Below, one piece after another: positions 1 through 64,000 of a DNA stretch of 64,000 nt; position 1 is the stretch's first letter, and each line of letters opens with the position of its first letter. The notes under the pieces are model-generated. The model was not told the origin of the DNA and did not search any database. It saw nothing but the letters and a program-made list of their open reading frames with translations. The translations under genes were made by a program, and so were the position numbers. Source of the DNA: Rhizobium lentis (lineage in GTDB: Bacteria > Pseudomonadota > Alphaproteobacteria > Rhizobiales > Rhizobiaceae); NCBI RefSeq assembly GCF_017352135.1, contig NZ_CP071454.1, positions 3,001,001 to 3,065,000 of the forward strand. The letters are read 5' to 3'.

Positions 1-322
1 AGGTGGGGTCGGCGACGATCGTCTCCTGGATCGGCTTGCCGGTGTCGAGCGTTTCCAGTTCGGAAAGCTCGCGGTTGCGCTCGCGCATGATGTCGGCGGC
101 GCGCTTGAGGATGCGGCCGCGTGCCATCGGGCTCATCGCCGCCCATTCCGGCTGGGCGCGCTTGGCCGCCGCAATCGCCTTCTCGACGATACCAGGCGTT
201 GCCGCGTGCAGCCGGGCGATCACCTCGCCGGTGGCCGGATAGAGGCTCTCGATGACGGCGCCGTCGGTATCCTCGACATATTCGCCGTCGATGAAATGCG
301 AGGCTTTCGGCTGGGCTTTCAT
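1..322 (-). CDS. betB: Betaine aldehyde dehydrogenase, N-terminal part (runs off the window)
   Basis: The first 107 codons of an aldehyde dehydrogenase are read leftward from an ATG at 322. The start ([18 protein letters not shown]), the YPATGEVIA segment and [10 protein letters not shown] match BetB, which oxidises betaine aldehyde to the osmoprotectant glycine betaine in the cytoplasm. The catalytic Cys and Glu lie beyond the window edge. The ATG follows the betI stop by one base, so the two genes are one transcript and probably translationally coupled. In Sinorhizobium meliloti the order is betI-betC-betB-betA. Here choline sulfatase (betC) is not between betI and betB. Confidence 0.93.
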
Positions 323-323
323 G

Positions 324-1049
324 TCATTTGTCCTTGCGGTGGTTCGGTCTGGTCTTCCCTTCTCCCCTCGGGGAGAAGGTGGCCCGCAGGGCCGGATGAG
401 GGGGCTGCAGTCTCGGCCTTGCCCCCTCATCCGTCCTTCGGACATCTTCTCTCCGCTGGAAAGAAGGGGAGGCGCTGACCAGAAGCGCGTTCAGATAATC
501 CTCCGTCAGCGCGATCGAGGCTTCGATGCCGATCGGCGCCGATTTCAGACTCTGCCTGATATAGAGCCCGTCGATCATCGCCGCAGCGCCCTCGGCGATG
601 CGTTCTGCGGCGTCGGCCGGGAGCAGCGCCTTGAGATCGGCAAGCAGGTTCGATCGCAGCCGCCTGGCATAGATAACCAGGAAACGCCGCGTCTCCTCCG
701 AGCGCTGCGCCTCGGCATAAAAGGCAAGCCAGGCGGCGATCGTCTCCGGCGCGAACTGGTCAGCGTGGAAACTGACGCGGATGACCGCGGAAAGCCGCTC
801 CCGCGGTGTCCGGGCGGCTTTCAGCGCCGCGACCGTATCGTCGCGCAATTGTCTGAGAAGCGAGCGGATCGTCTCGATCAGCAACTGCTCCTTGCTGCCG
901 AAATAATGATGGGCAAGGGCTGGCGAGACGCCGGCCTTGCGGGCGATGTCGGACATGGTGACGGCAAGCGAGCCGTGATCGCCGATCACCCGCAGCGCCG
1001 CATCGACAAGCGCCTTGCGGCGCACCGGCTCCATTCCGACTTTCGGCAA
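324..1049 (-). CDS. betI: BetI, TetR-family repressor of the choline-betaine genes
   Basis: TetR-type regulator. The N-terminal helix-turn-helix reads [20 protein letters not shown] (about residues 27-46), followed by a ligand domain with the BetI-typical AWLAFYAEA and IDGLYIRQ words. In the family BetI represses choline-to-betaine genes and is relieved by choline. I chose the TTG at 1049, giving [11 protein letters not shown] where relatives begin MPKVGM, because an AGAGGG ribosome site lies six bases upstream. An ATG at 1076 would add nine residues. BetI is normally about 200 residues. This one has 241, because the last 40 or so are encoded by the palindromic element at 346-475. betB follows immediately. 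Confidence 0.92.
346..475. repeat. Rhizobial GC-rich palindromic element overlapping the 3' end of betI
   Basis: This block carries the same words as the intergenic elements at 36.9, 34.0 and 8.0 kb: a CTTCTCCCC/GGGGAGAAG hairpin, GGTGGCCC..GGGCC, then CCGGATGAGGGGGC and its inverse CCCCCTCATCC. Here it is not intergenic, because it is read in frame by betI. It resembles the Rhizobium intergenic mosaic/palindromic elements (RIME-like). The exact family name is my inference. Confidence 0.75.
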
Positions 1050-1083
1050 ACGACAACCCTCTGAAAACCGCGCCATGGTATTT

Positions 1084-1103
1084 TTGATTGACTGATCAAT
1101 CAA
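1084..1103. promoter_or_regulatory. BetI operator
   Basis: Perfect inverted repeat TTGATTGA-ctga-TCAATCAA, lying 35 bp upstream of the chosen betI start. It has the form of known BetI operators (TTGATTG...CAATCAA), so autoregulation of betI-betB is likely. Confidence 0.85.
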
Positions 1104-1186
1104 CAAAAATCTTCGGCGAATTGATTTGGCTCACATCTTTTCCGGAAGAGCTGGGGCAACATATTCAAGTGATCAGGAGGTGTGCT

Positions 1187-1735
1187 ATGACCAGCGTCTT
1201 CAACGAAATGCCGGAATCCTCGCTGCGGTCGAAATGGGTATGGTTCCTCGGCCTCGGGGTTCTGCTTCTTATCTGCGGACTCATCGCCCTCAGCAATTTG
1301 CTGATGGCGACCGTCGCCTCGGTTTTTTATGTCGGCATGCTCATGCTGGCCGGCGGCGTCATCTACCTCGTCCACGCTTTTCAGTTGCGCCGCTGGGATC
1401 AGGTGCTCTTCTGGGCTTTGAGCGGCGTGCTTTACGTGCTTGCCGGTATCTGCGCCTTCGTCAATCCCATCTTCACCTCGGCCGCCTTGACCCTGTTTCT
1501 TGCCATTGCGCTGTTGGTGGCCGGCATATTCCGTCTCTGGGTCGGGATGCGCATGCGACCGCTCAAGGGCTGGCGCTGGATCGCTGCAAGCGGCGTCATG
1601 ACGGCGCTGGCCGGCTTTGTCATCGCACTGGGCTGGCCGGTCAACAGCCTCTGGATCCTTGGCCTTTTTCTAGCCTTCGACCTGATGGTCCAGGGGTGGA
1701 CGATGATCGCCGTTGGCCTTGGCTTGCGCAGTTGA
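1187..1735 (+). CDS. HdeD-family (DUF308) six-helix membrane protein
   Basis: 182-residue inner-membrane protein. About six hydrophobic helices come in the paired pattern of DUF308/HdeD (for example FLGLGVLLLICGLIALS near residue 20 and WIAASGVMTALAGFVIAL near 130). In E. coli HdeD belongs to the acid-resistance island, but the molecular role of the family is not established. The ATG at 1187 is preceded by AGGAGG with ideal spacing; an upstream in-frame start has none. The gene is divergent from betI across the BetI operator, so shared promoter control is possible but not shown. It stands alone, with no hdeA/hdeB nearby. Confidence 0.85.
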   Translation: MTSVFNEMPESSLRSKWVWFLGLGVLLLICGLIALSNLLMATVASVFYVGMLMLAGGVIYLVHAFQLRRWDQVLFWALSGVLYVLAGICAFVNPIFTSAALTLFLAIALLVAGIFRLWVGMRMRPLKGWRWIAASGVMTALAGFVIALGWPVNSLWILGLFLAFDLMVQGWTMIAVGLGLRS

Positions 1736-1802
1736 ACCGCGATGGACCTTTTCTTTTTTGACAAGGGAATGGCGGGGGATTAGACTTTAGGGATTAGGAT
1801 CG

Positions 1803-1816
1803 TCCGGCATGCCGGA
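1803..1816. promoter_or_regulatory. 14-bp perfect palindrome upstream of the orphan parD
   Basis: TCCGGCATGCCGGA is a perfect palindrome 110 bp before the parD start. It is followed by a second hairpin-like word (GGCGC...GCGCC, about 1838-1856). It could be the antitoxin's autoregulatory operator or a transcription-end structure for the HdeD gene. Nothing in the sequence decides between them. Confidence 0.35.
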
Positions 1817-1926
1817 TGGTTGTGCGAACGCACCAAGGCGCCGGCTTGAAGCGCCGGGAATGCCGAAAATGGTCATGCGTCCCCCAAAGGCAGGGTACTG
1901 CCTGAAGAAAATAAGGGAGGAAGTTC

Positions 1927-2169
1927 ATGCCGATGGTCACCGTTTCCCTCTCTCCGCAACAGGCAGCGGGCATCCGTGCCGCCGTCGACACGGGTGGTTA
2001 CGCCTCGAGCAGTGAGGTCGTCCGCGAGGCGCTTCGCCTCTGGGATACCGCCCGCAAGCTCGGCGAAATCAAGGCAGATCTCCTCGAAGACGAGAGCGTC
2101 GCCTCCGGCGGCAGATGCGTCGCCGACATGTTCGCCGATCACGAGGCGCAGCGCCGTCGCTCCGCCTGA
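1927..2169 (+). CDS. ParD-like ribbon-helix-helix antitoxin without a partner toxin
   Basis: 80-residue protein. Its N-terminus (VTVSLSPQQAAGIRAAVDTGGYASSSEVVREALRLW, split here as family words VTVSLSP, GGYASSSEVVREALR) is the ParD/CC2985-type ribbon-helix-helix domain that binds operator DNA and neutralises ParE. The C-terminal 40 residues are charged, as expected for a toxin-binding tail. The ATG is preceded by AAGGGAGGAAG. Downstream there is no ParE/RelE reading frame in any frame before the EAL gene at 2330, so this is an orphan antitoxin or the survivor of a lost pair. Confidence 0.8.
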   Translation: MPMVTVSLSPQQAAGIRAAVDTGGYASSSEVVREALRLWDTARKLGEIKADLLEDESVASGGRCVADMFADHEAQRRRSA

Positions 2170-2329
2170 ACAAGCGCCTGATTGTGCTCGGGAATTCGAA
2201 TTCACGCGGGACGCGTGGCGGGGATCCGTTGTCTTTCACAAAACTTTCATATTGGCGAAAGGGTTCGTTGATCCTTCTGCGGCAGGTTTCTGAGCAAGAA
2301 GAACAAGTCGCAGTGGAGATCGGCCCACA

Positions 2330-4147
2330 ATGAACACTGCAATATCCTTGGCTGGCGCCGTCGAGCCTGGCGTCCTGCGCCGCTATGCGAGCGATCAGAT
2401 GGTAACTCTTGCCAAGCTCGTGGTCGAGAACGCCTTCCAGCCGATCGTCGAAGCCGGCACCGGTACGGTGTTCGGTTACGAGTCCCTTATGCGCGGCCAG
2501 GAACGCATCGGCTACGACACGCCGGCCGACATTCTCGACGAGGCGCATCGGACCGGCCAACTGCTGCAGCTCGAACAGATGGTCGCCAGCCGTGCGCTCG
2601 CCAAGTTCGCGACGTTGTCGAATTTCTCCACCTCGACCCTGTTCCTCAATCTCGACGTCCGGTTGATCCCCAATGGCGAGCGCCTGGTCGAAAGCCTGCT
2701 GCAACATTTGCGGACAGCCAATATTCCGCCGTCCTCCATCTGTTTCGAATTTTCCGAACGTTTCGACAATACCAGCGTGCCGGAATTCGCCGCCCTGGTT
2801 TCCACGCTGCGCAAGGCCGGCTTCAAGCTGGCGATCGACGATTTCGGCGTCGGTCACGGCGAGATGAAACTGCTTTGCGATCATGCCGTGGACTATCTGA
2901 AGATCGACCGCCATTTCGTAGCTGAGATCGACCGCAGCCCGCGCAAGCGCCATCTGCTGAAGAGCATCGTCAACATCGCCCACGTGCTCGGAACGCGCGT
3001 CATCGCCGAAGGCATCGAGACCGAAGCCGAATTCATCGCCTGCCGCGAATATGGCGTCGACCTCGTCCAGGGCTGGTTCATCTCGCGGCCGACGACGCAT
3101 ATGTCGGAGCTGGCCCCATCCTTTCCGCATCTGCAGGAGCTCGGCAAGAGCAAGCGCGGCAGCCAGTCGCTCGACGAAATCCTCATCCGCAAGCAGATCG
3201 AACTCCTGCCGGCGGTCTATGAAAACGACAGCATCGACAGCGTCTTCGAGCTCTTCCGCCGCAATCCGCGCCAAGCCTTCTTTCCCGTCCTCAACGCCAA
3301 TGACGAGCCGCGAGGCATCATCCATGAGCATCACCTCAAGGAATATATCTATCAGCCCTTCGGCCGCGACCTCCTGAAGAACAAGATGTACGAGCGCAGC
3401 ATCTCGCATTTCGTCGAGATGGCGCCGATCGTCGGCCTCGACAGCGATGCCGAGCAGCTGATGGCGATCTTTGCCAATATGGAGGGCAGCGATTGCCTGA
3501 TCCTGACCGATAATATGCGTTATGCCGGCGTCGTCTCCGCCGCCTCGCTGATCAAGGTCATCAACGAGAAACAGCTGAAGACTGCCCAGGATCAGAACCC
3601 GCTGACCGGCCTGCCGGGCAATCGCGCCATCCGCGAATTCATGCGCCAGTCCGGCCGTGATGGCGACGAGGTCCGCCATTTCTGCTATTGCGACTTCGAC
3701 AACTTCAAGCCGTTCAATGATGCCTATGGCTTCCATCTCGGCGACCACGCGATCTCGCTGTTTGCCGCCTTGATGCGCCGCTATTTCTTCGGCGAGCGCC
3801 ATTTCCTCGGCCATGTCGGCGGCGACGATTTCTTTATCGGTGTCGTCGGCTGGACGAAGGAGGAGCTGACCGAGATCCTCGACCGGCTGATCAGCGATTT
3901 CCACGACGACGTGCTCGACCTTTATTCCGACGAGCACCGCGCCGCCGGCCGCATCCTCGGCCACGACCGCACCGGCACTGAGGCCCTGTTCCCGCTGATG
4001 CGCTGCTCGATCGGCGTTCTCGAGCTGCCTGAAGGCCTCGTTATCGACGACATCAACCGCGTCGGCGCCGAGATCGCCGTCATCAAGTCGGCCGCCAAGG
4101 AGAGCGAGGAGGGTCTCGCCTTCCATGTCCTGGGCGAGGCGAATTGA
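2330..4147 (+). CDS. Cyclic-di-GMP protein with EAL, CBS-pair and GGDEF domains
   Basis: 605-residue soluble protein. The EAL domain (about 25-260) has YESLMRG in place of EALxR but keeps the N of NLDV, the E of FEFSER, IDDFG, LKIDR and AEGIET, so phosphodiesterase activity is plausible. A CBS pair (about 270-400) suggests adenine-nucleotide sensing. The C-terminal GGDEF domain (about 415-590) has GGDDF at about 497-501, a conservative change that may or may not retain cyclase activity. This order, with EAL first, is a known family type. The gene is monocistronic, with GGAG upstream of the ATG. Confidence 0.9.
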   Translation: MNTAISLAGAVEPGVLRRYASDQMVTLAKLVVENAFQPIVEAGTGTVFGYESLMRGQERIGYDTPADILDEAHRTGQLLQLEQMVASRALAKFATLSNFSTSTLFLNLDVRLIPNGERLVESLLQHLRTANIPPSSICFEFSERFDNTSVPEFAALVSTLRKAGFKLAIDDFGVGHGEMKLLCDHAVDYLKIDRHFVAEIDRSPRKRHLLKSIVNIAHVLGTRVIAEGIETEAEFIACREYGVDLVQGWFISRPTTHMSELAPSFPHLQELGKSKRGSQSLDEILIRKQIELLPAVYENDSIDSVFELFRRNPRQAFFPVLNANDEPRGIIHEHHLKEYIYQPFGRDLLKNKMYERSISHFVEMAPIVGLDSDAEQLMAIFANMEGSDCLILTDNMRYAGVVSAASLIKVINEKQLKTAQDQNPLTGLPGNRAIREFMRQSGRDGDEVRHFCYCDFDNFKPFNDAYGFHLGDHAISLFAALMRRYFFGERHFLGHVGGDDFFIGVVGWTKEELTEILDRLISDFHDDVLDLYSDEHRAAGRILGHDRTGTEALFPLMRCSIGVLELPEGLVIDDINRVGAEIAVIKSAAKESEEGLAFHVLGEAN

Positions 4148-4188
4148 CGCCCTTGCTGCTTCCAGCCTTCCCAAGCCGGCCGGGCTGA

Positions 4189-5223
<1,035 letters not shown>

Positions 5224-5414
5224 GCGTCAGCGAACGCCGGCGGCGAGAATGCGCCCGCACCTCAGGCCGGCGCGAGGCGGAAAAAGCTGGCGCACGAGCA
5301 GCCTCAAAATCTTGGATGGCGGAGGTTGAGGTTCGACCGGCAGCAGGCGCAATCATCTTCTATTCCGCCCCGTATTGCGGTTCTGCTGCGGATGCCCACC
5401 CCACCCTCCGTCCT

Positions 5415-5433
5415 GCTCGGGCTTGACCCGAGC
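5415..5433. repeat. Palindromic intergenic element in the 5224-5632 gap
   Basis: GCTCGGG-cttga-CCCGAGC is a perfect 7-bp stem inside a block (about 5400-5510) that resembles the widespread alphaproteobacterial repeat built on CGGGCTTGACCCG. The rest of the 409-bp gap before the asparaginase gene shows no gene I would support. Confidence 0.6.
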
Positions 5434-5632
5434 ATCTACGCTGGCCGATCAGTGGCGGCCATGGCAGGTGCATGCTCAAGGCCGAGGAGGACGGAATGTG
5501 CGGTGGCGCCTCCGCCAAACATCCCGCCGGCGCGCCGGCAGCCCGCGCAGCCACAGGAACTTAAACCCCGTTGGCTTTCGCGCCTCGACGCGGTATGCCT
5601 GCCGCATCCCGCCCGCACCCGGATGAGAACTC

Positions 5633-6640
5633 ATGACCAATCCCGTCACTGTTGAAGTTACCCGTGGCCTGCTCGTGGAAAGCCGTCACCGCGGTGCGGT
5701 GGTGGTCGTCGACGGCGACGGCAGGCTCGTCTTCTCGCTCGGCGACATCGACGCCGCCGTCTTCCCGCGCTCGGCCTGCAAGGCGATGCAGGCGCTGCCG
5801 CTGGTGGAAAGCGGTGCGGCCGATGCCTATGGCTTCGGCGACAAGGAGCTGGCGCTTGCCTGCGCCTCGCACAGTGGCGAGGAGGAGCATGTGGCGCTTG
5901 CCGCCTCCATGCTTTCGCGCGCCGGCCGCAATGCCGAGGCGCTCGAATGCGGCGCCCACTGGTCGATGAACCAGAAGGTCCTGATCCAGCAGGCTCGCAC
6001 CTTGGACGCGCCGAGCGCGCTGCATAACAACTGCTCGGGAAAACATGCCGGTTTTATCTGCGCCTGCTGCCACCGGGATATCGATCCGAAGGGTTATGTC
6101 GGCTACGAGCACCCGCTGCAGGTCGAGATCCGTGCGGTAATGGAAGGCCTGACCGGCGCCGTGCTCGGCGCCGAGAGCTGCGGCACCGACGGCTGTTCCA
6201 TCCCGACCTATGCCGTGCCGCTCAGGAGCCTGGCCCACGGCTTTGCGAAGATGGCGACCGGCGTCGGCCTGGAACCCTTGCGCGCCAGAGCATCCCGCCG
6301 TCTGATCGAGGCTTGCATGGCAGAGCCCTTCTATGTCGCCGGCACCGGCCGCGCCTGCACGAAGCTGATGCAGATCGCCCCCGGCCGCGTCTTCGTCAAA
6401 ACGGGCGCCGAGGGCGTCTTCTGCGCCGCGATCCCGGAAAAGGGCATCGCCATCGCGCTCAAATGCGAGGATGGCGCCACCCGCGCCGCCGAAGCCATGG
6501 TGGCGGCGACGCTTGCCCGCTTCTTCGAGACGGAAGAGGCGGTGCATGCCGCCCTGATGGCGTTTGCCGCAATGCCGATGCACAACTGGAACGGCATGCA
6601 TGTCGGCGATATCAGGGTGACCTCGGCTTTGACCGAGTAA
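5633..6640 (+). CDS. L-asparaginase, Rhizobium etli type (class 3)
   Basis: 335-residue cytosolic amidohydrolase that converts asparagine to aspartate and ammonia. It belongs to the rhizobial family, which is unrelated to E. coli AnsA/AnsB. The residues of the characterised R. etli enzyme ReAV (Ser48, Lys51, Cys135, Lys138, Asp187, Cys189) appear here at Ser47, Lys50 (FPRSACK), Cys134, Lys137 (NNCSGKHAG), Asp186 and Cys188 (GTDGCS), all shifted by one. The Cys/Lys/Asp set is the zinc-site cluster. The gene converges tail-to-tail, with no gap, on a DeoR-type regulator. No asparagine permease or aspartase is adjacent. Confidence 0.92.
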   Translation: MTNPVTVEVTRGLLVESRHRGAVVVVDGDGRLVFSLGDIDAAVFPRSACKAMQALPLVESGAADAYGFGDKELALACASHSGEEEHVALAASMLSRAGRNAEALECGAHWSMNQKVLIQQARTLDAPSALHNNCSGKHAGFICACCHRDIDPKGYVGYEHPLQVEIRAVMEGLTGAVLGAESCGTDGCSIPTYAVPLRSLAHGFAKMATGVGLEPLRARASRRLIEACMAEPFYVAGTGRACTKLMQIAPGRVFVKTGAEGVFCAAIPEKGIAIALKCEDGATRAAEAMVAATLARFFETEEAVHAALMAFAAMPMHNWNGMHVGDIRVTSALTE

Positions 6641-7396
6641 TCACGCCGTCGCGATCGCAGCATTGAGATCGCGATAGGGTTTCAGCCGCTCGGCCGGCAT
6701 CTCCGCCGGAACGATCAGCCCCGCCACCTCGGAAATGCCGAGCACCGGGCAGGGCGAGACGAGATCGAACTTCTCCTCCGTCAGCAGCACATGCGTTTCG
6801 GCCGAGCAGCGGGCGATATGGCGCTTGATCGCCGCCTCCTCGAAATCGCCGGTGGACAGCCCGTGCACGGGGTGGGCGGCCGTGACGCCGAGGAAGAACA
6901 GGTCGGGGCGCAGCTGCGAGATCGCCGCCATTGCCGCTGCCCCGGTCGCCACCATCGAATGCTTGTAGAGCCGTCCGCCGGCCAGAATCACCTCGGCCGT
7001 CGGGTGATGTTCCAGCTCGGCGGCGATCGTCGGGCTGTGGGTGGCAACCGTCAGCGCCATGTCGCGCGGCAAGTGCCTGGCGATCTCGGCCGTCGTCGTG
7101 CCGCCGTCGAGGAAGATCATCTGCCCCGGCTTGACCATCGCCGCCGCCTTCGCCCCGAGCCGCGCCTTGATCTCGGATGAGACGCTGAGCCGCGCGGTGA
7201 AATCGGGCAGATCGGGCGAAAGCGGCATCGCCCCGCCATGCACACGTTTCAACAGCCCCTCCGCCGCCATCTCCCTGAGATCCCGCCGGATCGTATCTTC
7301 CGACAGCGACAAATCCTCGGCGACGCGCTTGGCGATCACCTGGCCGTCGCGGCGCAGAATGTCGAGGATGAGGGCCTTGCGTTGCGTCGTCAGCAT
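6641..7396 (-). CDS. DeoR/GlpR-family transcriptional regulator
   Basis: 251 residues. The N-terminal DeoR helix-turn-helix (DGQVIAKRVAEDLSLSEDTI, then RRDLREMAAEGLLKRVHGG) is followed by a sugar-isomerase-like sensor domain with FLDGGTTTAEIARHLP (about 93-108) and FFLGVTA. Members usually sense a phosphorylated sugar or related metabolite. Its stop directly abuts the asparaginase stop on the other strand, so it cannot share that gene's promoter. The adjacent rightward gene at 7537 shares its upstream region and is a more natural divergent target. Confidence 0.9.
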   Translation of the reverse strand: MLTTQRKALILDILRRDGQVIAKRVAEDLSLSEDTIRRDLREMAAEGLLKRVHGGAMPLSPDLPDFTARLSVSSEIKARLGAKAAAMVKPGQMIFLDGGTTTAEIARHLPRDMALTVATHSPTIAAELEHHPTAEVILAGGRLYKHSMVATGAAAMAAISQLRPDLFFLGVTAAHPVHGLSTGDFEEAAIKRHIARCSAETHVLLTEEKFDLVSPCPVLGISEVAGLIVPAEMPAERLKPYRDLNAAIATA

Positions 7397-7405
7397 TGTC
7401 TCTCC

Positions 7406-7493
7406 GCACGAAATTGAACGAGATAGCGGGATCTTGCACGAAACGACTCGACATTCAAGAAAATATCGTGCATTTTCAGGAAATCCCGTGCAT
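7406..7493. promoter_or_regulatory. Array of GCACG/CGTGC elements between the DeoR gene and 7537
   Basis: GCACGAAA occurs at 7406-7413 and 7436-7443, and the inverse core CGTGCA at 7468-7473 and 7488-7493. Repeated short half-sites in both orientations in a divergent promoter are what a DeoR/GlpR-type repressor commonly uses, so this is a candidate operator array. Confidence 0.5.
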
Positions 7494-7536
7494 GAAGCCG
7501 GGAGTGCTCACGCAGAGCGGAGCGAAGGAGTGGACC

Positions 7537-7893
7537 ATGTTGATATTGATTGCCGGGCCTTATCGGTCCGGAACGGGCGACGACCCGGAAAAGATGGCGG
7601 CCAACCTGAAGCGGCTGGAGGAGCCGTCACACAAGCTGTTTGCGGCCGGCCATGTGCCGATGATCGGCGAATGGGTGGCGTTGCCGATCTGGCATGCCGC
7701 CGGCGGCAAGTCGGTCGGCGACGCGCTCTATGAGGAGATCTTCCACCCGGTCGCCGGCCGGCTGCTGCAGCTCTGCGAAGGCGTGCTGCGCCTGCCCGGC
7801 GAGTCTAAGGGTGCCGACAACGACGTGCGCATCGCCCGGGACCGCGGCATCCCGGTATGGCATCGGCTGGAGGACGTGCCGGGTTGCGGGTGA
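7537..7893 (+). CDS. Conserved protein of the DUF4406 / deoxyribosyltransferase-like type
   Basis: 118 residues. It opens with a Rossmann-like MLILIAGPYRSGTGDDPEKM, continues LFAAGHVPMIGEWVALPIW, and ends with a region rich in acidic and glycine residues including CEGVLRLPGESKGADNDV. This layout (IAGPYRS, a 'go out and fetch' helix, a late catalytic-looking Glu) resembles DUF4406 and nucleoside 2-deoxyribosyltransferase-like folds. The substrate is unknown. I chose the ATG at 7537 because GAAGGAG precedes it; earlier in-frame starts would add unlikely sequence. It is divergent from the DeoR gene across the GCACG array. Confidence 0.7.
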   Translation: MLILIAGPYRSGTGDDPEKMAANLKRLEEPSHKLFAAGHVPMIGEWVALPIWHAAGGKSVGDALYEEIFHPVAGRLLQLCEGVLRLPGESKGADNDVRIARDRGIPVWHRLEDVPGCG

Positions 7894-7981
7894 GGGTGCG
7901 TGTCATCTCTCGGAAGAAGAGAAGGGGCGACACCTCTCGCATATGGTCGCGTGGACTGACAAGGCGAGTTGAATTGCAGAT

Positions 7982-8137
7982 CTGCCCCTCACCCTAACCC
8001 TACCCTAACCCTCTCGCCGTTCTGACGGGGAGAGGGGAGGTGCCCTGCGAAAGGTCGCGGTGAACGAGAGGTTGCGGCATATCCCTTCTCCCCGTCAAAA
8101 CGGGCAGAAGGTGGCGGCAGCCGGATGAGGGGCTGCG
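7982..8137. repeat. Rhizobial palindromic intergenic element
   Basis: Carries the shared words CCCCTCACCCTAACCCT, the CTCTCCCCGT/ACGGGGAGAG type hairpin, GAGAGGTTGCGGCAT and GGCGGCAGCCGGATGAGGGG. The same words recur at 33.9, 38.9 and 40.7 kb. It fills most of the 343-bp gap between 7893 and 8237, where no gene is supported. Confidence 0.8.
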
Positions 8138-8236
8138 GCATTGCGCCTCGACCAACAGCCTGCAAACCACCAATCTCCCCGGTTCCGGCGCACCACTCCC
8201 CGCGCTATAAGACGTGCTGAAAGGGAGTCGAGAACC

Positions 8237-8857
8237 ATGCTGACATTGTATTACGCGTCTGGAACCTGCGCGCTTGCAAGCCTGATCGCTCTGGAAGAAT
8301 CCGGCCTTGCGTTCGAAACGAGGAAGCTCAGCTTCCGCGATGGCGAGCAACGTTCGCCCGATTATCTGAAGATCAATCCGAAGGGCCGGGTACCGGCGCT
8401 GGTCACCGATCGCGGCGTGCTGACGGAAACGCCGGCAATCCTCGGCTTTATCGCCGAAAGCGCCCCGGCCGCGAAGCTCGCGCCGCTCGGCGATGTCTTC
8501 GAAATGGCGCGGCTGCAATCCTTCAACAGCTATCTCTGCTCCACCGTGCATGTGAACCATGCCCATCGCCCGCGCGGCTACCGCTGGGCCGACGAGCCGG
8601 CGGCAATCGAGGCGATGAAGGCGAAGGTGCCGCAGAATATGGCCGATTGCTTCACGCTGATCGAAGAGACGATGTTCGAGGGTCCCTGGGTGATGGGCGA
8701 GACCTATTCGCTCGCCGATCCCTATCTCTTCGTCATGAGCGACTGGATGCCATCCGACGGCGTCGATCCCGCCCGCTTTGCAAAGGTCAGCGACCACCAC
8801 GCCCGCATGCTGCAGCGCCCCGCCGTCCAGCGGGCGCTTGCCTATGACCGGGGCTGA
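8237..8857 (+). CDS. Glutathione S-transferase, beta-class-like
   Basis: 206 residues. The thioredoxin-like N-terminal domain begins MLTLYYASGTCALASLIALE, with Cys11 where bacterial beta-class GSTs have their catalytic cysteine. PKGRVPALV supplies the cis-proline and TETPAIL the glutathione-binding acid/hydroxyl pair. The C-terminal domain is helical. It probably conjugates or reduces electrophiles with glutathione. The ATG at 8237 is preceded by AAGGGAGTCGAGAACC. It stands alone after a palindromic element, and the substrate cannot be read from the sequence. Confidence 0.88.
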   Translation: MLTLYYASGTCALASLIALEESGLAFETRKLSFRDGEQRSPDYLKINPKGRVPALVTDRGVLTETPAILGFIAESAPAAKLAPLGDVFEMARLQSFNSYLCSTVHVNHAHRPRGYRWADEPAAIEAMKAKVPQNMADCFTLIEETMFEGPWVMGETYSLADPYLFVMSDWMPSDGVDPARFAKVSDHHARMLQRPAVQRALAYDRG

Positions 8858-8915
8858 GGTGCCGGCTTGATCGCCGCGGCCGGCCGCGCAGGAGTGTCCG
8901 TGGCCATCTCAGAAC

Positions 8916-9323
8916 TCACGCCGACGCCTCCCAGGGATCGATCACCGATGCGCCGATGTCGCGGAAATCCCCGACGTTGCGGGTGACGACGATGAGATCA
9001 TGGACGATCGCTGTTGCGGCGATCAGCCCGTCGATGTCGCCGCGCGGCCGGATCGCCGCGATGCGGCCCCATTCCACGGCGATCTGATCGGTAACCGGCA
9101 GGATACGGCTGCCATGGTCGTGGCGCAGCTTGCGAAGCCACTCGGCGAGGTGGGTCGCGGCCTTTGGGTCCGACCTTTGTTTGAGGGCGATGCCGCGCAT
9201 GATCTCGCCAAGGGTCAGCGCGCTCAGATGGATGCTCAGCGGATCTACGGAGCGCAGCCAGGAAACCGCCTGCGGGGTGCCGCGTCGCGCCTCCGAGACG
9301 ATATTCGTATCGACGAGATACAT
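8916..9323 (-). CDS. vapC: VapC-family PIN-domain toxin ribonuclease
   Basis: 135 residues with the PIN-domain acidic set: D5 in YLVDTNIVSEARR, E40 in ALTLGEIMRG, D97 in DIDGLIAATA and a late aspartate in TRNVGDF. These residues bind the metal that cleaves RNA, classically initiator tRNA or rRNA. All key residues are present, so the toxin looks active. It overlaps the stop of its antitoxin by one base, the usual coupled arrangement. Confidence 0.92.
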   Translation of the reverse strand: MYLVDTNIVSEARRGTPQAVSWLRSVDPLSIHLSALTLGEIMRGIALKQRSDPKAATHLAEWLRKLRHDHGSRILPVTDQIAVEWGRIAAIRPRGDIDGLIAATAIVHDLIVVTRNVGDFRDIGASVIDPWEASA

Positions 9324-9577
9324 CAGAAGGTCACGCCGCGGCTGGGGGTTTTGGCCCGCGCTTCGACCGCGTCGGCAAGCTCGTCGTCCCAGGCAGGGCC
9401 GGCCAGCAGATCGTCGACCAGCGTTGGGCGGCCGGCGCGCAGGGCGTCATAATCACCGGCGGACAATACCACAGCCGCGCGCTCTCCGCGCAACGTGACC
9501 ACTTGCGGTCCTTCGTCTCGCGCCTTCTGCACCACTTTCGAGAATTGGTTCTTCGCGTCCTGCAATTGCCATTCCAT
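9323..9577 (-). CDS. vapB: Phd/YefM-type antitoxin of the VapBC pair
   Basis: 84 residues. EWQLQDAKNQFSKVVQKARD followed by GPQVVTLRGERAAVVLSAGDY is the Phd/YefM DNA-binding fold. The C-terminal acidic tail would wrap the VapC toxin. AGGAG precedes the ATG, and the gene lies upstream of and overlaps vapC, so antitoxin is made first. The palindrome at 9591-9605, 14 bp before the start, is the probable operator for antitoxin/toxin autoregulation. Confidence 0.92.
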   Translation of the reverse strand: MEWQLQDAKNQFSKVVQKARDEGPQVVTLRGERAAVVLSAGDYDALRAGRPTLVDDLLAGPAWDDELADAVEARAKTPSRGVTF

Positions 9578-9590
9578 AAGACAGCTCCTG

Positions 9591-9605
9591 GCTAGACTGT
9601 CTAGC
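9591..9605. promoter_or_regulatory. Operator palindrome of the VapBC locus
   Basis: GCTAGAC-T-GTCTAGC is a perfect 7-bp inverted repeat with a one-base centre, directly upstream of the antitoxin start. Toxin-antitoxin complexes of the Phd type typically bind such sites. Confidence 0.75.
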
Positions 9606-9771
9606 TATTTAAGCGCGGAAGGGCGACAGGTCAATAGGGGCGGCTCTGTCGCCGGCGCATCGGCCGCCGGTGCCGGGTGTTTGCGGGTGGCGTGGCGCCA
9701 GTGGCAAACAGCACCAGCATCCGGATCGGCCCCGGCTTTGCCCGTTCCCCGCGCGCCCTACATTCTGAGAA

Positions 9772-9936
9772 ATGGACAAGATCTACGCCTTGCTCATCTT
9801 CGCCGCCGCGATCGCCATCATCTTTCTTGCCGGCCGATGGAACACGTCGGATGCCGATCATTATATGGGCTTCGGCAATCTCCGTTCGTCCCGCAAGCGG
9901 CACCCGACCGGCGACGATGATGTGAAAGACGAATGA
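9772..9936 (+). CDS. 54-residue single-pass membrane protein
   Basis: Reads MDKIYALLIFAAAIAIIFLA, so residues 5-20 form one transmembrane helix, followed by a charged cytoplasmic or periplasmic tail with HYMGFGNLRSSRKRHP and an acidic end (GDDDVKDE). The reading frame is closed by TGA at 9934. The ribosome site is weak (TGAGAA). I do not recognise a family. The coding call rests on amino-acid composition and the clean hydrophobic-then-charged design. Confidence 0.55.
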   Translation: MDKIYALLIFAAAIAIIFLAGRWNTSDADHYMGFGNLRSSRKRHPTGDDDVKDE

Positions 9937-9981
9937 GGCGCCCGATCGGCGGAGGTCGATAAGGCGCCGCCGCAGCTGCGG

Positions 9982-10539
9982 TCAGTGAGTCTGGCGTTCG
10001 GAACGCTGGCGCAAAAGCGTCACCGCATGGATCGGCATCGGCCGCTCGATCCGCCTGTAGACGCGGCCGTCGCGCGTTCGGCTCATCAGGCCGAATTCGC
10101 AGAGCTCGCGCCGCAACAGGGCGTGATCGCCAAACAGGTGCCTGTCGCGAAGCAGCGTATTGACCTCTTTTTCGGACATCTCCGTCGCGGCGGGAAACTG
10201 GGACCAGAGGATCCAGAGCGCCGTGACCTGGTCCATGCGCCGCGAGGGCCAGCGCAACAGGCGAAGCTTTTCGTCGAAGCTGCGTTGAACACGGTCGATA
10301 TGCTTTCGGTCGATCTCGGTGTCTTCGACGGGCGCCGCTGTCGGAGCGATGCCCTCGCCGCTGGCGGGATCGGCCTGCGCCCGCAAGCTCTGGAAATTGC
10401 CGTAACCGGCAGCCCTTGCCAGCATGTTGAGGAACTGGAGGTGAGAGGGAAGCCCCTGATGCGCCGACAGCTGCAGGCGGAGCGATTTTGCGAATGCCGA
10501 GGCGTCGCTCACCTGGAGCGGAATGAGTTTTCTGGACAT
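9982..10539 (-). CDS. DUF2087-domain protein
   Basis: 185 residues. The N-terminal 70 residues include LQFLNMLARAAGYGNFQSLR, a motif seen in rhizobial proteins of this type. The C-terminal 90 residues are the DUF2087 fold: LRWPSRRMDQ, MSEKEVNTLLRDRHLFGDHA, LRRELCEFGLMSRTRDGRVY, a winged-helix-like module of unknown ligand. It may be a DNA-binding or regulatory protein; no partner gene is adjacent. A ribosome site (AAGGAAAGG region) precedes the ATG at 10539. Confidence 0.8.
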   Translation of the reverse strand: MSRKLIPLQVSDASAFAKSLRLQLSAHQGLPSHLQFLNMLARAAGYGNFQSLRAQADPASGEGIAPTAAPVEDTEIDRKHIDRVQRSFDEKLRLLRWPSRRMDQVTALWILWSQFPAATEMSEKEVNTLLRDRHLFGDHALLRRELCEFGLMSRTRDGRVYRRIERPMPIHAVTLLRQRSERQTH

Positions 10540-10780
10540 GACCTTTCCTTCGGTCGTGCCGTTCCGGATGGATTATCGGTGATCGCCCTTCCGACATGGC
10601 ACGGGATCGGTGTCCATATCTTCGTCATTGTCAGGTTTAGCGTGTTCCGGAGAACGGCGATGCCTGGGTGAACTGCAGACCCGACGCAGCAATTATCATC
10701 GCGATCCCGGGATTTCAACCGCTTTCAAGCGGTGCCTCTGCCAACGGCCGGCCCCCGGCACATCTTGTCTGGCGGCGAAA

Positions 10781-11620
10781 TCAGTCTCGGGCAAAGTCGG
10801 CCGCGGTAAGCGGAACCGGCCTGTAGCCGTTGACGTCGGCGATGCCGTATTCGTGCGCCAATGCCGCGGCGACCAGCGCGCGCCCGGATTTCGACATCAG
10901 CTCCGGGTCCCGCCAAAGCCCGCCGATGACACGGCCGATGAACTGAGGCGATTCCGAATTGCTCATGTCGAAATATTCAGCATTCTCAAGAACGGCTTCG
11001 GTGCGCACCAGCCCCGGATAGAGTGCGACGGCGGCGACGTCGTGAGGGCGCAGCTCATGGGCGAAGTCCGCGGCCATTTTGTCGGCGGCCGCCTTGGCGA
11101 TGCCATAGATCGCATTGCCTTCGTAGAGCTGGGCCGCCCAGAAGGAAATGTTGACGATCAGGCCGCGTCGCGCTGAGATCATCATCGGAGCGACCGCGCG
11201 CGAGACCATGAAAGCGCCCCTGAGGGCAGTGCCGATCATCGCCTCCCACCGCCGGGCGGGCTGCTCCCAGAACGGCCGGGGCCAGGTGAATTCCCCGTCC
11301 TCGACCATGTTCTCGTAACCCGGCCATGCATTGTTGACCAGAATATCCAGCCTGCCGCCGGCCCGGATATCTTCGGCCACACGCCGGGTGTCTGCGTCTT
11401 TGCCGTGATCGCATCGATGGACGAAGATGCGTCCCGGCAGTTTTGCCGCTTCACGCTCGAGCCCCTCGAGCGAGCCCGCCGAGCCGGCCTGATTTGCCTC
11501 TGCCTCGAAACGCGTCCGGCCGGTGACATGCACCGAGAAGCCTTCAGCAAGCAGAGCAAGGGCGATGCCGCGGCCTATGCCGCGGCTTGCGCCGGTGACC
11601 AAGGCGACGGCGTCATTCAT
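10781..11620 (-). CDS. SDR-family oxidoreductase
   Basis: 279-residue short-chain dehydrogenase. The cofactor loop is TGASRGIGRG (about 9-18), then VNNAW where NNAG is usual, and the catalytic pair is YGIAK. An arginine after the second strand (VTGRTR) suggests NADP(H). The active-site serine region reads NISFWAAQLY. AGGAG before the ATG at 11620 sets the start. It lies downstream of soxR on the same strand with a 138-bp gap and no SoxR box, so co-regulation is not shown. The substrate is unknown. Confidence 0.85.
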   Translation of the reverse strand: MNDAVALVTGASRGIGRGIALALLAEGFSVHVTGRTRFEAEANQAGSAGSLEGLEREAAKLPGRIFVHRCDHGKDADTRRVAEDIRAGGRLDILVNNAWPGYENMVEDGEFTWPRPFWEQPARRWEAMIGTALRGAFMVSRAVAPMMISARRGLIVNISFWAAQLYEGNAIYGIAKAAADKMAADFAHELRPHDVAAVALYPGLVRTEAVLENAEYFDMSNSESPQFIGRVIGGLWRDPELMSKSGRALVAAALAHEYGIADVNGYRPVPLTAADFARD

Positions 11621-11758
11621 GTTGGGTCTCCTGGACGGGCTGTCGATCGATGGAACGGAGGCGCATATTGGCACCGAGGCGTGTCCTCCGCGATCGCTTT
11701 TTTGCAAGCCGCGCTGGCGCTGGCTGGCGTCGCCCGAGCGGGTGGCCTCCCGCAGCCG

Positions 11759-12223
11759 CTATCGCTCGCGTAAACCCTGTTTTCTCGCGATAAGCCGCTG
11801 GGGTCCGGGACCCTTTGCGCCGAGCTTGTCTCCCCAGTTGACCAGCCCGCATTTGTCGAGCGAGAGACAGCCGCAGCCGATGCAGTCGGAAAGGCCGTCC
11901 CGCAATTTCTGCAGCTGGCGGATCCTCGAATTCAATTCCTCGCTCCACTGCCGCGACATCGCCTCCCAATCCGCTCTGGATGGCGTCTGCCCATCCGGCA
12001 GGCAGCTGAGCGCATCGCCGATTGCGGCGAGCGGAATACCGAGGTTCTGGGCGACCTTGATGATGGCGACGCGGCGCAGCACGTCGCTCGCGTAGCGCCG
12101 CTGATTTCCGGCCGTGCGGTAGCTCTGGATCAGCCCCTTCGTCTCGTAGAAGTGAAGCGCCGAAACTGCCAGCCCTGAACGCCTGGCAACCTCGCCGACC
12201 GTCAACTCACGCGTCATCCGCAA
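11759..12223 (-). CDS. soxR: SoxR, redox-sensing MerR-family activator
   Basis: 154 residues. The MerR helix-turn-helix ([20 protein letters not shown]) and dimer helix are followed by [12 protein letters not shown] (about 120-131), the CX2CXCX5C ligands of the [2Fe-2S] cluster oxidised by redox-cycling compounds. All four cysteines are present. Outside enterics SoxR directly controls efflux or redox genes without SoxS, and no soxS-like gene is near. A SoxR-box-like site lies 11-28 bp upstream of the start, pointing to autoregulation or to control of the rightward region. Confidence 0.95.
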
Positions 12224-12233
12224 GACCTCTTGA

Positions 12234-12251
12234 CCTGAACTTCACTTGAGG
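12234..12251. promoter_or_regulatory. SoxR box
   Basis: CCTGAACTTCACTTGAGG matches the SoxR consensus CCTCAAGTTAACTTGAGG at 15 of 18 positions. A TTGACC at 12230-12235 overlaps its left edge and could be the -35 of a rightward promoter. Confidence 0.7.
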
Positions 12252-12544
12252 TTTTAGGGCGGGAGTCGCGGCGTGGCAAGAGCAGGATTGTCTTCGAGAT
12301 CGAGCCGCTGTGAGGAATCGCAAATGGCTCTTTTTTCCGATATTCGCAAGCAACGGCAGGGACCAAGGCCATCGCCATGCGCCTGGCCTACTTCCGCTTG
12401 ACCGCCAGCACCATCGGCATGGCCCAGCTGGCGTCGAAAATCGGCCAGCTGAGCAAGCTTACTCTGTCGTCATCCACCTGAGCTCCCATCTCGCGTAAGA
12501 CGGGCGCCGGCATGGAGCAACCGGCAAATGCGCGGGAGCCGTGC
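12252..12544. other. Gap right of soxR, with a possible gene remnant
   Basis: No intact gene is supported. On the minus strand a frame ending at 12388 reads PAPVLREMG, then LSWPIFDASWAMPMVLAVKR, before its stop. This looks like the last 50 residues of a SAM-dependent methyltransferase, but it has no credible start. It may be a decayed gene end. Confidence 0.3.
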
Positions 12545-12739
12545 TCACGCGCATTTCGCCAGCGGCGGTCTGGTTTCTGCGCTTGAGCCGGTCTCAATTC
12601 CAAGCGGCAGATCGGCGATTTCGCGCAGCGACATGTGCTCGATCTCGGGGTGTCGCAGCGGGTCGTCCTTCCAGGTCGGAGCGATGTCTCTACCGAGCAT
12701 GGCAAGGGCCGGCTTCAAGAAAAACTTTATCAACGACAT
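12545..12739 (-). CDS. Small conserved-looking protein, DUF1127-like
   Basis: 64 residues: a hydrophobic start MSLIKFFLKPALAML, then a charged part with HPEIEHMSLREIADLPLG that resembles the 'LRELADLP' end of small rhizobial DUF1127-type proteins. An AGCGAGG sequence lies 8 bases before the ATG. No motif gives a function. It sits alone between soxR and a LysR gene. Confidence 0.45.
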   Translation of the reverse strand: MSLIKFFLKPALAMLGRDIAPTWKDDPLRHPEIEHMSLREIADLPLGIETGSSAETRPPLAKCA

Positions 12740-12898
12740 GGCATGCCTCGCTTTCTCCAGCGCAGCGGCTGGCGCCTTGGTGCATTGACCCGTTCCTTGA
12801 CGATCATCGTTTTAAGAGGATGGCCTATGCTTGCAATGTCGGTTCCGGCGCTCGAATTTTCAATTGAGATTACGGCGCCTCCGCTATAGAAAAACTAT

Positions 12899-13795
12899 AT
12901 GAAGAACCTGAATTCCGTCCATCTCAACGGTCTGCGGGCATTAGAGGCCGTCGGTCGCCTCGGCTCGTTGCAGGCGGCGGCCGACGAGCTTGGCGTCTCG
13001 GTCGGCGCCGTCAGCCAGCAGGTCATCAAGACCGAGGCCCAGCTCGGCCAGGCGATCTTCGAGCGCACAGCCCGGGGAATGATCGCCACGGAGGCCGGCC
13101 GGCCGGTGCTAGCTGCGCTCGACGAAGGTTTTGCCCGTCTGTCGGCGGCGGTGTCGCTGGCGCAGCGCAAGGACGATACGATCCTAACGATCTCGGTGGC
13201 GCCGGTATTTGCCGCCCGCTGGCTCGTCTGGCGGCTCGATCGCTTCGCCGAACGCCATCCCGAGATCAAGCTGCGGCTGGATGCGACGACCAATCTCGTC
13301 AATCCGGCGCTCGGCGATGTCGACATCGGCATCCGCGTCGGCGCCGGCAAATGGCCCGACGTCAAGGCCGAGCTGCTCTTGGAGCAGGAGGTGTTTCCCG
13401 TCTGCTCTCCGGAGATCGCGGCGCAATTGCGCGAGCCCGCCGATATTCTGGCCCTGCCGGCCGTCGTCGATGGCCGCGCCATGTTCACCTGGGACGTCTG
13501 GATGCGGGAGGCCGGATTGTCGGGCGCGGCACCCGCGACGCGCCACGTCTTCAACGACGCCTCGCTTTGCCTCGATGCGGCGATCGCCGGCCAGGGCGTC
13601 ATGCTTGCGTGGCAGACTTTTGCCGCCTTTGCGCTTGCCGAGGGCCAGCTCGCCGCTCCCTTCGGCATTCGCGCAAAAACCGGCTTCGGTCACTATTTCG
13701 TCACTGCAGAAGGCACACGCGAGCCGAAGAAGGTCAGGGATTTCAAGGCCTGGATTCGCGAGGAAATGGCCGGCACCTTGACGCTTTTCCGGTAG
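12899..13795 (+). CDS. LysR-family transcriptional regulator, GcvA-like
   Basis: 298 residues. The N-terminal helix-turn-helix (LNGLRALEAVGRLGSLQAAA, then DELGVSVGAVSQQVIKTEAQ) is of the GcvA subgroup, and the remainder is the two-lobed periplasmic-binding-like sensor. The start codon has no clear ribosome site. It converges with the GST gene at 13799 (4-bp gap), so the target is not obvious from position. The region left of it, with the small gene at 12545, may be its divergent target. Confidence 0.88.
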   Translation: MKNLNSVHLNGLRALEAVGRLGSLQAAADELGVSVGAVSQQVIKTEAQLGQAIFERTARGMIATEAGRPVLAALDEGFARLSAAVSLAQRKDDTILTISVAPVFAARWLVWRLDRFAERHPEIKLRLDATTNLVNPALGDVDIGIRVGAGKWPDVKAELLLEQEVFPVCSPEIAAQLREPADILALPAVVDGRAMFTWDVWMREAGLSGAAPATRHVFNDASLCLDAAIAGQGVMLAWQTFAAFALAEGQLAAPFGIRAKTGFGHYFVTAEGTREPKKVRDFKAWIREEMAGTLTLFR

Positions 13796-13798
13796 GTC

Positions 13799-14464
13799 TC
13801 AGACCTCGATCGGTTCTTTGCCCCGGATGGCCTGCATCGCCTGATAGGCCGGGCGGGACTGGCAGCGCTCGATCCAGGCTTGGATGTTCGGATGGGCGTC
13901 GAACAGCGCCGCCTCGGTCTGGGCATAGCGCAGAACCTCCGCGATGTTGAGATCGGCGACGGTGAAGCGATCGCCGACGATCCATTGCCGGCCGGTAAGG
14001 TGGCCTTCGAGCGCAGCCAGCGATCGGCGCAGCAAGCGGCAGGCGGCGGCGATCGTTTCCTTGCCCTCGGCGCTGTTCTCAAGTCCGTTATCGTAGGTGA
14101 GGACGATCTTCACGGTCTGCGGCTCGACCTGCGAGGCAGCCCAGACCGTCCACATCGTCAGCAATCCGTCCTCTTCGACGGTTTGACCGGAAAGCGGCCC
14201 GCCATTTTTGCGGGCGAGATAGAGATTGATCGCCAGCGACTCATGCATGACGAGATCGCCGTCGCGGATGCTCGGGATCTGCCCCATCGGATTGACGGCG
14301 AGGAACTCCGGCGAAAGCGTGTTGAGCGGCGCCCCCTCGGTGAGCGGGTCGGCAAGCCGCCTGGCCTGCAGAATCGGTACGGAGCGGAATTCGAGTCCGA
14401 GCTCTTCCGCCATCCAGTACACACGCGACGCGCGCGATCGATAGACGCCATAGATTGTCAGCAT
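13799..14464 (-). CDS. Glutathione S-transferase-family protein
   Basis: 221 residues. It begins [20 protein letters not shown]; Ser10 is in the position used for glutathione activation by many non-beta GSTs. [22 protein letters not shown] contains the cis-proline and the E-S glutathione contact pair. The helical C-terminal domain has [15 protein letters not shown], the N-capping-box region typical of the fold. The substrate is unknown. It is the second GST in 6 kb but belongs to a different class from the one at 8237. Confidence 0.87.
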
Positions 14465-14710
14465 GGTGATATCCCCTCGATGTGTCGCAAAAAACGTAGA
14501 CGCCGGATCACCCCCGGAAAAGTCCTCCCCGCTGATGGGACGATGAAAGCTTTTGATGCGGCGAGCGCCTTCCCGCGGCAGATTGAGCACAATTGCCCGG
14601 ACAGGGGGAACAATAAGAGGGCCGGCGGGTTGGACCCTGTGATTGGCGCCATCGAGGCGCCGAAAACGATGAGCCGCGTGCGTAGCGCGTGCCAGACAAA
14701 GGAGGAACTC

Positions 14711-14950
14711 ATGACGGGCAAGAAGACGCATGAACAACAGCTTCGTGTCATCGAGAAACGCGAGAAAACCACAAACGCCGGCGAGGATTTCGACGCCAAG
14801 GCAGATCTGCAACGCAATGAGCAGGCGAAGGAAGCCTATCGAAAAGGCAATGATCTGAAGGCCGACCCGAACCCCCGCGATGATGATCGAGCCATCATGC
14901 GCGGCCGCAATCAGGAGAGCGAGCATAAAAAGGGAAGCGGTCGCCCCTGA
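14711..14950 (+). CDS. Small hydrophilic protein, function unknown
   Basis: 79 residues, almost entirely charged or polar ([37 protein letters not shown]), predicted disordered or helical, with no cysteine and no membrane segment. A near-perfect AAAGGAGGAAC precedes the ATG, which supports translation. Such lysine/glutamate-rich proteins are often stress-induced, but that is only an inference. It is followed 31 bp later by the YbhB/YbcL-like gene on the same strand. Confidence 0.7.
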
Positions 14951-14981
14951 CGATGCCCCCTCATCAGGAAAGGAGAGTCTC

Positions 14982-15446
14982 ATGACCTTGACATTGATCA
15001 GCAAGGCTTTTGCCCAGGATCAGCCGATCCCGAGGAAATATGCGCGGGCGGGTGAGAACCTCTTTCCGCCGCTTAGCTGGAGCGGTGCTCCCGACGGGAC
15101 CAGGAGCTTTGCCCTGGTGGTTGAGGATCCGGACGCTCCACGCGGCACGTTCCGCCACTGCGGCATAGCCAATATTCCGGCTCAGTGGACCGCGCTTGGC
15201 GAAAGCGCCGATACGGCGCCAGAGCAGGCACCGCGTTTCTACAAGAACGACTTCGGCAATGCCCGTTATGATGGCCCGCAGCCGCCGCAGGGCGATCGTC
15301 CGCATCACTATATTTTCCGCCTCGCCGCACTCGACGTACCGAAGCTCTCCATCCCCGACGCGGCCGGCATCAGTGCGATGTGGGCGGAGGCACGGAAACA
15401 CGCATTGGCGGAAGCGAGCGTGACGGGTACCTATCAGACGCAATGA
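14982..15446 (+). CDS. YbhB/YbcL-family Raf-kinase-inhibitor-like protein
   Basis: 154-residue PEBP fold. [36 protein letters not shown] and the ligand-pocket segment [20 protein letters not shown] are the family signature. The eukaryotic members bind phospholipids and kinases; bacterial roles are not settled. No signal peptide is seen, so it should be cytosolic. The start is set by AAGGAGAG. It may be co-transcribed with the small hydrophilic gene just upstream. Confidence 0.9.
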
Positions 15447-15507
15447 CCGAGGCGCCTGCGCTGATCTGCAGGGCTGAGTCCGGCGAAGCGGTGTCCGGCT
15501 CCCTTTG

Positions 15508-16875
15508 TCAGGAGATACGGTTTCGCTCGACGGTCAGCTGCTTGTAGGGCGAGCCGCCGCCCGCCATCTCGCCGGAAGCTTTCTTATCCCACTCGAAGCC
15601 AAGGACGGCCCCTTCGGCCATCTCCTGGAAGATGTTGTCGGTGATGACGGCGGTGCCGGCGCCCTCGGCGACGGAGACTGCGCATCCGACAGGCGCCTTT
15701 CGCACGACATTGCCGTTGACGACGACATTGCGGAGATAAGGACCCCAGCCGATCTGCAGGCCCCATCGCGGCGCGCCCTCGATCACGTTGCCGGAAACCA
15801 GCGTATCGGCCTCCGCTGCAATGCCGATGCCGAAGCCGACCTCGTGCGCGTAAGGGCCGTTCAGCGACAGGTTGCGCACGACATTGCCGGTGACGCTCGC
15901 CAGTCGCCCGCCTTCGTCGAAATTGGCGATCGATATGCCGTTTGCTGCTCCGTCGATCATATTGGCGGACACGACTGCCCCTTCGAAGGCGAATTCGACA
16001 TAGATCGCCGTCTCCCCGGAGCGCCGGCACTGGTTGCTGCTGATCTGGATGTCTGATGCCGAATTGGCGCGGATGGCCGTAAAGGCGCAGTCGGCAATGT
16101 GGTTGTTGACGACCATCACTCCATCGGCGCGGAAGACATTGATGCCGTTGCCGTTCTGGCCGGTGCCGCCGTCATTGGCGCGGATGTGGGAAATCCGGTT
16201 GCCGGACACGACCGTGCCGTCCTCCCCCTTCTTCCAGCGATGCACGAGAACGCCGCCATTTCCGCAGTCGGAGATGGTATTCCCGGTCACGGACAGGCCT
16301 GTGGAATCGACCGCGTAAAGCCCGGATTGGGCCGCACCGGAAATGCGGCTGCGCTCGATCCGCCCGCCGCAGCGCTCCAGCTGAAGGCCGTGCTTGCGGC
16401 TGCCGCCGATCTCGCAATTATCGATCAGCACCTCGTCGACGCCGGTAAACTGGAGCAGCCCGCCGGCATAATCGCCGAGCCAGCGGTTGCCGCCGTCGAT
16501 GACGAGATTGGAAAGCTCGATGCGCCTGACGTTCTCGGCGGCAAACAGATGGCCATCGCCGGTATAGACGATCCGCGAGGCGCCGGGCACGCCCGTGATG
16601 CGGGTATTGTCGGGCAGCGTGAGGTTGGAGATCCTGTAGGTGCCGGGCGGCAGGAAGACCGGCACGTTCTCGGCCGCCGCCTTTTTGATCATCTGCTCCA
16701 GGTTGCGGGTCTTGCGGTCGCCGCTTTTGGGAATGGTGCGATATTCGACGGCGTCGATCGCACCGCGCAGATCAGGCTGGGCCGCCGCCGTCAGCGGCGA
16801 GGCAAGCGCGCGCGATGTCCCGCCGGCCAGCGCCGAGGCGGCGAGAAAGAGAAGCATGTCGCGGCGAAAGGGCAT
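15508..16875 (-). CDS. Tat-exported right-handed beta-helix protein (TIGR03808 family)
   Basis: 455 residues. The signal peptide MPFRRDMLLFLAASALAG carries twin arginines and ends near ALA at about residue 25, so Tat export to the periplasm is likely. The rest is a run of parallel beta-helix rungs of the form GNxISDCGNGGVLV, NNHIADCAFTAIRAN, GNVVRNLSLNG, matching the family of Tat-translocated repetitive proteins of unknown function in Rhizobiales. GGAGAG before the ATG at 16875 sets the start. Similar folds bind or cleave polysaccharide, but I see no catalytic motif. Confidence 0.88.
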   Translation of the reverse strand: MPFRRDMLLFLAASALAGGTSRALASPLTAAAQPDLRGAIDAVEYRTIPKSGDRKTRNLEQMIKKAAAENVPVFLPPGTYRISNLTLPDNTRITGVPGASRIVYTGDGHLFAAENVRRIELSNLVIDGGNRWLGDYAGGLLQFTGVDEVLIDNCEIGGSRKHGLQLERCGGRIERSRISGAAQSGLYAVDSTGLSVTGNTISDCGNGGVLVHRWKKGEDGTVVSGNRISHIRANDGGTGQNGNGINVFRADGVMVVNNHIADCAFTAIRANSASDIQISSNQCRRSGETAIYVEFAFEGAVVSANMIDGAANGISIANFDEGGRLASVTGNVVRNLSLNGPYAHEVGFGIGIAAEADTLVSGNVIEGAPRWGLQIGWGPYLRNVVVNGNVVRKAPVGCAVSVAEGAGTAVITDNIFQEMAEGAVLGFEWDKKASGEMAGGGSPYKQLTVERNRIS

Positions 16876-17125
16876 TGCGGTCTCTCCTGTCATGACGCGC
16901 CCGTAGCAGAAAACGTGCCAGCCCGCCTGTCTCCTTTTGGCACAGGGCCTTCACTGCCATCCGAAATTCCTGTTGCGGCAGAGGTCGATGGCAGGATCTC
17001 GCTGCTTATCTTGGTGTGTTGTTCACCCTTTCATTTAAGCAAGCCGAAGGGAATGCGGACTACTTTGAAGGGAAAACAAATGGTGTTGCGGGATGGGCCT
17101 TCAGCCGCTGGAAGAGAATGGCGTC

Positions 17126-19423
17126 ATGCACGAACCGAGTGCCGGGCGATGGGAATCTGTCGATGCCTTGACGGCCGAAACGCGGCGTTTCGTTGCCGCG
17201 ACCGAGGCTATGATGGCGTCGACTGCCCGTCATCTCTCGGAGGGTGTCGAGAACCTGCGCCTGAAGGCAATTATCCACGAACTCCCGGATTTCCTCTACG
17301 TCAAGGACCGTGACAGCCGCTTCGTCTTCGCCAACGCCGTCACCGTCGCCAGCCTCGGCCTCAAAAGCACCGAAGAGATCGCCGGCAAGCGTGATTTCGA
17401 CCTGTTCGAATTCGAGGCGGCGTGCCGCCATTTCGATATCGAGCAACAGATCATGGCAACCGGCGAAGCCCGCGTCGACATGGAGGAAACGGTGGTCCTT
17501 CCCGGCACCGTCAAGCCGGTATGCCGGCTGACCTCGAAGATTCCGCTGCGCAACGATCGCGGCGAGATCGTCGGCCTGATCGGTCTTTCCCGCGATATCA
17601 CCGAACGCAAGCTCCAGGAGGATCTCCATCGCGGCCAGGCGAAACTGCTCGAAATGATCGCCCGCAACGAGCCGCTGCCGATGATCCTCGAGGCGCTGGT
17701 GCTGATGATCGAGGCGCAGCTGACCGGTATCGACGGCTCGGTTCTCCTGCTCGACGGCGAGGGCACCCGGCTCTATCACGGCGCTGCTCCCAATCTGCCC
17801 GGCGGCTACAGCCGGCTGATCGACGGCGTCACCATCGGCCCGAAGGTCGGCTCCTGCGGCACCGCGGCATGGCGCGGCCAGCCGGTGATCGTCGAGGACG
17901 TGATGAGCGATCCGCTCTGGGAGGATTTCCGCGCGCTGGTTGCGCCCTTCGGCTTTCGCTCCTGCTGGTCGACGCCGATCGCCACCTCTGAGAATAATGT
18001 GCTCGGCACCTTCGCCCTCTATTCCAGGCAGGTGCGCCGTCCCACGGAGCATGAAATGAAGCTGGTGGCGCTCGCCACCCACATCGCCGGCATCGCCATC
18101 GAGCGCAAGCGCGTCGACGACCGCATCCATTTCATGGCCCACCATGACGATCTCACCGGCCTGCCGAACCGCGCCTTTCTGAAGGAGCGGCTCGCCAACA
18201 TCCTCGACCAGGCCCGGCGCAACGGCCGCAAGGTCACCGTCGCCTATCTCGATCTCGACAATTTCAAGGACGTCAATGACGGCAGCGGTCACGCCGCCGG
18301 CGACGAGGTACTGAAGGAGATCGCCAGCCGCATGGCGAACAGCATCCGCGCCTCGGATATGGTGGTGCGGCTCGGCGGCGACGAGTTCCTCGTCGTGCTC
18401 GTCCATCAGTCGAGCCATGATGCCGGCATCAACCGCCGCCTTCGCGAATTGCAGAAAGCGATCAACCGGCCGATGCGCGGCGGCGGCAGTGATATCACCA
18501 TCACCTCGAGCATCGGCGTCGCCGCCTTTCCCGTCGACGGCGCAACCCCGGAAGAGCTGCTGGCCAATGCAGATCGCGCCATGTACCGCGCCAAGCAACT
18601 CGGCCGCAATACGCTGCAGCATCATGACGGCGACAGCAGCGGGCTCGGCATGCCGCGCGGCGAGCAGGAGGAGCTTCACCAGGCGATCACCTGCGATCAG
18701 CTCTTCCTGGAATATCAGCCGCAGGTCGATGTCGCCACCGGCCGCATTACCGGCGTCGAGGCGCTGGTGCGCTGGAACCATCCGGCCAAGGGCAGGGTGC
18801 CGCCGGTCAATTTCATCCCGCTTGCCGAAGAGACCGGCCTGATCGTTCCGCTTGGCCTCTGGGTGCTGAACGAGGCCTGCCGCCAGGCGCGCAGCTGGCA
18901 GGATATGGGCCTGGCGCCGGTGACGGTCGCCGTCAATGTTTCGGCCAAGCAGTTTGCCGATCCGGATTTCGCGAGCCATGTCGCCGAGGCGCTGGAGCGC
19001 AACCGCCTGCAATCCCGCTGGCTGGAGCTCGAGGTCACCGAAAGCGTGGTGATGCAGAATGCCGAGCGTGCGCTCGCCATGATGGAGCAGCTAAGGGCGA
19101 TCGGTGTTCGCCTGTCGATCGACGATTTCGGCTCCGGCTATTCCAGCCTTGCGGCACTGAAGACCTTCCCCTTCGACCGGCTGAAGATGGATCGTTCGCT
19201 GGTCGAGGCCCTGCCGGGCGACAAGACCGCCGTCGCCATCGCCTCGGCCGTCATTTCGCTGGCGCAGACGCTGAAGCTGTCGGTTCTCGCCGAGGGCGTC
19301 GAGACCGATGCCCAGATGGATTTCCTGCGGCACGCGCACTGCGAGGAAGCCCAGGGCTACCACTTCTCGAAGCCCGTCTCGCCGGAGGAGCTTTCCCGAA
19401 TGCTGCAGACGCGGCTGCCCTGA
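17126..19423 (+). CDS. PAS-GAF-GGDEF-EAL cyclic-di-GMP protein
   Basis: About 765 residues. PAS (about 50-170, DFLYVKDRDSRFVFAN), GAF (about 185-335, GSCGTAAWRGQPV), GGDEF (about 345-500) with an intact GGDEF near 417 and an RASD inhibitory site five residues before it, then EAL (about 520-765) with GVEALVRW, DDFGSGYSS, LKMDRSLV, AEGVET. Both catalytic domains look complete, so it may make and break c-di-GMP under PAS/GAF control. No membrane helix is seen. I prefer the ATG at 17126 (GAAGAGAA upstream); one at 17093 is possible. Confidence 0.92.
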   Translation: MHEPSAGRWESVDALTAETRRFVAATEAMMASTARHLSEGVENLRLKAIIHELPDFLYVKDRDSRFVFANAVTVASLGLKSTEEIAGKRDFDLFEFEAACRHFDIEQQIMATGEARVDMEETVVLPGTVKPVCRLTSKIPLRNDRGEIVGLIGLSRDITERKLQEDLHRGQAKLLEMIARNEPLPMILEALVLMIEAQLTGIDGSVLLLDGEGTRLYHGAAPNLPGGYSRLIDGVTIGPKVGSCGTAAWRGQPVIVEDVMSDPLWEDFRALVAPFGFRSCWSTPIATSENNVLGTFALYSRQVRRPTEHEMKLVALATHIAGIAIERKRVDDRIHFMAHHDDLTGLPNRAFLKERLANILDQARRNGRKVTVAYLDLDNFKDVNDGSGHAAGDEVLKEIASRMANSIRASDMVVRLGGDEFLVVLVHQSSHDAGINRRLRELQKAINRPMRGGGSDITITSSIGVAAFPVDGATPEELLANADRAMYRAKQLGRNTLQHHDGDSSGLGMPRGEQEELHQAITCDQLFLEYQPQVDVATGRITGVEALVRWNHPAKGRVPPVNFIPLAEETGLIVPLGLWVLNEACRQARSWQDMGLAPVTVAVNVSAKQFADPDFASHVAEALERNRLQSRWLELEVTESVVMQNAERALAMMEQLRAIGVRLSIDDFGSGYSSLAALKTFPFDRLKMDRSLVEALPGDKTAVAIASAVISLAQTLKLSVLAEGVETDAQMDFLRHAHCEEAQGYHFSKPVSPEELSRMLQTRLP

Positions 19424-19462
19424 ACTTTTCCTCAAGTTGCTGATCACGAGTGGATCGTTCGG

Positions 19463-20185
19463 TCAGACCCGAATGATGTTGAGACGCAGAGCGCTGACCA
19501 CCGCCTGCGTTCTCGTCGTGCATCCGAGCTTCCTGATCACGCTGCCGATCTGATTGTTGACGGTGTTTTCCGACAGATCGAGTAGCTTGGCAATTTCGCT
19601 GCTCTTCCTGCCTCCGGCCGTCAGCCTAAGGCAGTCCAGCTCGCTCTGGGTAAAGGCAACCGGCTTGTGTTTCTCGTTCAGCGTCAGCTGTGACAGCCGA
19701 TCATAAATGAGCGTGGCGATAAACAGGAGTTTCGCCATTTCGACCATGCTGAAATTCCGAGACCCCGAAATCGACATCGCACCACGTCCGCCCGCGGCAT
19801 CATGAACGGGAAAATACGCGCCCTTTTCCATGCCGTACCGCCTGAACAACTCGATGACGGTGGACTTCTTGCCTTCTCCCCGATCGGTATTGATCGCCTC
19901 GACATCATAGTTGAAGGGGCTGGTCGACCTCAGCATCCGCCGGATGACCGGACTGTCGACCATCAGGTTATGGGCGTCGTAATAATCGACCATTTCCGCC
20001 GGCCAGTTGGTGATGATCTTCGTCGCGCCGATTTCAACGACATCGACCGTGGGGAGCGTCATGATCAGGAAAGCCGACATTCCCAGATCCTGAGTCAGAC
20101 GCTTCATGTATTTGAAGACTTCGTAATGCGTCTTGAAGCCTGCGGCGACTTCCTCAATTCGATTGAACTCGGCCTCGAGCGGCAT
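19463..20185 (-). CDS. LuxR-family regulator with autoinducer-binding-like N-terminus
   Basis: 240 residues. The N-terminal 160 residues resemble the autoinducer-binding fold only weakly (NWPAEMVDYYDAHNLMVDSP), and the C-terminal helix-turn-helix reads FTQSELDCLRLTAGGRKSSE, IAKLLDLSENTVNNQIGSVI. The start at 20185 follows GGAGAAAG. No LuxI synthase is in the window, so it is a LuxR solo or a non-quorum regulator. It is divergent from the MCP gene across a 460-bp gap, which makes a motility or chemotaxis role possible but unproven. Confidence 0.85.
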   Translation of the reverse strand: MPLEAEFNRIEEVAAGFKTHYEVFKYMKRLTQDLGMSAFLIMTLPTVDVVEIGATKIITNWPAEMVDYYDAHNLMVDSPVIRRMLRSTSPFNYDVEAINTDRGEGKKSTVIELFRRYGMEKGAYFPVHDAAGGRGAMSISGSRNFSMVEMAKLLFIATLIYDRLSQLTLNEKHKPVAFTQSELDCLRLTAGGRKSSEIAKLLDLSENTVNNQIGSVIRKLGCTTRTQAVVSALRLNIIRV

Positions 20186-20645
20186 GTCTTTCTCCGATGG
20201 CATTCGCGGCGCCTGGCGGCTGAGGTGTCCACTTATCCGCTCGTATCGGAAGTTGATTCTGCATGCTCCAAGCACGACGGAATATGCATCTGCAGAGGAA
20301 AAACGGAAAGACCCTTGCCTGCCCGAAACAGGCGGGCGGCCATTGCTTAACAAAGAGTTTACGGATCTTCGAACCATTCGAAGCCGGCAAAGGCGATTAA
20401 ATCGGTGGCGGCACGTTTGACAACGTCCCGAAAGATCAGCTTCCGACGCCAAGTCCTAATGCAAATGGCTGATCCTATTCGGTTTTCTTTCAGCATCGCT
20501 CGGATGTCACGCATCCGGTTTCGCGACGGCTCGGTTAAAGGAAGCTTAAAGATTTTATCGGATTCTATTTTCGGGGTGCCCGTCCAGCGCAAATCCGTGA
20601 TGGGTGGCGGCAGTCGTTCGCTCAATTTGAGCTAGGGGGAAGAGC
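20186..20645. other. Intergenic region between the LuxR-type gene and the MCP gene
   Basis: 460 bp, noticeably more AT-rich around 20470-20570 than the surrounding genes. It should hold two divergent promoters. I see no gene, no strong inverted repeat and no recognisable lux box. Confidence 0.5.
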
Positions 20646-22436
20646 ATGAAGAAATTAGGATTCGGCTTCGGTTCGGATGCCAAGGCTGTCCTCGCCGCGA
20701 TGAGCAGATCGCAGGCGATCATCGAATTCGACCTCACCGGCAGGATTCTCACCGCCAACGCCAATTTTTGCGCCGCGCTCGGTTACGACTTGTCGGAGAT
20801 CGTCGGCCAGCATCACCGGATGTTCGTCGAACAGGCAGAAGCCGCGTCGGCCGATTATCGCGAATTCTGGGCGAAGCTCGGGCGTGGTGAGTTCGATCAG
20901 CGCCAGTACAAGCGCATCGGCAAGGGTGGCAAGGAAATCTGGATCGAAGCCTCCTACAATCCCGTCTTCAGCGGCGGGAAACCCTACAAGGTGGTGAAGT
21001 TCGCCACCGATATTACCAAACAGAAGCTGCAGAGCGCCGAAGATGCCGGCAAGATAAGCGCGCTGTCGCGCGCCCAGGCGGTTATCGAATTCACGCCAAA
21101 GGGCGAGATCCTGACGGCGAACGAGAATTTCCTGTCGGCCCTCGGCTATCAGCTTGCCGAGATCCAGGGCCGCCATCATTCGATGTTTTGCGACAGCGCT
21201 TATGCAAACAGTGACGATTATCGGCGGTTCTGGACGCGTCTGTCGGCCGGCGAATTCGTCGCCGACGAGTTCCTGCGCATCGGCAAGGGCGGCAAGAAGG
21301 TCTATATCCAGGCCTCCTACAATCCGATCTTCGACATGAACGGCAAGGTGTTCAAGGTCGTCAAGTTCGCAACCGACGTCACGGCCCGCGTCAGCAATGT
21401 CGATCAGCTGGCGGCATCCCTGATGGCTCTGTCCGGCGGCGATCTGACCCAGGAAGTCGTAACCCCGTTCATTCCGACACTGGAAAAACTCCGCACCGAC
21501 TTCAACGCCGCGGTCGGCAAGCTGCGCACGGCGATGCAGGTCGTGGCCCAAAACGCAACTGGGATCGCCGCCGGAGCTCAGCAAGTCCGTTCCGCCTCGG
21601 ACGATTTGTCGAAGCGCACGGAACAGCAGGCGGCCTCCGTCGAGGAAACTGCAGCCGCCCTGGAAGAGATCACCACAACGGTTTCAGATTCCAGCAATCG
21701 TGCCCAGGAGGCCGGCCAACTGGTGCGAAGGACGCGTGAGAATGCCGAGCGCTCAGGGGCGGTGGTCCGCAGCGCCGTCGATGCTATGGGCAAGATCGAG
21801 ACATCATCGGCCGAGATCAGCAATATTATCGGCGTGATCGACGAAATCGCGTTTCAGACCAACCTGTTGGCGCTCAACGCAGGCGTCGAGGCGGCACGCG
21901 CGGGCGATGCCGGCAAGGGGTTTGCGGTGGTCGCGCAGGAAGTTCGCGAGCTTGCTCAGAGATCGGCCAAGGCGGCAAAGGAGATCAAGGAGCTCATCAG
22001 CGCCTCTAACGAGCACGTGAAGAGCGGGGTGACCCTGGTTGGCGAAACCGGCAAGGCGTTGGAAGAGATCGTCGCCCAGGTCCAGCAGGTCAATGGCAAT
22101 GTTCTCGCGATCGTCGAAAGTTCCAAGGAGCAGGCGACGGGATTGAAGGAAATCAACACCGCCGTAAACACCATGGACCAGGGTACGCAGCAGAATGCAG
22201 CAATGGTCGAGGAATCGACGGCCGCCGCCCATAGCCTCTCCAGGGAGGCCGACGCGCTTTTTCAGTTGCTGGGGCAGTTCAACATCGGCACCGTGACCGC
22301 ACATCAATCACGCCCTGCAGTGGTAACCGCCGCGTCCAGGCCCGTCACTTCGGCGCCGCGGGCAATGGTCGCGAAGGTCGGCGCTGCCTTCCATGGTAAT
22401 GCGGCAGTTGCCGGCGGGGACTGGGAGGAGTTCTGA
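20646..22436 (+). CDS. Soluble methyl-accepting chemotaxis protein with two PAS domains
   Basis: 596 residues without transmembrane helices. Two tandem PAS domains (about 12-130 and 135-253), each with the same RIGKGGKEIW/RIGKGGKKVY and ASYNP(V/I)F words, so they arose by duplication. A short HAMP-like stretch follows, then the signalling coiled coil (about 300-540) with the tip EIAFQTNLLALNAGVEAARA. The C-terminus DWEEF is the pentapeptide tether for CheR/CheB. It should be a cytoplasmic chemoreceptor, perhaps for redox or energy state through the PAS domains. No che genes are adjacent. Confidence 0.93.
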   Translation: MKKLGFGFGSDAKAVLAAMSRSQAIIEFDLTGRILTANANFCAALGYDLSEIVGQHHRMFVEQAEAASADYREFWAKLGRGEFDQRQYKRIGKGGKEIWIEASYNPVFSGGKPYKVVKFATDITKQKLQSAEDAGKISALSRAQAVIEFTPKGEILTANENFLSALGYQLAEIQGRHHSMFCDSAYANSDDYRRFWTRLSAGEFVADEFLRIGKGGKKVYIQASYNPIFDMNGKVFKVVKFATDVTARVSNVDQLAASLMALSGGDLTQEVVTPFIPTLEKLRTDFNAAVGKLRTAMQVVAQNATGIAAGAQQVRSASDDLSKRTEQQAASVEETAAALEEITTTVSDSSNRAQEAGQLVRRTRENAERSGAVVRSAVDAMGKIETSSAEISNIIGVIDEIAFQTNLLALNAGVEAARAGDAGKGFAVVAQEVRELAQRSAKAAKEIKELISASNEHVKSGVTLVGETGKALEEIVAQVQQVNGNVLAIVESSKEQATGLKEINTAVNTMDQGTQQNAAMVEESTAAAHSLSREADALFQLLGQFNIGTVTAHQSRPAVVTAASRPVTSAPRAMVAKVGAAFHGNAAVAGGDWEEF

Positions 22437-22451
22437 CGCCGCCGCTTCTCC

Positions 22452-23423
22452 CTATTTGAGAGCCCTGCCGATCGCCTCGATCTCGTTCGTCCATATGCCT
22501 GCCGCATAGTCCTGCGGCAGGCGCGACAGCTGCGCGGGATCGTCGATGCCGGTGGAAAAGTCATTGCCGCGGTAGGGGCCAAGCAGGAAGACTTCCGTTC
22601 CGGCCTCTTCCATCCGGTTGAGAAAGCGGTCAGGCCAGCCCCAGAGCCAGGGTGCGATATTGATCGGCACCAGCATCATCCGATGTTTGCATGCCTCCGG
22701 CAGTACGCCGGTCCAGCCATAGCCGATATAGCCGAACAGGCAGCCTTTGAGGCTCTTGCGCGAGGCGGTCTTGATATCGGGTGAAAGCCGATGCAGGACG
22801 TCGATCGGCTCGTCGCCGCCATAGACGATGATGCCAGCCCGTCGTGCGGCCGGAAGCCCGTTCAGCACGGCGGCGAGCTTTTCTCCCTCCGATGGATCGC
22901 GGCTCTTGATATTGATGAGGAAGCGCCGATCCGGAAAGGTCGAAAGCACTTGCGCCAACGTCGGCATCATGCCGATGCCCCGGCCGCGAAAGGGAAAGCT
23001 CTTGCCGCCATCGGCGGTATAACCGTAGCCGATGTCGAGCGTCCTCATCTCAGCCATCGAATGCTCGCGGGTCACGCCGTGCCCGTCTGTGCGGCAGTCG
23101 AGCGTCCAGTCGTGAAAGACGGCGAATTCGCGATCCGTCGTCGGATGCACATCGATCTCGACGATATCGGCGCCAGCGGCAAAACCTGCCTGCATCGAAG
23201 GAATGGTGTTTTCCAGATAGTCGTGCTTCGGCGGCAGCATGCGGCTCGCTGTGCAGGTGTCGTTCTTCAGACCGGTCTCATTGAACCGCTGGGCGATGCC
23301 GCGATGGGCGAGCAGCACCGGCTTTCCCGGCCGATGCTCGGCAAGCAGGCTGGTATTGTTGAGATAGATGCCGGCGGTTGCGAGCGCGATCGCCGTCGCA
23401 CAATAGAAAAGCTTCCTGCCCAT
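22452..23423 (-). CDS. Glycerophosphodiester phosphodiesterase-family protein, exported
   Basis: 323 residues. The hydrophobic start MGRKLFYCATAIALATAGIY is a signal peptide or anchor. The TIM-barrel motifs are PVLLAHRGIAQRF (catalytic His), DIVEIDVHPTTD (E-x-D metal ligands) and FAVFHDWTLDC (second His). This is the GDPD/PLC-like fold that releases glycerol-3-phosphate from lipid head groups. An insertion with CTASRMLPPKHDYLEN is larger than in UgpQ. GGGGGAG precedes the ATG at 23423. It converges with the MCP gene. Confidence 0.88.
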   Translation of the reverse strand: MGRKLFYCATAIALATAGIYLNNTSLLAEHRPGKPVLLAHRGIAQRFNETGLKNDTCTASRMLPPKHDYLENTIPSMQAGFAAGADIVEIDVHPTTDREFAVFHDWTLDCRTDGHGVTREHSMAEMRTLDIGYGYTADGGKSFPFRGRGIGMMPTLAQVLSTFPDRRFLINIKSRDPSEGEKLAAVLNGLPAARRAGIIVYGGDEPIDVLHRLSPDIKTASRKSLKGCLFGYIGYGWTGVLPEACKHRMMLVPINIAPWLWGWPDRFLNRMEEAGTEVFLLGPYRGNDFSTGIDDPAQLSRLPQDYAAGIWTNEIEAIGRALK

Positions 23424-23543
23424 CCTGCTCCCCCTGATTGCATCGAAGGAGGCGACAGCTAGAAGGCGATTCCGGTTGTTCTTGGACGGTTTTCCGGCTT
23501 TTCTATGCGCGGGGTTTATTCGCGCGAAAGGATCGGCATCGCC

Positions 23544-23726
23544 ATGGAACCACAGGACGACGAGCTCATCCAATCCGAAGCGCACGGCGCGGCCCCGCTG
23601 CCGCCCTCCGTCGAAGGCCATGCCGGCCGCGCCGGCGCCCGCATTTGGTATGCGAGCTGCGGGACGGGCCCCGCCGCTATTCTGCTGCGCCGCCGTGTGG
23701 TCCTTCTCAAGGGGATCAGGGGATGA
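23544..23726 (+). pseudogene. Truncated alpha/beta hydrolase remnant
   Basis: A 60-codon frame opens MEPQDDELIQSEAHG and includes GARIWYASCGTGPAAILLRR. In alpha/beta hydrolases such a start continues into the oxyanion-hole word ILLHGG and several hundred more residues. Here homology stops at ILL and the frame ends after 13 unrelated residues. The nucleophile and the rest of the fold are missing, so this is a gene start cut off by a deletion, just left of the ligase-associated nuclease gene. Confidence 0.6.
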
Positions 23727-23774
23727 GGATCGCTCCCTCTGGCCTCGCGCCGGTTTCCCGCTATCTCTTGTTTC

Positions 23775-24785
23775 ATGAGAGCTGACGCACTGCTTTATCC
23801 CGCCCCGGAAGGGCTCTACTGCCCGGACGGCGGTTTTTATATCGATCCGGTGCGGCCTGTCGAACGGGCGCTCGTCACCCATGGCCATTCCGATCACGCC
23901 CGGCCGGGTCATGTAAATGTGCTTGCCACCGGCCAGACCCTCGACATCATGCGCCTGCGCTACGGCGAGGGCTTTTGCGCCAGCGAGCAGATTGCCGCGT
24001 TCGGCGAGGAGCTGCTCATCAACGGCGTCAAGGTGAGTTTTCATCCCGCCGGCCACGTGCTCGGCTCGGCCCAGATCGCCATCGAGAAGAACGGCACGCG
24101 CATCGTCGTCTCCGGCGATTACAAGCGCCGCCCCGACCCGACCTGCGCCGCCTATGTGCCGGTCGCCTGCGATGTCTTCATCACCGAGGCGACCTTCGGC
24201 CTGCCGGTCTTCCACCATCCCGACCCGATCGACGAGACCGGCAAGCTGCTGGCCTCGCTCCGGCAATTTCCAGAGCGCACCCATCTCGTCGGCGCCTATG
24301 CGCTGGGCAAGGCCCAGCGCGTCATCCGCCTGCTACGCGATGCCGGTTACGCCGAACCGATCTACATCCATGGCGCCATGGAAAAGCTCTGCGATTATTA
24401 CGTCGGTCAGGGCATCGATCTCGGCGAGCTGCAGCCCGCCACGATCGAAAGCCGCGACAGGTCAGCCTTCAAGGGCGCCGTCGTCATCGGCCCGTCATCG
24501 GCCTTCGCCGATCGCTGGGCGCGGCGCTTCAACGAGCCGCTGCCGGCCTTCGCCTCCGGCTGGATGATGGTGCGCCAGCGCGCCAAACAGCTCGGCGTCG
24601 AACTGCCGCTCGTCATCTCCGATCACTGCGACTGGCCGGAACTGACCGAAACGATCCGGGAGCTGCACCCGGCCGAGGTCTGGGTAACCCATGGCCGCGA
24701 GGAAGCCCTGGTGCGCTGGTGCCAGCTGCAGGGCATCAAGGCGAAACCGTTGCATCTCGTGGGCTATGAGGATGAGGCGGATTGA
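23775..24785 (+). CDS. Ligase-associated DNA exonuclease, metallo-beta-lactamase fold
   Basis: 336 residues. THGHSDHARPGH (His36, His38, Asp40, His41) is the metal-binding motif, and later HPAGHVLGSAQI, SGDYKRRPDP and VTHGREEALVRW complete the beta-CASP/Ysh1-like pattern. This subfamily is found next to a bacterial ATP-dependent ligase and is thought to trim DNA ends before sealing. The ligase gene follows at 25047, separated by a 261-bp gap that holds a long inverted repeat. The helicase and phosphatase (PdeM) often found with this pair are not present here. Confidence 0.92.
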   Translation: MRADALLYPAPEGLYCPDGGFYIDPVRPVERALVTHGHSDHARPGHVNVLATGQTLDIMRLRYGEGFCASEQIAAFGEELLINGVKVSFHPAGHVLGSAQIAIEKNGTRIVVSGDYKRRPDPTCAAYVPVACDVFITEATFGLPVFHHPDPIDETGKLLASLRQFPERTHLVGAYALGKAQRVIRLLRDAGYAEPIYIHGAMEKLCDYYVGQGIDLGELQPATIESRDRSAFKGAVVIGPSSAFADRWARRFNEPLPAFASGWMMVRQRAKQLGVELPLVISDHCDWPELTETIRELHPAEVWVTHGREEALVRWCQLQGIKAKPLHLVGYEDEAD

Positions 24786-24865
24786 GATGAGTTGGAGAAC
24801 GCGTCAAAACCCCTCTTTAGCCGATCTTACCGCCACTTTGGAGGTGGCACCTACGCCCACCCCAC

Positions 24866-25007
24866 ACTCCCTCATTCCTGTGCTCGTCACAGGAATCCAG
24901 CCACCGCGCGTCGGCGGGGTGAATGACTCATGCAACGCCGAAGAGTTTCTCGCGCCCAAGGACTTGGGCGCACTGGATTCCTGTGACGAGCACAGGAATG
25001 AGGGAGT
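24866..25007. repeat. 35-bp perfect inverted repeat with nested palindromes
   Basis: The arm at 24866-24900 is the exact reverse complement of 24973-25007, with a 72-bp spacer. Each arm also contains its own palindrome, ATTCCTGTG-ctcgt-CACAGGAAT. It lies between the ligase-associated nuclease and the ligase. The size and nested symmetry suggest a small non-autonomous mobile element or an RNA structure controlling the downstream ligase. I see no target-site duplication that would settle it. Confidence 0.85.
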
Positions 25008-25046
25008 TCCCATAGGGCTTCTTCATGCCGAAATGCGGAGGCCCTC

Positions 25047-26672
25047 ATGAAAGCCTTCGCCGACCTCCTCGACCGGCTGGTGCTGACCCCCAGCCGCAAC
25101 GCCAAACTCAAGCTGCTGACCGACTATTTCCGCGACACGCCGGACCCGGATCGCGGTTACGGCCTTGCCGCCATCGCGGGCACGCTGGAGGTGCGCAACG
25201 TCAAGCCCGCCATGCTGCGCGACCTGGTGCTGGAACGCATGGACGAGGTGCTGTTCCATTATTCCTACGACTATGTCGGTGATCTTGCCGAAACCATTTC
25301 GCTCGTCTGGGACAATGAGCGGGATATCGACCGCTCGGCCCTTTCCCAGCCGCGCCTCGGCGAGGTCGTCACCCGCATGAACGGGCTCGGCCGCACCGAA
25401 GTGCGCGGCTATGTCCGCGATCTGCTCGACCGGCTGGATTCCTCCGGCCGTTTCGCCTTCATCAAGCTTGCGACCGGCGCGCTGCGCATCGGCGTTTCCG
25501 CCCGTCTGGCCAAACAGGCGCTGGCCGATCTCGGGGGCAAGGACGTCACCGAGATCGAAACCCTCTGGCACGGCCTCCAGCCGCCTTACGAGACGCTGTT
25601 CCACTGGCTTGCGGGCGACGGCGACAAACCGGCGCTGGCGACACCGGCGATCTTTCATTCCGTCATGCTCGCCAATGCGGTGGAGGAGGGGGATCTGGCG
25701 GGTCTCGACCCGGTCGACTACGCCGCCGAATGGAAATGGGACGGCATCCGCGTCCAGCTGTCGCGCTCCGGCGACAGGCGCAAGATCTATTCCCGCTCCG
25801 GCGACGATATTTCGGGCGCCTTTCCCGATATTCTTGAAGCGATCAATTTTTCAGGTGTCGTCGACGGCGAGCTGCTGGTCGGCGGCACTGCCCGCTCAAA
25901 CAGCCCGACGCGCACCTTCTCCGACCTGCAGCAACGGCTGAACCGCAAGACGGTGACGGCAAAAATGCTCGACGATTATCCCGCCTTCATCCGCGCCTAC
26001 GACCTGCTCTTCGACGAGGACGAGGATATTCGCGGCCGAACCTATGTCGATCGCCGCGAGCGCCTTTCCGATATCATCGACCGCGCCCCCCACGACCGGT
26101 TCGACCTCTCGCCGCTCGTGCCTTTCTCCTCATGGAAGGAGCTCGACAATCTGCGTGCCGCCCCGCCCGATCCGGTCATCGAGGGCGTGATGATCAAGCG
26201 GCGCGACAGCATCTACCAGGCCGGCCGCATGAAAGGTCCCTGGTTCAAGTGGAAGCGCAATCCCTACAATGTCGATGCGGTATTGATGTATGCTCAGCGC
26301 GGCCACGGCAAGCGCTCCAGCTATTATTCCGATTTCACCTTCGGCGTCTGGGCCGACGACGAGGACGGCGAACAGCTGGTGCCGGTGGGAAAGGCCTATT
26401 TCGGTTTCACCGATGCCGAGCTCGAGCTGCTCGACAAATTCGTCCGCAACAACACGACCGAGCGCTTCGGCCCGGTGCGCGCCGTGCGCGCCGACAGGGA
26501 TTTCGGCTTCGTCGTCGAGGTGGCCTTCGAGGGCATCAACCGCTCGACGCGGCACAAATCGGGCGTGGCGATGCGCTTCCCCCGCATCGCTCGCCTTCGC
26601 CCCGACAAACCTTCCTACGAGGCCGACCGGCTGCGCACGCTGATCGCCATGATCGACGCCAAGCCCGCGTGA
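25047..26672 (+). CDS. ATP-dependent DNA ligase of the ligase-associated repair cluster
   Basis: 541 residues. The adenylation motif is EWKWDGIRVQ with Lys230 as the nucleotide acceptor, followed by the later motifs DGELLVGG, EGVMIKR and GPWFKWKRNP. The N-terminal 200 residues are the DNA-binding domain of this family (LigC/cisplatin-damage type). It seals nicks using ATP in addition to the NAD-dependent LigA found in all bacteria. It acts with the nuclease encoded just upstream. The start ATG follows GGAGGCCCTC. Confidence 0.93.
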   Translation: MKAFADLLDRLVLTPSRNAKLKLLTDYFRDTPDPDRGYGLAAIAGTLEVRNVKPAMLRDLVLERMDEVLFHYSYDYVGDLAETISLVWDNERDIDRSALSQPRLGEVVTRMNGLGRTEVRGYVRDLLDRLDSSGRFAFIKLATGALRIGVSARLAKQALADLGGKDVTEIETLWHGLQPPYETLFHWLAGDGDKPALATPAIFHSVMLANAVEEGDLAGLDPVDYAAEWKWDGIRVQLSRSGDRRKIYSRSGDDISGAFPDILEAINFSGVVDGELLVGGTARSNSPTRTFSDLQQRLNRKTVTAKMLDDYPAFIRAYDLLFDEDEDIRGRTYVDRRERLSDIIDRAPHDRFDLSPLVPFSSWKELDNLRAAPPDPVIEGVMIKRRDSIYQAGRMKGPWFKWKRNPYNVDAVLMYAQRGHGKRSSYYSDFTFGVWADDEDGEQLVPVGKAYFGFTDAELELLDKFVRNNTTERFGPVRAVRADRDFGFVVEVAFEGINRSTRHKSGVAMRFPRIARLRPDKPSYEADRLRTLIAMIDAKPA

Positions 26673-26688
26673 TCGGATGCATGGCCGC

Positions 26689-27267
26689 CTACCGATCCCA
26701 GGGGATGATTTCGAGATCCGGCCACAGCTGGCGCCACCGCGCGATCTTTTTTTCATAGATCTCCCGGGTGACCTGTTTCTTGTTGACCCGGACGACCGGC
26801 GCCAATAGATCCGACAATCCATAAGGCGCGCAGAGAGCCAGCCTGTTGTCCAAAGGGCGAATTCCGACGGCAGTAGCGGTCGTCGGAAAGGTGGTGATCG
26901 CCTCGTCGGTGGATGTGTAGGGCTTTATCGAATAGCCGAATTTATCCTCATACCAGATATGAACCCTGGCCTGGTTCTTCACATCGATCCAGACGGGCAG
27001 GTCGGAGAACAGGTCCCGGATTCGGGCTGCGTGGTCTGCTTCTGCGCTTTCGGACCGGTCGTTGCCGTCGAAATAAACGATATCGATGTCGTTGATGCCG
27101 TGATCGTGTGCGAAGCCAAGGGCGTGGTTCCAGACTGTCTGGGCGATCGCCCCCGCGACGAGGCGCGCATCGGGCAACACGATTTGGTCCCAGCGATCGA
27201 GCACTGTCTGAAGGAGCGGACTCTTCGAAATGATTGCCTGGAGTTCCATCTCCTGCGACTTCGCCAT
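26689..27267 (-). CDS. Nucleotidyltransferase-family protein (NTP_transf_6, COG3575)
   Basis: 192 residues. LVAGAIAQTVWNHALGF and INDIDIVYFD (two aspartates in D-x-D form) match the NTP_transf_6 family of predicted nucleotidyltransferases of unknown substrate. VWIDVKNQARVHIWYEDKFG and the late SDLLAPVVRVN are also typical. AAGGGGGA precedes the ATG at 27267. It converges with the DNA ligase gene (16-bp gap) and is divergent from the hydrolase at 27443. Confidence 0.85.
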   Translation of the reverse strand: MAKSQEMELQAIISKSPLLQTVLDRWDQIVLPDARLVAGAIAQTVWNHALGFAHDHGINDIDIVYFDGNDRSESAEADHAARIRDLFSDLPVWIDVKNQARVHIWYEDKFGYSIKPYTSTDEAITTFPTTATAVGIRPLDNRLALCAPYGLSDLLAPVVRVNKKQVTREIYEKKIARWRQLWPDLEIIPWDR

Positions 27268-27442
27268 TGATTCCCCCTTTCGCTGACCGATCCGATTCCG
27301 GTGCAAGACTGTTGCGGGAAGCTTTACGCTGCAACCTGCGCAACAATGACGCAGGGCAATATTTTCAACATCATGTGTATTGGCGGCTCTGGTTTTCCGA
27401 TGCAAATCTGGCGGGCCGGGGAAGTGATTTGGGTGCTGCGTT

Positions 27443-28366
27443 ATGAGCTCGCATGAACAAAATTCCTTTTTCCGCCAACGTCGCGCCGTGCTGGCGGGTC
27501 TTGCCGGCGCACTCGTCCTGCCGCGCGTGGCGGCCGCTTTCGACGTCCCCGATGAGCCGCGCCTTGCCAAGCACGACTATGGCGAGGTCCGCCGCCATTT
27601 CCGCACGAAGCTTCTGCAGAAGGGCCCGGCGCCGGACAAATACGAGCCGCTGACCGCGCCCGCCGACGCCGAGAAGATCTTCTACCGCTCCGGCTATGGC
27701 GGCGAGCTGGAGCTGGCGGCCTGGGTCTCCAGATACAAGCGCGGGCGTACGGCCGCGCCGGCCGTGCTCTTCCTGCATGGCGGCAATGCCATGGGCATCG
27801 GCCATTGGCAGCTGATGAAGCCCTATATGGATGCCGGCTATGTGGTGATGATGCCGTCGCTGCGCGGCGAAAACGGCCAGAGAGGGAATTTTTCCGGCTT
27901 CTACGACGAGGTCGACGACGTTCTTGCCGCTGCCGAGCGCCTGGCGCATCTGCCGGGCGTCGATTCCGGGCGCCTGTTTATCGCCGGCCACAGTATCGGC
28001 GGCACGCTGACCATGCTGACGACGATGAGCACTCATAAATTCCGCGCCGCCGCCCCGATATCAGGCAATCCCAACGCCTTCCGCTTCTTCAACCGCTATC
28101 CCCAGGACATCCGCTTCGACGACAGCAACGTGCATGAATTCGAGGTGCGTTCGGCGCTCTGCTACGCCCACAGCTTCAAATGCCCGGTCCGGGTCGTCCA
28201 CGGCACCGAAGAGGCGCATTTCAACGACCGCGCCGATCTGCTCGCCCGCCGCGCCCGCGCCGTGGGCATTCATATCGAAACCGACACCGTCGCCGGCAAC
28301 CATACCTCGGCGCTGCCGGCCGAGATCGAACAGAGCATCCGCTTCTTTCACGGAGTGGCGGCCTGA
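27443..28366 (+). CDS. Exported alpha/beta hydrolase
   Basis: 307 residues. The N-terminus FFRQRRAVLAGLAGALVLPR has a twin-arginine-like signal ending near AAA at about residue 32. The hydrolase core has FLHGGNAMGIGHWQ (oxyanion hole) and FIAGHSIGGTLTM, with Ser at about 181 as nucleophile, and VVHGTEEAHF and a late GNHTSAL supply the acid and His regions. It belongs to the prolyl-oligopeptidase-like/dienelactone hydrolase group. The natural ester or peptide substrate is unknown. Confidence 0.85.
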   Translation: MSSHEQNSFFRQRRAVLAGLAGALVLPRVAAAFDVPDEPRLAKHDYGEVRRHFRTKLLQKGPAPDKYEPLTAPADAEKIFYRSGYGGELELAAWVSRYKRGRTAAPAVLFLHGGNAMGIGHWQLMKPYMDAGYVVMMPSLRGENGQRGNFSGFYDEVDDVLAAAERLAHLPGVDSGRLFIAGHSIGGTLTMLTTMSTHKFRAAAPISGNPNAFRFFNRYPQDIRFDDSNVHEFEVRSALCYAHSFKCPVRVVHGTEEAHFNDRADLLARRARAVGIHIETDTVAGNHTSALPAEIEQSIRFFHGVAA

Positions 28367-28415
28367 ATTTTCGCCGCCGCTTCAAATGCAGGCCCATTGG
28401 GCCTATATTCCCGGT

Positions 28416-28640
28416 ATGACGACGGACGCAGAGACCATGATCGTGCCGAACGACTTCCCCGAGCTGAAAGGGCTCGTCTGGAATCGTGACCCCGCGCGCG
28501 CGATGCCTGCCTCGGAGGTTTTCGCGCTGTATGAACGCAACTGGCGTTTCGTCGATGCCAGCGGGCTGACTGAGCGGGAGAAGCGACTGATCCGCGATCT
28601 GACTGCCGCTTATGGCAAGGGTGTTTTGCTCGTTTCCTGA
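28416..28640 (+). CDS. Small protein upstream of the AbiEii-like gene
   Basis: 74 residues beginning MTTDAETMIVPNDFPELKGL; VWNRDPARAMPASEVFALYE and WRFVDASGLTEREKRLIRDL follow. I believe this family is commonly encoded just before AbiEii-type nucleotidyltransferases in rhizobia and may act as the antitoxin-side partner, but that is inference from position. The start could also be the ATG at 28437, which has AGAG upstream. The frame is intact, unlike its neighbour. Confidence 0.6.
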   Translation: MTTDAETMIVPNDFPELKGLVWNRDPARAMPASEVFALYERNWRFVDASGLTEREKRLIRDLTAAYGKGVLLVS

Positions 28641-28695
28641 TTTTCCGTTTCTTTATCCTTCGTATGTAGGCTTGGGCGGAAATCAGGTGGCCATT

Positions 28696-29389
28696 ATGGA
28701 ATTCAGACGTCCTGAACATCGCACGATCGCTGCGGCCCTTCGGCTGATGCAGGCCGATTTTTTCTGGCCAATAAGTGTTGGTTTGCCGGCGGAACAGCCG
28801 TATGAATCTCGACGAATACCGGCTGTCGCTAGACGTCGATTTTCTCTGTGCGGATGGCGATGGATATCGCGTCCTGCGCCTGGCGGCGATCGAACGCGGA
28901 GCAGGAGCCTTTTTCGGAGAGCCGGTCAGGACGCTCAGGGACTTCAGGACGGACCAATACGGCATACGTACGGTCCTTACTCTCGAAGATCAGGCTATTC
29001 GCTTCGAAATCGTGCGTGAGGCGCGGATCGCTCTTGAAGGCACTTTCGACTCGAGACTGCACGTTCCAATGCTGTCGCTGCCTGATCTGTTCGCAGAAAA
29101 GCTGCTCGCCAATGCGGACCGCTGCCAGGACAGGACTGTCGCCTACCGTGATGCTATCGATCTCGGGATGCTTCTCACCCGCCACGTGGAAATTCCCGCG
29201 GTCGCCGTTCTGAAGGCGACGGACGCTTATGGCCAGGACATTGAACGAAAGATCAGCTGGGTCCTGGCGAAGCTTAAGGACGAAACGGAATTGAGGCATG
29301 CCGCAAGCGTTCTGCAGATGGACGGCGATCTTGCCATACGGGCGATTGCCGCCCTTCGCCGTGAAGCGCAACGGCTCTGGTCGGTTTAA
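28696..29389 (+). pseudogene. AbiEii-like nucleotidyltransferase toxin broken by two frameshifts
   Basis: Reading from the ATG at 28696 gives MEFRRPEHRTIAAALRLMQA, then DFFW. The expected ANKCWFAGGTAV continues only in another frame from 28767, and NLDEYRLSLDVDFLCAD continues in the third frame from 28802. Restoring one base near 28766 and one near 28800 rebuilds a single ORF of about 230 codons. The lost junction contains the GGTA nucleotide-binding motif, so a product starting late would lack activity. The downstream 195 codons remain open, so the damage looks recent. Confidence 0.8.
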
Positions 29390-29489
29390 CCTCCCGGCGT
29401 TTCGTCCCCAACGCCAGCCTCGCGCCAGCCGCGCATGCCATCCTGCGGGCAGGATCGCTGTCTCGCCGATCGTTGATAAGGGTGGCCCC

Positions 29490-30296
29490 ATGAATTTTCT
29501 GCGCCGGATTTCCCCGATTGCCGGGCTTATGATTGCTGTCGCGCCGCTCAGCGGCTGCAACATCCTCATTCCCGATGTCGCCGCCGATTCGCCCGCCCGC
29601 TTCGTCCAGGAAACCTCGCCGGTCTTTTATCAGCCGCCGGGCGTCGATCCGCGCCGGGTGCGGCCGATCCCCGATCAGCCGGTGCCGCAGACGCGCGAAC
29701 TCTACAAGACCCAGTTCCACCAGACCTACGGCCTGCCGGTGGCCAACCCCGTGCATGCGGCGATGTATGGCGAGCAGCGCGACGAGGATTTCACCCTGCC
29801 GGCGATCCCGATCAGCCGCGTCCAGCCGCAGTTCCTGCGCCAGGAAGTCGATTACCAGACGACCGAGCGCCCCGGCACCGTCGTCATCGATACCAAGACG
29901 CGTTTCCTTTATTTGGTCGAGGGCAACGGCAAGGCGATGCGCTACGGTGTCGGCCTCGGCCGCGAGGGCTACGCCTGGCAGGGCCGCGGCGTCATCCAGT
30001 GGAAGCAGAAGTGGCCGCGTTGGACGCCGCCAGTGGAAATGGTCTCGCGCCAGCCGGAAGTTCGCGCCTTTTCCGCCGAAAATGGCGGCATGAATCCCGG
30101 GCTTCAGAACCCGCTAGGCGCACGCGCCATGTATATCTTCAAGGACGGCCAGGATACGCTCTACCGCATCCACGGGACGCCCGACTGGCAGTCGATCGGC
30201 AAGGCCACTTCGTCGGGCTGCGTGCGCATGCTGAACCAGGACGTCGTCGATCTCTATGACCGGCTTCCGGCCAAGGCCGAGATCGTTGTGATGTAG
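29490..30296 (+). CDS. L,D-transpeptidase (YkuD domain) lipoprotein
   Basis: 268 residues. The signal peptide MNFLRRISPIAGLMIAVAPL ends in the lipobox LSGC (Cys about 23), so it should be anchored in the periplasm. The C-terminal YkuD domain (about 125-268) has IHGTPDWQSIGKATSSGCVRM, with catalytic His and Cys in the HGT...SGCVR pattern (given here as two words). It cross-links peptidoglycan (3-3 links) or attaches proteins to it. It is one of two tandem paralogues; the next gene starts 141 bp downstream. Confidence 0.92.
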   Translation: MNFLRRISPIAGLMIAVAPLSGCNILIPDVAADSPARFVQETSPVFYQPPGVDPRRVRPIPDQPVPQTRELYKTQFHQTYGLPVANPVHAAMYGEQRDEDFTLPAIPISRVQPQFLRQEVDYQTTERPGTVVIDTKTRFLYLVEGNGKAMRYGVGLGREGYAWQGRGVIQWKQKWPRWTPPVEMVSRQPEVRAFSAENGGMNPGLQNPLGARAMYIFKDGQDTLYRIHGTPDWQSIGKATSSGCVRMLNQDVVDLYDRLPAKAEIVVM

Positions 30297-30437
30297 CGCT
30301 GCAACAGCGCTCATCATATCGGCGGCTCCGGCCGGAACACGTCTGCGTGAAGCTATGGTTTATTTGGCGCAAGCCGATAGATTTCTTGATGTCGTCATTC
30401 CAGCATTCCCGCATCAAAAGGAAATCAGTCCCGCGTC

Positions 30438-31172
30438 ATGAGTTCCGATAGACATCTTTCCCGCCGAAGCTTTCTTTCCCTTTCGGCTCTGACGGCAGCC
30501 TCCGCGCTCACCGGCTGCGCCTCCTCCGCCAACACCGTGACATCGGGCGACACGTCGATCATCTACCGCTCGCCGATGCGCCTGTTCCAGTCACCGGGAT
30601 CCTCGAGCGTGCCGAGCGGGCCCGAGCTTGCCGTCATGTACGGCCCGGTCGAGGACGGCGGCTTTCTCATTCCCGCCGTCCCCTACGAAGAGATCGATCC
30701 GCGCTACTATCGCCAGCGTGTCGTCGATCCCACCGGCCAGCCGCCCGGCACCATCGTCGTCGATACGCCGTCGCGCTTCCTCTATCTCGTCCAGGCCGAT
30801 GGCATGGCGATGCGCTACGGCGTCGGCATCGGCCGCGAGGGCTTTGCCTGGCAGGGATCGGGCGTCATCCAGTGGCGTCAGAAATGGCCGCGCTGGAAGC
30901 CGCCGAACGAGATGGTCGCCCGCCAGCCGGAACTCGTCAAATATTCGATCGAGAGGGGCGGCATGGAGCCGGGCCTGACGAACCCGCTCGGCGCCCGCGC
31001 GCTCTACATCTTCTCCAACGGCGAGGATACGCTCTACCGCCTGCACGGCAATCCCGACTGGCGCTCGATCGGCAAGGCCGTCTCCTCGGGCTGCGTCAGG
31101 CTTTTGAACCAGGATATCATTGATCTCTACGACCGCGTTCCGACAAAGGCGCCGATCGTCGTCTGGCAATAA
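30438..31172 (+). CDS. L,D-transpeptidase lipoprotein, Tat-type signal
   Basis: 244 residues. SRRSFLSLSALTAASALTGC combines a twin-arginine motif with a lipobox (LTGC), so export may use Tat, unlike its upstream paralogue, which has an ordinary signal. The YkuD domain carries LHGNPDWRSIGKAVSSGC and VRLLN, with His and Cys intact. The two proteins share the middle segment MRYGVG(L/I)GREG(Y/F)AWQG and arose by tandem duplication. A 12-bp GC-rich hairpin follows the stop. Confidence 0.92.
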   Translation: MSSDRHLSRRSFLSLSALTAASALTGCASSANTVTSGDTSIIYRSPMRLFQSPGSSSVPSGPELAVMYGPVEDGGFLIPAVPYEEIDPRYYRQRVVDPTGQPPGTIVVDTPSRFLYLVQADGMAMRYGVGIGREGFAWQGSGVIQWRQKWPRWKPPNEMVARQPELVKYSIERGGMEPGLTNPLGARALYIFSNGEDTLYRLHGNPDWRSIGKAVSSGCVRLLNQDIIDLYDRVPTKAPIVVWQ

Positions 31173-31178
31173 TCGTCG

Positions 31179-31207
31179 CCGAGGCGGCCGCAGCCCGGCC
31201 GCCTCGG
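31179..31207. terminator. Strong GC hairpin after the second L,D-transpeptidase
   Basis: CCGAGGCGGCCG-cagcc-CGGCCGCCTCGG is a perfect 12-bp stem with a five-base loop seven bases after the stop codon. There is no T run, so it may be a terminator of the alphaproteobacterial hairpin-only kind or a 3' mRNA stabiliser. Confidence 0.6.
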
Positions 31208-31445
31208 ATCGTCCCGTGATATGCGTTAGGCGGAGCAAAACCGTTTCATGAATTCCGACGTCGAAAAAATTAATTTTCAAAACGCCATTGTTTAATTCGG
31301 TAAACATCCTAAATAGCGCATATCGAATGCTTGTGACCTTTGTCCACGCGCTGAAGCGCTCCGTTCAGATATCCTCTCAACATCGATACTGCTTGCTGGA
31401 ATATTCCTCCGCAGGCGAACACCAACGGTTGAAAAGGAGATCGTT

Positions 31446-31655
31446 ATGAATTCAGGCGTCGTAAAATGGTTCAATGGCACCAAGGGTTTCGGCTTCATCC
31501 AGCCCGATGACGGCTCTACCGACGTTTTCGTCCATATCTCGGCGGTTGAACGCGCCGGCATGCGCGAACTCAGCGAAGGTCAGAAGGTCCGCTACGATCT
31601 CGTCCGCGACAAGAAGTCCGGCAAGAACGCGGCCGACAACCTCCAGGCTGCATGA
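31446..31655 (+). CDS. cspA: Cold-shock protein, CspA family
   Basis: 69 residues: one OB-fold cold-shock domain with RNP1 KGFGFIQ (about 15-21) and RNP2 VFVHIS (about 31-36), preceded by the typical [14 protein letters not shown]. It binds single-stranded RNA and acts as an RNA chaperone. AAAAGGAG precedes the start. The 240-bp AT-rich region upstream (31208-31445) is long enough to be the structured 5' leader typical of cold-shock mRNAs. rpsU lies 540 bp downstream. Confidence 0.95.
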
Positions 31656-31783
31656 TTTGTCATTCGCCTCGCCGACCACGGACGTGGCGGCGGGCCGGCC
31701 ACGATTGCGGCAGCGAGCTGACCACGGATGTACTGGCAGCATGCTGACGATAATCGCAGCGGCAGGGCTGAGTGACTGGAAGA

Positions 31784-31813
31784 GGTCGGGTTCAAGCCCG
31801 GCCTTTTTGTTTT
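31784..31813 (+). terminator. Rho-independent terminator downstream of cspA
   Basis: GGTCGGG-ttcaag-CCCGGCC forms a 7-bp stem (one G-U pair), directly followed by TTTTTGTTTT. It ends the cspA transcript, leaving a 130-base 3' region that could act as a small RNA. Confidence 0.8.
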
Positions 31814-31850
31814 GATCAATTGAGCAGCCGAAGAGTCGAGGGACGCTGAA

Positions 31851-32135
31851 ATGGGCAGACCACGTTATAAAGTCGGCGACATGATCGTGCTGAAATCCGG
31901 CCTCACCCGCACGGCAAAAGCCGACGAACGGTGCCGGATCGCCAGCATTCTGCCGAATGATCATGGACATGTACAATATCGCGTCCAGTTCGCGGCGGAA
32001 AATTTCGAACGCCGCATCACCGAGGCCGATATCGACAGCGGGCAATCGTTGTCGCGGCCTTTGCCCGAGACGACGGCCAAGACCGATGGCGCCGAGCCAT
32101 GGCTGAAATTTTCGGGCATCCGGACGGGCAGGTAG
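31851..32135 (+). CDS. Conserved hypothetical protein between cspA and rpsU
   Basis: 94 residues. YKVGDMIVLKSGLTRTAKAD, then CRIASILPNDHGHVQYRVQF, suggest a small beta-barrel (SH3- or YodC-like) that ends with a basic tail. It is positively charged and could bind RNA or ribosomes, in line with its place between a cold-shock gene and a ribosomal protein gene, but the function is not known. The start ATG has a modest ribosome site (GGGACGCTGAA). Confidence 0.65.
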   Translation: MGRPRYKVGDMIVLKSGLTRTAKADERCRIASILPNDHGHVQYRVQFAAENFERRITEADIDSGQSLSRPLPETTAKTDGAEPWLKFSGIRTGR

Positions 32136-32192
32136 TCCGGCCGTTTTCGTCATTGATAGTGCGGCTGCGGCCGACAGGAAGGATATATCGTT

Positions 32193-32429
32193 TTGCAGGT
32201 ACTCGTCAGGGATAACAATGTCGATCAGGCGCTGCGCGTGCTCAAGAAGAAGATGCAGCGCGAGGGCCTGTTCCGGGAAATGAAAGCCCGCAGCGCCTAT
32301 GAGAAGCCGTCCGAAAAGCGCGCCCGCGAGAAGGGCGAGGCCGTTCGCCGCCAGCGCAAGCTCGCCCGCAAGAAGCTGCAGCGCGAAGGCCTGTTGCCGG
32401 CGCCGAAGAAGGCCCTCCGCACCCGCTGA
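32193..32429 (+). CDS. rpsU: 30S ribosomal protein S21
   Basis: 78 residues: [20 protein letters not shown], then a highly basic end ([14 protein letters not shown]). S21 joins the small subunit near the 3' end of 16S rRNA and helps initiation. The start is TTG at 32193, since the family always begins QVLVRDNN and no ATG lies nearby; GGAAGGA is 9 bases upstream. Rhizobial genomes often place an rpsU copy near cold-shock genes, as here. Confidence 0.95.
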
Positions 32430-32437
32430 TTGAGCGC

Positions 32438-32457
32438 GCGCGTCCGATAAGACGCGC
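32438..32457 (+). terminator. Hairpin after rpsU
   Basis: GCGCGTC-cgataa-GACGCGC is a 7-bp stem beginning nine bases after the stop, followed by TTC rather than a clear T run. It is probably the transcript end. Confidence 0.5.
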
Positions 32458-32559
32458 TTCGCTCGGAAACCACGCATAATTCTCCTGATATCGCTTCAGG
32501 CTTATGCGCAAGGGGCGTGGGCAGCAGCTCGCGCCGCCACCATCCGAGAAGGGGGGCAC

Positions 32560-32796
32560 ATGACCGCCACCAAGGGAGAATTCTTCAACCCCGTCAAGCT
32601 TTCGTCCCGCGACAAGGCGGAAGCGACCGATCAGACGGCGCGCGCCATCATCGCGGCCGAGGCATCGGCCAGAGACAAAAAGACGGAAAAGCTGAGGGCG
32701 CTGCGTCTGCAGCAGGCGGCGGCCGAAGCGGAAACCGTCCCCGCACCCGCCAAGAAGCGCCGGTCTCCGGCCAAGGCCGCTCGGCGCCGGTCCTGA
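32560..32796 (+). CDS. Small basic protein, function unknown
   Basis: 78 residues. MTATKGEFFNPVKLSSRDKA, then an alanine/lysine-rich helix and a C-terminal PAKKRRSPAKAARRRS tail like a DNA- or RNA-binding extension. GAGAAGGGGGG precedes the ATG. The sequence resembles small rhizobial proteins annotated only as hypothetical. It could be nucleoid-associated, but nothing here tests that. Confidence 0.65.
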   Translation: MTATKGEFFNPVKLSSRDKAEATDQTARAIIAAEASARDKKTEKLRALRLQQAAAEAETVPAPAKKRRSPAKAARRRS

Positions 32797-32840
32797 TCCG
32801 CGCAGATGCGCGGATGTGATATCGGCTCGGGGCAGGGCGT

Positions 32841-33323
32841 TCACCCGCCGGCCGTGGCCCGCCCGAGATTGGCGCGCAGCCGTTGCAGCATGTCGCGCAT
32901 TTCGGCCATTTCCTTGAGCGTGCAGCCCGCGGCCTCGCCGATCGCGCTCATGATGGAATCGATTTCTCCCTTCATCGCCTCGCCCTTGGCCGTCAGCGAC
33001 ACGATCACCTGCCGCTCGTCGCGCTGATCGCGGATGCGCTTGATGAGGCCGCTCTGTTCCAGCCGCTTCAATAGCGGCGAGAGCGTGCCGGAATCGAGAT
33101 CCAGCTGCTCACCGATCGTCTTGACCGGCAGCGCGCTGCGCTCCCAGAGCACCAGCATCACCAGATATTGCGGATAGGTGAGGCCGACCCTGTCGAGGAT
33201 CGGCTTGTAGGCGCGGGTGAAGGCGTGCGCCGTCGCATAGACCGCAAAGCACAGCTGCTTTTCCAGCCGCTTCTCTTCCTGCGGTATCTCCATGGCCTTT
33301 ATCGTTTGCGCTTTCATGTCCAT
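32841..33323 (-). CDS. ohrR: OhrR, MarR-family organic-peroxide sensor
   Basis: 160 residues. The sensing cysteine sits in LEKQLCFAVYATAHAFTRAY, the OhrR hallmark. The winged helix reads LPVKTIGEQLDLDSGTLSPL, with the wing RDQRDERQVIV. Oxidation of the cysteine by organic hydroperoxides releases it from DNA. Two starts are possible (33323 or 33317); AGGGAC favours 33323. It is divergent from ohr, its classic target, across an operator-bearing region. Confidence 0.93.
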   Translation of the reverse strand: MDMKAQTIKAMEIPQEEKRLEKQLCFAVYATAHAFTRAYKPILDRVGLTYPQYLVMLVLWERSALPVKTIGEQLDLDSGTLSPLLKRLEQSGLIKRIRDQRDERQVIVSLTAKGEAMKGEIDSIMSAIGEAAGCTLKEMAEMRDMLQRLRANLGRATAGG

Positions 33324-33388
33324 CGTCCCTGAGCCTGCGATTGTCTTCTTTTCCAAGTCGAAATGCAATTTGCAAAATTAACTTGCGT

Positions 33389-33401
33389 ACAATTTAATTG
33401 T
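33389..33401. promoter_or_regulatory. OhrR operator between ohrR and ohr
   Basis: ACAATT-T-AATTGT is a perfect inverted repeat of the OhrR type (TACAATT-N-AATTGTA) in the divergent promoter region. A second, related palindrome TGCAATTTGCA lies at 33364-33374, so two OhrR dimers may bind. Confidence 0.75.
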
Positions 33402-33452
33402 GCGATAATCAAAAATCCGACCCGATCGAAGGGCCAATCAAAGGAGATCGTC

Positions 33453-33875
33453 ATGCCTATTCTCTATACGACAAAAGCCTCTGCCACCGGTGGCCGCGCT
33501 GGCCGCGCCGTTTCCGAAAACGGCGTTCTGGACGTGACGCTGACCGTTCCCAAGGAACTCGGCGGCGACGGCGCGACCGGCACCAATCCCGAACAGCTTT
33601 TCGCGGCCGGCTACTCCGCATGTTTTCTCGGTGCCCTGAAATTTGTCGCAGGCCAGCAGAAGGTCAAGATTCCGGAAGACACGACGGTTTCCGCCAAGGT
33701 CGGCATCGGCCCGCGCGAAGACGGCACCGGCTTCGGCATCGAAGTGGCGCTGACCGTCAATATCCCCGGCGTCGAGCGCGAAACGGCCGAAAAGCTCGCA
33801 GCCGCAGCCCACATCGTCTGCCCCTACAGCCACGCCATGCGCACCTCGACCGAAGTTCCGGTCACGGTCGCCTGA
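33453..33875 (+). CDS. ohr: Organic hydroperoxide resistance protein Ohr
   Basis: 140 residues, OsmC/Ohr fold. The peroxidatic cysteine is in GYSACFLGALK (about 60) and the resolving cysteine in HIVCPYSHAMR (about 124). Ohr reduces fatty-acid and other organic peroxides, using lipoyl groups as reductant. AAAGGAGAT precedes the ATG. Both cysteines and the arginine region are intact. Expression should be induced through OhrR when peroxides appear. Confidence 0.95.
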   Translation: MPILYTTKASATGGRAGRAVSENGVLDVTLTVPKELGGDGATGTNPEQLFAAGYSACFLGALKFVAGQQKVKIPEDTTVSAKVGIGPREDGTGFGIEVALTVNIPGVERETAEKLAAAAHIVCPYSHAMRTSTEVPVTVA

Positions 33876-33915
33876 TCAGGGCGTTTCCAGTATGAAGCGG
33901 GAGAGGGCGCCGACC

Positions 33916-34060
33916 GGCCCCTCATCCGGCTGCCGCCACCTTCTCCCCGTAAACGGGGCGAAGGGACCATGCCGCGACCTCTCCGTTCTCTACCAACCTC
34001 TCGCAGGGCACGTCCCCTCTCCCCGTAAAACGGGGAGAGGGTTACGGTGAGGGGCCGCCA
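33916..34060. repeat. Rhizobial palindromic intergenic element
   Basis: GGCCCCTCATCCGGCTGCCG, CTTCTCCCCGT/ACGGGG, then CCTCTCCCCGT..ACGGGGAGAGG and GGTGAGGGGC. It is the same element as at 7982 in the opposite orientation, and it fills the gap between ohr and the MarR gene. Confidence 0.8.
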
Positions 34061-34173
34061 TCGGCGCGAACTGGACAGGCGCGGCTCTCCCGGCCATCAC
34101 CGCTCATACTGCGGTACACGGCGGGGAACAGCGGCAGCTTTCTCGAAATATTTCCGAGCCTGGCCGGCTCGCC

Positions 34174-34689
34174 CTATTCGCCCATTGCCGGTCCGCCATG
34201 GCGGGAGCGGCGGACAGAAGGCTTCGGCATCTCACCGGTCACGCCCGCCAGCGCCTGCAGATCCTGCCGCAGCCGCGCTGCGCCGCCATCCGGCAATCCG
34301 TCGTCGATCGACGCATGCGTCACCTCCCAGATTGGCAGCGCCTTTGCCAGCGCGGCCTTGCCTTCCACGGTCAGGCTCAGCAACCGGCCGCGCCGGTCCC
34401 TCGGGTTTTCCATGACATCAACCCAGCCCTTGCGCTGTAAGGGCTTCAAGGCCGCCGTCAGCGTCGTCTGGTCCATGGCGAGCAGGGCGGCGACCGGCCC
34501 CATCGGCGGCGGTTCCGGCCGGTTCAGCGACATCATCAGCGAAAACTGCCCGTTGGTCAGCCCCGCCGGCCGCAACGCATCGTCGAACAGCCGGGCCAGC
34601 GCCCGCGCGGCCCTTTGCACATGCAGGCAGAGGCAGGTGTCGCGCACCATTAGCGTCGTGGAAAAGGGAATCTCGATCGAGTTTGACAT
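34174..34689 (-). CDS. MarR-family transcriptional regulator
   Basis: 171 residues. The winged helix reads GLTNGQFSLMMSLNRPEPPP, then LLAMDQTTLTAALKPLQRKG, with the wing ENPRDRRGRLLSLT. Two cysteines in DTCLCLHVQRAARAL near the N-terminus could make it redox-responsive like OhrR, but this is not shown. It is divergent from the DUF899 operon with an 85-bp intergenic region carrying a short palindrome, so it is the likely repressor of that operon. Confidence 0.88.
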   Translation of the reverse strand: MSNSIEIPFSTTLMVRDTCLCLHVQRAARALARLFDDALRPAGLTNGQFSLMMSLNRPEPPPMGPVAALLAMDQTTLTAALKPLQRKGWVDVMENPRDRRGRLLSLTVEGKAALAKALPIWEVTHASIDDGLPDGGAARLRQDLQALAGVTGEMPKPSVRRSRHGGPAMGE

Positions 34690-34700
34690 GCTTCATTTCT

Positions 34701-34712
34701 ATTGATGTCAAT
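34701..34712. promoter_or_regulatory. Candidate MarR operator
   Basis: ATTGA-TG-TCAAT is a perfect 5-bp inverted repeat 12 bp from the MarR start and 63 bp before the DUF899 start, in the divergent promoter. Confidence 0.5.
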
Positions 34713-34774
34713 GTAATTAGTCAAGGAGAAGGAGATGAGCCGGCTCACCGGCGGCGCCGAGGAGGGCGCGTCCC

Positions 34775-35503
34775 ATGCAGAATGAGGTTGTTTCCCGCGA
34801 GGAATGGCTCGAGGCCCGCCGCGCCCTGCTCTTGAAGGAAAAGCAGGCGACGAGGCTGCGCGACAGCATCAATGCCGAGCGCCTGGCGCTGCCCTGGGTG
34901 AAGGTCGACGAGGATTACGTCTTCGACACGCCGGAGGGGAAGAAGTCGCTCGCCGATCTCTTTGACGGCCGCAGCCAGCTCCTGATCTATCATTTCATGC
35001 TGGGTCCCGACTGGGAGGCAGGCTGCACCGGCTGCTCCTTCCTGTCGGATCATATCGACGGCGCCCTGCCGCATCTCAATCATCACGATGTCACCTGGGT
35101 CGCCGTTTCGCGCGCCCCGCTCAACAAGATTGCCGCCTACAAAAAGCGCATGGGCTGGAAATTTCCCTGGGTCTCGTCCTTCGGCAGCGATTTCAATTTC
35201 GACTATCACGTTTCTTTCAGTCCGGAGGATCTTGCCAAAGACAAGGTCCTTTACAATTTCACTGCCATAGAACCGGCCCAGGCCCATGACGAACTGCCGG
35301 GTCTCAGCGCCTTCTACCGCAACGACAAGGGTGAGGTCTTCCATACCTATTCGAGCTACGCCCGCGGTCCGGAGGAACTGATCGGCACCCTGATGATCCT
35401 CGACCGCGCACCCAAGGGCCGCAACGAGGACAGCACGATGAATTTCGTGCGCCGTCATGACGAATATGAGGACACGCCGAAGACGCAGTCCTGCTGTCAC
35501 TGA
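34775..35503 (+). CDS. DUF899-family thioredoxin-like protein
   Basis: 242 residues. The family words are LPWVKVDEDYVFDTPEGKKS, HFMLGPDWEAGCTGCSFLSD (a CxxC in the place of thioredoxin's), and SRAPLNKIAAYKKRMGW followed by FPWVSSFGSDFN. It should be a cytosolic redox or peroxiredoxin-like protein of unknown substrate. GGAGGGCG precedes the start. It leads a three-gene cluster (43- and 47-bp gaps) with a DUF1579 and a VOC-domain gene, divergent from the MarR gene. Confidence 0.88.
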   Translation: MQNEVVSREEWLEARRALLLKEKQATRLRDSINAERLALPWVKVDEDYVFDTPEGKKSLADLFDGRSQLLIYHFMLGPDWEAGCTGCSFLSDHIDGALPHLNHHDVTWVAVSRAPLNKIAAYKKRMGWKFPWVSSFGSDFNFDYHVSFSPEDLAKDKVLYNFTAIEPAQAHDELPGLSAFYRNDKGEVFHTYSSYARGPEELIGTLMILDRAPKGRNEDSTMNFVRRHDEYEDTPKTQSCCH

Positions 35504-35546
35504 ACTGGAGCAATTCCGGGCCGCCATCACTCGAAGGGAGAAGAGG

Positions 35547-36014
35547 ATGATGAAGACCGCCGAAGTGCTGAAAGAACATTCCTTCCTGGAAAGGCTGGTC
35601 GGCGACTGGACCGTCAGCTCTCCGGAGATGTCCGACGGCAAGGACTGGACGGAGACCGTCCGCTCGCTGCACGGCATCTGGTTCGTCGCCGAAGGAACCG
35701 GACTCATGCCGGACGGCAAGCAGGCAACCACGATCCTGACGCTCGGCTACAACCCCGAAAAAGGCAAATATGTCGGCAGCTGGATCGGCAGTATGATGGA
35801 CTATATGTGGGTCTATGAGGGCGAGGTCGACGCGTCGGGCAATGTGCTCGACCTCTATACGACGGGCCCCGACTTCAATGGCGAAGGCCTTGCCGACTAT
35901 CGCGAGCAGATCACCTTCCTCGACCCCGATCACCGCACCTTCACCTCAAGCGCCAGGCAGCCGGACGGTTCGTGGAAGCAGTTCATGGAAGCGCATTACA
36001 CCCGCAAGATCTGA
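35547..36014 (+). CDS. DUF1579-family protein
   Basis: 155 residues. It has the DUF1579 pattern: LERLVGDWTVSSPEMSDGKD, GIWFVAEGTG, TILTLGYNPEKGKYVGSWIG, and the late QFMEAHYTRK. It is a lipocalin-like small barrel of unknown ligand. AAGGGAGAAGAGG precedes a double ATG (35547/35550). It lies between DUF899 and VOC genes in what looks like one stress-response operon. Confidence 0.82.
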   Translation: MMKTAEVLKEHSFLERLVGDWTVSSPEMSDGKDWTETVRSLHGIWFVAEGTGLMPDGKQATTILTLGYNPEKGKYVGSWIGSMMDYMWVYEGEVDASGNVLDLYTTGPDFNGEGLADYREQITFLDPDHRTFTSSARQPDGSWKQFMEAHYTRKI

Positions 36015-36061
36015 CAATCTCGGCGCCGCAAGCAGCGAAAGGCGTCGGAAGAGGGAGGAGT

Positions 36062-36844
36062 ATGATGTCCAAGACGCATGGAAAATTCATCTGGTGCGAG
36101 CTGATGACCCCCGACACCGCAGCCGCCGCGAACTTCTATTGCTCGGTCGTCGGCTGGACCACCTCCGAAATGAAGGTCGAGGGTATGCCGACCTATACGG
36201 TCTTCCAGGCAAACGGCATCGGCGTCGGCGGTCTGATGGAGTTTCCGGCCGAGCTCGAAGGGCAGGGCATTCCGCCGAACTGGACGGGATATGTCGGCGT
36301 CGACGATGTCGACCAAACGGCGCGGGATTTCGCCGCCAATGGCGGCACGGTCCGCCGGCCGCCGCAGGACATTCCGACCGTCGGCCGTTTCGCCGTGGTC
36401 GCCGATCCGCATGGGGCGGTCCTCTGCATCATGACGCCGGCGCCGATGGAGCAGGAATGGCCGGAGCTGGCCCCCGACGCGCCCGGCAATATCGGCTGGC
36501 ACGAACTCTATGCCGGCAACGGCAAAGAGGCGTTGGCCTTCTATTCCAAGCTGTTCGGCTGGACGAAGGACAGCGAGATGGACATGGGTCCGATGGGCGT
36601 CTACTACCTCTTCTCCCATGACGGTCGGCAGATCGGCGGCATGATGACCAAGCCGGACAACATGCCGATGACCTTCTGGTGCTACTATTTCATCGTGCCG
36701 GCGCTCGATGCCGCGATCGAACGCGTCACCTCGGGCGGCGGCAAGGTCGTCAACGGCCCGATGGAAGTCCCCGGCGGCAGCTGGATCATCCAGGCCACCG
36801 ACCCGCAGGGGGCTTTCTTCTGCCTGGTGGCACCGAAGCGGTAG
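36062..36844 (+). CDS. VOC-family protein with two glyoxalase-like modules
   Basis: 260 residues in two glyoxalase/bleomycin-resistance modules: KFIWCELMTPDTAAAANFYC at about 8-27, and GNIGWHELYAGNGKEALAFY at about 140-159. Each has the beta-alpha-beta-beta-beta form that usually binds a divalent metal. It resembles the paired-module proteins annotated as VOC family. The substrate is unknown. GGGAGGAG precedes the start. It is the last gene of the MarR-controlled cluster. Confidence 0.87.
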   Translation: MMSKTHGKFIWCELMTPDTAAAANFYCSVVGWTTSEMKVEGMPTYTVFQANGIGVGGLMEFPAELEGQGIPPNWTGYVGVDDVDQTARDFAANGGTVRRPPQDIPTVGRFAVVADPHGAVLCIMTPAPMEQEWPELAPDAPGNIGWHELYAGNGKEALAFYSKLFGWTKDSEMDMGPMGVYYLFSHDGRQIGGMMTKPDNMPMTFWCYYFIVPALDAAIERVTSGGGKVVNGPMEVPGGSWIIQATDPQGAFFCLVAPKR

Positions 36845-36876
36845 GCTTAGACGCATCGTGTCGGTGTGCCGTGAGG

Positions 36877-37010
36877 CCCCCTCATGCGACCCTTCGGGCC
36901 ACCTTCTCCCCGAGGGGAGAAGAGGGAATCGAGACGTTCCGGCATATCTCTTCTCCCCTCGGGGAGAAGGTGCCGGCAGGCGGATGAGGGGGCTGCACGG
37001 CACCCCTTCA
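36877..37010. repeat. Rhizobial palindromic element, paired copies
   Basis: CCCCCTCATGCGACCCTTCG, CCACCTTCTCCCCGAGGGGA, then the inverse CTTCTCCCCTCGGGGAGAAG, GGTGCCGGCAGGCGGATGAG, GGGGGC. Two copies face each other. It is closest to the element that forms the betI tail. It sits between convergent genes and could act as a bidirectional terminator. Confidence 0.8.
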
Positions 37011-37018
37011 CCATCCAT

Positions 37019-38539
37019 TCACCCCCCAACCGAGGCAAAGAACCCCTCCGGGCTCTCCACCTCCACGAGCCGCTTCCTCTCGATCAGCCAGAAGCGGTTT
37101 CCCACAGCCCGCACGAAACTGCGGTCGTGCGATACCAGCAGGCAGCTTGCCTCCTGCGCCTTCAGCTCGCTTTCCAATGCCTCCTGTCCCTCCATGTCGA
37201 GATGGTTGGTCGGCTCGTCGAGCAGGTAGAAGTTCGGCTCGGTCAGCCGCAGTACCAGCATGGCGAGCCGCGCCTTCTGACCGCCGGAAAGCTGGCCGAT
37301 CGGTTTTGTCTGCATGTCGATCGTCATGCCGGCGCCGGCCAGCAAGGCCCGCGCCCGCTGATCGCCGACATCGAAGCGGCGGATGATCGTGCCGATCGGC
37401 GTATCCTTGTCGGCAAGATCGGCAAGGGCCTGGTCGCCGTAGCCGAGCACTAGCGACGGCGTCGCCTTTATGCCGTCCGGCGCGGCCCCGGGGCTTTCGA
37501 TCGCCCGCTTCAGCATCGACACCAGCCGCGACTTGCCGGCGCCGTTGAGGCCAAGGAGTACGATCCGGTCGCCCTGGCAGATGAATTGCCGGCCGGTCCG
37601 GAACAAGAGCGTCCCATCCGGCGCCGTCACCGCCGCGTCTTCCAACGTCACCAGCACCTTGGCATGGGTGCCGCGGTTGGAAAGCCGGATCGCCCCGGCC
37701 GAGCGTTCGAGATCAGCCGGTTTTGCCGCATCCTCCAGTTTTTCCGCCCGCTGCTTAAGCTGCTTCGTCTTCACGACGAGCAGGTCGCTGCCGGAATTGA
37801 TGCCGATATTGTTGAGCTTGGCCGCCTGCTTGCGAAGCTGCTCCGCCGTCTTCATGTCGCGCTGGTAGCGCCGGGCCTCGGAAGCGTCGGCTTCGTCGAG
37901 CGACGCACGCGCCCTGGAATAGGGAAGGGCAAAAACCGGCGATTGCTCCGGCCGCAGGAACAGCGTCCTGTTCGTCGTCGCATCGAGGAAGGCCCGATCG
38001 TGGCTGGAGAGAATGACTGGCACATCGCGCGGCAGGCCATTCAGCCAGCTTTCCAGCTGCTTTATCCTTTCGAGGTCGAGATGGTTGGTGGGCTCGTCGA
38101 GCAGCAGCACGTCGGGTTCGCAGACCCAGGTGCGGGCAATCATCGCCAACCGTTGCCAGCCGCCGCTCAACTGCTTGAGCGGCCGGGTGCGCATGACCTC
38201 CGGCACCTCGAGCGATTCCAGCACCACGTCGACGCGCCAAGCCTCGCTTTCGGCTTGATCGGCCGGCAGCGCCTGCAGCACCGCATCGTAAAACGGCGTG
38301 TCGAAAAGTGCGGCCGGCACATTCTGCGCGACATGGCCGACGGTCAGCCTGCGCGCCTTGGTGATCTCGCCCTCGCTCGGCTCCAGCGCGCCGGTGATGC
38401 AGGCGAGCAGCGTCGATTTCCCGCGCCCGTTGGCGGCGACGAGGCCGATGCGGTCGCCTGCATTGACGACGAGATTGAGTTTCGAAAACAACCGGTTGCC
38501 CAGCGTCACGCCGAGATTGCGGATATTGATGAGTGTCAT
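37019..38539 (-). CDS. ABC-F family ATPase, first of two
   Basis: 506 residues, two ATP-binding cassettes in one chain and no membrane helix. Cassette 1: ANGRGKSTLL, LSGGWQR, LLLDEPTNHLD. Cassette 2: LNGAGKSRL, LSGGQKARLA, YLLDEPTNHLD. The linker (about 215-285) is rich in Lys/Arg/Glu, as in ribosome-binding ABC-F proteins. These act on stalled or antibiotic-bound ribosomes. The ATG at 38539 follows AGAGA; a start at 38545 would add two residues. The 230 bases upstream hold a leader ORF and a terminator-like hairpin (38623-38769). Confidence 0.9.
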   Translation of the reverse strand: MTLINIRNLGVTLGNRLFSKLNLVVNAGDRIGLVAANGRGKSTLLACITGALEPSEGEITKARRLTVGHVAQNVPAALFDTPFYDAVLQALPADQAESEAWRVDVVLESLEVPEVMRTRPLKQLSGGWQRLAMIARTWVCEPDVLLLDEPTNHLDLERIKQLESWLNGLPRDVPVILSSHDRAFLDATTNRTLFLRPEQSPVFALPYSRARASLDEADASEARRYQRDMKTAEQLRKQAAKLNNIGINSGSDLLVVKTKQLKQRAEKLEDAAKPADLERSAGAIRLSNRGTHAKVLVTLEDAAVTAPDGTLLFRTGRQFICQGDRIVLLGLNGAGKSRLVSMLKRAIESPGAAPDGIKATPSLVLGYGDQALADLADKDTPIGTIIRRFDVGDQRARALLAGAGMTIDMQTKPIGQLSGGQKARLAMLVLRLTEPNFYLLDEPTNHLDMEGQEALESELKAQEASCLLVSHDRSFVRAVGNRFWLIERKRLVEVESPEGFFASVGG

Positions 38540-38622
38540 GATCATTCTCTGGTCTTGACCGGGGACGCGATCCGGGGCGTTCAGCCATCACGGAGTTGCG
38601 CGTATCGGGCCCGGGAATTGAG

Positions 38623-38650
38623 AAAAATGCGCGCTCTACGGCGCCGCATT
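38623..38650 (-). terminator. Leader terminator in front of the first ABC-F gene
   Basis: On the leftward strand AATGCG-G-CGC-cgtaga-GCG-CGCATT folds into a 9-bp stem with one bulged G and a six-base loop, running directly into TTTTTC. It lies between the leader ORF and the ABC-F start, so it could end transcription early. Confidence 0.6.
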
Positions 38651-38664
38651 GGCCACGAAGGGCA

Positions 38665-38699
38665 GACCAGGAAGAGATGTCGGGAAACGGTCTCTGGTC
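38665..38699 (-). promoter_or_regulatory. Middle hairpin of the ABC-F leader
   Basis: GACCAG at 38665 pairs with CTGGTC at 38694-38699, and an inner AGA can pair with TCT. It overlaps the stop codon of the leader ORF, so a ribosome at the end of that ORF would disrupt it. Confidence 0.45.
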
Positions 38700-38769
38700 A
38701 GCCCTGCAAACGCATCTGCAGGGCGTTGACGGGACCACGCTGGCGATGATGCCGGAAATAATACTGCAT
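38698..38769 (-). CDS. Candidate 23-codon leader peptide upstream of the ABC-F gene
   Basis: ATG at 38769 is preceded by AAAGGAGG eight bases away, one of the best ribosome sites in the window. The peptide reads MQYYFRHHRQRG, then PVNALQMRLQG, and stops with TGA at 38698. It does not overlap the ABC-F gene, which starts 159 bases later. Its last eight codons form the hairpin at 38701-38724. The position, strength of initiation and basic sequence fit a regulatory peptide whose translation by drug-stalled ribosomes controls the downstream terminator. No homologue is claimed. Confidence 0.55.
   Translation of the reverse strand: MQYYFRHHRQRGPVNALQMRLQG
38701..38724 (-). promoter_or_regulatory. 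Hairpin inside the leader ORF
   Basis: GCCCTGCA-8-base loop-TGCAGGGC is a perfect 8-bp stem made of the last codons of the leader peptide. A ribosome stalled early in the ORF would leave it folded, while one at the stop would melt it. Confidence 0.6.
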
Positions 38770-38874
38770 AACGTGATCCTCCTTTCTCGATAGAGTTGCG
38801 GGATTGAAATAACATTGCCTGCAGAAAGAGGCAAGCGAACCGCAGGCAAGCCTCCTCGCCTCGACCGAAGGCTG

Positions 38875-38955
38875 CCCCTGACCCTAACCCTTACCGGGGT
38901 CGAGACACGTGGCTCGACCCGGTTCGGTGGCGGCAGCCGGATGAGGGGCTTGCTA
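38875..38955. repeat. Rhizobial palindromic element, short variant
   Basis: CCCCTGACCCTAACCCTTAC, CGGGGTCGAGACACGTGGCT, CGACCCGGTTCGGTGGCGGC, AGCCGGATGAGGGGC. It shares the CGAGAC.CGTGGCTCG..CGGTTCGGTG core with the copy at 40.8 kb, and separates the two ABC-F genes. Confidence 0.75.
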
Positions 38956-38960
38956 CTCAA

Positions 38961-40559
38961 CTACCGGCAATTCACATCACCGCCAGCCAATTCCAACCGC
39001 CGCTCTATCCCGATGTTTTCGAGAAACGTCTCATCATGGCTGACAACCACAAGCGCCCCGTCATAGGCGCGCAACCCGGCCTCGACCGCTGAGATCGAGT
39101 CGATGTCGAGATGGTTGGTCGGTTCGTCGAGGATCAACAGCGGCGGCGGTGCGGAGCCAAGGACGCAGGCAAGACCGGCGCGCAGCAATTGCCCGCCGCT
39201 CAGCGTCGAGACGATCTGCAGCGCCGCATCGGCCCTGAACATGAAGCGGGCAAGGGCGGCCCGGCAGGCATTTTCATCGGCCTGCCGGTTGATCCGGCGG
39301 AAATTGTCGCGGATCGAGGCTGAGGGATCGAGAAGGCTGACTTTCTGATCGAGCATCGCGAAAGCGGTCATGACGGTGACCGTGCCGGCCCAGGCTTTCA
39401 GCTCGCCGGTGATGAGCGCCAGCAGGGTCGTCTTTCCCGAGCCGTTGCGGCCGGTGACGGCGATGCGTTCCGGTCCGGTCACGTCGAAGGAGAGATCGCC
39501 GATCACGGGATCGCCCGGCCGGTAACCTGCCGTCACGCCGTCCATCTTCAGCACGATCTTGCCGGCGGGCAGCCCCGTCGGCGGCAAGCTCACCGATAAT
39601 GGCTGCAGGATCTCGATCTTCCCGAGCGCCGCCTTTGCCTCGTGCTGCGCCTGTGCGCGCCGGCGTTCGGCAAGACGGGCATTGTCGCCGCCGGTCGTTT
39701 CGCTCCGCTCCTTCATGCCGCCGAGCATGATGCGCGGGATGCCGCCCTTGGCGGCCATCTTCCGCCCGGCGCTGTCCCTGTGCGCCTGGCGCTCCACCGT
39801 CGCCTGCGCCTTCCGGGCAACCTCGGCCATGCGCCTTTCGGCATCGGCAAGATCATGCTGGGCTGCGGCAAGCTCGAGCGCCTTGCGCTCGCGGTAGTGG
39901 CTCCAGTTGCCGCCGTAGCGCGTCGAGCCGAGCGAGGTCAGCTCGACGATCTGATCAACGCTTTCGAGCAATTCCCGGTCATGGCTGACGATGATGGCGC
40001 CGGCACGCCAGCCTGATATCAGCTGGATCACCGCCTCGCGGCCTTCGCGGTCGAGATTGTTGGTGGGTTCGTCGAGCAGCAGGAAGTCCGGAGCGCTGAA
40101 GATGAGCGCGGCAACCGCCGCACGGGTGCGCTGCCCGCCGGAGAGTGCAGCAAGCGGCGTCTGTGGCTCCGCGTCCAGCCCCGTCCGGTTGAATGCGGCG
40201 GCGATGCGCGCCGGGAGCGTCCAGTCCGCCGAGGCAAGCTCGTCGGCCGTTGCCTCGCCGGCTTCGGCACGCCGAAGAAGCGCAAGCGCCCTCGTCACGC
40301 CGAAGAGATCGGCGATGGTCTCTTCGGCCGCGACCTGAACGCTCTGCCGCAGCACCCCGAGGCTGCCGTTGATCGATACCGACCCGGATTGCGGCCGGAT
40401 ATCGCCGGCGACGAGCTTCAGCAGCGTCGTCTTGCCGACGCCGTTGCGTCCGACAAGGCCGGTGCGCTCCGTCCCGAAGCTGAGGTCGAGATCGGAAAAA
40501 AGCGACCGCCCGTCAGGCGCGGCCCAGGAAATTTGGGAGAGGGTGATGGATGCAGGCAT
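38961..40559 (-). CDS. ABC-F family ATPase, second of two
   Basis: 532 residues. Cassette 1: GRNGVGKTTLL, LSGGQRTR, LLLDEPTNNLD. Cassette 2: GRNGSGKTTLL, LSGGQLLRAGLA, LILDEPTNHLD. The long linker (about 225-320) is rich in Arg/Glu/Ala and includes GGIPRIMLGGMKERSETTGG, as in Uup-like and other ABC-F proteins. No membrane segment. The start at 40559 follows GGGGAAG. It is not a close duplicate of the first ABC-F. The two genes lie in the same direction 420 bp apart, each with its own leader region. Confidence 0.9.
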   Translation of the reverse strand: MPASITLSQISWAAPDGRSLFSDLDLSFGTERTGLVGRNGVGKTTLLKLVAGDIRPQSGSVSINGSLGVLRQSVQVAAEETIADLFGVTRALALLRRAEAGEATADELASADWTLPARIAAAFNRTGLDAEPQTPLAALSGGQRTRAAVAALIFSAPDFLLLDEPTNNLDREGREAVIQLISGWRAGAIIVSHDRELLESVDQIVELTSLGSTRYGGNWSHYRERKALELAAAQHDLADAERRMAEVARKAQATVERQAHRDSAGRKMAAKGGIPRIMLGGMKERSETTGGDNARLAERRRAQAQHEAKAALGKIEILQPLSVSLPPTGLPAGKIVLKMDGVTAGYRPGDPVIGDLSFDVTGPERIAVTGRNGSGKTTLLALITGELKAWAGTVTVMTAFAMLDQKVSLLDPSASIRDNFRRINRQADENACRAALARFMFRADAALQIVSTLSGGQLLRAGLACVLGSAPPPLLILDEPTNHLDIDSISAVEAGLRAYDGALVVVSHDETFLENIGIERRLELAGGDVNCR

Positions 40560-40737
40560 GGCTATGGACTTCCCCGTTGGCAAGGCGAACTGGCATTGCG
40601 ATCGGGTTGAAATCCATTGCGGCACACATCCTGTTGAAATGGTCGACGGCGGGAATTTAGGGAAGGAAGGCTGAAGGTTCAAGGCAGGTGGACAACTTGC
40701 CGCTCGCTTACCTCTGCTGGCTTCGTCCCTGAGATCG

Positions 40738-40905
40738 CCCCTCACCCTAACCCTCTCACCGTAAAAACGGGCGAGGGGACGTGCCCCGCAAGAGCGGGTG
40801 GGAGCGGAGAGGTTGCGGCATGTCCCTTCGCCGGAGCCGAAGGACGGGTCGAGACGCGTGGCTCGCCACCGGTTCGGTGCCGTCAGGCGGATGAGGGCTT
40901 ACGGC
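40738..40905. repeat. Rhizobial palindromic element
   Basis: CGCCCCTCACCCTAACCCTC, ACGTGCCCCGCAAGAGCGGG, GAGAGGTTGCGGCATGTCCC, then CGGGTCGAGACGCGTGGCTC, GGCGGATGAGGG. It fills the gap upstream of the second ABC-F gene and downstream of the DUF853 gene. Confidence 0.8.
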
Positions 40906-40916
40906 ACGCGGCAACC

Positions 40917-42479
40917 CTACCGCTTCAAACTCCCCAAGATCCCACGCACCAGCGCCCGGCCGACCTGGGTCGCCACCGTGCGGGCGACGCTCTTCATCGC
41001 CGCTTCCACCACCGTTTCGCGCTGATAGCCGGAGGACCGGCCGCGCGATTGGCCGCGGCCCTGGCGGCTGTCGTCATCGCCGCCGAAGCCCGGCAGGGTC
41101 CAGCCGGAGGTCGTGCCGCCCTGCTGTTCTGCCGCTTCCTCCTGCGCCCGCTTGGCGGCCTCGGCATCCGCTGCCTTCTTGGCGCGCGCTGCCAGCAGCT
41201 CGAAGGCGGATTCGCGGTCGATGTCCTCGTCATAGAGGCCGAGAACCGGGCTCTTGTCCATCACCTGCTGGCGTTCGCCATCGGTCAGCGGTCCGACGCG
41301 GCCCGACGGCGGGCGGATCAGCGTGCGCTCGACGATCGACGGCGCGCCCTTGGCCTCCAGCGTCGAGACCAGCGCCTCGCCGGTGCCGAGATTGGTGATG
41401 ACTGTGGCGCAATCGAAGGCCGGGTTTGGGCGGAAGGTCTCGGCCGCCGTCTTCACCGCCTTCTGTTCGCGCGGGGAGTAGGCGCGCAACGCATGCTGGG
41501 CGCGGTTGCCGAGCTGGGCGAGCACCGTTTCCGGCACGTCGAGCGGGTTCTGCGTCACGAAATAGACGCCGACGCCCTTGGAGCGGATCAGCCGCACCAC
41601 CTGCTCGACGCGTTCGACCAGCACCTTCGGCGCGTCGTTGAAGAGCAGATGCGCCTCGTCGAAGAAGAAGACCAGCTTCGGCTTTTCCGGATCGCCCACC
41701 TCCGGCAGTTCCTCGAAGAGCTCCGAGAGCAGCCACAGCAGGAACGTGGCGTAAAGGCGAGGGTTCATCATCAGCTTGTCGGCGGCAAGCACCGAGATCT
41801 GGCCATAGCCATTGGTATGGGTGCGCATGATATCGGAAATCTTCAGCGCCGGCTCGCCAAAGAAATGCTCCGCGCCCTGCTGTTCGAGAACGAGCAGCGC
41901 CCGCTGGATCGAGCCGACCGAGGCCTTGGAGATCAGGCCGAACTGGTTGGAAAGCTCGCTGGCGTTGTCGCCCATATAATTCAATAGGGAGGTGAAATCC
42001 TTGAGGTCGAGCAGCGGCAGTCCGGCCTCGTCGGCGATCTTGAAGGCGATGTTGATGACGCCTTCCTGCGGCTCGGACGCATCCATCAGCCGGGCGAGCA
42101 GCAGCGGCCCCATCTCGGCGACGGTCGTGCGTACCCGGTGGCCCTTCTGCCCGAACAGATCCCAGAAAATCACCGGAAACTGGTCGAATTCGTAATCGGT
42201 GAAACCGATCTGTTCGGCCCGCTTGGTGAGGAAATCCTTGGCCTCGCCCCTGGCGGCGATGCCGGAAAGATCGCCTTTGATGTCGGCCGCAAAGACCGGA
42301 ACGCCGGCCCGGGAAAAGCCTTCGGCGAGCACCTGCAGCGTCACCGTCTTGCCGGTGCCGGTGGCCCCGGTGACGAGGCCGTGGCGGTTGCCGAACTTGA
42401 GGTCGAGATATTCCGGCTTGTTGATGCTGTCGTCGGGATTGCGGCTCGCGCCGATGAAAATCTTGCCATCCTCGATCAT
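40917..42479 (-). CDS. HerA-like / DUF853 ATPase
   Basis: 520 residues. Walker A GATGTGKT at 38-45, Walker [14 protein letters not shown] near 285, and [20 protein letters not shown], which carries the sensor region. This is the DUF853/HerA-FtsK helicase-like family, thought to pump along or remodel DNA with a nuclease partner. No nurA-like gene is adjacent. The C-terminal 80 residues are low-complexity ([20 protein letters not shown]). GGGAG precedes the ATG at 42479. It is divergent from the gene at 42700. Confidence 0.88.
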
Positions 42480-42665
42480 CCGCAATGCTCCCTTCGGCTC
42501 TGCCGTCCTTTGTTGAGAAGGTCTGGCTTCCACCGCCTTCATCGAACCATCGTTTCCCTGTTATAAGCAGGCAGGCGGATGCGGACAACTGTCTGTCTCG
42601 ACAGCAAAACCGGATGCGAGCCGTTTGGAAACGCGGCTTGAGTTAGGCTCGAAACTCTATTAACG

Positions 42666-42681
42666 TTGACGTTAACGTCAA
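42666..42681. promoter_or_regulatory. 16-bp perfect palindrome upstream of 42700
   Basis: TTGACGTTAACGTCAA is its own reverse complement and ends four bases before the AGGAGG of the next gene. Its place at the ribosome site suggests a repressor or an RNA structure that blocks initiation. Confidence 0.7.
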
Positions 42682-42699
42682 GATAACAGGAGGCTGACG

Positions 42700-43092
42700 A
42701 TGAATGAAATTGTAACCCAGATCGCCGATCGTGTAGGGATTGCGCCTGACTTGGCCGAAAAGGCGCTCGGGATGATGCTCGGCTTCCTGCAACGCGAAGC
42801 CGCTGACGGCCCGGTCGCCCGGATGATCGAAGCCATCCCCGGCGGCGCCGATCTCGTCGCCCAGTTCAATGGCGCCGGTGCGGGCGGCGGCGGCCTGCTC
42901 GGCGGGCTGATGAATTCGCTCGGCGGCGGCGGCATCATGGGGCTCGGCCAGCAGCTTATGGGCGAGGGCCTCGGCATGGGCGAGATCACCTCGCTTGCCA
43001 AGGAGACCATCGCCATCGCCAAGCAATATGCCGGCGAAGAGGTCGTCGACGAAGTCGTCGCCTCCGTCCCCGGCCTCAGCCAGTTCGTCTAA
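42700..43092 (+). CDS. Glycine-rich small protein, DUF2267/DUF2780-like
   Basis: 130 residues. The N-terminal MNEIVTQIADRVGIAPDLAE looks like the DUF2267/DUF2780 helical module, the middle is glycine-rich (GGLLGGLMNSLGGGGIMGLG), and the last 50 residues form an acidic helix (GEEVVDEVVASVPGLSQF). No signal peptide and no catalytic motif. The strong AGGAGG start directly follows the palindrome at 42666. Function unknown. Confidence 0.7.
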   Translation: MNEIVTQIADRVGIAPDLAEKALGMMLGFLQREAADGPVARMIEAIPGGADLVAQFNGAGAGGGGLLGGLMNSLGGGGIMGLGQQLMGEGLGMGEITSLAKETIAIAKQYAGEEVVDEVVASVPGLSQFV

Positions 43093-43103
43093 GAGGTCGG
43101 CGG

Positions 43104-43125
43104 GAGCCCGGCTTCGTCCGGGTTC
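43104..43125 (+). terminator. Hairpin after 43092
   Basis: GAGCCCGG-cttcgt-CCGGGTTC is an 8-bp stem (one G-U pair) 12 bases after the stop. It is not followed by a T run, so it is a weak terminator or a stabilising end. Confidence 0.45.
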
Positions 43126-43254
43126 CTCATACCTTGCCCTGATTAACGGGCGAAAGACGCGTCCTGCTTGAAGAAGTGGGCAGGGTCGACAACCCGGGGA
43201 ACGTGATCGCGCAGATCTGCGGCTGGTCTACTGTCCCGAGGACGCCGCCTGTCC

Positions 43255-43564
43255 TCAGCCTCGCCGCTCTTCCAGAATTTCGTCGGTGATATCGCGGCCG
43301 CGCGCGAACACGCCCAATATGTTGACGTCATTGCCGATGACCGAGAACGCGACGCTGACGCTTCGCCGATAGCCGATAACGCGCAGGCCAGGAATGCGGG
43401 CGCACCGTACCGCGTTCCGGGAACGTCTCCAGGCCTTCGATGAAGGTGATCAACGCGTCGACGAAGGCGCCGGCAATGGCAGTTCCCGCCTCAACGGCGA
43501 TGTCGTCATAGAGTTTGTCGAGTTCGGCTTCTGCCTTCGGGTGATAGAGAATGCGGTAGGCCAT
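43255..43564 (-). pseudogene. ParE/RelE-type toxin gene broken by one frameshift
   Basis: From the ATG at 43564 the frame reads MAYRILYHPKAEAELDKLYD and FIEGLETFPERGTVRP, a ParE toxin. At about 43398 the frame switches: the other frame continues IPGLRVIGYRRSVSVAFSVI, GNDVNILGVFARGRDITDEI and LEERRG to a stop at 43255. That rebuilds a normal ParE of about 100 residues. A loss of two bases (or gain of one) near 43398 explains the break. The frame that stays open after the shift lacks the toxin's C-terminal beta strands, so activity should be lost. Confidence 0.85.
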
Positions 43565-43566
43565 GC

Positions 43567-43833
43567 CTACTTGGCCTTCGCCGCGTCATTCCGGCGCTTG
43601 GCTTCAAAGCGAGCGCGCACTGTCTCAGCCGGAATGCCGAGGTCCGGCTTCTTGATCAGGTCGTCGTAGCGCGCAGGGATTTCGTCGTTAAGCCAACGCT
43701 CGCGGGCCGCCTCATGATCCTCCAGCAGCCGCAGGCCTGCACGGACCACCTCGCTGGCATTGTTGTAGCGGCCGGATTCCAGCTGCTTGCGGATAAATTC
43801 TTCGTAGTGATTGCCGAGCGCGACGTTGGGCAT
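43567..43833 (-). CDS. parD: ParD-family antitoxin next to the broken ParE
   Basis: 88 residues. MPNVALGNHYEEFIRKQLES, then GRYNNASEVVRAGLRLLEDH, is the ParD ribbon-helix-helix domain, and the acidic and basic C-terminus binds ParE. GGAAGGAAAG precedes the ATG at 43833. Its stop is two bases before the parE start, so the two were one operon. With the toxin frameshifted, the antitoxin is now unneeded for self-protection but may still act on other ParE toxins. Confidence 0.88.
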   Translation of the reverse strand: MPNVALGNHYEEFIRKQLESGRYNNASEVVRAGLRLLEDHEAARERWLNDEIPARYDDLIKKPDLGIPAETVRARFEAKRRNDAAKAK

Positions 43834-43988
43834 AGTCTTTCCTTCCGTTGTCATCAGTATGGAACGGTCACGTCGTTATGACAATAGTTGTTAATCTTAG
43901 TCTAAAATGGCCAAAGTCGACACTCCTGATGGCCTTGCCTTGCAGGCTGTGCTTGCTATGTAACGGCTCCCATCGGAAAGGGTAAACC

Positions 43989-44444
43989 ATGACAGTCTGG
44001 CGCCCGCCGCAGCAGATCAGGGTGAAGGTGATCGGTCTCGCCTGGCGAAAAGACCAGCTGCTTGCCGCCGAAGTGGAGGATGACAGCGGCCGCATCAAAG
44101 GTGTCCGGCCGCTCGGCGGCTCGATCGAATTCGGCGAAACCCGCGAGGAGGCGCTGCATCGCGAAATCAGGGAGGAGCTCGACACGGAAATTCGCATCGT
44201 CGGTCCCTGGCATCTGCTCGAAAATATCTTCGAACATCATGGCGCGGTGGGCCACGAATTCATCTTCGCCGCCGAGATCGAACTGGCTGATGCCTCACTC
44301 TACGAGCGTGATGAAATCCGCTATTCCGAGCTGGATGAGACGGCGGCGACGGCGCGTTGGTTCGGCCGTGAGGCGCTGCGAGGCGCCGGCCTCGATCTCT
44401 ATCCTACAGGTCTCGAGACGGTGCTGTCGCGCTGGCGTGATTGA
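43989..44444 (+). CDS. Nudix hydrolase
   Basis: 151 residues. The Nudix box is GGSIEFGETREEALHREIRE followed by EL, which keeps the glycine, the upstream glutamate and the REIREE metal-binding set. A separate HHGAVGHEFIFAAEIEL region forms the rest of the fold. The family cleaves nucleoside diphosphates linked to another moiety; the substrate is not readable here. The ATG follows GGGTAAACC with a weak ribosome site. It is a single gene between parD and a small secreted protein. Confidence 0.88.
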   Translation: MTVWRPPQQIRVKVIGLAWRKDQLLAAEVEDDSGRIKGVRPLGGSIEFGETREEALHREIREELDTEIRIVGPWHLLENIFEHHGAVGHEFIFAAEIELADASLYERDEIRYSELDETAATARWFGREALRGAGLDLYPTGLETVLSRWRD

Positions 44445-44563
44445 ACCCTTGAAGCGGCTTCGGTCTGCTCGCCAAACTTTGATCGTCCCTATTCCCCCTA
44501 CAGGGAACAAGGGAGTAAAATCGCTGTTTCTGTCGCATCGCCGACACCAGAAGGAACAGCATC

Positions 44564-44881
44564 ATGCGCAGTCTCATTGCAGCAACGTCGATCGCTCTCC
44601 TCAGCTTCTCCGCCCCGGTGCTTGCCCAGTCGAACATGGGCATGGATGCCAGCGGCCGCATCGACGGCACGCCGCCGCTCGGCACCGCACCAGGCGCCGA
44701 GCCGCAAGCCGGGCTGGTCATCCCGCTCGACTCGATCGAAACCGGCAGCGTCGACAACGGGGTTCCGAGCGGACGCGTCGATTGGGCGCGCTGCCCGCCG
44801 CGCAAGGCCCGCGGCGCGCTTGCCACGCAAGGCGGCAACAGCGGCGCCTCGGTCAGCCCCGCATGCCGTGAAGGTCAATAA
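44564..44881 (+). CDS. Small secreted protein, function unknown
   Basis: 105 residues. Signal peptide MRSLIAATSIALLSFSAPVLAQ with a cleavage site after ALA (about residue 21; given in part), then a proline- and glycine-rich segment and two cysteines (RCPPRK and ACREG) that could form a disulphide. No domain is recognised. AGAAGGAACAGC precedes the start. It converges with zwf (7-bp gap). Confidence 0.65.
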   Translation: MRSLIAATSIALLSFSAPVLAQSNMGMDASGRIDGTPPLGTAPGAEPQAGLVIPLDSIETGSVDNGVPSGRVDWARCPPRKARGALATQGGNSGASVSPACREGQ

Positions 44882-44888
44882 TCCGGCT

Positions 44889-46406
44889 CTATTTGCCGCT
44901 CTTGCCGTCGCGGTGGAGGATGACGCCGAGTTCATGCCATTTGCGTCCGTCGCGCTCGATGAGCGCGTCGGCGCAGGCCGGTCCCATGCTGCCCGGCGCG
45001 TAGGCTTCGGGCGTGCTCGGATCCTTGCCCCATATATCGAGGAAGGGCTGCACCGCCGCCCAGCCGGCCTCGATGCCGTCGGCGCGCTGGAACAGCGTCT
45101 GGTCGCCGATGAAGAGGTCGTAGAGCAGCGATTCATAGCCCGTCGTCTTGCCGATATCGAACTTGTCGGCATAGCGGAAATCGAGCGACACGGGCACGGT
45201 ATCGACCGAAAGCCCCGGCGACTTGATCGAGATTTCCATGCTCATGCCCTCGTCCGGCTGCACCTGGATGACCAGCCGGTTCGGCGGCAGCCGGCGATTG
45301 ACCTCTGTTTCGCGGAACTGCGCGAAGGGTACGGGCTGGAAGGTGATGACGATTTCGGTGTCGCGTGCCGTCAGCGCCTTGCCGGTTCTCAAATAGAAGG
45401 GCACGCCGGCCCAGCGCCAGGTATCGGCGTAGAGTTTCAGCGCCACATAGGTTTCCGTGCGGCTGTCGGGCGAGACGTCCTTGCTGTCGCGATAGGCCGG
45501 AAGCGCAGTACCGTTGAGCGAGCCGGCCGCATAGGCGCCGCGCACGCCGTGCGTCTTGGCCTCCTCCGGCGTATAGATGCGCAAGGCCTTCAGCACCTTG
45601 CTCTTCTCGTTGCGGATCGCTTCGGCATCGAAGCTGTTCGGCGGTTCCATGGCGATCATCGCCAGGAGTTGGAAGAGATGGTTCGGCACCATGTCGCGCA
45701 GCGCGCCGGTGGCATCGTAGAATTTGCCGCGGCCGCCGACATCGACGATCTCGGCGGCAGTGATCTGCACGTGGTCGATATAGCGGCTGTTCCACAAGGA
45801 CTCGATGATCATGTTGGCGAAACGCGCCGTCATCAGGTTCTGCACCGTCTCCTTACCGAGGAAATGGTCGAGCCGGTAGACTTGGCTTTCCTCGACCTGC
45901 GCGAGGATTTGCGCATTCAGCGCCCGCGCCGAGGCGAGATCGGTGCCGAACGGCTTTTCGATGGCGATACGGCGAAAGGCGCCGTTGCTTTCGTCGGTCA
46001 GCCCATGGGCGGCAAGCTTCTCGACAATCGTGCCGAAGAAGGACGGCGGCACCGCGAGGTAGAAGGCGGCATTGGCATCCGGCCCGAGCCGCCTGCCGAT
46101 CTCGAGGAAAACATCGTCCTTGGTGAAATCCCCCGGCATATAGGCAATGCGCCGGCGCAGGCTCTCCCATGCCTCGTCCTTCGCCGTTTGCTCCTCGCCG
46201 TTCAGATGATCGAGGAATGCATCGAGCCGGTCGCGCAGGAATTCGTCGTCGCCCGCTTCGATGCCGATGCCGAGGATATGGAGATCCTCGCCGACGAGGC
46301 GCTGACGCGTCAGGTTGATGATCGCTGGCACCAGGAGACGACGGGTCAGATCGCCGGTGGCGCCGAAGATGACAAGGGTGACCGGCGGGGTAGGGGCAGC
46401 GTGCAT
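44889..46406 (-). CDS. zwf: Glucose-6-phosphate 1-dehydrogenase
   Basis: 505 residues. The cofactor loop is FGATGDLTRRLLVP (about 14-27), with GATGDL where most have GASGDL. IEKPFG and RLDHFLGKETVQNL are the substrate-binding words, with the catalytic His in the latter. It oxidises glucose-6-phosphate with NADP at the head of the Entner-Doudoroff and pentose phosphate routes. Unlike the usual rhizobial zwf-pgl-edd cluster, no pgl or edd is adjacent, so this may be a second copy. The start at 46406 follows GGAGATGAG. Confidence 0.93.
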   Translation of the reverse strand: MHAAPTPPVTLVIFGATGDLTRRLLVPAIINLTRQRLVGEDLHILGIGIEAGDDEFLRDRLDAFLDHLNGEEQTAKDEAWESLRRRIAYMPGDFTKDDVFLEIGRRLGPDANAAFYLAVPPSFFGTIVEKLAAHGLTDESNGAFRRIAIEKPFGTDLASARALNAQILAQVEESQVYRLDHFLGKETVQNLMTARFANMIIESLWNSRYIDHVQITAAEIVDVGGRGKFYDATGALRDMVPNHLFQLLAMIAMEPPNSFDAEAIRNEKSKVLKALRIYTPEEAKTHGVRGAYAAGSLNGTALPAYRDSKDVSPDSRTETYVALKLYADTWRWAGVPFYLRTGKALTARDTEIVITFQPVPFAQFRETEVNRRLPPNRLVIQVQPDEGMSMEISIKSPGLSVDTVPVSLDFRYADKFDIGKTTGYESLLYDLFIGDQTLFQRADGIEAGWAAVQPFLDIWGKDPSTPEAYAPGSMGPACADALIERDGRKWHELGVILHRDGKSGK

Positions 46407-46575
46407 GTGTCTCATCTCCGAGATTGTGCGGCCGACTATACTGCGCGCCGTTTCAGCCGCAACATGGGAGGGGAGGGGTAACGGGCATTTGACGGCGGCG
46501 CGGGTGCCGCGGGGGTTGGCTGCAAGGAGCGCGACGATGTCACGGTTGGCGTTCAGCCGAGCCCCTGGACCACAC

Positions 46576-47454
46576 TCAGTTGCGGCCGAGCGAAGCAAAG
46601 AACCAGTCGATGAAGACGCGGACGATTGGTGTCGCATAAGCTTCGGTTCGGCAGGCCACATAGACCGCGTCGTTGGCCGGAACCGTAAGTTCGAACGGCG
46701 CGATCAGTTCGCCACGCGCGATCATATGAGCGGTGGTGATGTTGTCGCCGAGTGCGATGCCATGACCGTGCATGGCGGCCTCGATCGACAGGCGCGCGTC
46801 GCTCATCATGTGCTGGCGCGCAGGCAGCGCAATGCCGGCGGCGGCCAGCCAGGTGTTCCACTCCTTGCCGCGATCGGCGTGCAGCAGCATATGGTCACGC
46901 AGGTCGCGCGGGGAGCGCAGCGGACGCCTGTTCATGAGTGCCGGGCTGACGACAGGGAAGAGCTCCATCCGGCTCCACAGGCGCGACCAATAATTGGGCC
47001 AGTTGCCGCTGCCGTAGAGAATGCACAGGTCGACATTCGGGGAGCTCAGATTGCTCGGGTCGTTCGAGGCGCGCAGGTCGAGCTGGACGTCGGGAAATTG
47101 ATCGGTGAACTCCTGCAGCCGCGGAATAAGCCAGAGAGACAGCACTGCCGCGACACAGGTCACGCGCAGCGTGCCGCAAGTCGCCGGCCGGGTCATCGCG
47201 GCTTTCGCTGCTGCGATCTCCGAAAATGCGTTGGAGACGACCGGCATCAGCAACGCGCCCTGGCTTGTAAGCTTCAGCCATTTGCCGCCGCGCTCGAACA
47301 GGCGCACGCCAAGCGATTCCTCCAAGGTGCGTATCTGGTGGCTGATCGCGCCATGGGTGACATTCAACTCGCGTCCCGCGGCGGAAACCGACCCATGGCG
47401 TGCAGTTGCCTCAAACGCGCGTAGCGGATTGAGGGGCGGCAGACGGCTGGACAT
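46576..47454 (-). CDS. LysR-family regulator divergent from the ureohydrolase operon
   Basis: 293 residues. The helix-turn-helix (LNPLRAFEATARHGSVSAAG, then RELNVTHGAISHQIRTLEES) is of the GcvA-like type, followed by the sensor domain. It is divergent from the ureohydrolase gene at 47630 with a 175-bp region carrying ATATTAATAT, so it very likely controls that operon and senses its substrate. No strong ribosome site; the start at 47454 fits the family's usual MSSRLPPLNPLRAFE. Confidence 0.9.
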   Translation of the reverse strand: MSSRLPPLNPLRAFEATARHGSVSAAGRELNVTHGAISHQIRTLEESLGVRLFERGGKWLKLTSQGALLMPVVSNAFSEIAAAKAAMTRPATCGTLRVTCVAAVLSLWLIPRLQEFTDQFPDVQLDLRASNDPSNLSSPNVDLCILYGSGNWPNYWSRLWSRMELFPVVSPALMNRRPLRSPRDLRDHMLLHADRGKEWNTWLAAAGIALPARQHMMSDARLSIEAAMHGHGIALGDNITTAHMIARGELIAPFELTVPANDAVYVACRTEAYATPIVRVFIDWFFASLGRN

Positions 47455-47492
47455 GAAGCAATGACCTGTGAGAAAAACTTGCATGAAACTGT

Positions 47493-47502
47493 ATATTAAT
47501 AT
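47493..47502. promoter_or_regulatory. AT-rich palindrome in the LysR/ureohydrolase promoter region
   Basis: ATATTAATAT is a perfect 10-bp palindrome 39 bp upstream of the LysR start. LysR sites are usually AT-rich T-N11-A inverted repeats, so this is a candidate part of such a site. Confidence 0.4.
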
Positions 47503-47629
47503 CAATTGATTTTCCAGCGAGCTTGCCGTTCAATCACTGAAGGAAGCCGTCGGCCTCTGCGGCAGAGCTGCAGCCGAGGACCCGATTTGCCATCCTGATC
47601 GCAGCATCGTCACTCTCAAGAAGGCCGTC

Positions 47630-48688
47630 ATGTCCTGGAATGAAACCAAGCTTTCCGAACTCCGAGCCAGATATGGCGACAGCCACGGCGGTGAGCTGCA
47701 CCATCCCGAGTTCCGCAAGGTAGCAGAGAAGATATTCAACAAGAGCGGCACCCGGCTCGCGCCCTATTCGGGAATCCCGACATTCCTCTCCGCCCCGCTG
47801 ATGCAGGTCGACAACGAGAACCCGGATTTCGGCGATCTTCAGGTCGCGATCCTCGGCGTGCCGATGGATCTGGGCGTGACGAACCGCCCGGGCTCGCGCT
47901 TCGGGCCGCGCGCGCTGCGCGCCATTGAGCGGATTGGGCCTTACAACCATGTGCTCGGCTGCGCGCCGGTTCAGGAGCTGCGCGTGGCGGACATTGGCGA
48001 TGTGGCGTTTCAGAGCCGCTACCGGCTGGAATTGTCGCATGAGGATATCGAAAAACGCGTCGCGCAGATCGTTACCGCAGGGGTGCTGCCGCTCTCGGTA
48101 GGCGGCGACCACTCGATCACCCATCCGATTCTGCGGGCCGTCGGCAGGGAGCGGCCAGTCGGCATGATCCATATCGACGCCCATTGCGACACCGGCGGTG
48201 CTTACGACCTGACCAAGTTCCACCATGGCGGACCGTTCCGCAACGCGGTCCTCGACGGCGTGCTCGACCCGACCCGCGTCATTCAGATCGGCATTCGCGG
48301 CTCGGCTGAATATCTCTGGGAGTTTTCTTACGCCTCGGGCATGACGGTGATCCATGCCGAGGAGATCTCGGCAATGGGCATTCCTGCAATCATCGAAAAG
48401 GCGAAGGCCGTCATCGGCGATGGGCCGACCTATCTTTCCTTCGACATCGACAGCCTCGATCCTTCCTTCGCGCCAGGCACCGGCACGCCGGAGATCGGCG
48501 GCTTCACCACCCGCGAGGCGCTGGAACTCATCCGCGGCTTCAAGGGCGTGAACCTGGTCGGCGGCGATGTCGTCGAGGTCGCGCCCCAATATGACGCCAC
48601 CACCAACACAGCCCATGCCGGCGCGCAGATGCTGTTCGAAATATTGAGCCTGATGGCGTTCAGCCCGGCAATCCGCCGTGCCGTCTGA
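47630..48688 (+). CDS. Ureohydrolase: agmatinase or guanidino-acid hydrolase
   Basis: 352 residues. The two-manganese site is fully present: GGDHS (about 160), DAHCD (about 184) and SFDIDSLDP (about 270). It splits a guanidine group into urea and an amine. The N-terminus is longer than in SpeB (about 40 residues before the core), as in guanidinobutyrase and guanidinopropionase. The neighbours are an importer and two acid-oxidising enzymes rather than polyamine biosynthesis genes, so a guanidino-acid is as likely a substrate as agmatine. Confidence 0.88.
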   Translation: MSWNETKLSELRARYGDSHGGELHHPEFRKVAEKIFNKSGTRLAPYSGIPTFLSAPLMQVDNENPDFGDLQVAILGVPMDLGVTNRPGSRFGPRALRAIERIGPYNHVLGCAPVQELRVADIGDVAFQSRYRLELSHEDIEKRVAQIVTAGVLPLSVGGDHSITHPILRAVGRERPVGMIHIDAHCDTGGAYDLTKFHHGGPFRNAVLDGVLDPTRVIQIGIRGSAEYLWEFSYASGMTVIHAEEISAMGIPAIIEKAKAVIGDGPTYLSFDIDSLDPSFAPGTGTPEIGGFTTREALELIRGFKGVNLVGGDVVEVAPQYDATTNTAHAGAQMLFEILSLMAFSPAIRRAV

Positions 48689-48692
48689 CGGG

Positions 48693-48715
48693 CCTGGCCG
48701 CAGCTCAAGGCCAGG
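48693..48715 (+). promoter_or_regulatory. Hairpin between the ureohydrolase and the binding-protein gene
   Basis: CCTGGCC-gcagctcaa-GGCCAGG is a 7-bp stem six bases after the stop, inside the presumed operon. It could protect the upstream mRNA or lower read-through so that the binding protein is made at a separate level. Confidence 0.5.
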
Positions 48716-48792
48716 AATGAAAAGAAGGCCGCAAAGGCCTCGAATACAGTGAAAGAGGGAAGCGGCGTGCCGCATCGGTTAGGAGAAAGACG

Positions 48793-49875
48793 ATGACGCA
48801 ATTGACAATGAACCGCCGCACCGTGCTCGGCGTCGGAATAGGTGCTGGTGTAGCCATGTTGGCAATGCCCAACGTGCTGCGCGCTCAGGACAAGTCGCTG
48901 AAGGTCGGTGTTTATGGAGGTTACTTCAAGGACTCGTTCGACAAGAACATCTTTCCGGAGTTTACCAAGGCGACCGGCATCGCGGTCGAATCCGTCGCAG
49001 AGCCGACCGGCGAGGCCTGGCTGGTGCAGATGCAGCAGGCAGCCCAAGCAGGCCAGGCGCCGGCTGACGTTTCGATGATGTCGCAGGTGTCGATGCGCAA
49101 GGGTCAGGCCACAGAGCTCTGGGCTCCGCTCGACCTCGCCAAGATCAAGAATTCCAGCAACCTGCTTGAGCGCTTCATCAATAAATACCCGGATGGCCGG
49201 GTCGCCGGCATCGGCGCTGTCTCGTGGTTCATCACCCTGGTCACCAACACCGATGTTTACAAGGAAGCGCCGACCAGCTGGACAGCGCTGTGGGACCCGG
49301 CCAATGCCGACAAGCTCGGTCTGCTGGCGCTCGTCTCCAACTCCTTCCTGCTTGACGTGACGGCAAAGACCTATTTCGGCGGCGCCCAGGCGCTCGACAC
49401 TGAGGAGAGCATCCTCAAGGTCTTCGCCAAGCTGGCCGAGCTGAAGCCGAATGTCCGCCTGTGGTATCGCGACGAGGCGCAGTTCGAACAGGCGCTAAAG
49501 TCGGGTGAAATCCCGATGGGACAGTATTATCACGACGTGACCGGCCTCGCGGCCGCAGACGGTCAGCCCGTTCGCTCGACCTTCCCGAAGGAGGGCGGCA
49601 TTCAGGATGCAGGCTCGTGGGCGCTGTCGAAGGCGTCGCAGAAGACGGAAGAGGCGCATATCTTCATCGACTATATGAGTCAGCCGTCCATCCAGGCCGT
49701 GCTGTCACGCAAGGTGGGCACGTCGCCAACGGTCAGGCGCGAAACGACCGACCTGAACGAGAAGGAATTTGCCGCGGTTTCCTCCGACATCGAACCGATC
49801 ATTCCACACTACGACATGTACATCTCCAAGGCCGACTGGCTGAACGAGAAGTGGACGGAAATGATCGCCAGCTGA
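48793..49875 (+). CDS. Periplasmic solute-binding protein of a PotD-like importer
   Basis: 360 residues. The signal MTQLTMNRRTVLGVGIGAGV has twin arginines (Tat-compatible) and is cut near LRA at about 31. The mature part begins SLKVGVYGGYFKDSF and has the two-lobed binding fold of the spermidine/putrescine-type family (for example SWFITLVTNTDVYKEAPTSW). The ligand is not set by the sequence. AGGAGAAAG precedes the ATG. It is followed by the ATPase and two permeases in the order typical of this importer class. Confidence 0.92.
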   Translation: MTQLTMNRRTVLGVGIGAGVAMLAMPNVLRAQDKSLKVGVYGGYFKDSFDKNIFPEFTKATGIAVESVAEPTGEAWLVQMQQAAQAGQAPADVSMMSQVSMRKGQATELWAPLDLAKIKNSSNLLERFINKYPDGRVAGIGAVSWFITLVTNTDVYKEAPTSWTALWDPANADKLGLLALVSNSFLLDVTAKTYFGGAQALDTEESILKVFAKLAELKPNVRLWYRDEAQFEQALKSGEIPMGQYYHDVTGLAAADGQPVRSTFPKEGGIQDAGSWALSKASQKTEEAHIFIDYMSQPSIQAVLSRKVGTSPTVRRETTDLNEKEFAAVSSDIEPIIPHYDMYISKADWLNEKWTEMIAS

Positions 49876-49931
49876 CGCTCATCGTGCTTTCGCAGGCCCA
49901 GGGGGCCTGCCTTTCGGTTGGGAAGAGGCAT

Positions 49932-50966
49932 ATGTCGGGACTCACGCTTCAGAATATCGTCAAGGACTTCAGCGTCATTCGCGCCGTCGACAATGTCGAC
50001 CTGACGGTGCCGCACGGCGCATTCGTCTGTCTGCTCGGCCCCTCCGGCTGCGGCAAGACAACCTTGCTGCGCATGATCGCAGGTCTCGATCTGCCGACAT
50101 CGGGCCGCATCACGCTCAACGGGAAAGACATCACCAGGACGCCCACGCACCAGCGCGAGCTTGGCATGGTGTTCCAGTCGCTGGCGCTGTTCCCGCACCT
50201 GACGGTAGGCGAGAATATCGCCTATCCACTGCGCATTCGCGGCCGTCCGAAGGACGAGCAGGCGAAGCGCGTCGAAGAGCTGCTGGCAATGATTTATTTG
50301 CCAGGCTACGCTGATCGAGCCGTGTCGAAACTTTCGGGCGGCCAGCGGCAGCGCGTCGCAATCGCTAGGGCACTGGCGATTTCGCCGAAACTCTTTCTGC
50401 TCGACGAGCCGCTGTCGGCGCTTGATGCCAAGCTGCGGGAAGCCATGCAGGTAGAGCTTCGCCAGCTTCATCAGCGGCTCGGCATCACCACGATCGCCGT
50501 CACGCACGACCAGCGCGAGGCGATGACCATGGCCGATACGGTCGTGGTCATGAACGGCGGTCAGATACGCCAGGCGGCGTCGCCGACCGAGATTTATCGT
50601 AGACCGGCAGACAGCTTCGTCGCGGATTTCATTGGCCAGACAAATCTGGTCGAGGCCAGGCGAGAGGGCGGCGCGGTCAGCATATTGGGGCAGCCGGTCG
50701 CCGACCTGTCGCTGTCGGCAGGGATCGAGCGCGCCACGCTCTCGATCCGGCCAGAAGACGTGCGCCTCGGCCCGCCGAAGGCCGGCGCACTGACGGGCGA
50801 GGTCACCTTCGTGCGCGATCTCGGCGGCGTCGTCGAAACCTTTGTCAATGTCGGCGGTCAGCAGTTCATTGCGGTCTCGACGCCGCGTGAGCGCCCTGAC
50901 GTGGCGGTGGGCCAGACGGTGGGCATTGCGCTGACCGACAAGGACTGCGTGGTGCTCGAGCAATGA
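49932..50966 (+). CDS. ABC importer ATPase, PotA-like
   Basis: 344 residues. Walker [10 protein letters not shown] (about 36-44), Q-loop [13 protein letters not shown], signature [15 protein letters not shown], Walker [11 protein letters not shown], switch His in [10 protein letters not shown]. The C-terminal TOBE-like domain (about 265-344) is the regulatory part of spermidine/putrescine- and iron-type importers. The ATG at 49932 is preceded by GGAAGAGG. It overlaps the first permease by four bases (ATGA), so the two are translationally coupled. Confidence 0.93.
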
Positions 50967-51820
50967 GACGCGAAGCCCCGCAGACGCTCGGCGACTATGC
51001 CCCGCTAGCCTTCCCGGCGATCATGCTGATCGTCTTCTTCGTCGTGCCTTTCGGCACGATGATTTCCGTCAGCTTCTTCAAACGCCAACAGGGCGGCTTC
51101 TACACGCCTGATTTCGTCTTCGACAATTATATCCGCTTCCTCTCAGCCTTCTTCGGGGGAGTGCTCAGCTTCTCGCTGCTCCTGGCGATCGCGGTGGCTG
51201 CGACCTGTGTCGTTCTGGCCCTGCCTTTCACATACCTGCTGATCCGCATGAAGCGGAGAACCCAGGTGGCCTGGCTGGTCGCACTCCTTTCGATTCTGTC
51301 CCTGTCTGAGGTCATCATCGGTTTCGCCTGGTCGACGCTGTTTTCGCGCACGGCCGGCATCACCAACCTGTTTGTATGGCTCGGCCTCATGCAGCAGGCA
51401 GTCGCCTTGACGCCGAGCATCGGGGCCGTTGTCACCGGCATGGTCTACCAGGCATTCCCCTACACGGTCCTGGTCCTCTATCCCGCGCTGGTGCGGCTTG
51501 ATCCGACGCTTTCGGAGGCCGCGCGAACGCTCGGCGCTTCGCCGGTCAAGGCCTTCTTCACCGTCGTCGTGCCTGCGCTGCGCGATACCATTCTCGCCAC
51601 CCTGATTATGGTCTTCATCTTCGCGCTCGGGTCCTATCTGTTGCCGCAACTGCTCGGCCGCCCGCAACACTGGACGCTTTCCGTGCACATTACCGATCAG
51701 GCGATCTATCAGTCGAACATGCCCTTCGCGGCTGCCATGGCGGTTTTCCTGGTGTTGGTCACACTGGCCCTTGTAGCGCTCACCCTGCTCGTTGGCCGCC
51801 AAGGAGGGGCGAGCAAATGA
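50963..51820 (+). CDS. ABC importer permease, PotB-like
   Basis: 285 residues with about six transmembrane helices (for example LAFPAIMLIVFFVVPFGTMI near 13-32). The cytoplasmic EAA loop reads EAARTLGASPVKAFFTVVVP (about 178-197), the site that docks with the ATPase. It starts inside the end of the ATPase gene and overlaps the next permease by four bases, so the importer is one tightly coupled unit. Confidence 0.92.
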   Translation: MRREAPQTLGDYAPLAFPAIMLIVFFVVPFGTMISVSFFKRQQGGFYTPDFVFDNYIRFLSAFFGGVLSFSLLLAIAVAATCVVLALPFTYLLIRMKRRTQVAWLVALLSILSLSEVIIGFAWSTLFSRTAGITNLFVWLGLMQQAVALTPSIGAVVTGMVYQAFPYTVLVLYPALVRLDPTLSEAARTLGASPVKAFFTVVVPALRDTILATLIMVFIFALGSYLLPQLLGRPQHWTLSVHITDQAIYQSNMPFAAAMAVFLVLVTLALVALTLLVGRQGGASK

Positions 51821-52614
51821 CCATTCTCCGCAACGTTCTTTTCGGGATAGTCGGACTGTTTCTCGCTTTGCCGCTGATCATTGTTGCCGGCGTCTCAGTC
51901 AATGCCAGGCAGAGCCTCACCTTCCCGCCGCAAGGTTTCTCACTCGGCTGGTATGGTCAGATATTTCTCAATATGGAATGGCGCAACGCGCTGATCGCGT
52001 CGCTTGTGCTGGCGCTGTCGTCGGCGGCGCTTGCGGTGCTGATCGCCTTGCCGCTCGCCTGGTTCCTCTGGCGCCGCTACGCGCCCTGGGCCAATATCTT
52101 CCAGTTGCTCGGCGTGGCGCCCTTTACCTTGCCGCCGGTTATCACGGCGCTCGGCCTGCTGACTTTCTGGGCCACGACGGGATTTTACGGGCAACCCTGG
52201 ACGGCGGTGATCGGCCACGCCATCTTCTTCGTCACGCTGCCGCTGGTGACCATTTCGCTCGGCTTTTCGGCGATCGACCGCTCGCTGGTAGAGGCCGCCT
52301 CGACCTTGGGAGGCGACGACCGCACCGTGTTCCGAACCGTCGTTCTGCCAATGATCTCGCCGTACATCGTGTCGGGCTACGCTTTTGCCTTTGTGCTGTC
52401 GCTCAACGAATACATCGTTGCTTACATGACGGTCGGTTTCACGCTGGAAACGCTGCCGATCAAGATTTTCAATTCGCTGCGATATGGCTACACGCCGACC
52501 ATGGCGGCGGTGACGATCCTGTTCGTGGCGACGGCAGCGATCGTCTTCAGCCTCGTCGCGCGCTTCGGCGACCTGCCGAAACTGCTAGGCGCGATGACCT
52601 CAAACGAACCCTGA
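51817..52614 (+). CDS. ABC importer permease, PotC-like
   Basis: 265 residues with about six transmembrane helices, starting MTILRNVLFGIVGLFLALPL. The EAA loop is EAASTLGGDDRTVFRTVVLP (about 159-178). With the preceding permease it forms the channel of the importer. The next gene (FMN oxidase) begins 76 bp later on the same strand. Confidence 0.92.
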   Translation: MTILRNVLFGIVGLFLALPLIIVAGVSVNARQSLTFPPQGFSLGWYGQIFLNMEWRNALIASLVLALSSAALAVLIALPLAWFLWRRYAPWANIFQLLGVAPFTLPPVITALGLLTFWATTGFYGQPWTAVIGHAIFFVTLPLVTISLGFSAIDRSLVEAASTLGGDDRTVFRTVVLPMISPYIVSGYAFAFVLSLNEYIVAYMTVGFTLETLPIKIFNSLRYGYTPTMAAVTILFVATAAIVFSLVARFGDLPKLLGAMTSNEP

Positions 52615-52689
52615 TCGACGCAACCAATCCCGCCACGGAACGCCAGGGCGATCAGCCGTCCCTTCCTCCTGAACATCGAAGCACCCGAG

Positions 52690-53889
52690 ATGGACCTAGC
52701 GCTAGAACGACGTTTTCCCTGCGTCGCCGACATGGAAAAGGCCGCGCAAAGACGCATGCCGCGTTTCGCCTGGGACTATCTCGCCGGCGGACTCGGGCGC
52801 GAAGCTTCCGTACGGCGCAATCTGGCGGCCATGGAAGAAGTGTTGCTTTTGCCGGGCTACCTCGCCGACGCCGACGAGCCCGATACCGGCGCAAGCCTGT
52901 TCGGTCATCGTTTCGACGCGCCATTTGCCGTCGCGCCGCTTGGGCTGGCCGGCCTTCTGTGGCCCGGGTCGGAGCTGGCACTCGCACAGGCTGCCAGGCA
53001 GCATAACGTACCCTATATCCTCAGCACTTTCGCCAACACCTCGCTTGAGACGATCCGTCCTGCAGGCGGTGATCACAGCTGGTTTCAGTTCTATCCACCC
53101 AATGATCCCGCCATGGAAGACGACATGGTGGATCGGGCGCGCAGAGGGGGCTACGAAGTCCTTGTCGTGACTGTCGACATTCCAGCGTCCACCCGGCGCG
53201 AGCGCAACATCCGCAATGGTTTGACCATCCCGCCGGTCTATGACCTTTCAACCATCATGCAGGTGGCAATGCATCCTTCATGGGCGATGGGCATTCTGCA
53301 AAACGGCGCTCCCGACTTCGCCAATCTCTCGCCCTACTATCTGAAGGGTTCGAGCCTTGCCGCAGCGGCCGAATTTGTCGGCAGGGTGATGACCGGTCAC
53401 GTCACGCGCGAGCGCTTCAAGAAAATCCGGGACGCATGGCCGGGCAAAATCCTGGTCAAGGGTGTGCTTCGCGCCGACGAAGCGGAGGAATACATGTCCT
53501 TGGGCGGCGATGGTCTGATCCTCTCCAATCATGGGGGACGCCAACTCGACGCCGCGCCGTCTGCGGCGGAGGTCATCGGTGAAATCCGCGCACGGCTTGG
53601 CCCCAAGGCCTTGCTGCTGGCAGACGGCGGCGTGCGCTCCGGCCTCGATATCGCCCGGATGCTGGCGCTCGGCGCCGATTTTGTCCTGATCGGCCGGCCA
53701 TTCCTGTTTGCTTCCGCCGCCATCGGACGTCGCGGCGGCGATCATGTGATGAACGTCCTGAAAGCCGAACTGAGGGCAACGATGGCGCAGCTGGGCTGCA
53801 GGACGGTCGCAGATTTGCCAGCGTGTCACTCGCGGCCAAATGTAGGGGCGGGTGAAAGCGAACTTGATCTCGGATGGAGAATTGCGTGA
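52690..53889 (+). CDS. FMN-dependent 2-hydroxyacid oxidase/dehydrogenase (LldD family)
   Basis: 399 residues, a TIM barrel of the lactate oxidase/glycolate oxidase/mandelate dehydrogenase group. Signature words: PLGLAGLLWPGSELALAQAA, FQFYPPND, LVVTVDIPASTRRERNIRNG, LVKGVL, LSNHGGRQLD (catalytic His and the substrate-binding Arg), LLADGGVRSGLDIARMLALG. It oxidises an L-2-hydroxy acid to a 2-keto acid. The substrate need not be lactate in this cluster. No membrane-binding loop is obvious. The next gene overlaps its stop by four bases. Confidence 0.92.
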   Translation: MDLALERRFPCVADMEKAAQRRMPRFAWDYLAGGLGREASVRRNLAAMEEVLLLPGYLADADEPDTGASLFGHRFDAPFAVAPLGLAGLLWPGSELALAQAARQHNVPYILSTFANTSLETIRPAGGDHSWFQFYPPNDPAMEDDMVDRARRGGYEVLVVTVDIPASTRRERNIRNGLTIPPVYDLSTIMQVAMHPSWAMGILQNGAPDFANLSPYYLKGSSLAAAAEFVGRVMTGHVTRERFKKIRDAWPGKILVKGVLRADEAEEYMSLGGDGLILSNHGGRQLDAAPSAAEVIGEIRARLGPKALLLADGGVRSGLDIARMLALGADFVLIGRPFLFASAAIGRRGGDHVMNVLKAELRATMAQLGCRTVADLPACHSRPNVGAGESELDLGWRIA

Positions 53890-54923
53890 CTGAAGCCGTT
53901 ACGATGAGCGTCGAAGCCCTGCAAAATCGTGTCGTTGCCATCTTCGAGCGCACAGGGTTGAACAAGATCCAAGCGACGGCTTTGGCGCGTGTCATCGTGG
54001 CCGGAGAGCGCGATGCCTGCAAGTCGCACGGAATTTACCGCATCGAGGGTGCGTTGCGCACGGTAAAGGCCGGCAAGGTGAAGCCCGATGCCGCTCCTGT
54101 CCTTGCGCCGGATGACGGCAGCGCCATCGTCAGGGTCGACGCGCAGGGCGGTTTCGCCGGTGCGGCGTTTGAACTCGGCGTACCCGCCTTGGCCGAACGC
54201 GCCAAGCAGCTTGGCATCGCCGCGATGGTCATCAACAATTGCTCGCACTTCTCTGCCCTGTGGCCCGAAGTCGAGGCGCTGACCGCGCACGGCGTGGCAG
54301 CGTTGGTGATGTGCCCGAGCTATGCGACGGTTGCCCCATCCGGAGGCAGCAAGCCTCTGCTCGGCACCAATCCACTTGCCTTCGGCTGGCCTCGCAAGGA
54401 CCAGCCGCCCTACGTGTTCGATTTTGCCACGTCGGTGGCGGCGCGCGGCGAGATCGAACTGCTCCGCCGCGCTGGCAAGCAGTTGCCCGAAGGTTGGGCG
54501 ATCGACGCTGACGGCAATCCCACCACTGACCCGGCTGCCGCGCTCGCGGGCGCAATGATGCCCTTCGGCGGCCATAAGGGCTCCGCCATCGCCACCATGA
54601 TAGAGCTGCTCGCCGGCATCATGATCGGCGATCTCACCAGTCCCGAGGTCTTAGACTACCTCGGCACGACGACCTTGGCGCCGGTCCATGGCGAATTGAT
54701 CATTGCAATGTCACCCGAAACCTTCGCCAGGGGCCGCCCCGGCGATCCCTTAGCGCGCGCCGAAATCCTTTTCGAAACGATCGTCGGGCAAGGCGCGCGG
54801 CTGCCATCGCAGCGCCGCTTCGCCGCGCGTATCAAATCGGAAGCCGAAGGGATCAGCCTGACTGCAGCGGAGATCGCCCAGCTGGATGCGCTCTTGGCTG
54901 GCGGACTGGCGGCCGTTAAATAA
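53886..54923 (+). CDS. Ldh_2-family NAD(P)-dependent oxidoreductase
   Basis: 345 residues of the malate/L-lactate/ureidoglycolate/sulfolactate dehydrogenase type, unrelated to normal MDH. Family words: SHGIYRIEGALRTVKAGKVK, INNCSHFSALWPEVEALTAH, PLLGTNPLAFGWPRKD, and MPFGGHKGSAIATMIELLAG. It interconverts 2-keto acids (or imino acids) and hydroxy (amino) acids with NAD(P)H. I chose the GTG at 53886 because it overlaps the upstream stop (GTGA) and GGATGGAGA is upstream; an ATG at 53904 is also possible. It closes the operon. Confidence 0.88.
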   Translation: MTEAVTMSVEALQNRVVAIFERTGLNKIQATALARVIVAGERDACKSHGIYRIEGALRTVKAGKVKPDAAPVLAPDDGSAIVRVDAQGGFAGAAFELGVPALAERAKQLGIAAMVINNCSHFSALWPEVEALTAHGVAALVMCPSYATVAPSGGSKPLLGTNPLAFGWPRKDQPPYVFDFATSVAARGEIELLRRAGKQLPEGWAIDADGNPTTDPAAALAGAMMPFGGHKGSAIATMIELLAGIMIGDLTSPEVLDYLGTTTLAPVHGELIIAMSPETFARGRPGDPLARAEILFETIVGQGARLPSQRRFAARIKSEAEGISLTAAEIAQLDALLAGGLAAVK

Positions 54924-54981
54924 CGCACGTCGTTCGGAAACTCTATCGCACGGATGCGAAGAGCATGCCGCGCGCAGCCGG

Positions 54982-55752
54982 TCATTTCTTCACCGCCACT
55001 ATGAAAAGCCGCGGAAATCTGAGCAGAACCCGCCCGTCCGACAGCTTAGGATGGGCTTGTTCGACCCGCGCGAGGTAATCGGCGAGGAATGCCTCGCGAT
55101 GCTCTTCGCCGGCACGGGCGAGATAGGGCATCAGCCCTGTTCCCTTGACCCATTCGACGATCGCAGCCGCGTCGGCCATCGGGTGATTATAGATGGTGTG
55201 CCAGATATCGACGCGCGAGGCCTTGGCGATCAGCCTGTCGTAATAGGCCGACGGCGCGGGCAGGGGTCTGCGACGTACGCTTTTTGCCTCGAATGCAGCT
55301 TTCCAGGGACCGGCATGGGCGGTTTCTTCCATCGCCAGATGTGATGGTTCGCCGAGATTGTCGGGCATCTGCACGGCAAGAACCCCGCCTTCGGAAAGTC
55401 CGTCCATCAGCCGCTCGAAAATCTCGAGGTGATCAGGCAGCCACTGGAAGACGGCATTGGCAAAGAGCAGATCGGCGGGCTCCGTGGGCTGCCAGCTGCC
55501 AAGATCCGCCTCGACGAAGGCAGTGCCCGGCAGCCGCTTGCGCGCCGCCTCCAGCATGTTGATGTCGCTGTCGAGGCCGGACACGCCCGCGGCCCCGTAG
55601 CGCTCGATGATGAGTTCGGTAGAGTTGCCCGGGCCGCAGCCAAGGTCGACGGCGCGGCGAAGGCTCTGCAGCGGCACCTGCGCCAGAAGATCGCGCGCCG
55701 GCCGCGTGCGCTCGTCCTCGAATTTCGCATATTGGCTGGCCGACCATGCCAT
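54982..55752 (-). CDS. tam: Trans-aconitate 2-methyltransferase
   Basis: 256 residues. AdoMet motif [14 protein letters not shown] (about 35-48), then [16 protein letters not shown] and [12 protein letters not shown], the Tam signature. It methylates trans-aconitate, a by-product that inhibits aconitase, and so protects the citric acid cycle. The start [20 protein letters not shown] is typical. It converges with the Ldh_2 gene and is not part of that operon. Confidence 0.93.
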
Positions 55753-55826
55753 GGCGATACCTCCTGAGTAGGGCCACGTCTTTCCTGTGGCGCATGCGGA
55801 TCTTGTCGAAGTTGCGGCCGTCGAGC

Positions 55827-57107
55827 TCAGGTACGATCTTCAGTCACAAGGATTTTGTCCACGCGCCTGCCGTCGAGATCGATGACCTCGAAGCGCCATC
55901 CATCTCTCGTGAAGCTCTCCCCCAATTCCGGCAGGTGTTTCAGCTCCTCCAGCACCAGGCCGGCCACAGTCTGATATTCGAGATCGTCTTCGAGCTTGAG
56001 GTTCAGGAACTCGGCGAATTCGTCGATCGGCGTCCAGCCGGATACGAGATAGGAACCGTCGTCTCGACGCGCGATGGCCTGCTCATCGATCGGTCCCTCC
56101 TGGAGCGCGCCCATGATCGCTTCCAGAATGTCGCCTGACGAAACTATCCCCTCGAAATGGCCGTATTCGTCAAACACCAGCACCATGTGAACAGGCGACT
56201 TCCTGATGGCTTCGATCACGCTGGTGGCGGTTGCGAGGTCCGAAACGACCGGAACGTCCTGCGTCAGAGCCTGGATGTCGACGCTGCCGCGTTCGGACAT
56301 CGAGTCGTAAAAATCCTTAACCGGAAGGATGCCGATCACCTCGTCGGAACTGCCTTTGCGAACCGGCAATCGAGACCGTTTCGTTCGGTGCAACTGCGCC
56401 CGGATTTCATCGAGGCTGTCGTCGATATCGATAATTTCGACGTCCCGCCGCGGTGTCATCAGCGCCCGGGCGGTGCGGTCCGCCAGCCGCATGACGCCTG
56501 AGATCATCGCGGACTCCTCGCTTTCGATAACACCCGCCGACTGCGCCTCGGCCAGAACGGTCTTGATCTCTTCGTCAGAGACGTTGTCGCCGACTTTTCC
56601 TGTTTGGCCGAGGAGCTTGAGCACAAGATTTCCCGAGGCGTTGAGAAGCCACACGAGAGGCAGCGCAACTTTTGAAAGCAGCGCCATGGCGGGCGCGACC
56701 CTCGCCGCAACCGCTTCCGGTTCCCGCAATGCGATCTGCTTTGGAACAAGTTCGCCGACAATCAGGGAAAGATAGGTGATCGCCACGACGACGGAACCGA
56801 CGCCAATGGCGTCAGCGGCCGTCGATGACATGCCCTGCGCCTCCAGCCATCCGCTCAGGCGGCCGCCGAGCGTGGCTCCTGAGAAGGCGCCGGAGAGAAC
56901 ACCGACCAGCGTGATGCCGATCTGAACCGTGGAGAGAAAGCGACCGGGGTGTTCTGCAAGTTTGATGGCTTGAGCTGCACCCTTGCTCCCATTGTCGGAG
57001 AGAACCTTCAGGCGGGCCGTTCGAGAAGACACGACGGCGAGCTCAGACATGGCGAGCACACCATTCAAGATGGTGAGAAGCGCCACAATTCCAATTTCCA
57101 GAAACAC
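55827..57107 (-). CDS. CNNM/CorC-HlyC family membrane protein
   Basis: 426 residues. The N-terminal DUF21 domain has four helices ([20 protein letters not shown] onward), then a CBS pair (about 205-330, [20 protein letters not shown] and [15 protein letters not shown]), then the CorC_HlyC domain (about 345-420, [20 protein letters not shown]). The family is called hemolysin-like, but related proteins handle magnesium or cobalt. No strong ribosome site is seen. It stands alone next to tam. Confidence 0.9.
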
Positions 57108-57521
57108 AGGGACCCTATTCGTTGAGGTTTTGATGCCACATAAGATGAGGCGGCGGGGCTTTCGCAGAGACGCTATATATGCGCATCACCCATCGGCAAA
57201 GCTTTCTGTGAGCCCGGCTGGGTGCGAGGCGAGGCAGACATCCTCACGCCGTATACGACAGGCGCCAGCATCTTCTGCGGCGGCTTTCCGGTTTGACCGG
57301 GGGGAGCTTGTACTGGATGGGTCGCTATCAGGCATGGCGCAATTTTGGCGGTGAAATAGGCCTGGCGCAAGAGGCGCTGGGCGAATTCCTTGTAGCGACT
57401 TGATGTGACAGTTTCGAAAAGCGGCGGCAAACATGCCTTCCGGCGGAGAATTTCAGGGGAATTCGCATTCATGCGTGATGCCGAAGACGCAAGAACCTTC
57501 CGGCATCACGCTTTCAAAATG
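57108..57521. other. Gap between the CorC-like and cupin genes
   Basis: 414 bp with no convincing gene. A 28-codon frame at 57317-57403 (MGRYQAWRNFGGEIGLAQEA, then LGEFLVAT) has GGGGGAG 12 bases upstream and could be a small protein, but I would not call it. The rest shows no clear repeat. Confidence 0.4.
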
Positions 57522-57983
57522 TCAGGCCGCGAGAATGGTTATCCCATAAGCATTGGCAGCGGCCGTCATCCGGGCGATGGTCTCGGGCGAGGGGGCTTTC
57601 AGCGGCTCGCTCGTGCCTTCCGCTTCAATGAACTCGGCCATCTCGCGATCGACGACGGCCGAAAAGACTGCGGGGACGGTCCCGCGGTTGGCATAGCCGT
57701 GCACCACGAAGGGCGGGATCGTGACGATGTCGCCAGCACCTGCCTCGATCTCTTCGGGGCCGCTGTCGGTCAGCCGCCAGATCGTCAGGCGTCCCTCGAT
57801 GATGCGGAACACTTCCGGGCTTGCATGCGCATGTCTCGGCGTCCGGCTGCCAGATGGCACGGTGACGTCGAAGATGTTGAACCAGGTTCCGCGGAGCCGA
57901 AGCCGCCGCTCGATCCGGTCGCCGAGCACGAAATATCGCTTCGTGTTTTCGGCAGGCATTTTCACAAACGAGTTGGACATCAT
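57522..57983 (-). CDS. Cupin-domain protein
   Basis: 153 residues. The cupin motif is PRHAHASPEVFRIIEGRL (His-x-His and Glu metal ligands), with a second part GDIVTIPPFVVHGYANRG (last His). It is a small single-barrel protein that could be a dioxygenase, isomerase or sugar-binding module. AGAAAGAG precedes a double ATG at 57983/57980. No neighbour points to a pathway. Confidence 0.83.
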   Translation of the reverse strand: MMSNSFVKMPAENTKRYFVLGDRIERRLRLRGTWFNIFDVTVPSGSRTPRHAHASPEVFRIIEGRLTIWRLTDSGPEEIEAGAGDIVTIPPFVVHGYANRGTVPAVFSAVVDREMAEFIEAEGTSEPLKAPSPETIARMTAAANAYGITILAA

Positions 57984-58497
57984 GTCTCTTTCTTCTTCTT
58001 AGCGACGCTTTTCTTGCAGGCGCCTTCTTGCCGGCGCAGCCGTTAGACCTTTGCGCCGCCTTTGGCAACCGCCCCGTTGCCGGGGCAAGACCGCCGGATG
58101 GCTTCGGCACGGGATGTGCCTGATGAAGCGTCGCCGCGGATATCGGTGCGGCGGGCCGTTTTCGCAAGGTCCCTGATCCAGGGCGGCCTGCGTGAAAATG
58201 ACACGGGGCCTGACGCCTTCTGAGTCTTGTCTCCGGGAGGGGCGGAGGAGGGGACACACGGCACACCGGATATTTGCGGAGCAACTGCCACCAACCGATA
58301 ACGATGCGGGCGTTGGCAGCTTTGCGCCTTCATGTGAGCCGTTGGGGCAAGCTTTGCCGTCGCCCGAAAGCAGACATCGTCGGCGAACACGCTGTAGGTC
58401 GCAGATGCACCAGAGATATTGAGTCAGTGGAGATCGCTCCGGGAAGAAGTTCCCCAGTCTCCGTCTTCCTGCTATCCTGGAGATGAGGGACGGCTCT
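57984..58497. other. Gap between the cupin gene and the cyclase gene
   Basis: 514 bp. Frames on both strands are low-complexity shadows without ribosome sites. No known repeat, hairpin-with-T-run or RNA gene was recognised. It should hold divergent promoters for the cupin and cyclase genes. Confidence 0.45.
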
Positions 58498-60270
58498 ATG
58501 AGTGAGAATCGCAAGCTGGCCGCAATTCTGGCCGCCGACGTAGTCGGATACAGCCGGCTCGCCAGCGAGGACGAAGATCGCACCCTGGCAAGGTTGCGGG
58601 CACTGCGCAGCGACCTGATCGATCCAACCATCGCCGTGCACAATGGCCGTGTCATAAAGCGCACCGGCGACGGAGCGCTGGTCGAATTCCGCAGCGTTGT
58701 CGATGCGGTGCGCTGCGCCATCGAGGTTCAGAACGGCATGGTCGAGCGAAATGCCGGCGTTCAGCAGGATCGGCGCATCGAGTTCCGGATCGGCATCCAT
58801 CTGGGGGACGTGGTAGAGGAAAGCGATGGCGACCTTATGGGCGATGGCGTCAACATCGCCTCGCGCCTCGAGGGTATCGCGGCCCCTGGAGCCATTTGCC
58901 TGTCCGAAGACGCCTATCGCCAGGTCAAGGCGAGGCTCGATCTCTCCGTCAGCGATCTCGGCAACACGCATTTAAAGAACATAGCCGAGCCAATCCGGAT
59001 CTATTCGCTCCAGGTCGGCGCCGCCGCACAGGCAAAGCCAGCAGTGACCGCCGGCGCGGTTGCTCGTGCGCCGGCCGCATTGCCGCCGGAGCTCTCGATT
59101 GCCGTGCTGCCTTTCGTCAACATGAGCGGCGATGCCGAGCAGGAGTATTTCGCCGACGGCATCTCCGAAGATATCATCACTGCTCTGTCGAAGCTGTCGC
59201 AGTTGTTTGTCATCGCTCGCAACTCATCGTTTACGTTCAAAGGCCGGAATGTGAACGTGCAGGAGGTGGGCCAAAGCCTCAACGTGCGCTACGTGCTGGA
59301 AGGGAGCGTCCGCAAATCAGGCAACAGGGTGAGGATCACCGCGCAGCTCATCGATGCGACCACTGGCGGCCATCAGTGGGCTGAGCGTTTTGATCGCGAC
59401 CTGAGCGATATCTTCGCGGTGCAGGATGACGTTACCCAGCAGATCGTCGGTGCTCTGGAGCTCAAGCTCGGGACTGGGGACCAGCAGCGGCTCGCGACCG
59501 AGCAGACCCAAAATCTGGAAGCCTATGACTGCTTCCTTCGGGGCCGTGAACAGATGTGGCGGCTGACGAGAGAGCAGAACATTCAGAGCCGCCATTTGTT
59601 GCAACGCGCCATTGATCTGGACCCGAAATTCGCCCCGGCCCACGCGTTCCTCGCCGTCGCGCACGGGCTTGCCTACGTCAACGAGTGGAGCGAATCGCCG
59701 TCGAAATCGCTGGAACAGGCGACCGGGTCTGCGACGCAGGCGGTGGCGCTCGACGATCGATATCCGTACGCACATTGGGCGCTGGGCGTCATCAGTTTGT
59801 ACCTGCGACGGCTTGACGAGGCCATCCGGGAGGCTGAACGCGCGATCGCGCTTGCTCCCAACCTTGTCGAGGGCCACGAGTGCCTCGGCAACGCGCTCCA
59901 CTATGCGGGCAGACCCAACGAGGCCCTCCTCTGTTTCGAGCGGGCAATGGCTCTGAATCCATATTATCCGGACATTTTTCTGCACTTTCACGCGCAGGCG
60001 ATGTTCCAGCTGGGCAGGTACGAGGAGGCCGTTGTCATCCTGAAGCGCCGGCTTGTCCGCAACCCAGTCACCGACATCTCACGCGTGTTGCTGGCCGCGA
60101 GCTATGGTCACTTGGGCCGCTTCGCGGAGGCGCGCGGGGAGTGGGAGGAAGTGTTCCGGATCAATCCCGATTATTCCCTGGAGCACAGGCGCAAAGTGCT
60201 GCCCTACAAGAACCCTGCGGATTTCGAGCACATTGTGGATGGCCTGCGCAAAGCTGGCCTCACGAAGTGA
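58498..60270 (+). CDS. Class III adenylate/guanylate cyclase-like protein with TolB-like and TPR regions
   Basis: 590 residues. The cyclase domain (about 5-165) has ILAADVVGYSRLASEDEDRT (metal-binding Asp), RVIKRTGDGALVEF and MGDGVNIASRLEG. A linker is followed by a TolB-N-like segment (about 200-320, AVLPFVNMSGDAEQEYFADG) and five or six TPR repeats (about 340-570, for example PYAHWALGVISLYLRRLDEA). This architecture is frequent in rhizobia. It probably makes cAMP in response to a protein partner. The ATG at 58498 follows GAGGGA. Confidence 0.9.
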   Translation: MSENRKLAAILAADVVGYSRLASEDEDRTLARLRALRSDLIDPTIAVHNGRVIKRTGDGALVEFRSVVDAVRCAIEVQNGMVERNAGVQQDRRIEFRIGIHLGDVVEESDGDLMGDGVNIASRLEGIAAPGAICLSEDAYRQVKARLDLSVSDLGNTHLKNIAEPIRIYSLQVGAAAQAKPAVTAGAVARAPAALPPELSIAVLPFVNMSGDAEQEYFADGISEDIITALSKLSQLFVIARNSSFTFKGRNVNVQEVGQSLNVRYVLEGSVRKSGNRVRITAQLIDATTGGHQWAERFDRDLSDIFAVQDDVTQQIVGALELKLGTGDQQRLATEQTQNLEAYDCFLRGREQMWRLTREQNIQSRHLLQRAIDLDPKFAPAHAFLAVAHGLAYVNEWSESPSKSLEQATGSATQAVALDDRYPYAHWALGVISLYLRRLDEAIREAERAIALAPNLVEGHECLGNALHYAGRPNEALLCFERAMALNPYYPDIFLHFHAQAMFQLGRYEEAVVILKRRLVRNPVTDISRVLLAASYGHLGRFAEARGEWEEVFRINPDYSLEHRRKVLPYKNPADFEHIVDGLRKAGLTK

Positions 60271-60402
60271 TTGCATTCCGTCGCCCGCGACGACGAGAAT
60301 TCCTGGTCGACACAAATGCAATCCGGTGCGTTTACTTGTGTTATCGCGGACCTTTGACGTGAAGCCCGCAATGGGCTTCCGCAAAGCCTTGGTATTCCTT
60401 AC

Positions 60403-61131
60403 CTACACGTCGAAATTTGTCGGCAAGACGATCATGTCACGGATCGTGACGTTTCGCGGGCGGGTCAGCATGAAGATGATGGCATCGGAGACCTCTGTGG
60501 GCTCGATCAGACTCCCATTGGCTTTTGCCTTCTCAAGGTTTTCCGCGGGCCAATCGGCAAGCAGAGCGGAAACGACCGGGCCGGGCGAGACCTGGCTGAC
60601 CCTGATGCCGTGGTTTTTTAACTGCCGGCGCATGATCTGGACGAAACTGGTGATCGCCCATTTGGAGCTGGAATAGACCGGCTCCCACTGGATCGGCGCA
60701 TGGCCGGCTACGGAGCATGTGACCAAAATGTCCCCGGTCCCGCGCTCGATCATATGCGGAGCGATGTCGCGGACGTTCTTAATGACAGCGTTCACGTTGA
60801 GATTGAGCATCCGATCGATTGTCGCGGTATCGGTATCGACAAGATCCCCGCCAATGTAGGATCCTGCATTGCAGTGCATGATGTCGAGGTGATCGACCTT
60901 TGCCAGGATTTCCGGCACCATGGCCGCACAACTTGCGGCGTCCAGAAGATCGGTGATCTGCATGACCACGGCGTCGCCAAACTCGGCAGCGTAGGTTTCC
61001 AGCGCCTGTCTGTTGTAGTCGACCATCACGACCTTGGCGCCGGCATCGACCAGAGCACGGGTCGTCGCCAGGCCGATACCGGAAGCTGCGCCGGTTACCG
61101 CAGCGATCTTTCCTTCGAGTAGTTTAGTCAT
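60403..61131 (-). CDS. Ribitol-dehydrogenase-like SDR, last gene of the polyol operon
   Basis: 242 residues. TGAASGIGLATTRALVDAGA is the NAD loop, Asp in MVDYNRQ suggests NAD, and YSSSK is the catalytic pair. LDIMHCNAGSYIGGDLV, WEPVYSSSKWAI, and SPGPVVSALLADWP closely follow Klebsiella ribitol 2-dehydrogenase, including the RNVTIRDMIVLP end. It should oxidise ribitol or a similar pentitol to the ketose. It lies 23 bp downstream of the L-xylulose-reductase-like gene. Confidence 0.87.
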   Translation of the reverse strand: MTKLLEGKIAAVTGAASGIGLATTRALVDAGAKVVMVDYNRQALETYAAEFGDAVVMQITDLLDAASCAAMVPEILAKVDHLDIMHCNAGSYIGGDLVDTDTATIDRMLNLNVNAVIKNVRDIAPHMIERGTGDILVTCSVAGHAPIQWEPVYSSSKWAITSFVQIMRRQLKNHGIRVSQVSPGPVVSALLADWPAENLEKAKANGSLIEPTEVSDAIIFMLTRPRNVTIRDMIVLPTNFDV

Positions 61132-61154
61132 CGTCTTGTCTCGCTTTTTGATTT

Positions 61155-61883
61155 TCAGACAGCAAGGAAGCCGCCGTCGACTGGAAGGACAGCGCCAGTG
61201 ATCATGGGCGCGTCCTCTGAAATAAGCAGTGCGATCGAGCGTGCGACATCGTCGACCTCTGCAAAGCGCGCCATCGGGTGGCGAACAATCATCGGATTAC
61301 GTTTGGACGGCTCGGACCACGCCTTGGCGGCAAGCTCCGTCATGGTAACCGTAGGCGCCACTGCATTGACCCGGATTCCATAGGCGCCGAGTTCCTTGGC
61401 CATGACACGTGTCGCGCCTTCCAGTCCCGCCTTCGAAGCGGCGTAGGCCACGTGATCCACGAAGCCACGATGTCCGGCGATCGAGGTCACATTCACAATC
61501 GTACCGCCGCCGCCGTTTGAAATGCGAGCCCGCGCGAACTCCTGCGCACAGATCAGCGCGGCCCGCAGGTTGATGCCGAGGACCTGCTCATAGCCCTCCT
61601 CCGTCATATCGATGACGCTTTCAAGCACATTGGTTCCCGCGCAATTGATCAGCGCGTCCGCCAGTCCCGCCTTCTTCATGGCGGCGCGTGCTGCTGCATT
61701 GTCGGCGAGATCGACTGATATTACCGTCGCGCCGAACTCTGCCGCAAGATCATCCAGATCGGCCTGGGTGCGCGACAAGGCTACAATTCGAGCGCCGCGG
61801 TGGGCGAGCAGTTCAACGCAGGCGCGACCGATACCCTTGCCAGCACCGGTGATGACGACCGTTTTTCCTGTAAAGTCCGACAT
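61155..61883 (-). CDS. L-xylulose-reductase-like SDR (DCXR family)
   Basis: 242 residues. TGAGKGIGRACVELLAHRGA, then VALSRTQADLDDLAAEF (Arg for NADP), catalytic YAASK, and the DCXR-like end VTMTELAAKAWSEPSK and FAEVDDVARSIALLIS. The family reduces L-xylulose to xylitol or acts on related ketoses and dicarbonyls. GAAGGA precedes the ATG at 61883. It is in the same operon as the ATPase just upstream (25-bp gap). Confidence 0.85.
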   Translation of the reverse strand: MSDFTGKTVVITGAGKGIGRACVELLAHRGARIVALSRTQADLDDLAAEFGATVISVDLADNAAARAAMKKAGLADALINCAGTNVLESVIDMTEEGYEQVLGINLRAALICAQEFARARISNGGGGTIVNVTSIAGHRGFVDHVAYAASKAGLEGATRVMAKELGAYGIRVNAVAPTVTMTELAAKAWSEPSKRNPMIVRHPMARFAEVDDVARSIALLISEDAPMITGAVLPVDGGFLAV

Positions 61884-61908
61884 GGTTGATCCTTCCGATG
61901 CCTGTTGC

Positions 61909-62979
61909 TCAGAACGGGAGTCTTTGCTCAGTTTGCTTGTCGAACACATGAGCCGCGGCAGGATCGACGTCGAGCCGTATCCTCTCGCCCGGCTTCAGCG
62001 CGTGGCGCTCGCGAAAGGCGCACAAGACGCGCTTGCCCGCCAATTGGACTGCCAGGAGAATTTCGGCCCCCGTCGGCTCGATCAACTCGACAGTTGCCGG
62101 TACGCCCGCATCGCCATTCGACAGTATCCACTGGTCTGGACGTACGCCGTATATCACCTCTTGGCCGTTACTCGCCCGCGTGCCTTGTGGAAGGGGAAGG
62201 GCCGACCCGTCAGAGAGCCGCGCTGAGTTGGAAGAGAGATCGATTGTGGCTGGCAGCATGTTCATCGCCGGCGAGCCGATGAAGCCGGCGACGAAGATAT
62301 TTGCCGGCCTGTCGTAAAGCTCTAGCGGCGCACCGATCTGTTCCACCTTGCCGTCGCGAAGCACTACGATGCGGTCCGCCATTGTCATGGCTTCAATCTG
62401 GTCGTGCGTGACATACACGGAAGTCGCGCCGAGGCGCTGGTGAAGAGTTTTGATCTCCGAACGCATATCTACGCGCAACGCGGCGTCCAGGTTTGACAGC
62501 GGCTCGTCGAAGAAGAACGCCTTTGGGCGGCGAACCATCGCGCGCCCCATGGCAACACGCTGCCGCTGGCCTCCGGAGAGCGCCTTCGGATATCGGTCGA
62601 GATAGGGCGTAAGCCGCAACATCTCGGCAGCCTTGTCGACCTTGGCGTTGCGATCCGCAAGATTTTCGCCGCGCAATTTCAATGCGAAAGCCATGTTCTC
62701 CCGAACGGTCATGTGCGGATAGAGCGCGTAGTTCTGGAACACCATCGCCACGTCACGATCCTTGGCGGCGATGTTATCGACGCGGTTTCCACCAAGCTTG
62801 ATGGTGCCGCCGGTGATCTCCTCAAGGCCGGCAAGCGACCGCAGCAGCGTGGATTTGCCGCAACCGGAGGGACCGACCAGTACGACGAACTCACCGTCGG
62901 CTATATCGAATGAGATGTTGCGCAGTGCGTGATAGGAGCCGTAATGCTTGTCGACCTGGTCGAGCTCGATCGTCGCCAT
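61909..62979 (-). CDS. Sugar/polyol importer ATPase, UgpC/MalK-like
   Basis: 356 residues. Walker A GPSGCGKST, Q-loop VFQNYALYPHMTV, signature [14 protein letters not shown], Walker B FFDEPLSNLD, switch VTHDQIEAM, then the OB/TOBE regulatory domain (about 240-356). It energises a CUT1-type importer. The binding protein and permeases are not in the window and probably lie further upstream past 64000. It sits between dehydrogenase genes, so the importer carries their polyol. Confidence 0.92.
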   Translation of the reverse strand: MATIELDQVDKHYGSYHALRNISFDIADGEFVVLVGPSGCGKSTLLRSLAGLEEITGGTIKLGGNRVDNIAAKDRDVAMVFQNYALYPHMTVRENMAFALKLRGENLADRNAKVDKAAEMLRLTPYLDRYPKALSGGQRQRVAMGRAMVRRPKAFFFDEPLSNLDAALRVDMRSEIKTLHQRLGATSVYVTHDQIEAMTMADRIVVLRDGKVEQIGAPLELYDRPANIFVAGFIGSPAMNMLPATIDLSSNSARLSDGSALPLPQGTRASNGQEVIYGVRPDQWILSNGDAGVPATVELIEPTGAEILLAVQLAGKRVLCAFRERHALKPGERIRLDVDPAAAHVFDKQTEQRLPF

Positions 62980-63045
62980 CTGTCAATCCTTAGTCAGTTG
63001 TGGCGGCATGGCCGCCGATCATTCGGGACGGGTTCACGGGCAGCT

Positions 63046-63816
63046 TCACCATGAGGTGTATCCTGCATCGGCAACGACGATGCTGCCGGTCATCAGGCTG
63101 GCGGCATCGGAGGCCAAGAACAGGACGACAGATGCAATTTCCTCGACTTCGCCCATGCGCTTCATCGGCGTCATGTCCATCCAGTCCTTGTCCCACCCGG
63201 TCCCCTCGACGGCGGTCTTCGTCATGTCCGTCGCGATATAGGTTGGCGCGACGGCGTTGACGCGGACGCCCCGCTCGGCCCATTCGGCTGCAAGCGACTT
63301 TGTCAGCATGTGGACGGCACCCTTCGAGGTGTTGTAGCCAGCTTGCGGCTGCGGCCGGTTCGCGATGATGCCGGACATCGAACCGATATTGACGATCGAG
63401 CCCTTGCCCGCCTTCAGCATCAGGTTTCCGAAAGCGCGATTGCTCCAGAACATGCCGTTGAGGTTCACGTTCAGGACTCGGAGCCAGTCCGCATCTGACA
63501 TCTCCTCCGCCGGGCTGTGCGACGCAATGCCGGCATTGGCGACCAGAATGTCCACGCGGCCAAGCCTGGTCGCGATCGCCGCCGCGACACGGTCGGTTTC
63601 GCTGGAATCGGTCACGTCCAGACGAATGAATTCGGCCTCTCGCCCCATCGCGGCGAGCTTCGAGACGGCCGACCGACCGAGCTCTTCATCAAGATCCGTC
63701 AGCACGACATGCGCGCCCGCTTCCGATAAGGCATCAGCGCAGGCATAGCCGATGTTGCGCGCCGCGCCGGTGACGACCGCCACTCTTCCACTGAGATCCA
63801 GCTTCCGCAGGTACAT
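63046..63816 (-). CDS. Galactitol-dehydrogenase-like SDR
   Basis: 256 residues. TGAARNIGYACADALSEAGA, Asp in VLTDLDEELG (NAD preference), catalytic YNTSK. NVNLNGMFWSNRAFGNLMLK, SMSGIIANRPQPQAGYNTSK and WMDMTPMKRMGEVEEIASVV parallel Rhodobacter galactitol 2-dehydrogenase, including the terminal aromatic residue. It should oxidise a hexitol or pentitol. The ATG at 63816 is one base after the stop of the upstream gene, so the two are coupled. Confidence 0.87.
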   Translation of the reverse strand: MYLRKLDLSGRVAVVTGAARNIGYACADALSEAGAHVVLTDLDEELGRSAVSKLAAMGREAEFIRLDVTDSSETDRVAAAIATRLGRVDILVANAGIASHSPAEEMSDADWLRVLNVNLNGMFWSNRAFGNLMLKAGKGSIVNIGSMSGIIANRPQPQAGYNTSKGAVHMLTKSLAAEWAERGVRVNAVAPTYIATDMTKTAVEGTGWDKDWMDMTPMKRMGEVEEIASVVLFLASDAASLMTGSIVVADAGYTSW

Positions 63817-63817
63817 G

Positions 63818-64000
63818 CTACTTCCCAAGCTCGATCTGGATCTTGACGGAGGACGGCTTCGGTCGCACGGCGTAATCGAACGCTTCGACAGAATCCTCGA
63901 AAGCGTAGGTATCGGTGATCAGCGCATCGACATTGATCTGGTTCGATCCCAATAGCGCGACGATGCGCGGGTAGACATGGGCGTAGCGGAACACGTGTTC
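63818..64000 (-). CDS. Zinc-type polyol dehydrogenase, C-terminal part (starts beyond the window)
   Basis: The last 60 codons read EHVFRYAHVYPRIVALLGSN, then TDTYAFEDSVEAFDYA and PSSVKIQIELGK, which is the end of medium-chain sorbitol/xylitol dehydrogenases. The zinc and cofactor sites are outside the window. It is the first visible gene of the leftward polyol operon. Confidence 0.85.
   Translation of the reverse strand, partial: EHVFRYAHVYPRIVALLGSNQINVDALITDTYAFEDSVEAFDYAVRPKPSSVKIQIELGK

Follow-up and report, generated by a model that had tools for sequence, protein, structure and literature searches.

A leader ORF and a putative translational attenuator precede one clade of ABC-F genes across Alphaproteobacteria

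The window analysed here is a stretch of 64,000 nucleotides from Rhizobium lentis (contig NZ_CP071454.1, positions 3,001,001 to 3,065,000), and all coordinates refer to it. On its minus strand, a gene for an ABC-F ATPase, one of a protein type able to protect ribosomes, is preceded by a short leader ORF and by RNA segments that can pair in alternative ways. The first-pass annotation had read this arrangement as a leader peptide and a terminator, which could form an antibiotic-sensing attenuator. The features are, in the 5' to 3' direction of the putative transcript:

38806..38834, minus strand: putative promoter, TTGCCT-17-TATTTC, an element retained at a similar distance in the alignment of relatives
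38778..38787, minus strand: leader Shine-Dalgarno sequence AGAAAGGAGG, with 8 nt between its end and the ATG
38770..38779, minus strand: 5' arm of helix P0, the end of the Shine-Dalgarno sequence and the following bases, pairing with 38741-38732
38698..38769, minus strand: leader ORF, 23 codons including the start ATG at 38769, plus the stop TGA ending at 38698
38732..38741, minus strand: 3' arm of helix P0, inside the leader ORF, within the codons for QRGP
38731..38736, minus strand: Gly-Pro codons GGT CCC, the proposed stall site, two codons ahead of segment 1
38717..38724, minus strand: segment 1, GCCCTGCA, codons A16-L17-Q18, beginning at codon 16
38692..38708, minus strand: segment 2, TGCAGGGC-TGA-CCAGAG, the last leader codons, the stop codon and 6 nt
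38660..38676, minus strand: segment 3, CTCTTCCTGGTCTGCCC, partner of segment 2 or segment 4
38622..38648, minus strand: terminator-like hairpin followed by TTTTTC, present in R. lentis, not conserved
38545..38556, minus strand: segment 4, AAGACCAGAGAA, the ABC-F ribosome site, predicted to be hidden by segment 3
37019..38539, minus strand: ABC-F ATPase gene, 506 aa, ATG at 38539, 158 nt past the leader stop

From the putative promoter, the transcript would begin near 38799, 30 nt ahead of the leader ATG. A sigma-70 scan of the region found nothing, and a separate promoter scan scored weakly above shuffles (mean 6.80 versus 6.18 of 11), with scores of at least 8 in 16 of 116 loci versus 6.9% of shuffles.

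Immediately upstream lies another, distinct ABC-F gene, also on the minus strand (38961-40745). Orthologs of it, 84-100% identical, were seen in most of the close relatives (L001-L020) but not in the more distant loci. The leader pattern defined below occurs once in the window, and thus no leader of that pattern precedes this second gene. The stretch between both genes (38845-38955, minus) is a dispersed repeat with 46 matches in the R. lentis genome, itself included, which we take to be a rhizobial intergenic mosaic element; one copy lies before the upstream ABC-F gene (40846-40897). The sole Rfam match of the window at the gathering score is the RF02940 COG3860 RNA at 10629-10682 (minus, 64.5 bits).

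The ABC-F protein itself could not be assigned to a known resistance family. Among the best 25 of 191 matches to the NCBIfam models, the top score for a resistance ABC-F family was 289.6 for NF000355, versus a cut-off of 380, and the scores for Vga, Sal, Msr, Lsa, CplR and OptrA were far below their own cut-offs. PADLOC and Pfam returned generic ATPase matches only. By sequence, the best solved relative is the 8BUU chain labelled ExpZ, which was deposited with the paper on VmlR2, Ard1 and CplR (PMC10201436). In alignments, the interdomain linker of the R. lentis protein is shorter than that of ExpZ and longer than that of YheS. Its tip, LNNIGINSGSDLL, contains many columns that do not vary among 46 members of the clade.

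Homology searches confirmed that the leader ORF and its hairpin are real, widely conserved elements that precede one ABC-F clade across Alphaproteobacteria. The 301-bp leader region has a single match in its own genome, which excludes a dispersed repeat. At the DNA level it matched 61 of 100 genomes searched, its own included (59 of 60 from the same genus, with G024 as the one exception, and 2 of 40 from other families). In every one of the 61, an ABC-F ortholog follows the region in the same orientation, and the start annotated at 38539 aligns with an ATG that all 61 loci retain. A covariance model (R1) built from 53 distinct rows from these loci matched 28 of 151 genomes in the family sample, 42 of 297 in the order sample, 5 of 289 in the class sample and 17 of 299 in the phylum sample, the last 17 all labelled as the same class or nearer. 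Three matches, one extra in the family (L089) and two in the order (L128, L129), were discarded as spurious, since they share the same unrelated sequence and lack a leader ORF.

Model R1 was made from these leaders, so that searches starting from the protein are the fairer test of linkage. The ABC-F protein was found in 26 of 151 family genomes (21 of 109 genera), 41 of 297 order genomes and 14 of 289 class genomes. In the family sample, the leader lies upstream of 26/26 orthologs. The same is true for 41/41 orthologs in the order sample; 40 of these genomes were in the leader list, and the leader of the remaining one (G298) was found by inspection and by running the model on its region. In the class sample, 8 of the 9 orthologs with at least 51% identity have a leader, five of them in the leader list and three with divergent leaders (L315, L316, L317). 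The ninth, in G753 (L314), is 64% identical, has an AT-rich upstream region without a visible leader, and provides a natural comparison. Of the five class matches at 35-43% identity, the three inspected (G532, G502 and G776) are without a leader.

A fixed DNA pattern of the Gly-Pro codons, hairpin and stop, holding no information about the ABC-F gene, identified at least 118 stretches in the genome contig collection. Among the 118 matches listed, 117 lie upstream of this ABC-F gene, at distances of about 54-221 nt, none precedes another gene, and the remaining one is cut off by the end of its locus. Named hosts among the matches listed are Rhizobium, Mesorhizobium, Bradyrhizobium, Bosea, Devosia, Ensifer, Phyllobacterium, Sulfitobacter, Tateyamaria and Roseomonas; with Rhodobacterales and Roseomonas among them, the system is not restricted to rhizobia. 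A chance origin is excluded by the conservation and by the absence of the pattern from 100 shuffles of the window. A known RNA family is excluded as well: the leader region has no match in Rfam 15 at the gathering score, and the two sub-threshold matches are to lncRNA and snoRNA families.

The leader also occurs on mobile DNA. Twelve plasmid records match, six of them typed as conjugative, and 9/9 copies inspected carry the leader, including those on S. meliloti pSymA and K. vulgare pKvSKV1; viral contigs gave 0 matches. According to Murina et al., patchy and partly plasmid-borne presence marks resistance ABC-Fs (PMC6723617). The occurrence in 26/151 family genomes and on 12 plasmid records resembles this distribution, whereas near-universal presence in the own genus, where the leader was found in 59/60 genomes, does not.

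Some loci depart from the standard arrangement. In G148, the source of the other extra family match of model R1, a leader-like hairpin (L087:1501-1587), one base off in length from that of the neighbouring L088, stands without an ABC-F gene, close to a gene that we take to be sfsA-like; it looks like decay after loss of the ABC-F gene. In G359 (L112:1501-2960), a Mutator-family transposase gene separates the leader from the ABC-F gene, which follows about 1.5 kb further. These two loci, the three spurious matches, four duplicates and four loci in which the ABC-F start could not be read (L088, L106, L115, L117) were left out of the 117-locus set, to which the counts over 117 loci below refer.

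The 23-codon ORF with a strong ribosome site was found as annotated, and encodes the peptide MQYYFRHHRQRGPVNALQMRLQG. Among relatives, the reading frame, start and Shine-Dalgarno sequence of the leader are conserved. Taking for each leader the start with the best site, an AGGAGG-like sequence (at least 5 of 6 positions) lies 5' of the start in 187 of 208 distinct leaders. The first-pass annotation had proposed codon-level conservation of the peptide as a check, and the frame is indeed kept: between close pairs among 186 distinct leaders, 765 single changes are synonymous and 325 nonsynonymous, with 24% synonymous expected (counted over codons -8 to +2 around Gly-Pro, with pairs that are not independent).

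The motif GGNCCN-N6-GCC is present in 117/117 loci of the model/BLAST set, and Gly-Pro is separated from segment 1 by two codons throughout. All 186 distinct leaders have Gly-Pro, a count that is partly true by construction, because both the DNA pattern and the regular expression require GGNCC. Outside the 117-locus set, L317 is an exception with Gln-Pro; among the four divergent leaders, all retain Pro and three retain Gly. Most leader cores conform to [RL][QTS]xGPxxA[LP], and 203 of the 207 leaders having a start place 8-12 residues ahead of the Gly. Arg/Lys-x-Arg/Lys, the +x+ motif of macrolide arrest, occupies positions -3 to -1 in 119/186 distinct leaders and is missing from those with RQF, LQH, LTY and others at these positions. 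Towards its C-terminus, the peptide follows the RNA hairpin, so that peptide conservation reaches only to GPxxA. With the hairpin GCCCCGCG/CGCGGGGC, the peptide ends in APRLISRG or a similar sequence; in L315 and L316 it continues beyond the hairpin, and in L019, L085, L086, L088, L113, L119 and L318 the stop codon lies inside it.

The ermC attenuator consists of four segments, and the anatomy of the R. lentis leader resembles it. In pairing 1:2 the last leader codons form a hairpin, pairing 3:4 would hide the ABC-F ribosome site, and pairing 2:3 is the proposed alternative. Both hairpins noted around the leader end in the first-pass annotation are present. The 8-bp hairpin of the last codons folds into 10 pairs (38724-38701), of which 8 form the perfect GCCCTGCA/TGCAGGGC stem, and the hairpin over the stop codon was found as GACCAG/CTGGTC. 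Taken by itself, the fold energy does not stand out (z -0.84 for 231 nt, z -1.77 for 119 nt), and the case therefore depends on sequence comparison.

Compensatory changes in the stems, another proposed check, were found for 3:4 and, weakly, for 1:2. Across 64 representatives, the native 3:4 duplex energy is -17.78 kcal/mol, versus -16.04 +- 0.30 kcal/mol when partners are permuted (0/2000 permutations reach the native value). The longest 3:4 helix averages 8.03 pairs, versus 7.51 in permuted (2/5000) and 5.87 in shuffled sequences. In 74/117 loci, 3:4 is within the best 5% of shuffles, and 43/117 miss this level. The pairing is kept despite quite different letters in L105, L083, L120, L125, L127 and L086. 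For 1:2, the signal is small and comes from few variant rows (-14.99 versus -14.75 in permutations, 0/2000, 64 representatives). The helix is maintained with altered bases as GCCCCGCG/CGCGGGGC, GCCCTGTA/TACAGGGC and GCCCCACG/CGTGGGGC, as the C-terminus of the peptide changes or its stop codon enters the hairpin. Pairing 2:3 gives no covariation signal (361/2000 permutations of the 64 representatives reach the native value), because its segments hardly vary.

An additional helix, P0, would close the ribosome site of the leader itself. P0 has 10 pairs in R. lentis. In 53 representatives, its duplex energy is -12.84 kcal/mol, versus -11.41 +- 0.32 kcal/mol in permutations (0/5000); its helix length is reached in 52/5000 permutations, and its helices exceed those with other windows of the same leader in 41/53 cases. 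Read by eye, the Gln-Pro codons CAGCCT of L317 are still able to pair with GGGCTG after the Shine-Dalgarno sequence. Comparison between loci thus shows the reading frame, the linkage, helices 3:4 and P0 and, with few variants, 1:2. The earlier proposal of a ribosome-mediated attenuator in front of the ABC-F gene is strongly supported by the conserved frame, by stems with some compensatory change and by the near-complete linkage to one ABC-F clade.

The switch between the pairings was computed as equilibrium folding for the free RNA, for RNA with segment 1 masked as by a stalled ribosome, and for RNA with a terminating ribosome. In R. lentis, the free state is predicted to have 10.84 pairs of 3:4 and the terminating state 11.65, and masking of segment 1 switches the fold completely, to 12.2 pairs of 2:3 and 0.01 pairs of 3:4. 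Averaged over the 117 loci, the free state has 7.79 pairs of 1:2 and 8.03 of 3:4, the masked state 6.60 pairs of 2:3 and 4.95 of 3:4, and the terminating state 9.87 pairs of 3:4. Masking increases 2:3 in 84/117 loci and decreases 3:4 in 88/117. The ABC-F ribosome site is more open in the stalled than in the terminating state in 86/117 loci, and more open than in the free state in 83/117. The mean gain in openness is 0.049, versus -0.004 once the segment-3 stretch is shuffled (p 0.0026). Openness rises in 43/64 representatives, so the switch is not predicted everywhere at equilibrium, and several clades show it only to a small extent. Among the 18 loci listed, ten (L021, L039, L041, L046, L083, L105, L111, L120, L125, L127) retain most of 3:4 under masking, and in L060 and L086 2:3 is already present without it.

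Taken as a device, the leader is very probably a translational attenuator. In the resting state, the strongly initiated leader would be translated to its stop; either 1:2 would form or the terminating ribosome would cover segment 2, leaving segment 3 to pair with segment 4 and to hide the ABC-F ribosome site. In the induced state, a ribosome stalled near Gly12-Pro13 would reach over segment 1 and block 1:2, segment 2 (GGGC-U-GACCAG) would capture segment 3 (CUGGUC-U-GCCC), and the ABC-F ribosome site would be freed. A ribosome with a codon in its P site covers about 15-17 nt downstream. With Gly12 or Pro13 in the P site, its edge would thus lie near 38717, where segment 1 ends. The stall position, the direction of control and an exit-tunnel antibiotic as the cause of the stall are inferred. 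The explanation as a whole, in which a leader ribosome controls translation of an accessory ABC-F protein by attenuation, appears likely, and that an antibiotic is the trigger is somewhat favoured.

The stall might also be drug-independent. Ribosomes translate Gly-Pro with difficulty, and scarcity of the ABC-F protein could make the leader ribosome pause and open the switch until the ABC-F protein resolves the stall. The Gly-Pro codons in 117/117 loci, the Pro in all four and the Gly in three of the divergent leaders, and the fixed spacing from Gly-Pro to the hairpin would suit such auto-regulation. EF-P and the ABCFs YfmR and YkpA/YbiT are described to resolve stalling (PMC11381351), and RAGP and RGPP to support arrest (PMC12992588). 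Like the SecM, RAPP and RGPP arrest peptides (PMC12992588), the leader has Gly and/or Pro where arrest is proposed, but its motif is xGPxxA, and the R. lentis peptide has RGPV and contains neither RAGP, RAPP nor RGPP. Moreover, patchy presence outside the genus ill suits a housekeeping resolver. P0 also holds the Gly-Pro codons: the R. lentis fold and the P0 test show this pairing, so that the Gly-Pro invariance cannot be a purely peptide constraint. As it is partly an RNA constraint, it is no proof of a stall at this site. Auto-regulation is an unlikely account. It is equally doubtful that five RNA strands form one hitherto undescribed device, spread over Alphaproteobacteria, in which the Gly-Pro codons close the leader ribosome site as RNA and pause the ribosome as peptide, with the pause relieved by the controlled ABC-F protein. 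If true, the device would be a self-adjusting gauge of nascent-chain stalling, which antibiotics or rhizobial tunnel blockers such as phazolicin would also trip.

In the first-pass annotation, the switch was thought to act by read-through of a terminator. In R. lentis, a stem does run into TTTTTC, with 6 T among the 8 nt after the hairpin. However, this stem (38648-38628, tail 38627-38622, about -8.4 kcal/mol) is bulged, not an uninterrupted 9-bp helix, and the T-run is not conserved: only 12/117 loci have, between leader and ABC-F gene, a hairpin with 5 or more T among the next 8 nt. In five loci (L085, L113, L119, L127, L130), segment 3 is just 40-50 nt from the ABC-F start, and in R. lentis the hairpin folds alike in the free, stalled and terminating states. 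The terminator was thus rejected as the conserved core of the device, and read-through does not stand as the mechanism in the form proposed. There is precedent for transcription attenuation, in which a stalled ribosome would prevent intrinsic termination at 38648-38622 or Rho-dependent termination in the leader: VmlR and CplR are reported to combine transcriptional and translational attenuation (PMC9226507, PMC10201436), and an S. meliloti uORF to control a DUF1127 gene by transcription attenuation, with Rho proposed (PMC12218461). As an explanation of this leader, it is quite improbable. The scarcity of the terminator suggests that control is probably exerted mainly at translation, and the pairing and covariation of segment 3 with the ABC-F ribosome site point to translational attenuation, to which termination may add in R. 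lentis.

The balance between P0 and leader translation, rather than a stall, could instead set ABC-F translation according to ribosome supply. P0 covaries, and in the alphaproteobacterial DUF1127 uORF of S. meliloti the ribosome site is likewise described to pair with its own codons, albeit in front of another gene, with another sequence and with transcription attenuation (PMC12218461). However, 3:4 remains formed in the ribosome-free fold (mean 8.03 pairs), so that a shortage of ribosomes alone should not turn on the ABC-F gene, which makes a supply sensor very unlikely. That the released peptide acts in trans, like S. meliloti peTrpL upon antibiotic exposure (PMC7298713), is hardly credible given C-terminal residues that change along with the hairpin and the strict cis linkage to the ABC-F gene.

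The translational attenuator resembles several known systems. In ErmCL-like leaders, the stall lies at a comparable depth in the ORF. The ermC leader provides a mechanistic parallel, as a stalled leader ribosome refolds the RNA and exposes the downstream ribosome site (PMC10219788); the R. lentis leader differs in its peptide, in the ABC-F gene instead of a methylase gene downstream, and in the extra helix that closes its own ribosome site. Among Gram-positive ABC-F genes, CplR, VmlR, VmlR2 and LsaA are also preceded by a uORF, and for CplR an anti-SD and translational attenuation are described (PMC10201436). Those uORFs are only 3-4 codons long (MR[I/M], MIN, MK[L/Q], MAGN), which is said to suit post-initiation drugs (PMC10201436). 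In contrast, Gly-Pro lies deep in the leader, after 8-12 residues. From this architecture we expect the trigger to be a drug that blocks elongation or the exit tunnel, or else slow translation of Gly-Pro itself, rather than an initiation inhibitor. The MsrDL leader of msrD also precedes an ABC-F gene and stalls ribosomes, but its peptide is MYLIFM, the stall is at the stop codon, and it works via an intrinsic terminator (PMC10314930).

In the open-licence PMC literature, the search results examined, which for longer lists were the top entries, contained no report of an alphaproteobacterial ABC-F leader, and four fragments of the leader peptide had no printed occurrence; preprints and most subscription papers lie outside this collection, which makes the former weak evidence of novelty. 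With this system, ribosome-mediated control of an ABC-F gene would occur in Alphaproteobacteria. An ABC-F clade outside all named families is thereby marked as probably inducible, and the substrate of the clade may be traceable via the inducer of the leader. The covariation supplies the exact bases for testing. Soil rhizobia encounter the macrolides of Streptomyces. They also meet phazolicin, a tunnel blocker made by rhizobia (PMC6783444), and the switch would therefore bear on competition in the rhizosphere.
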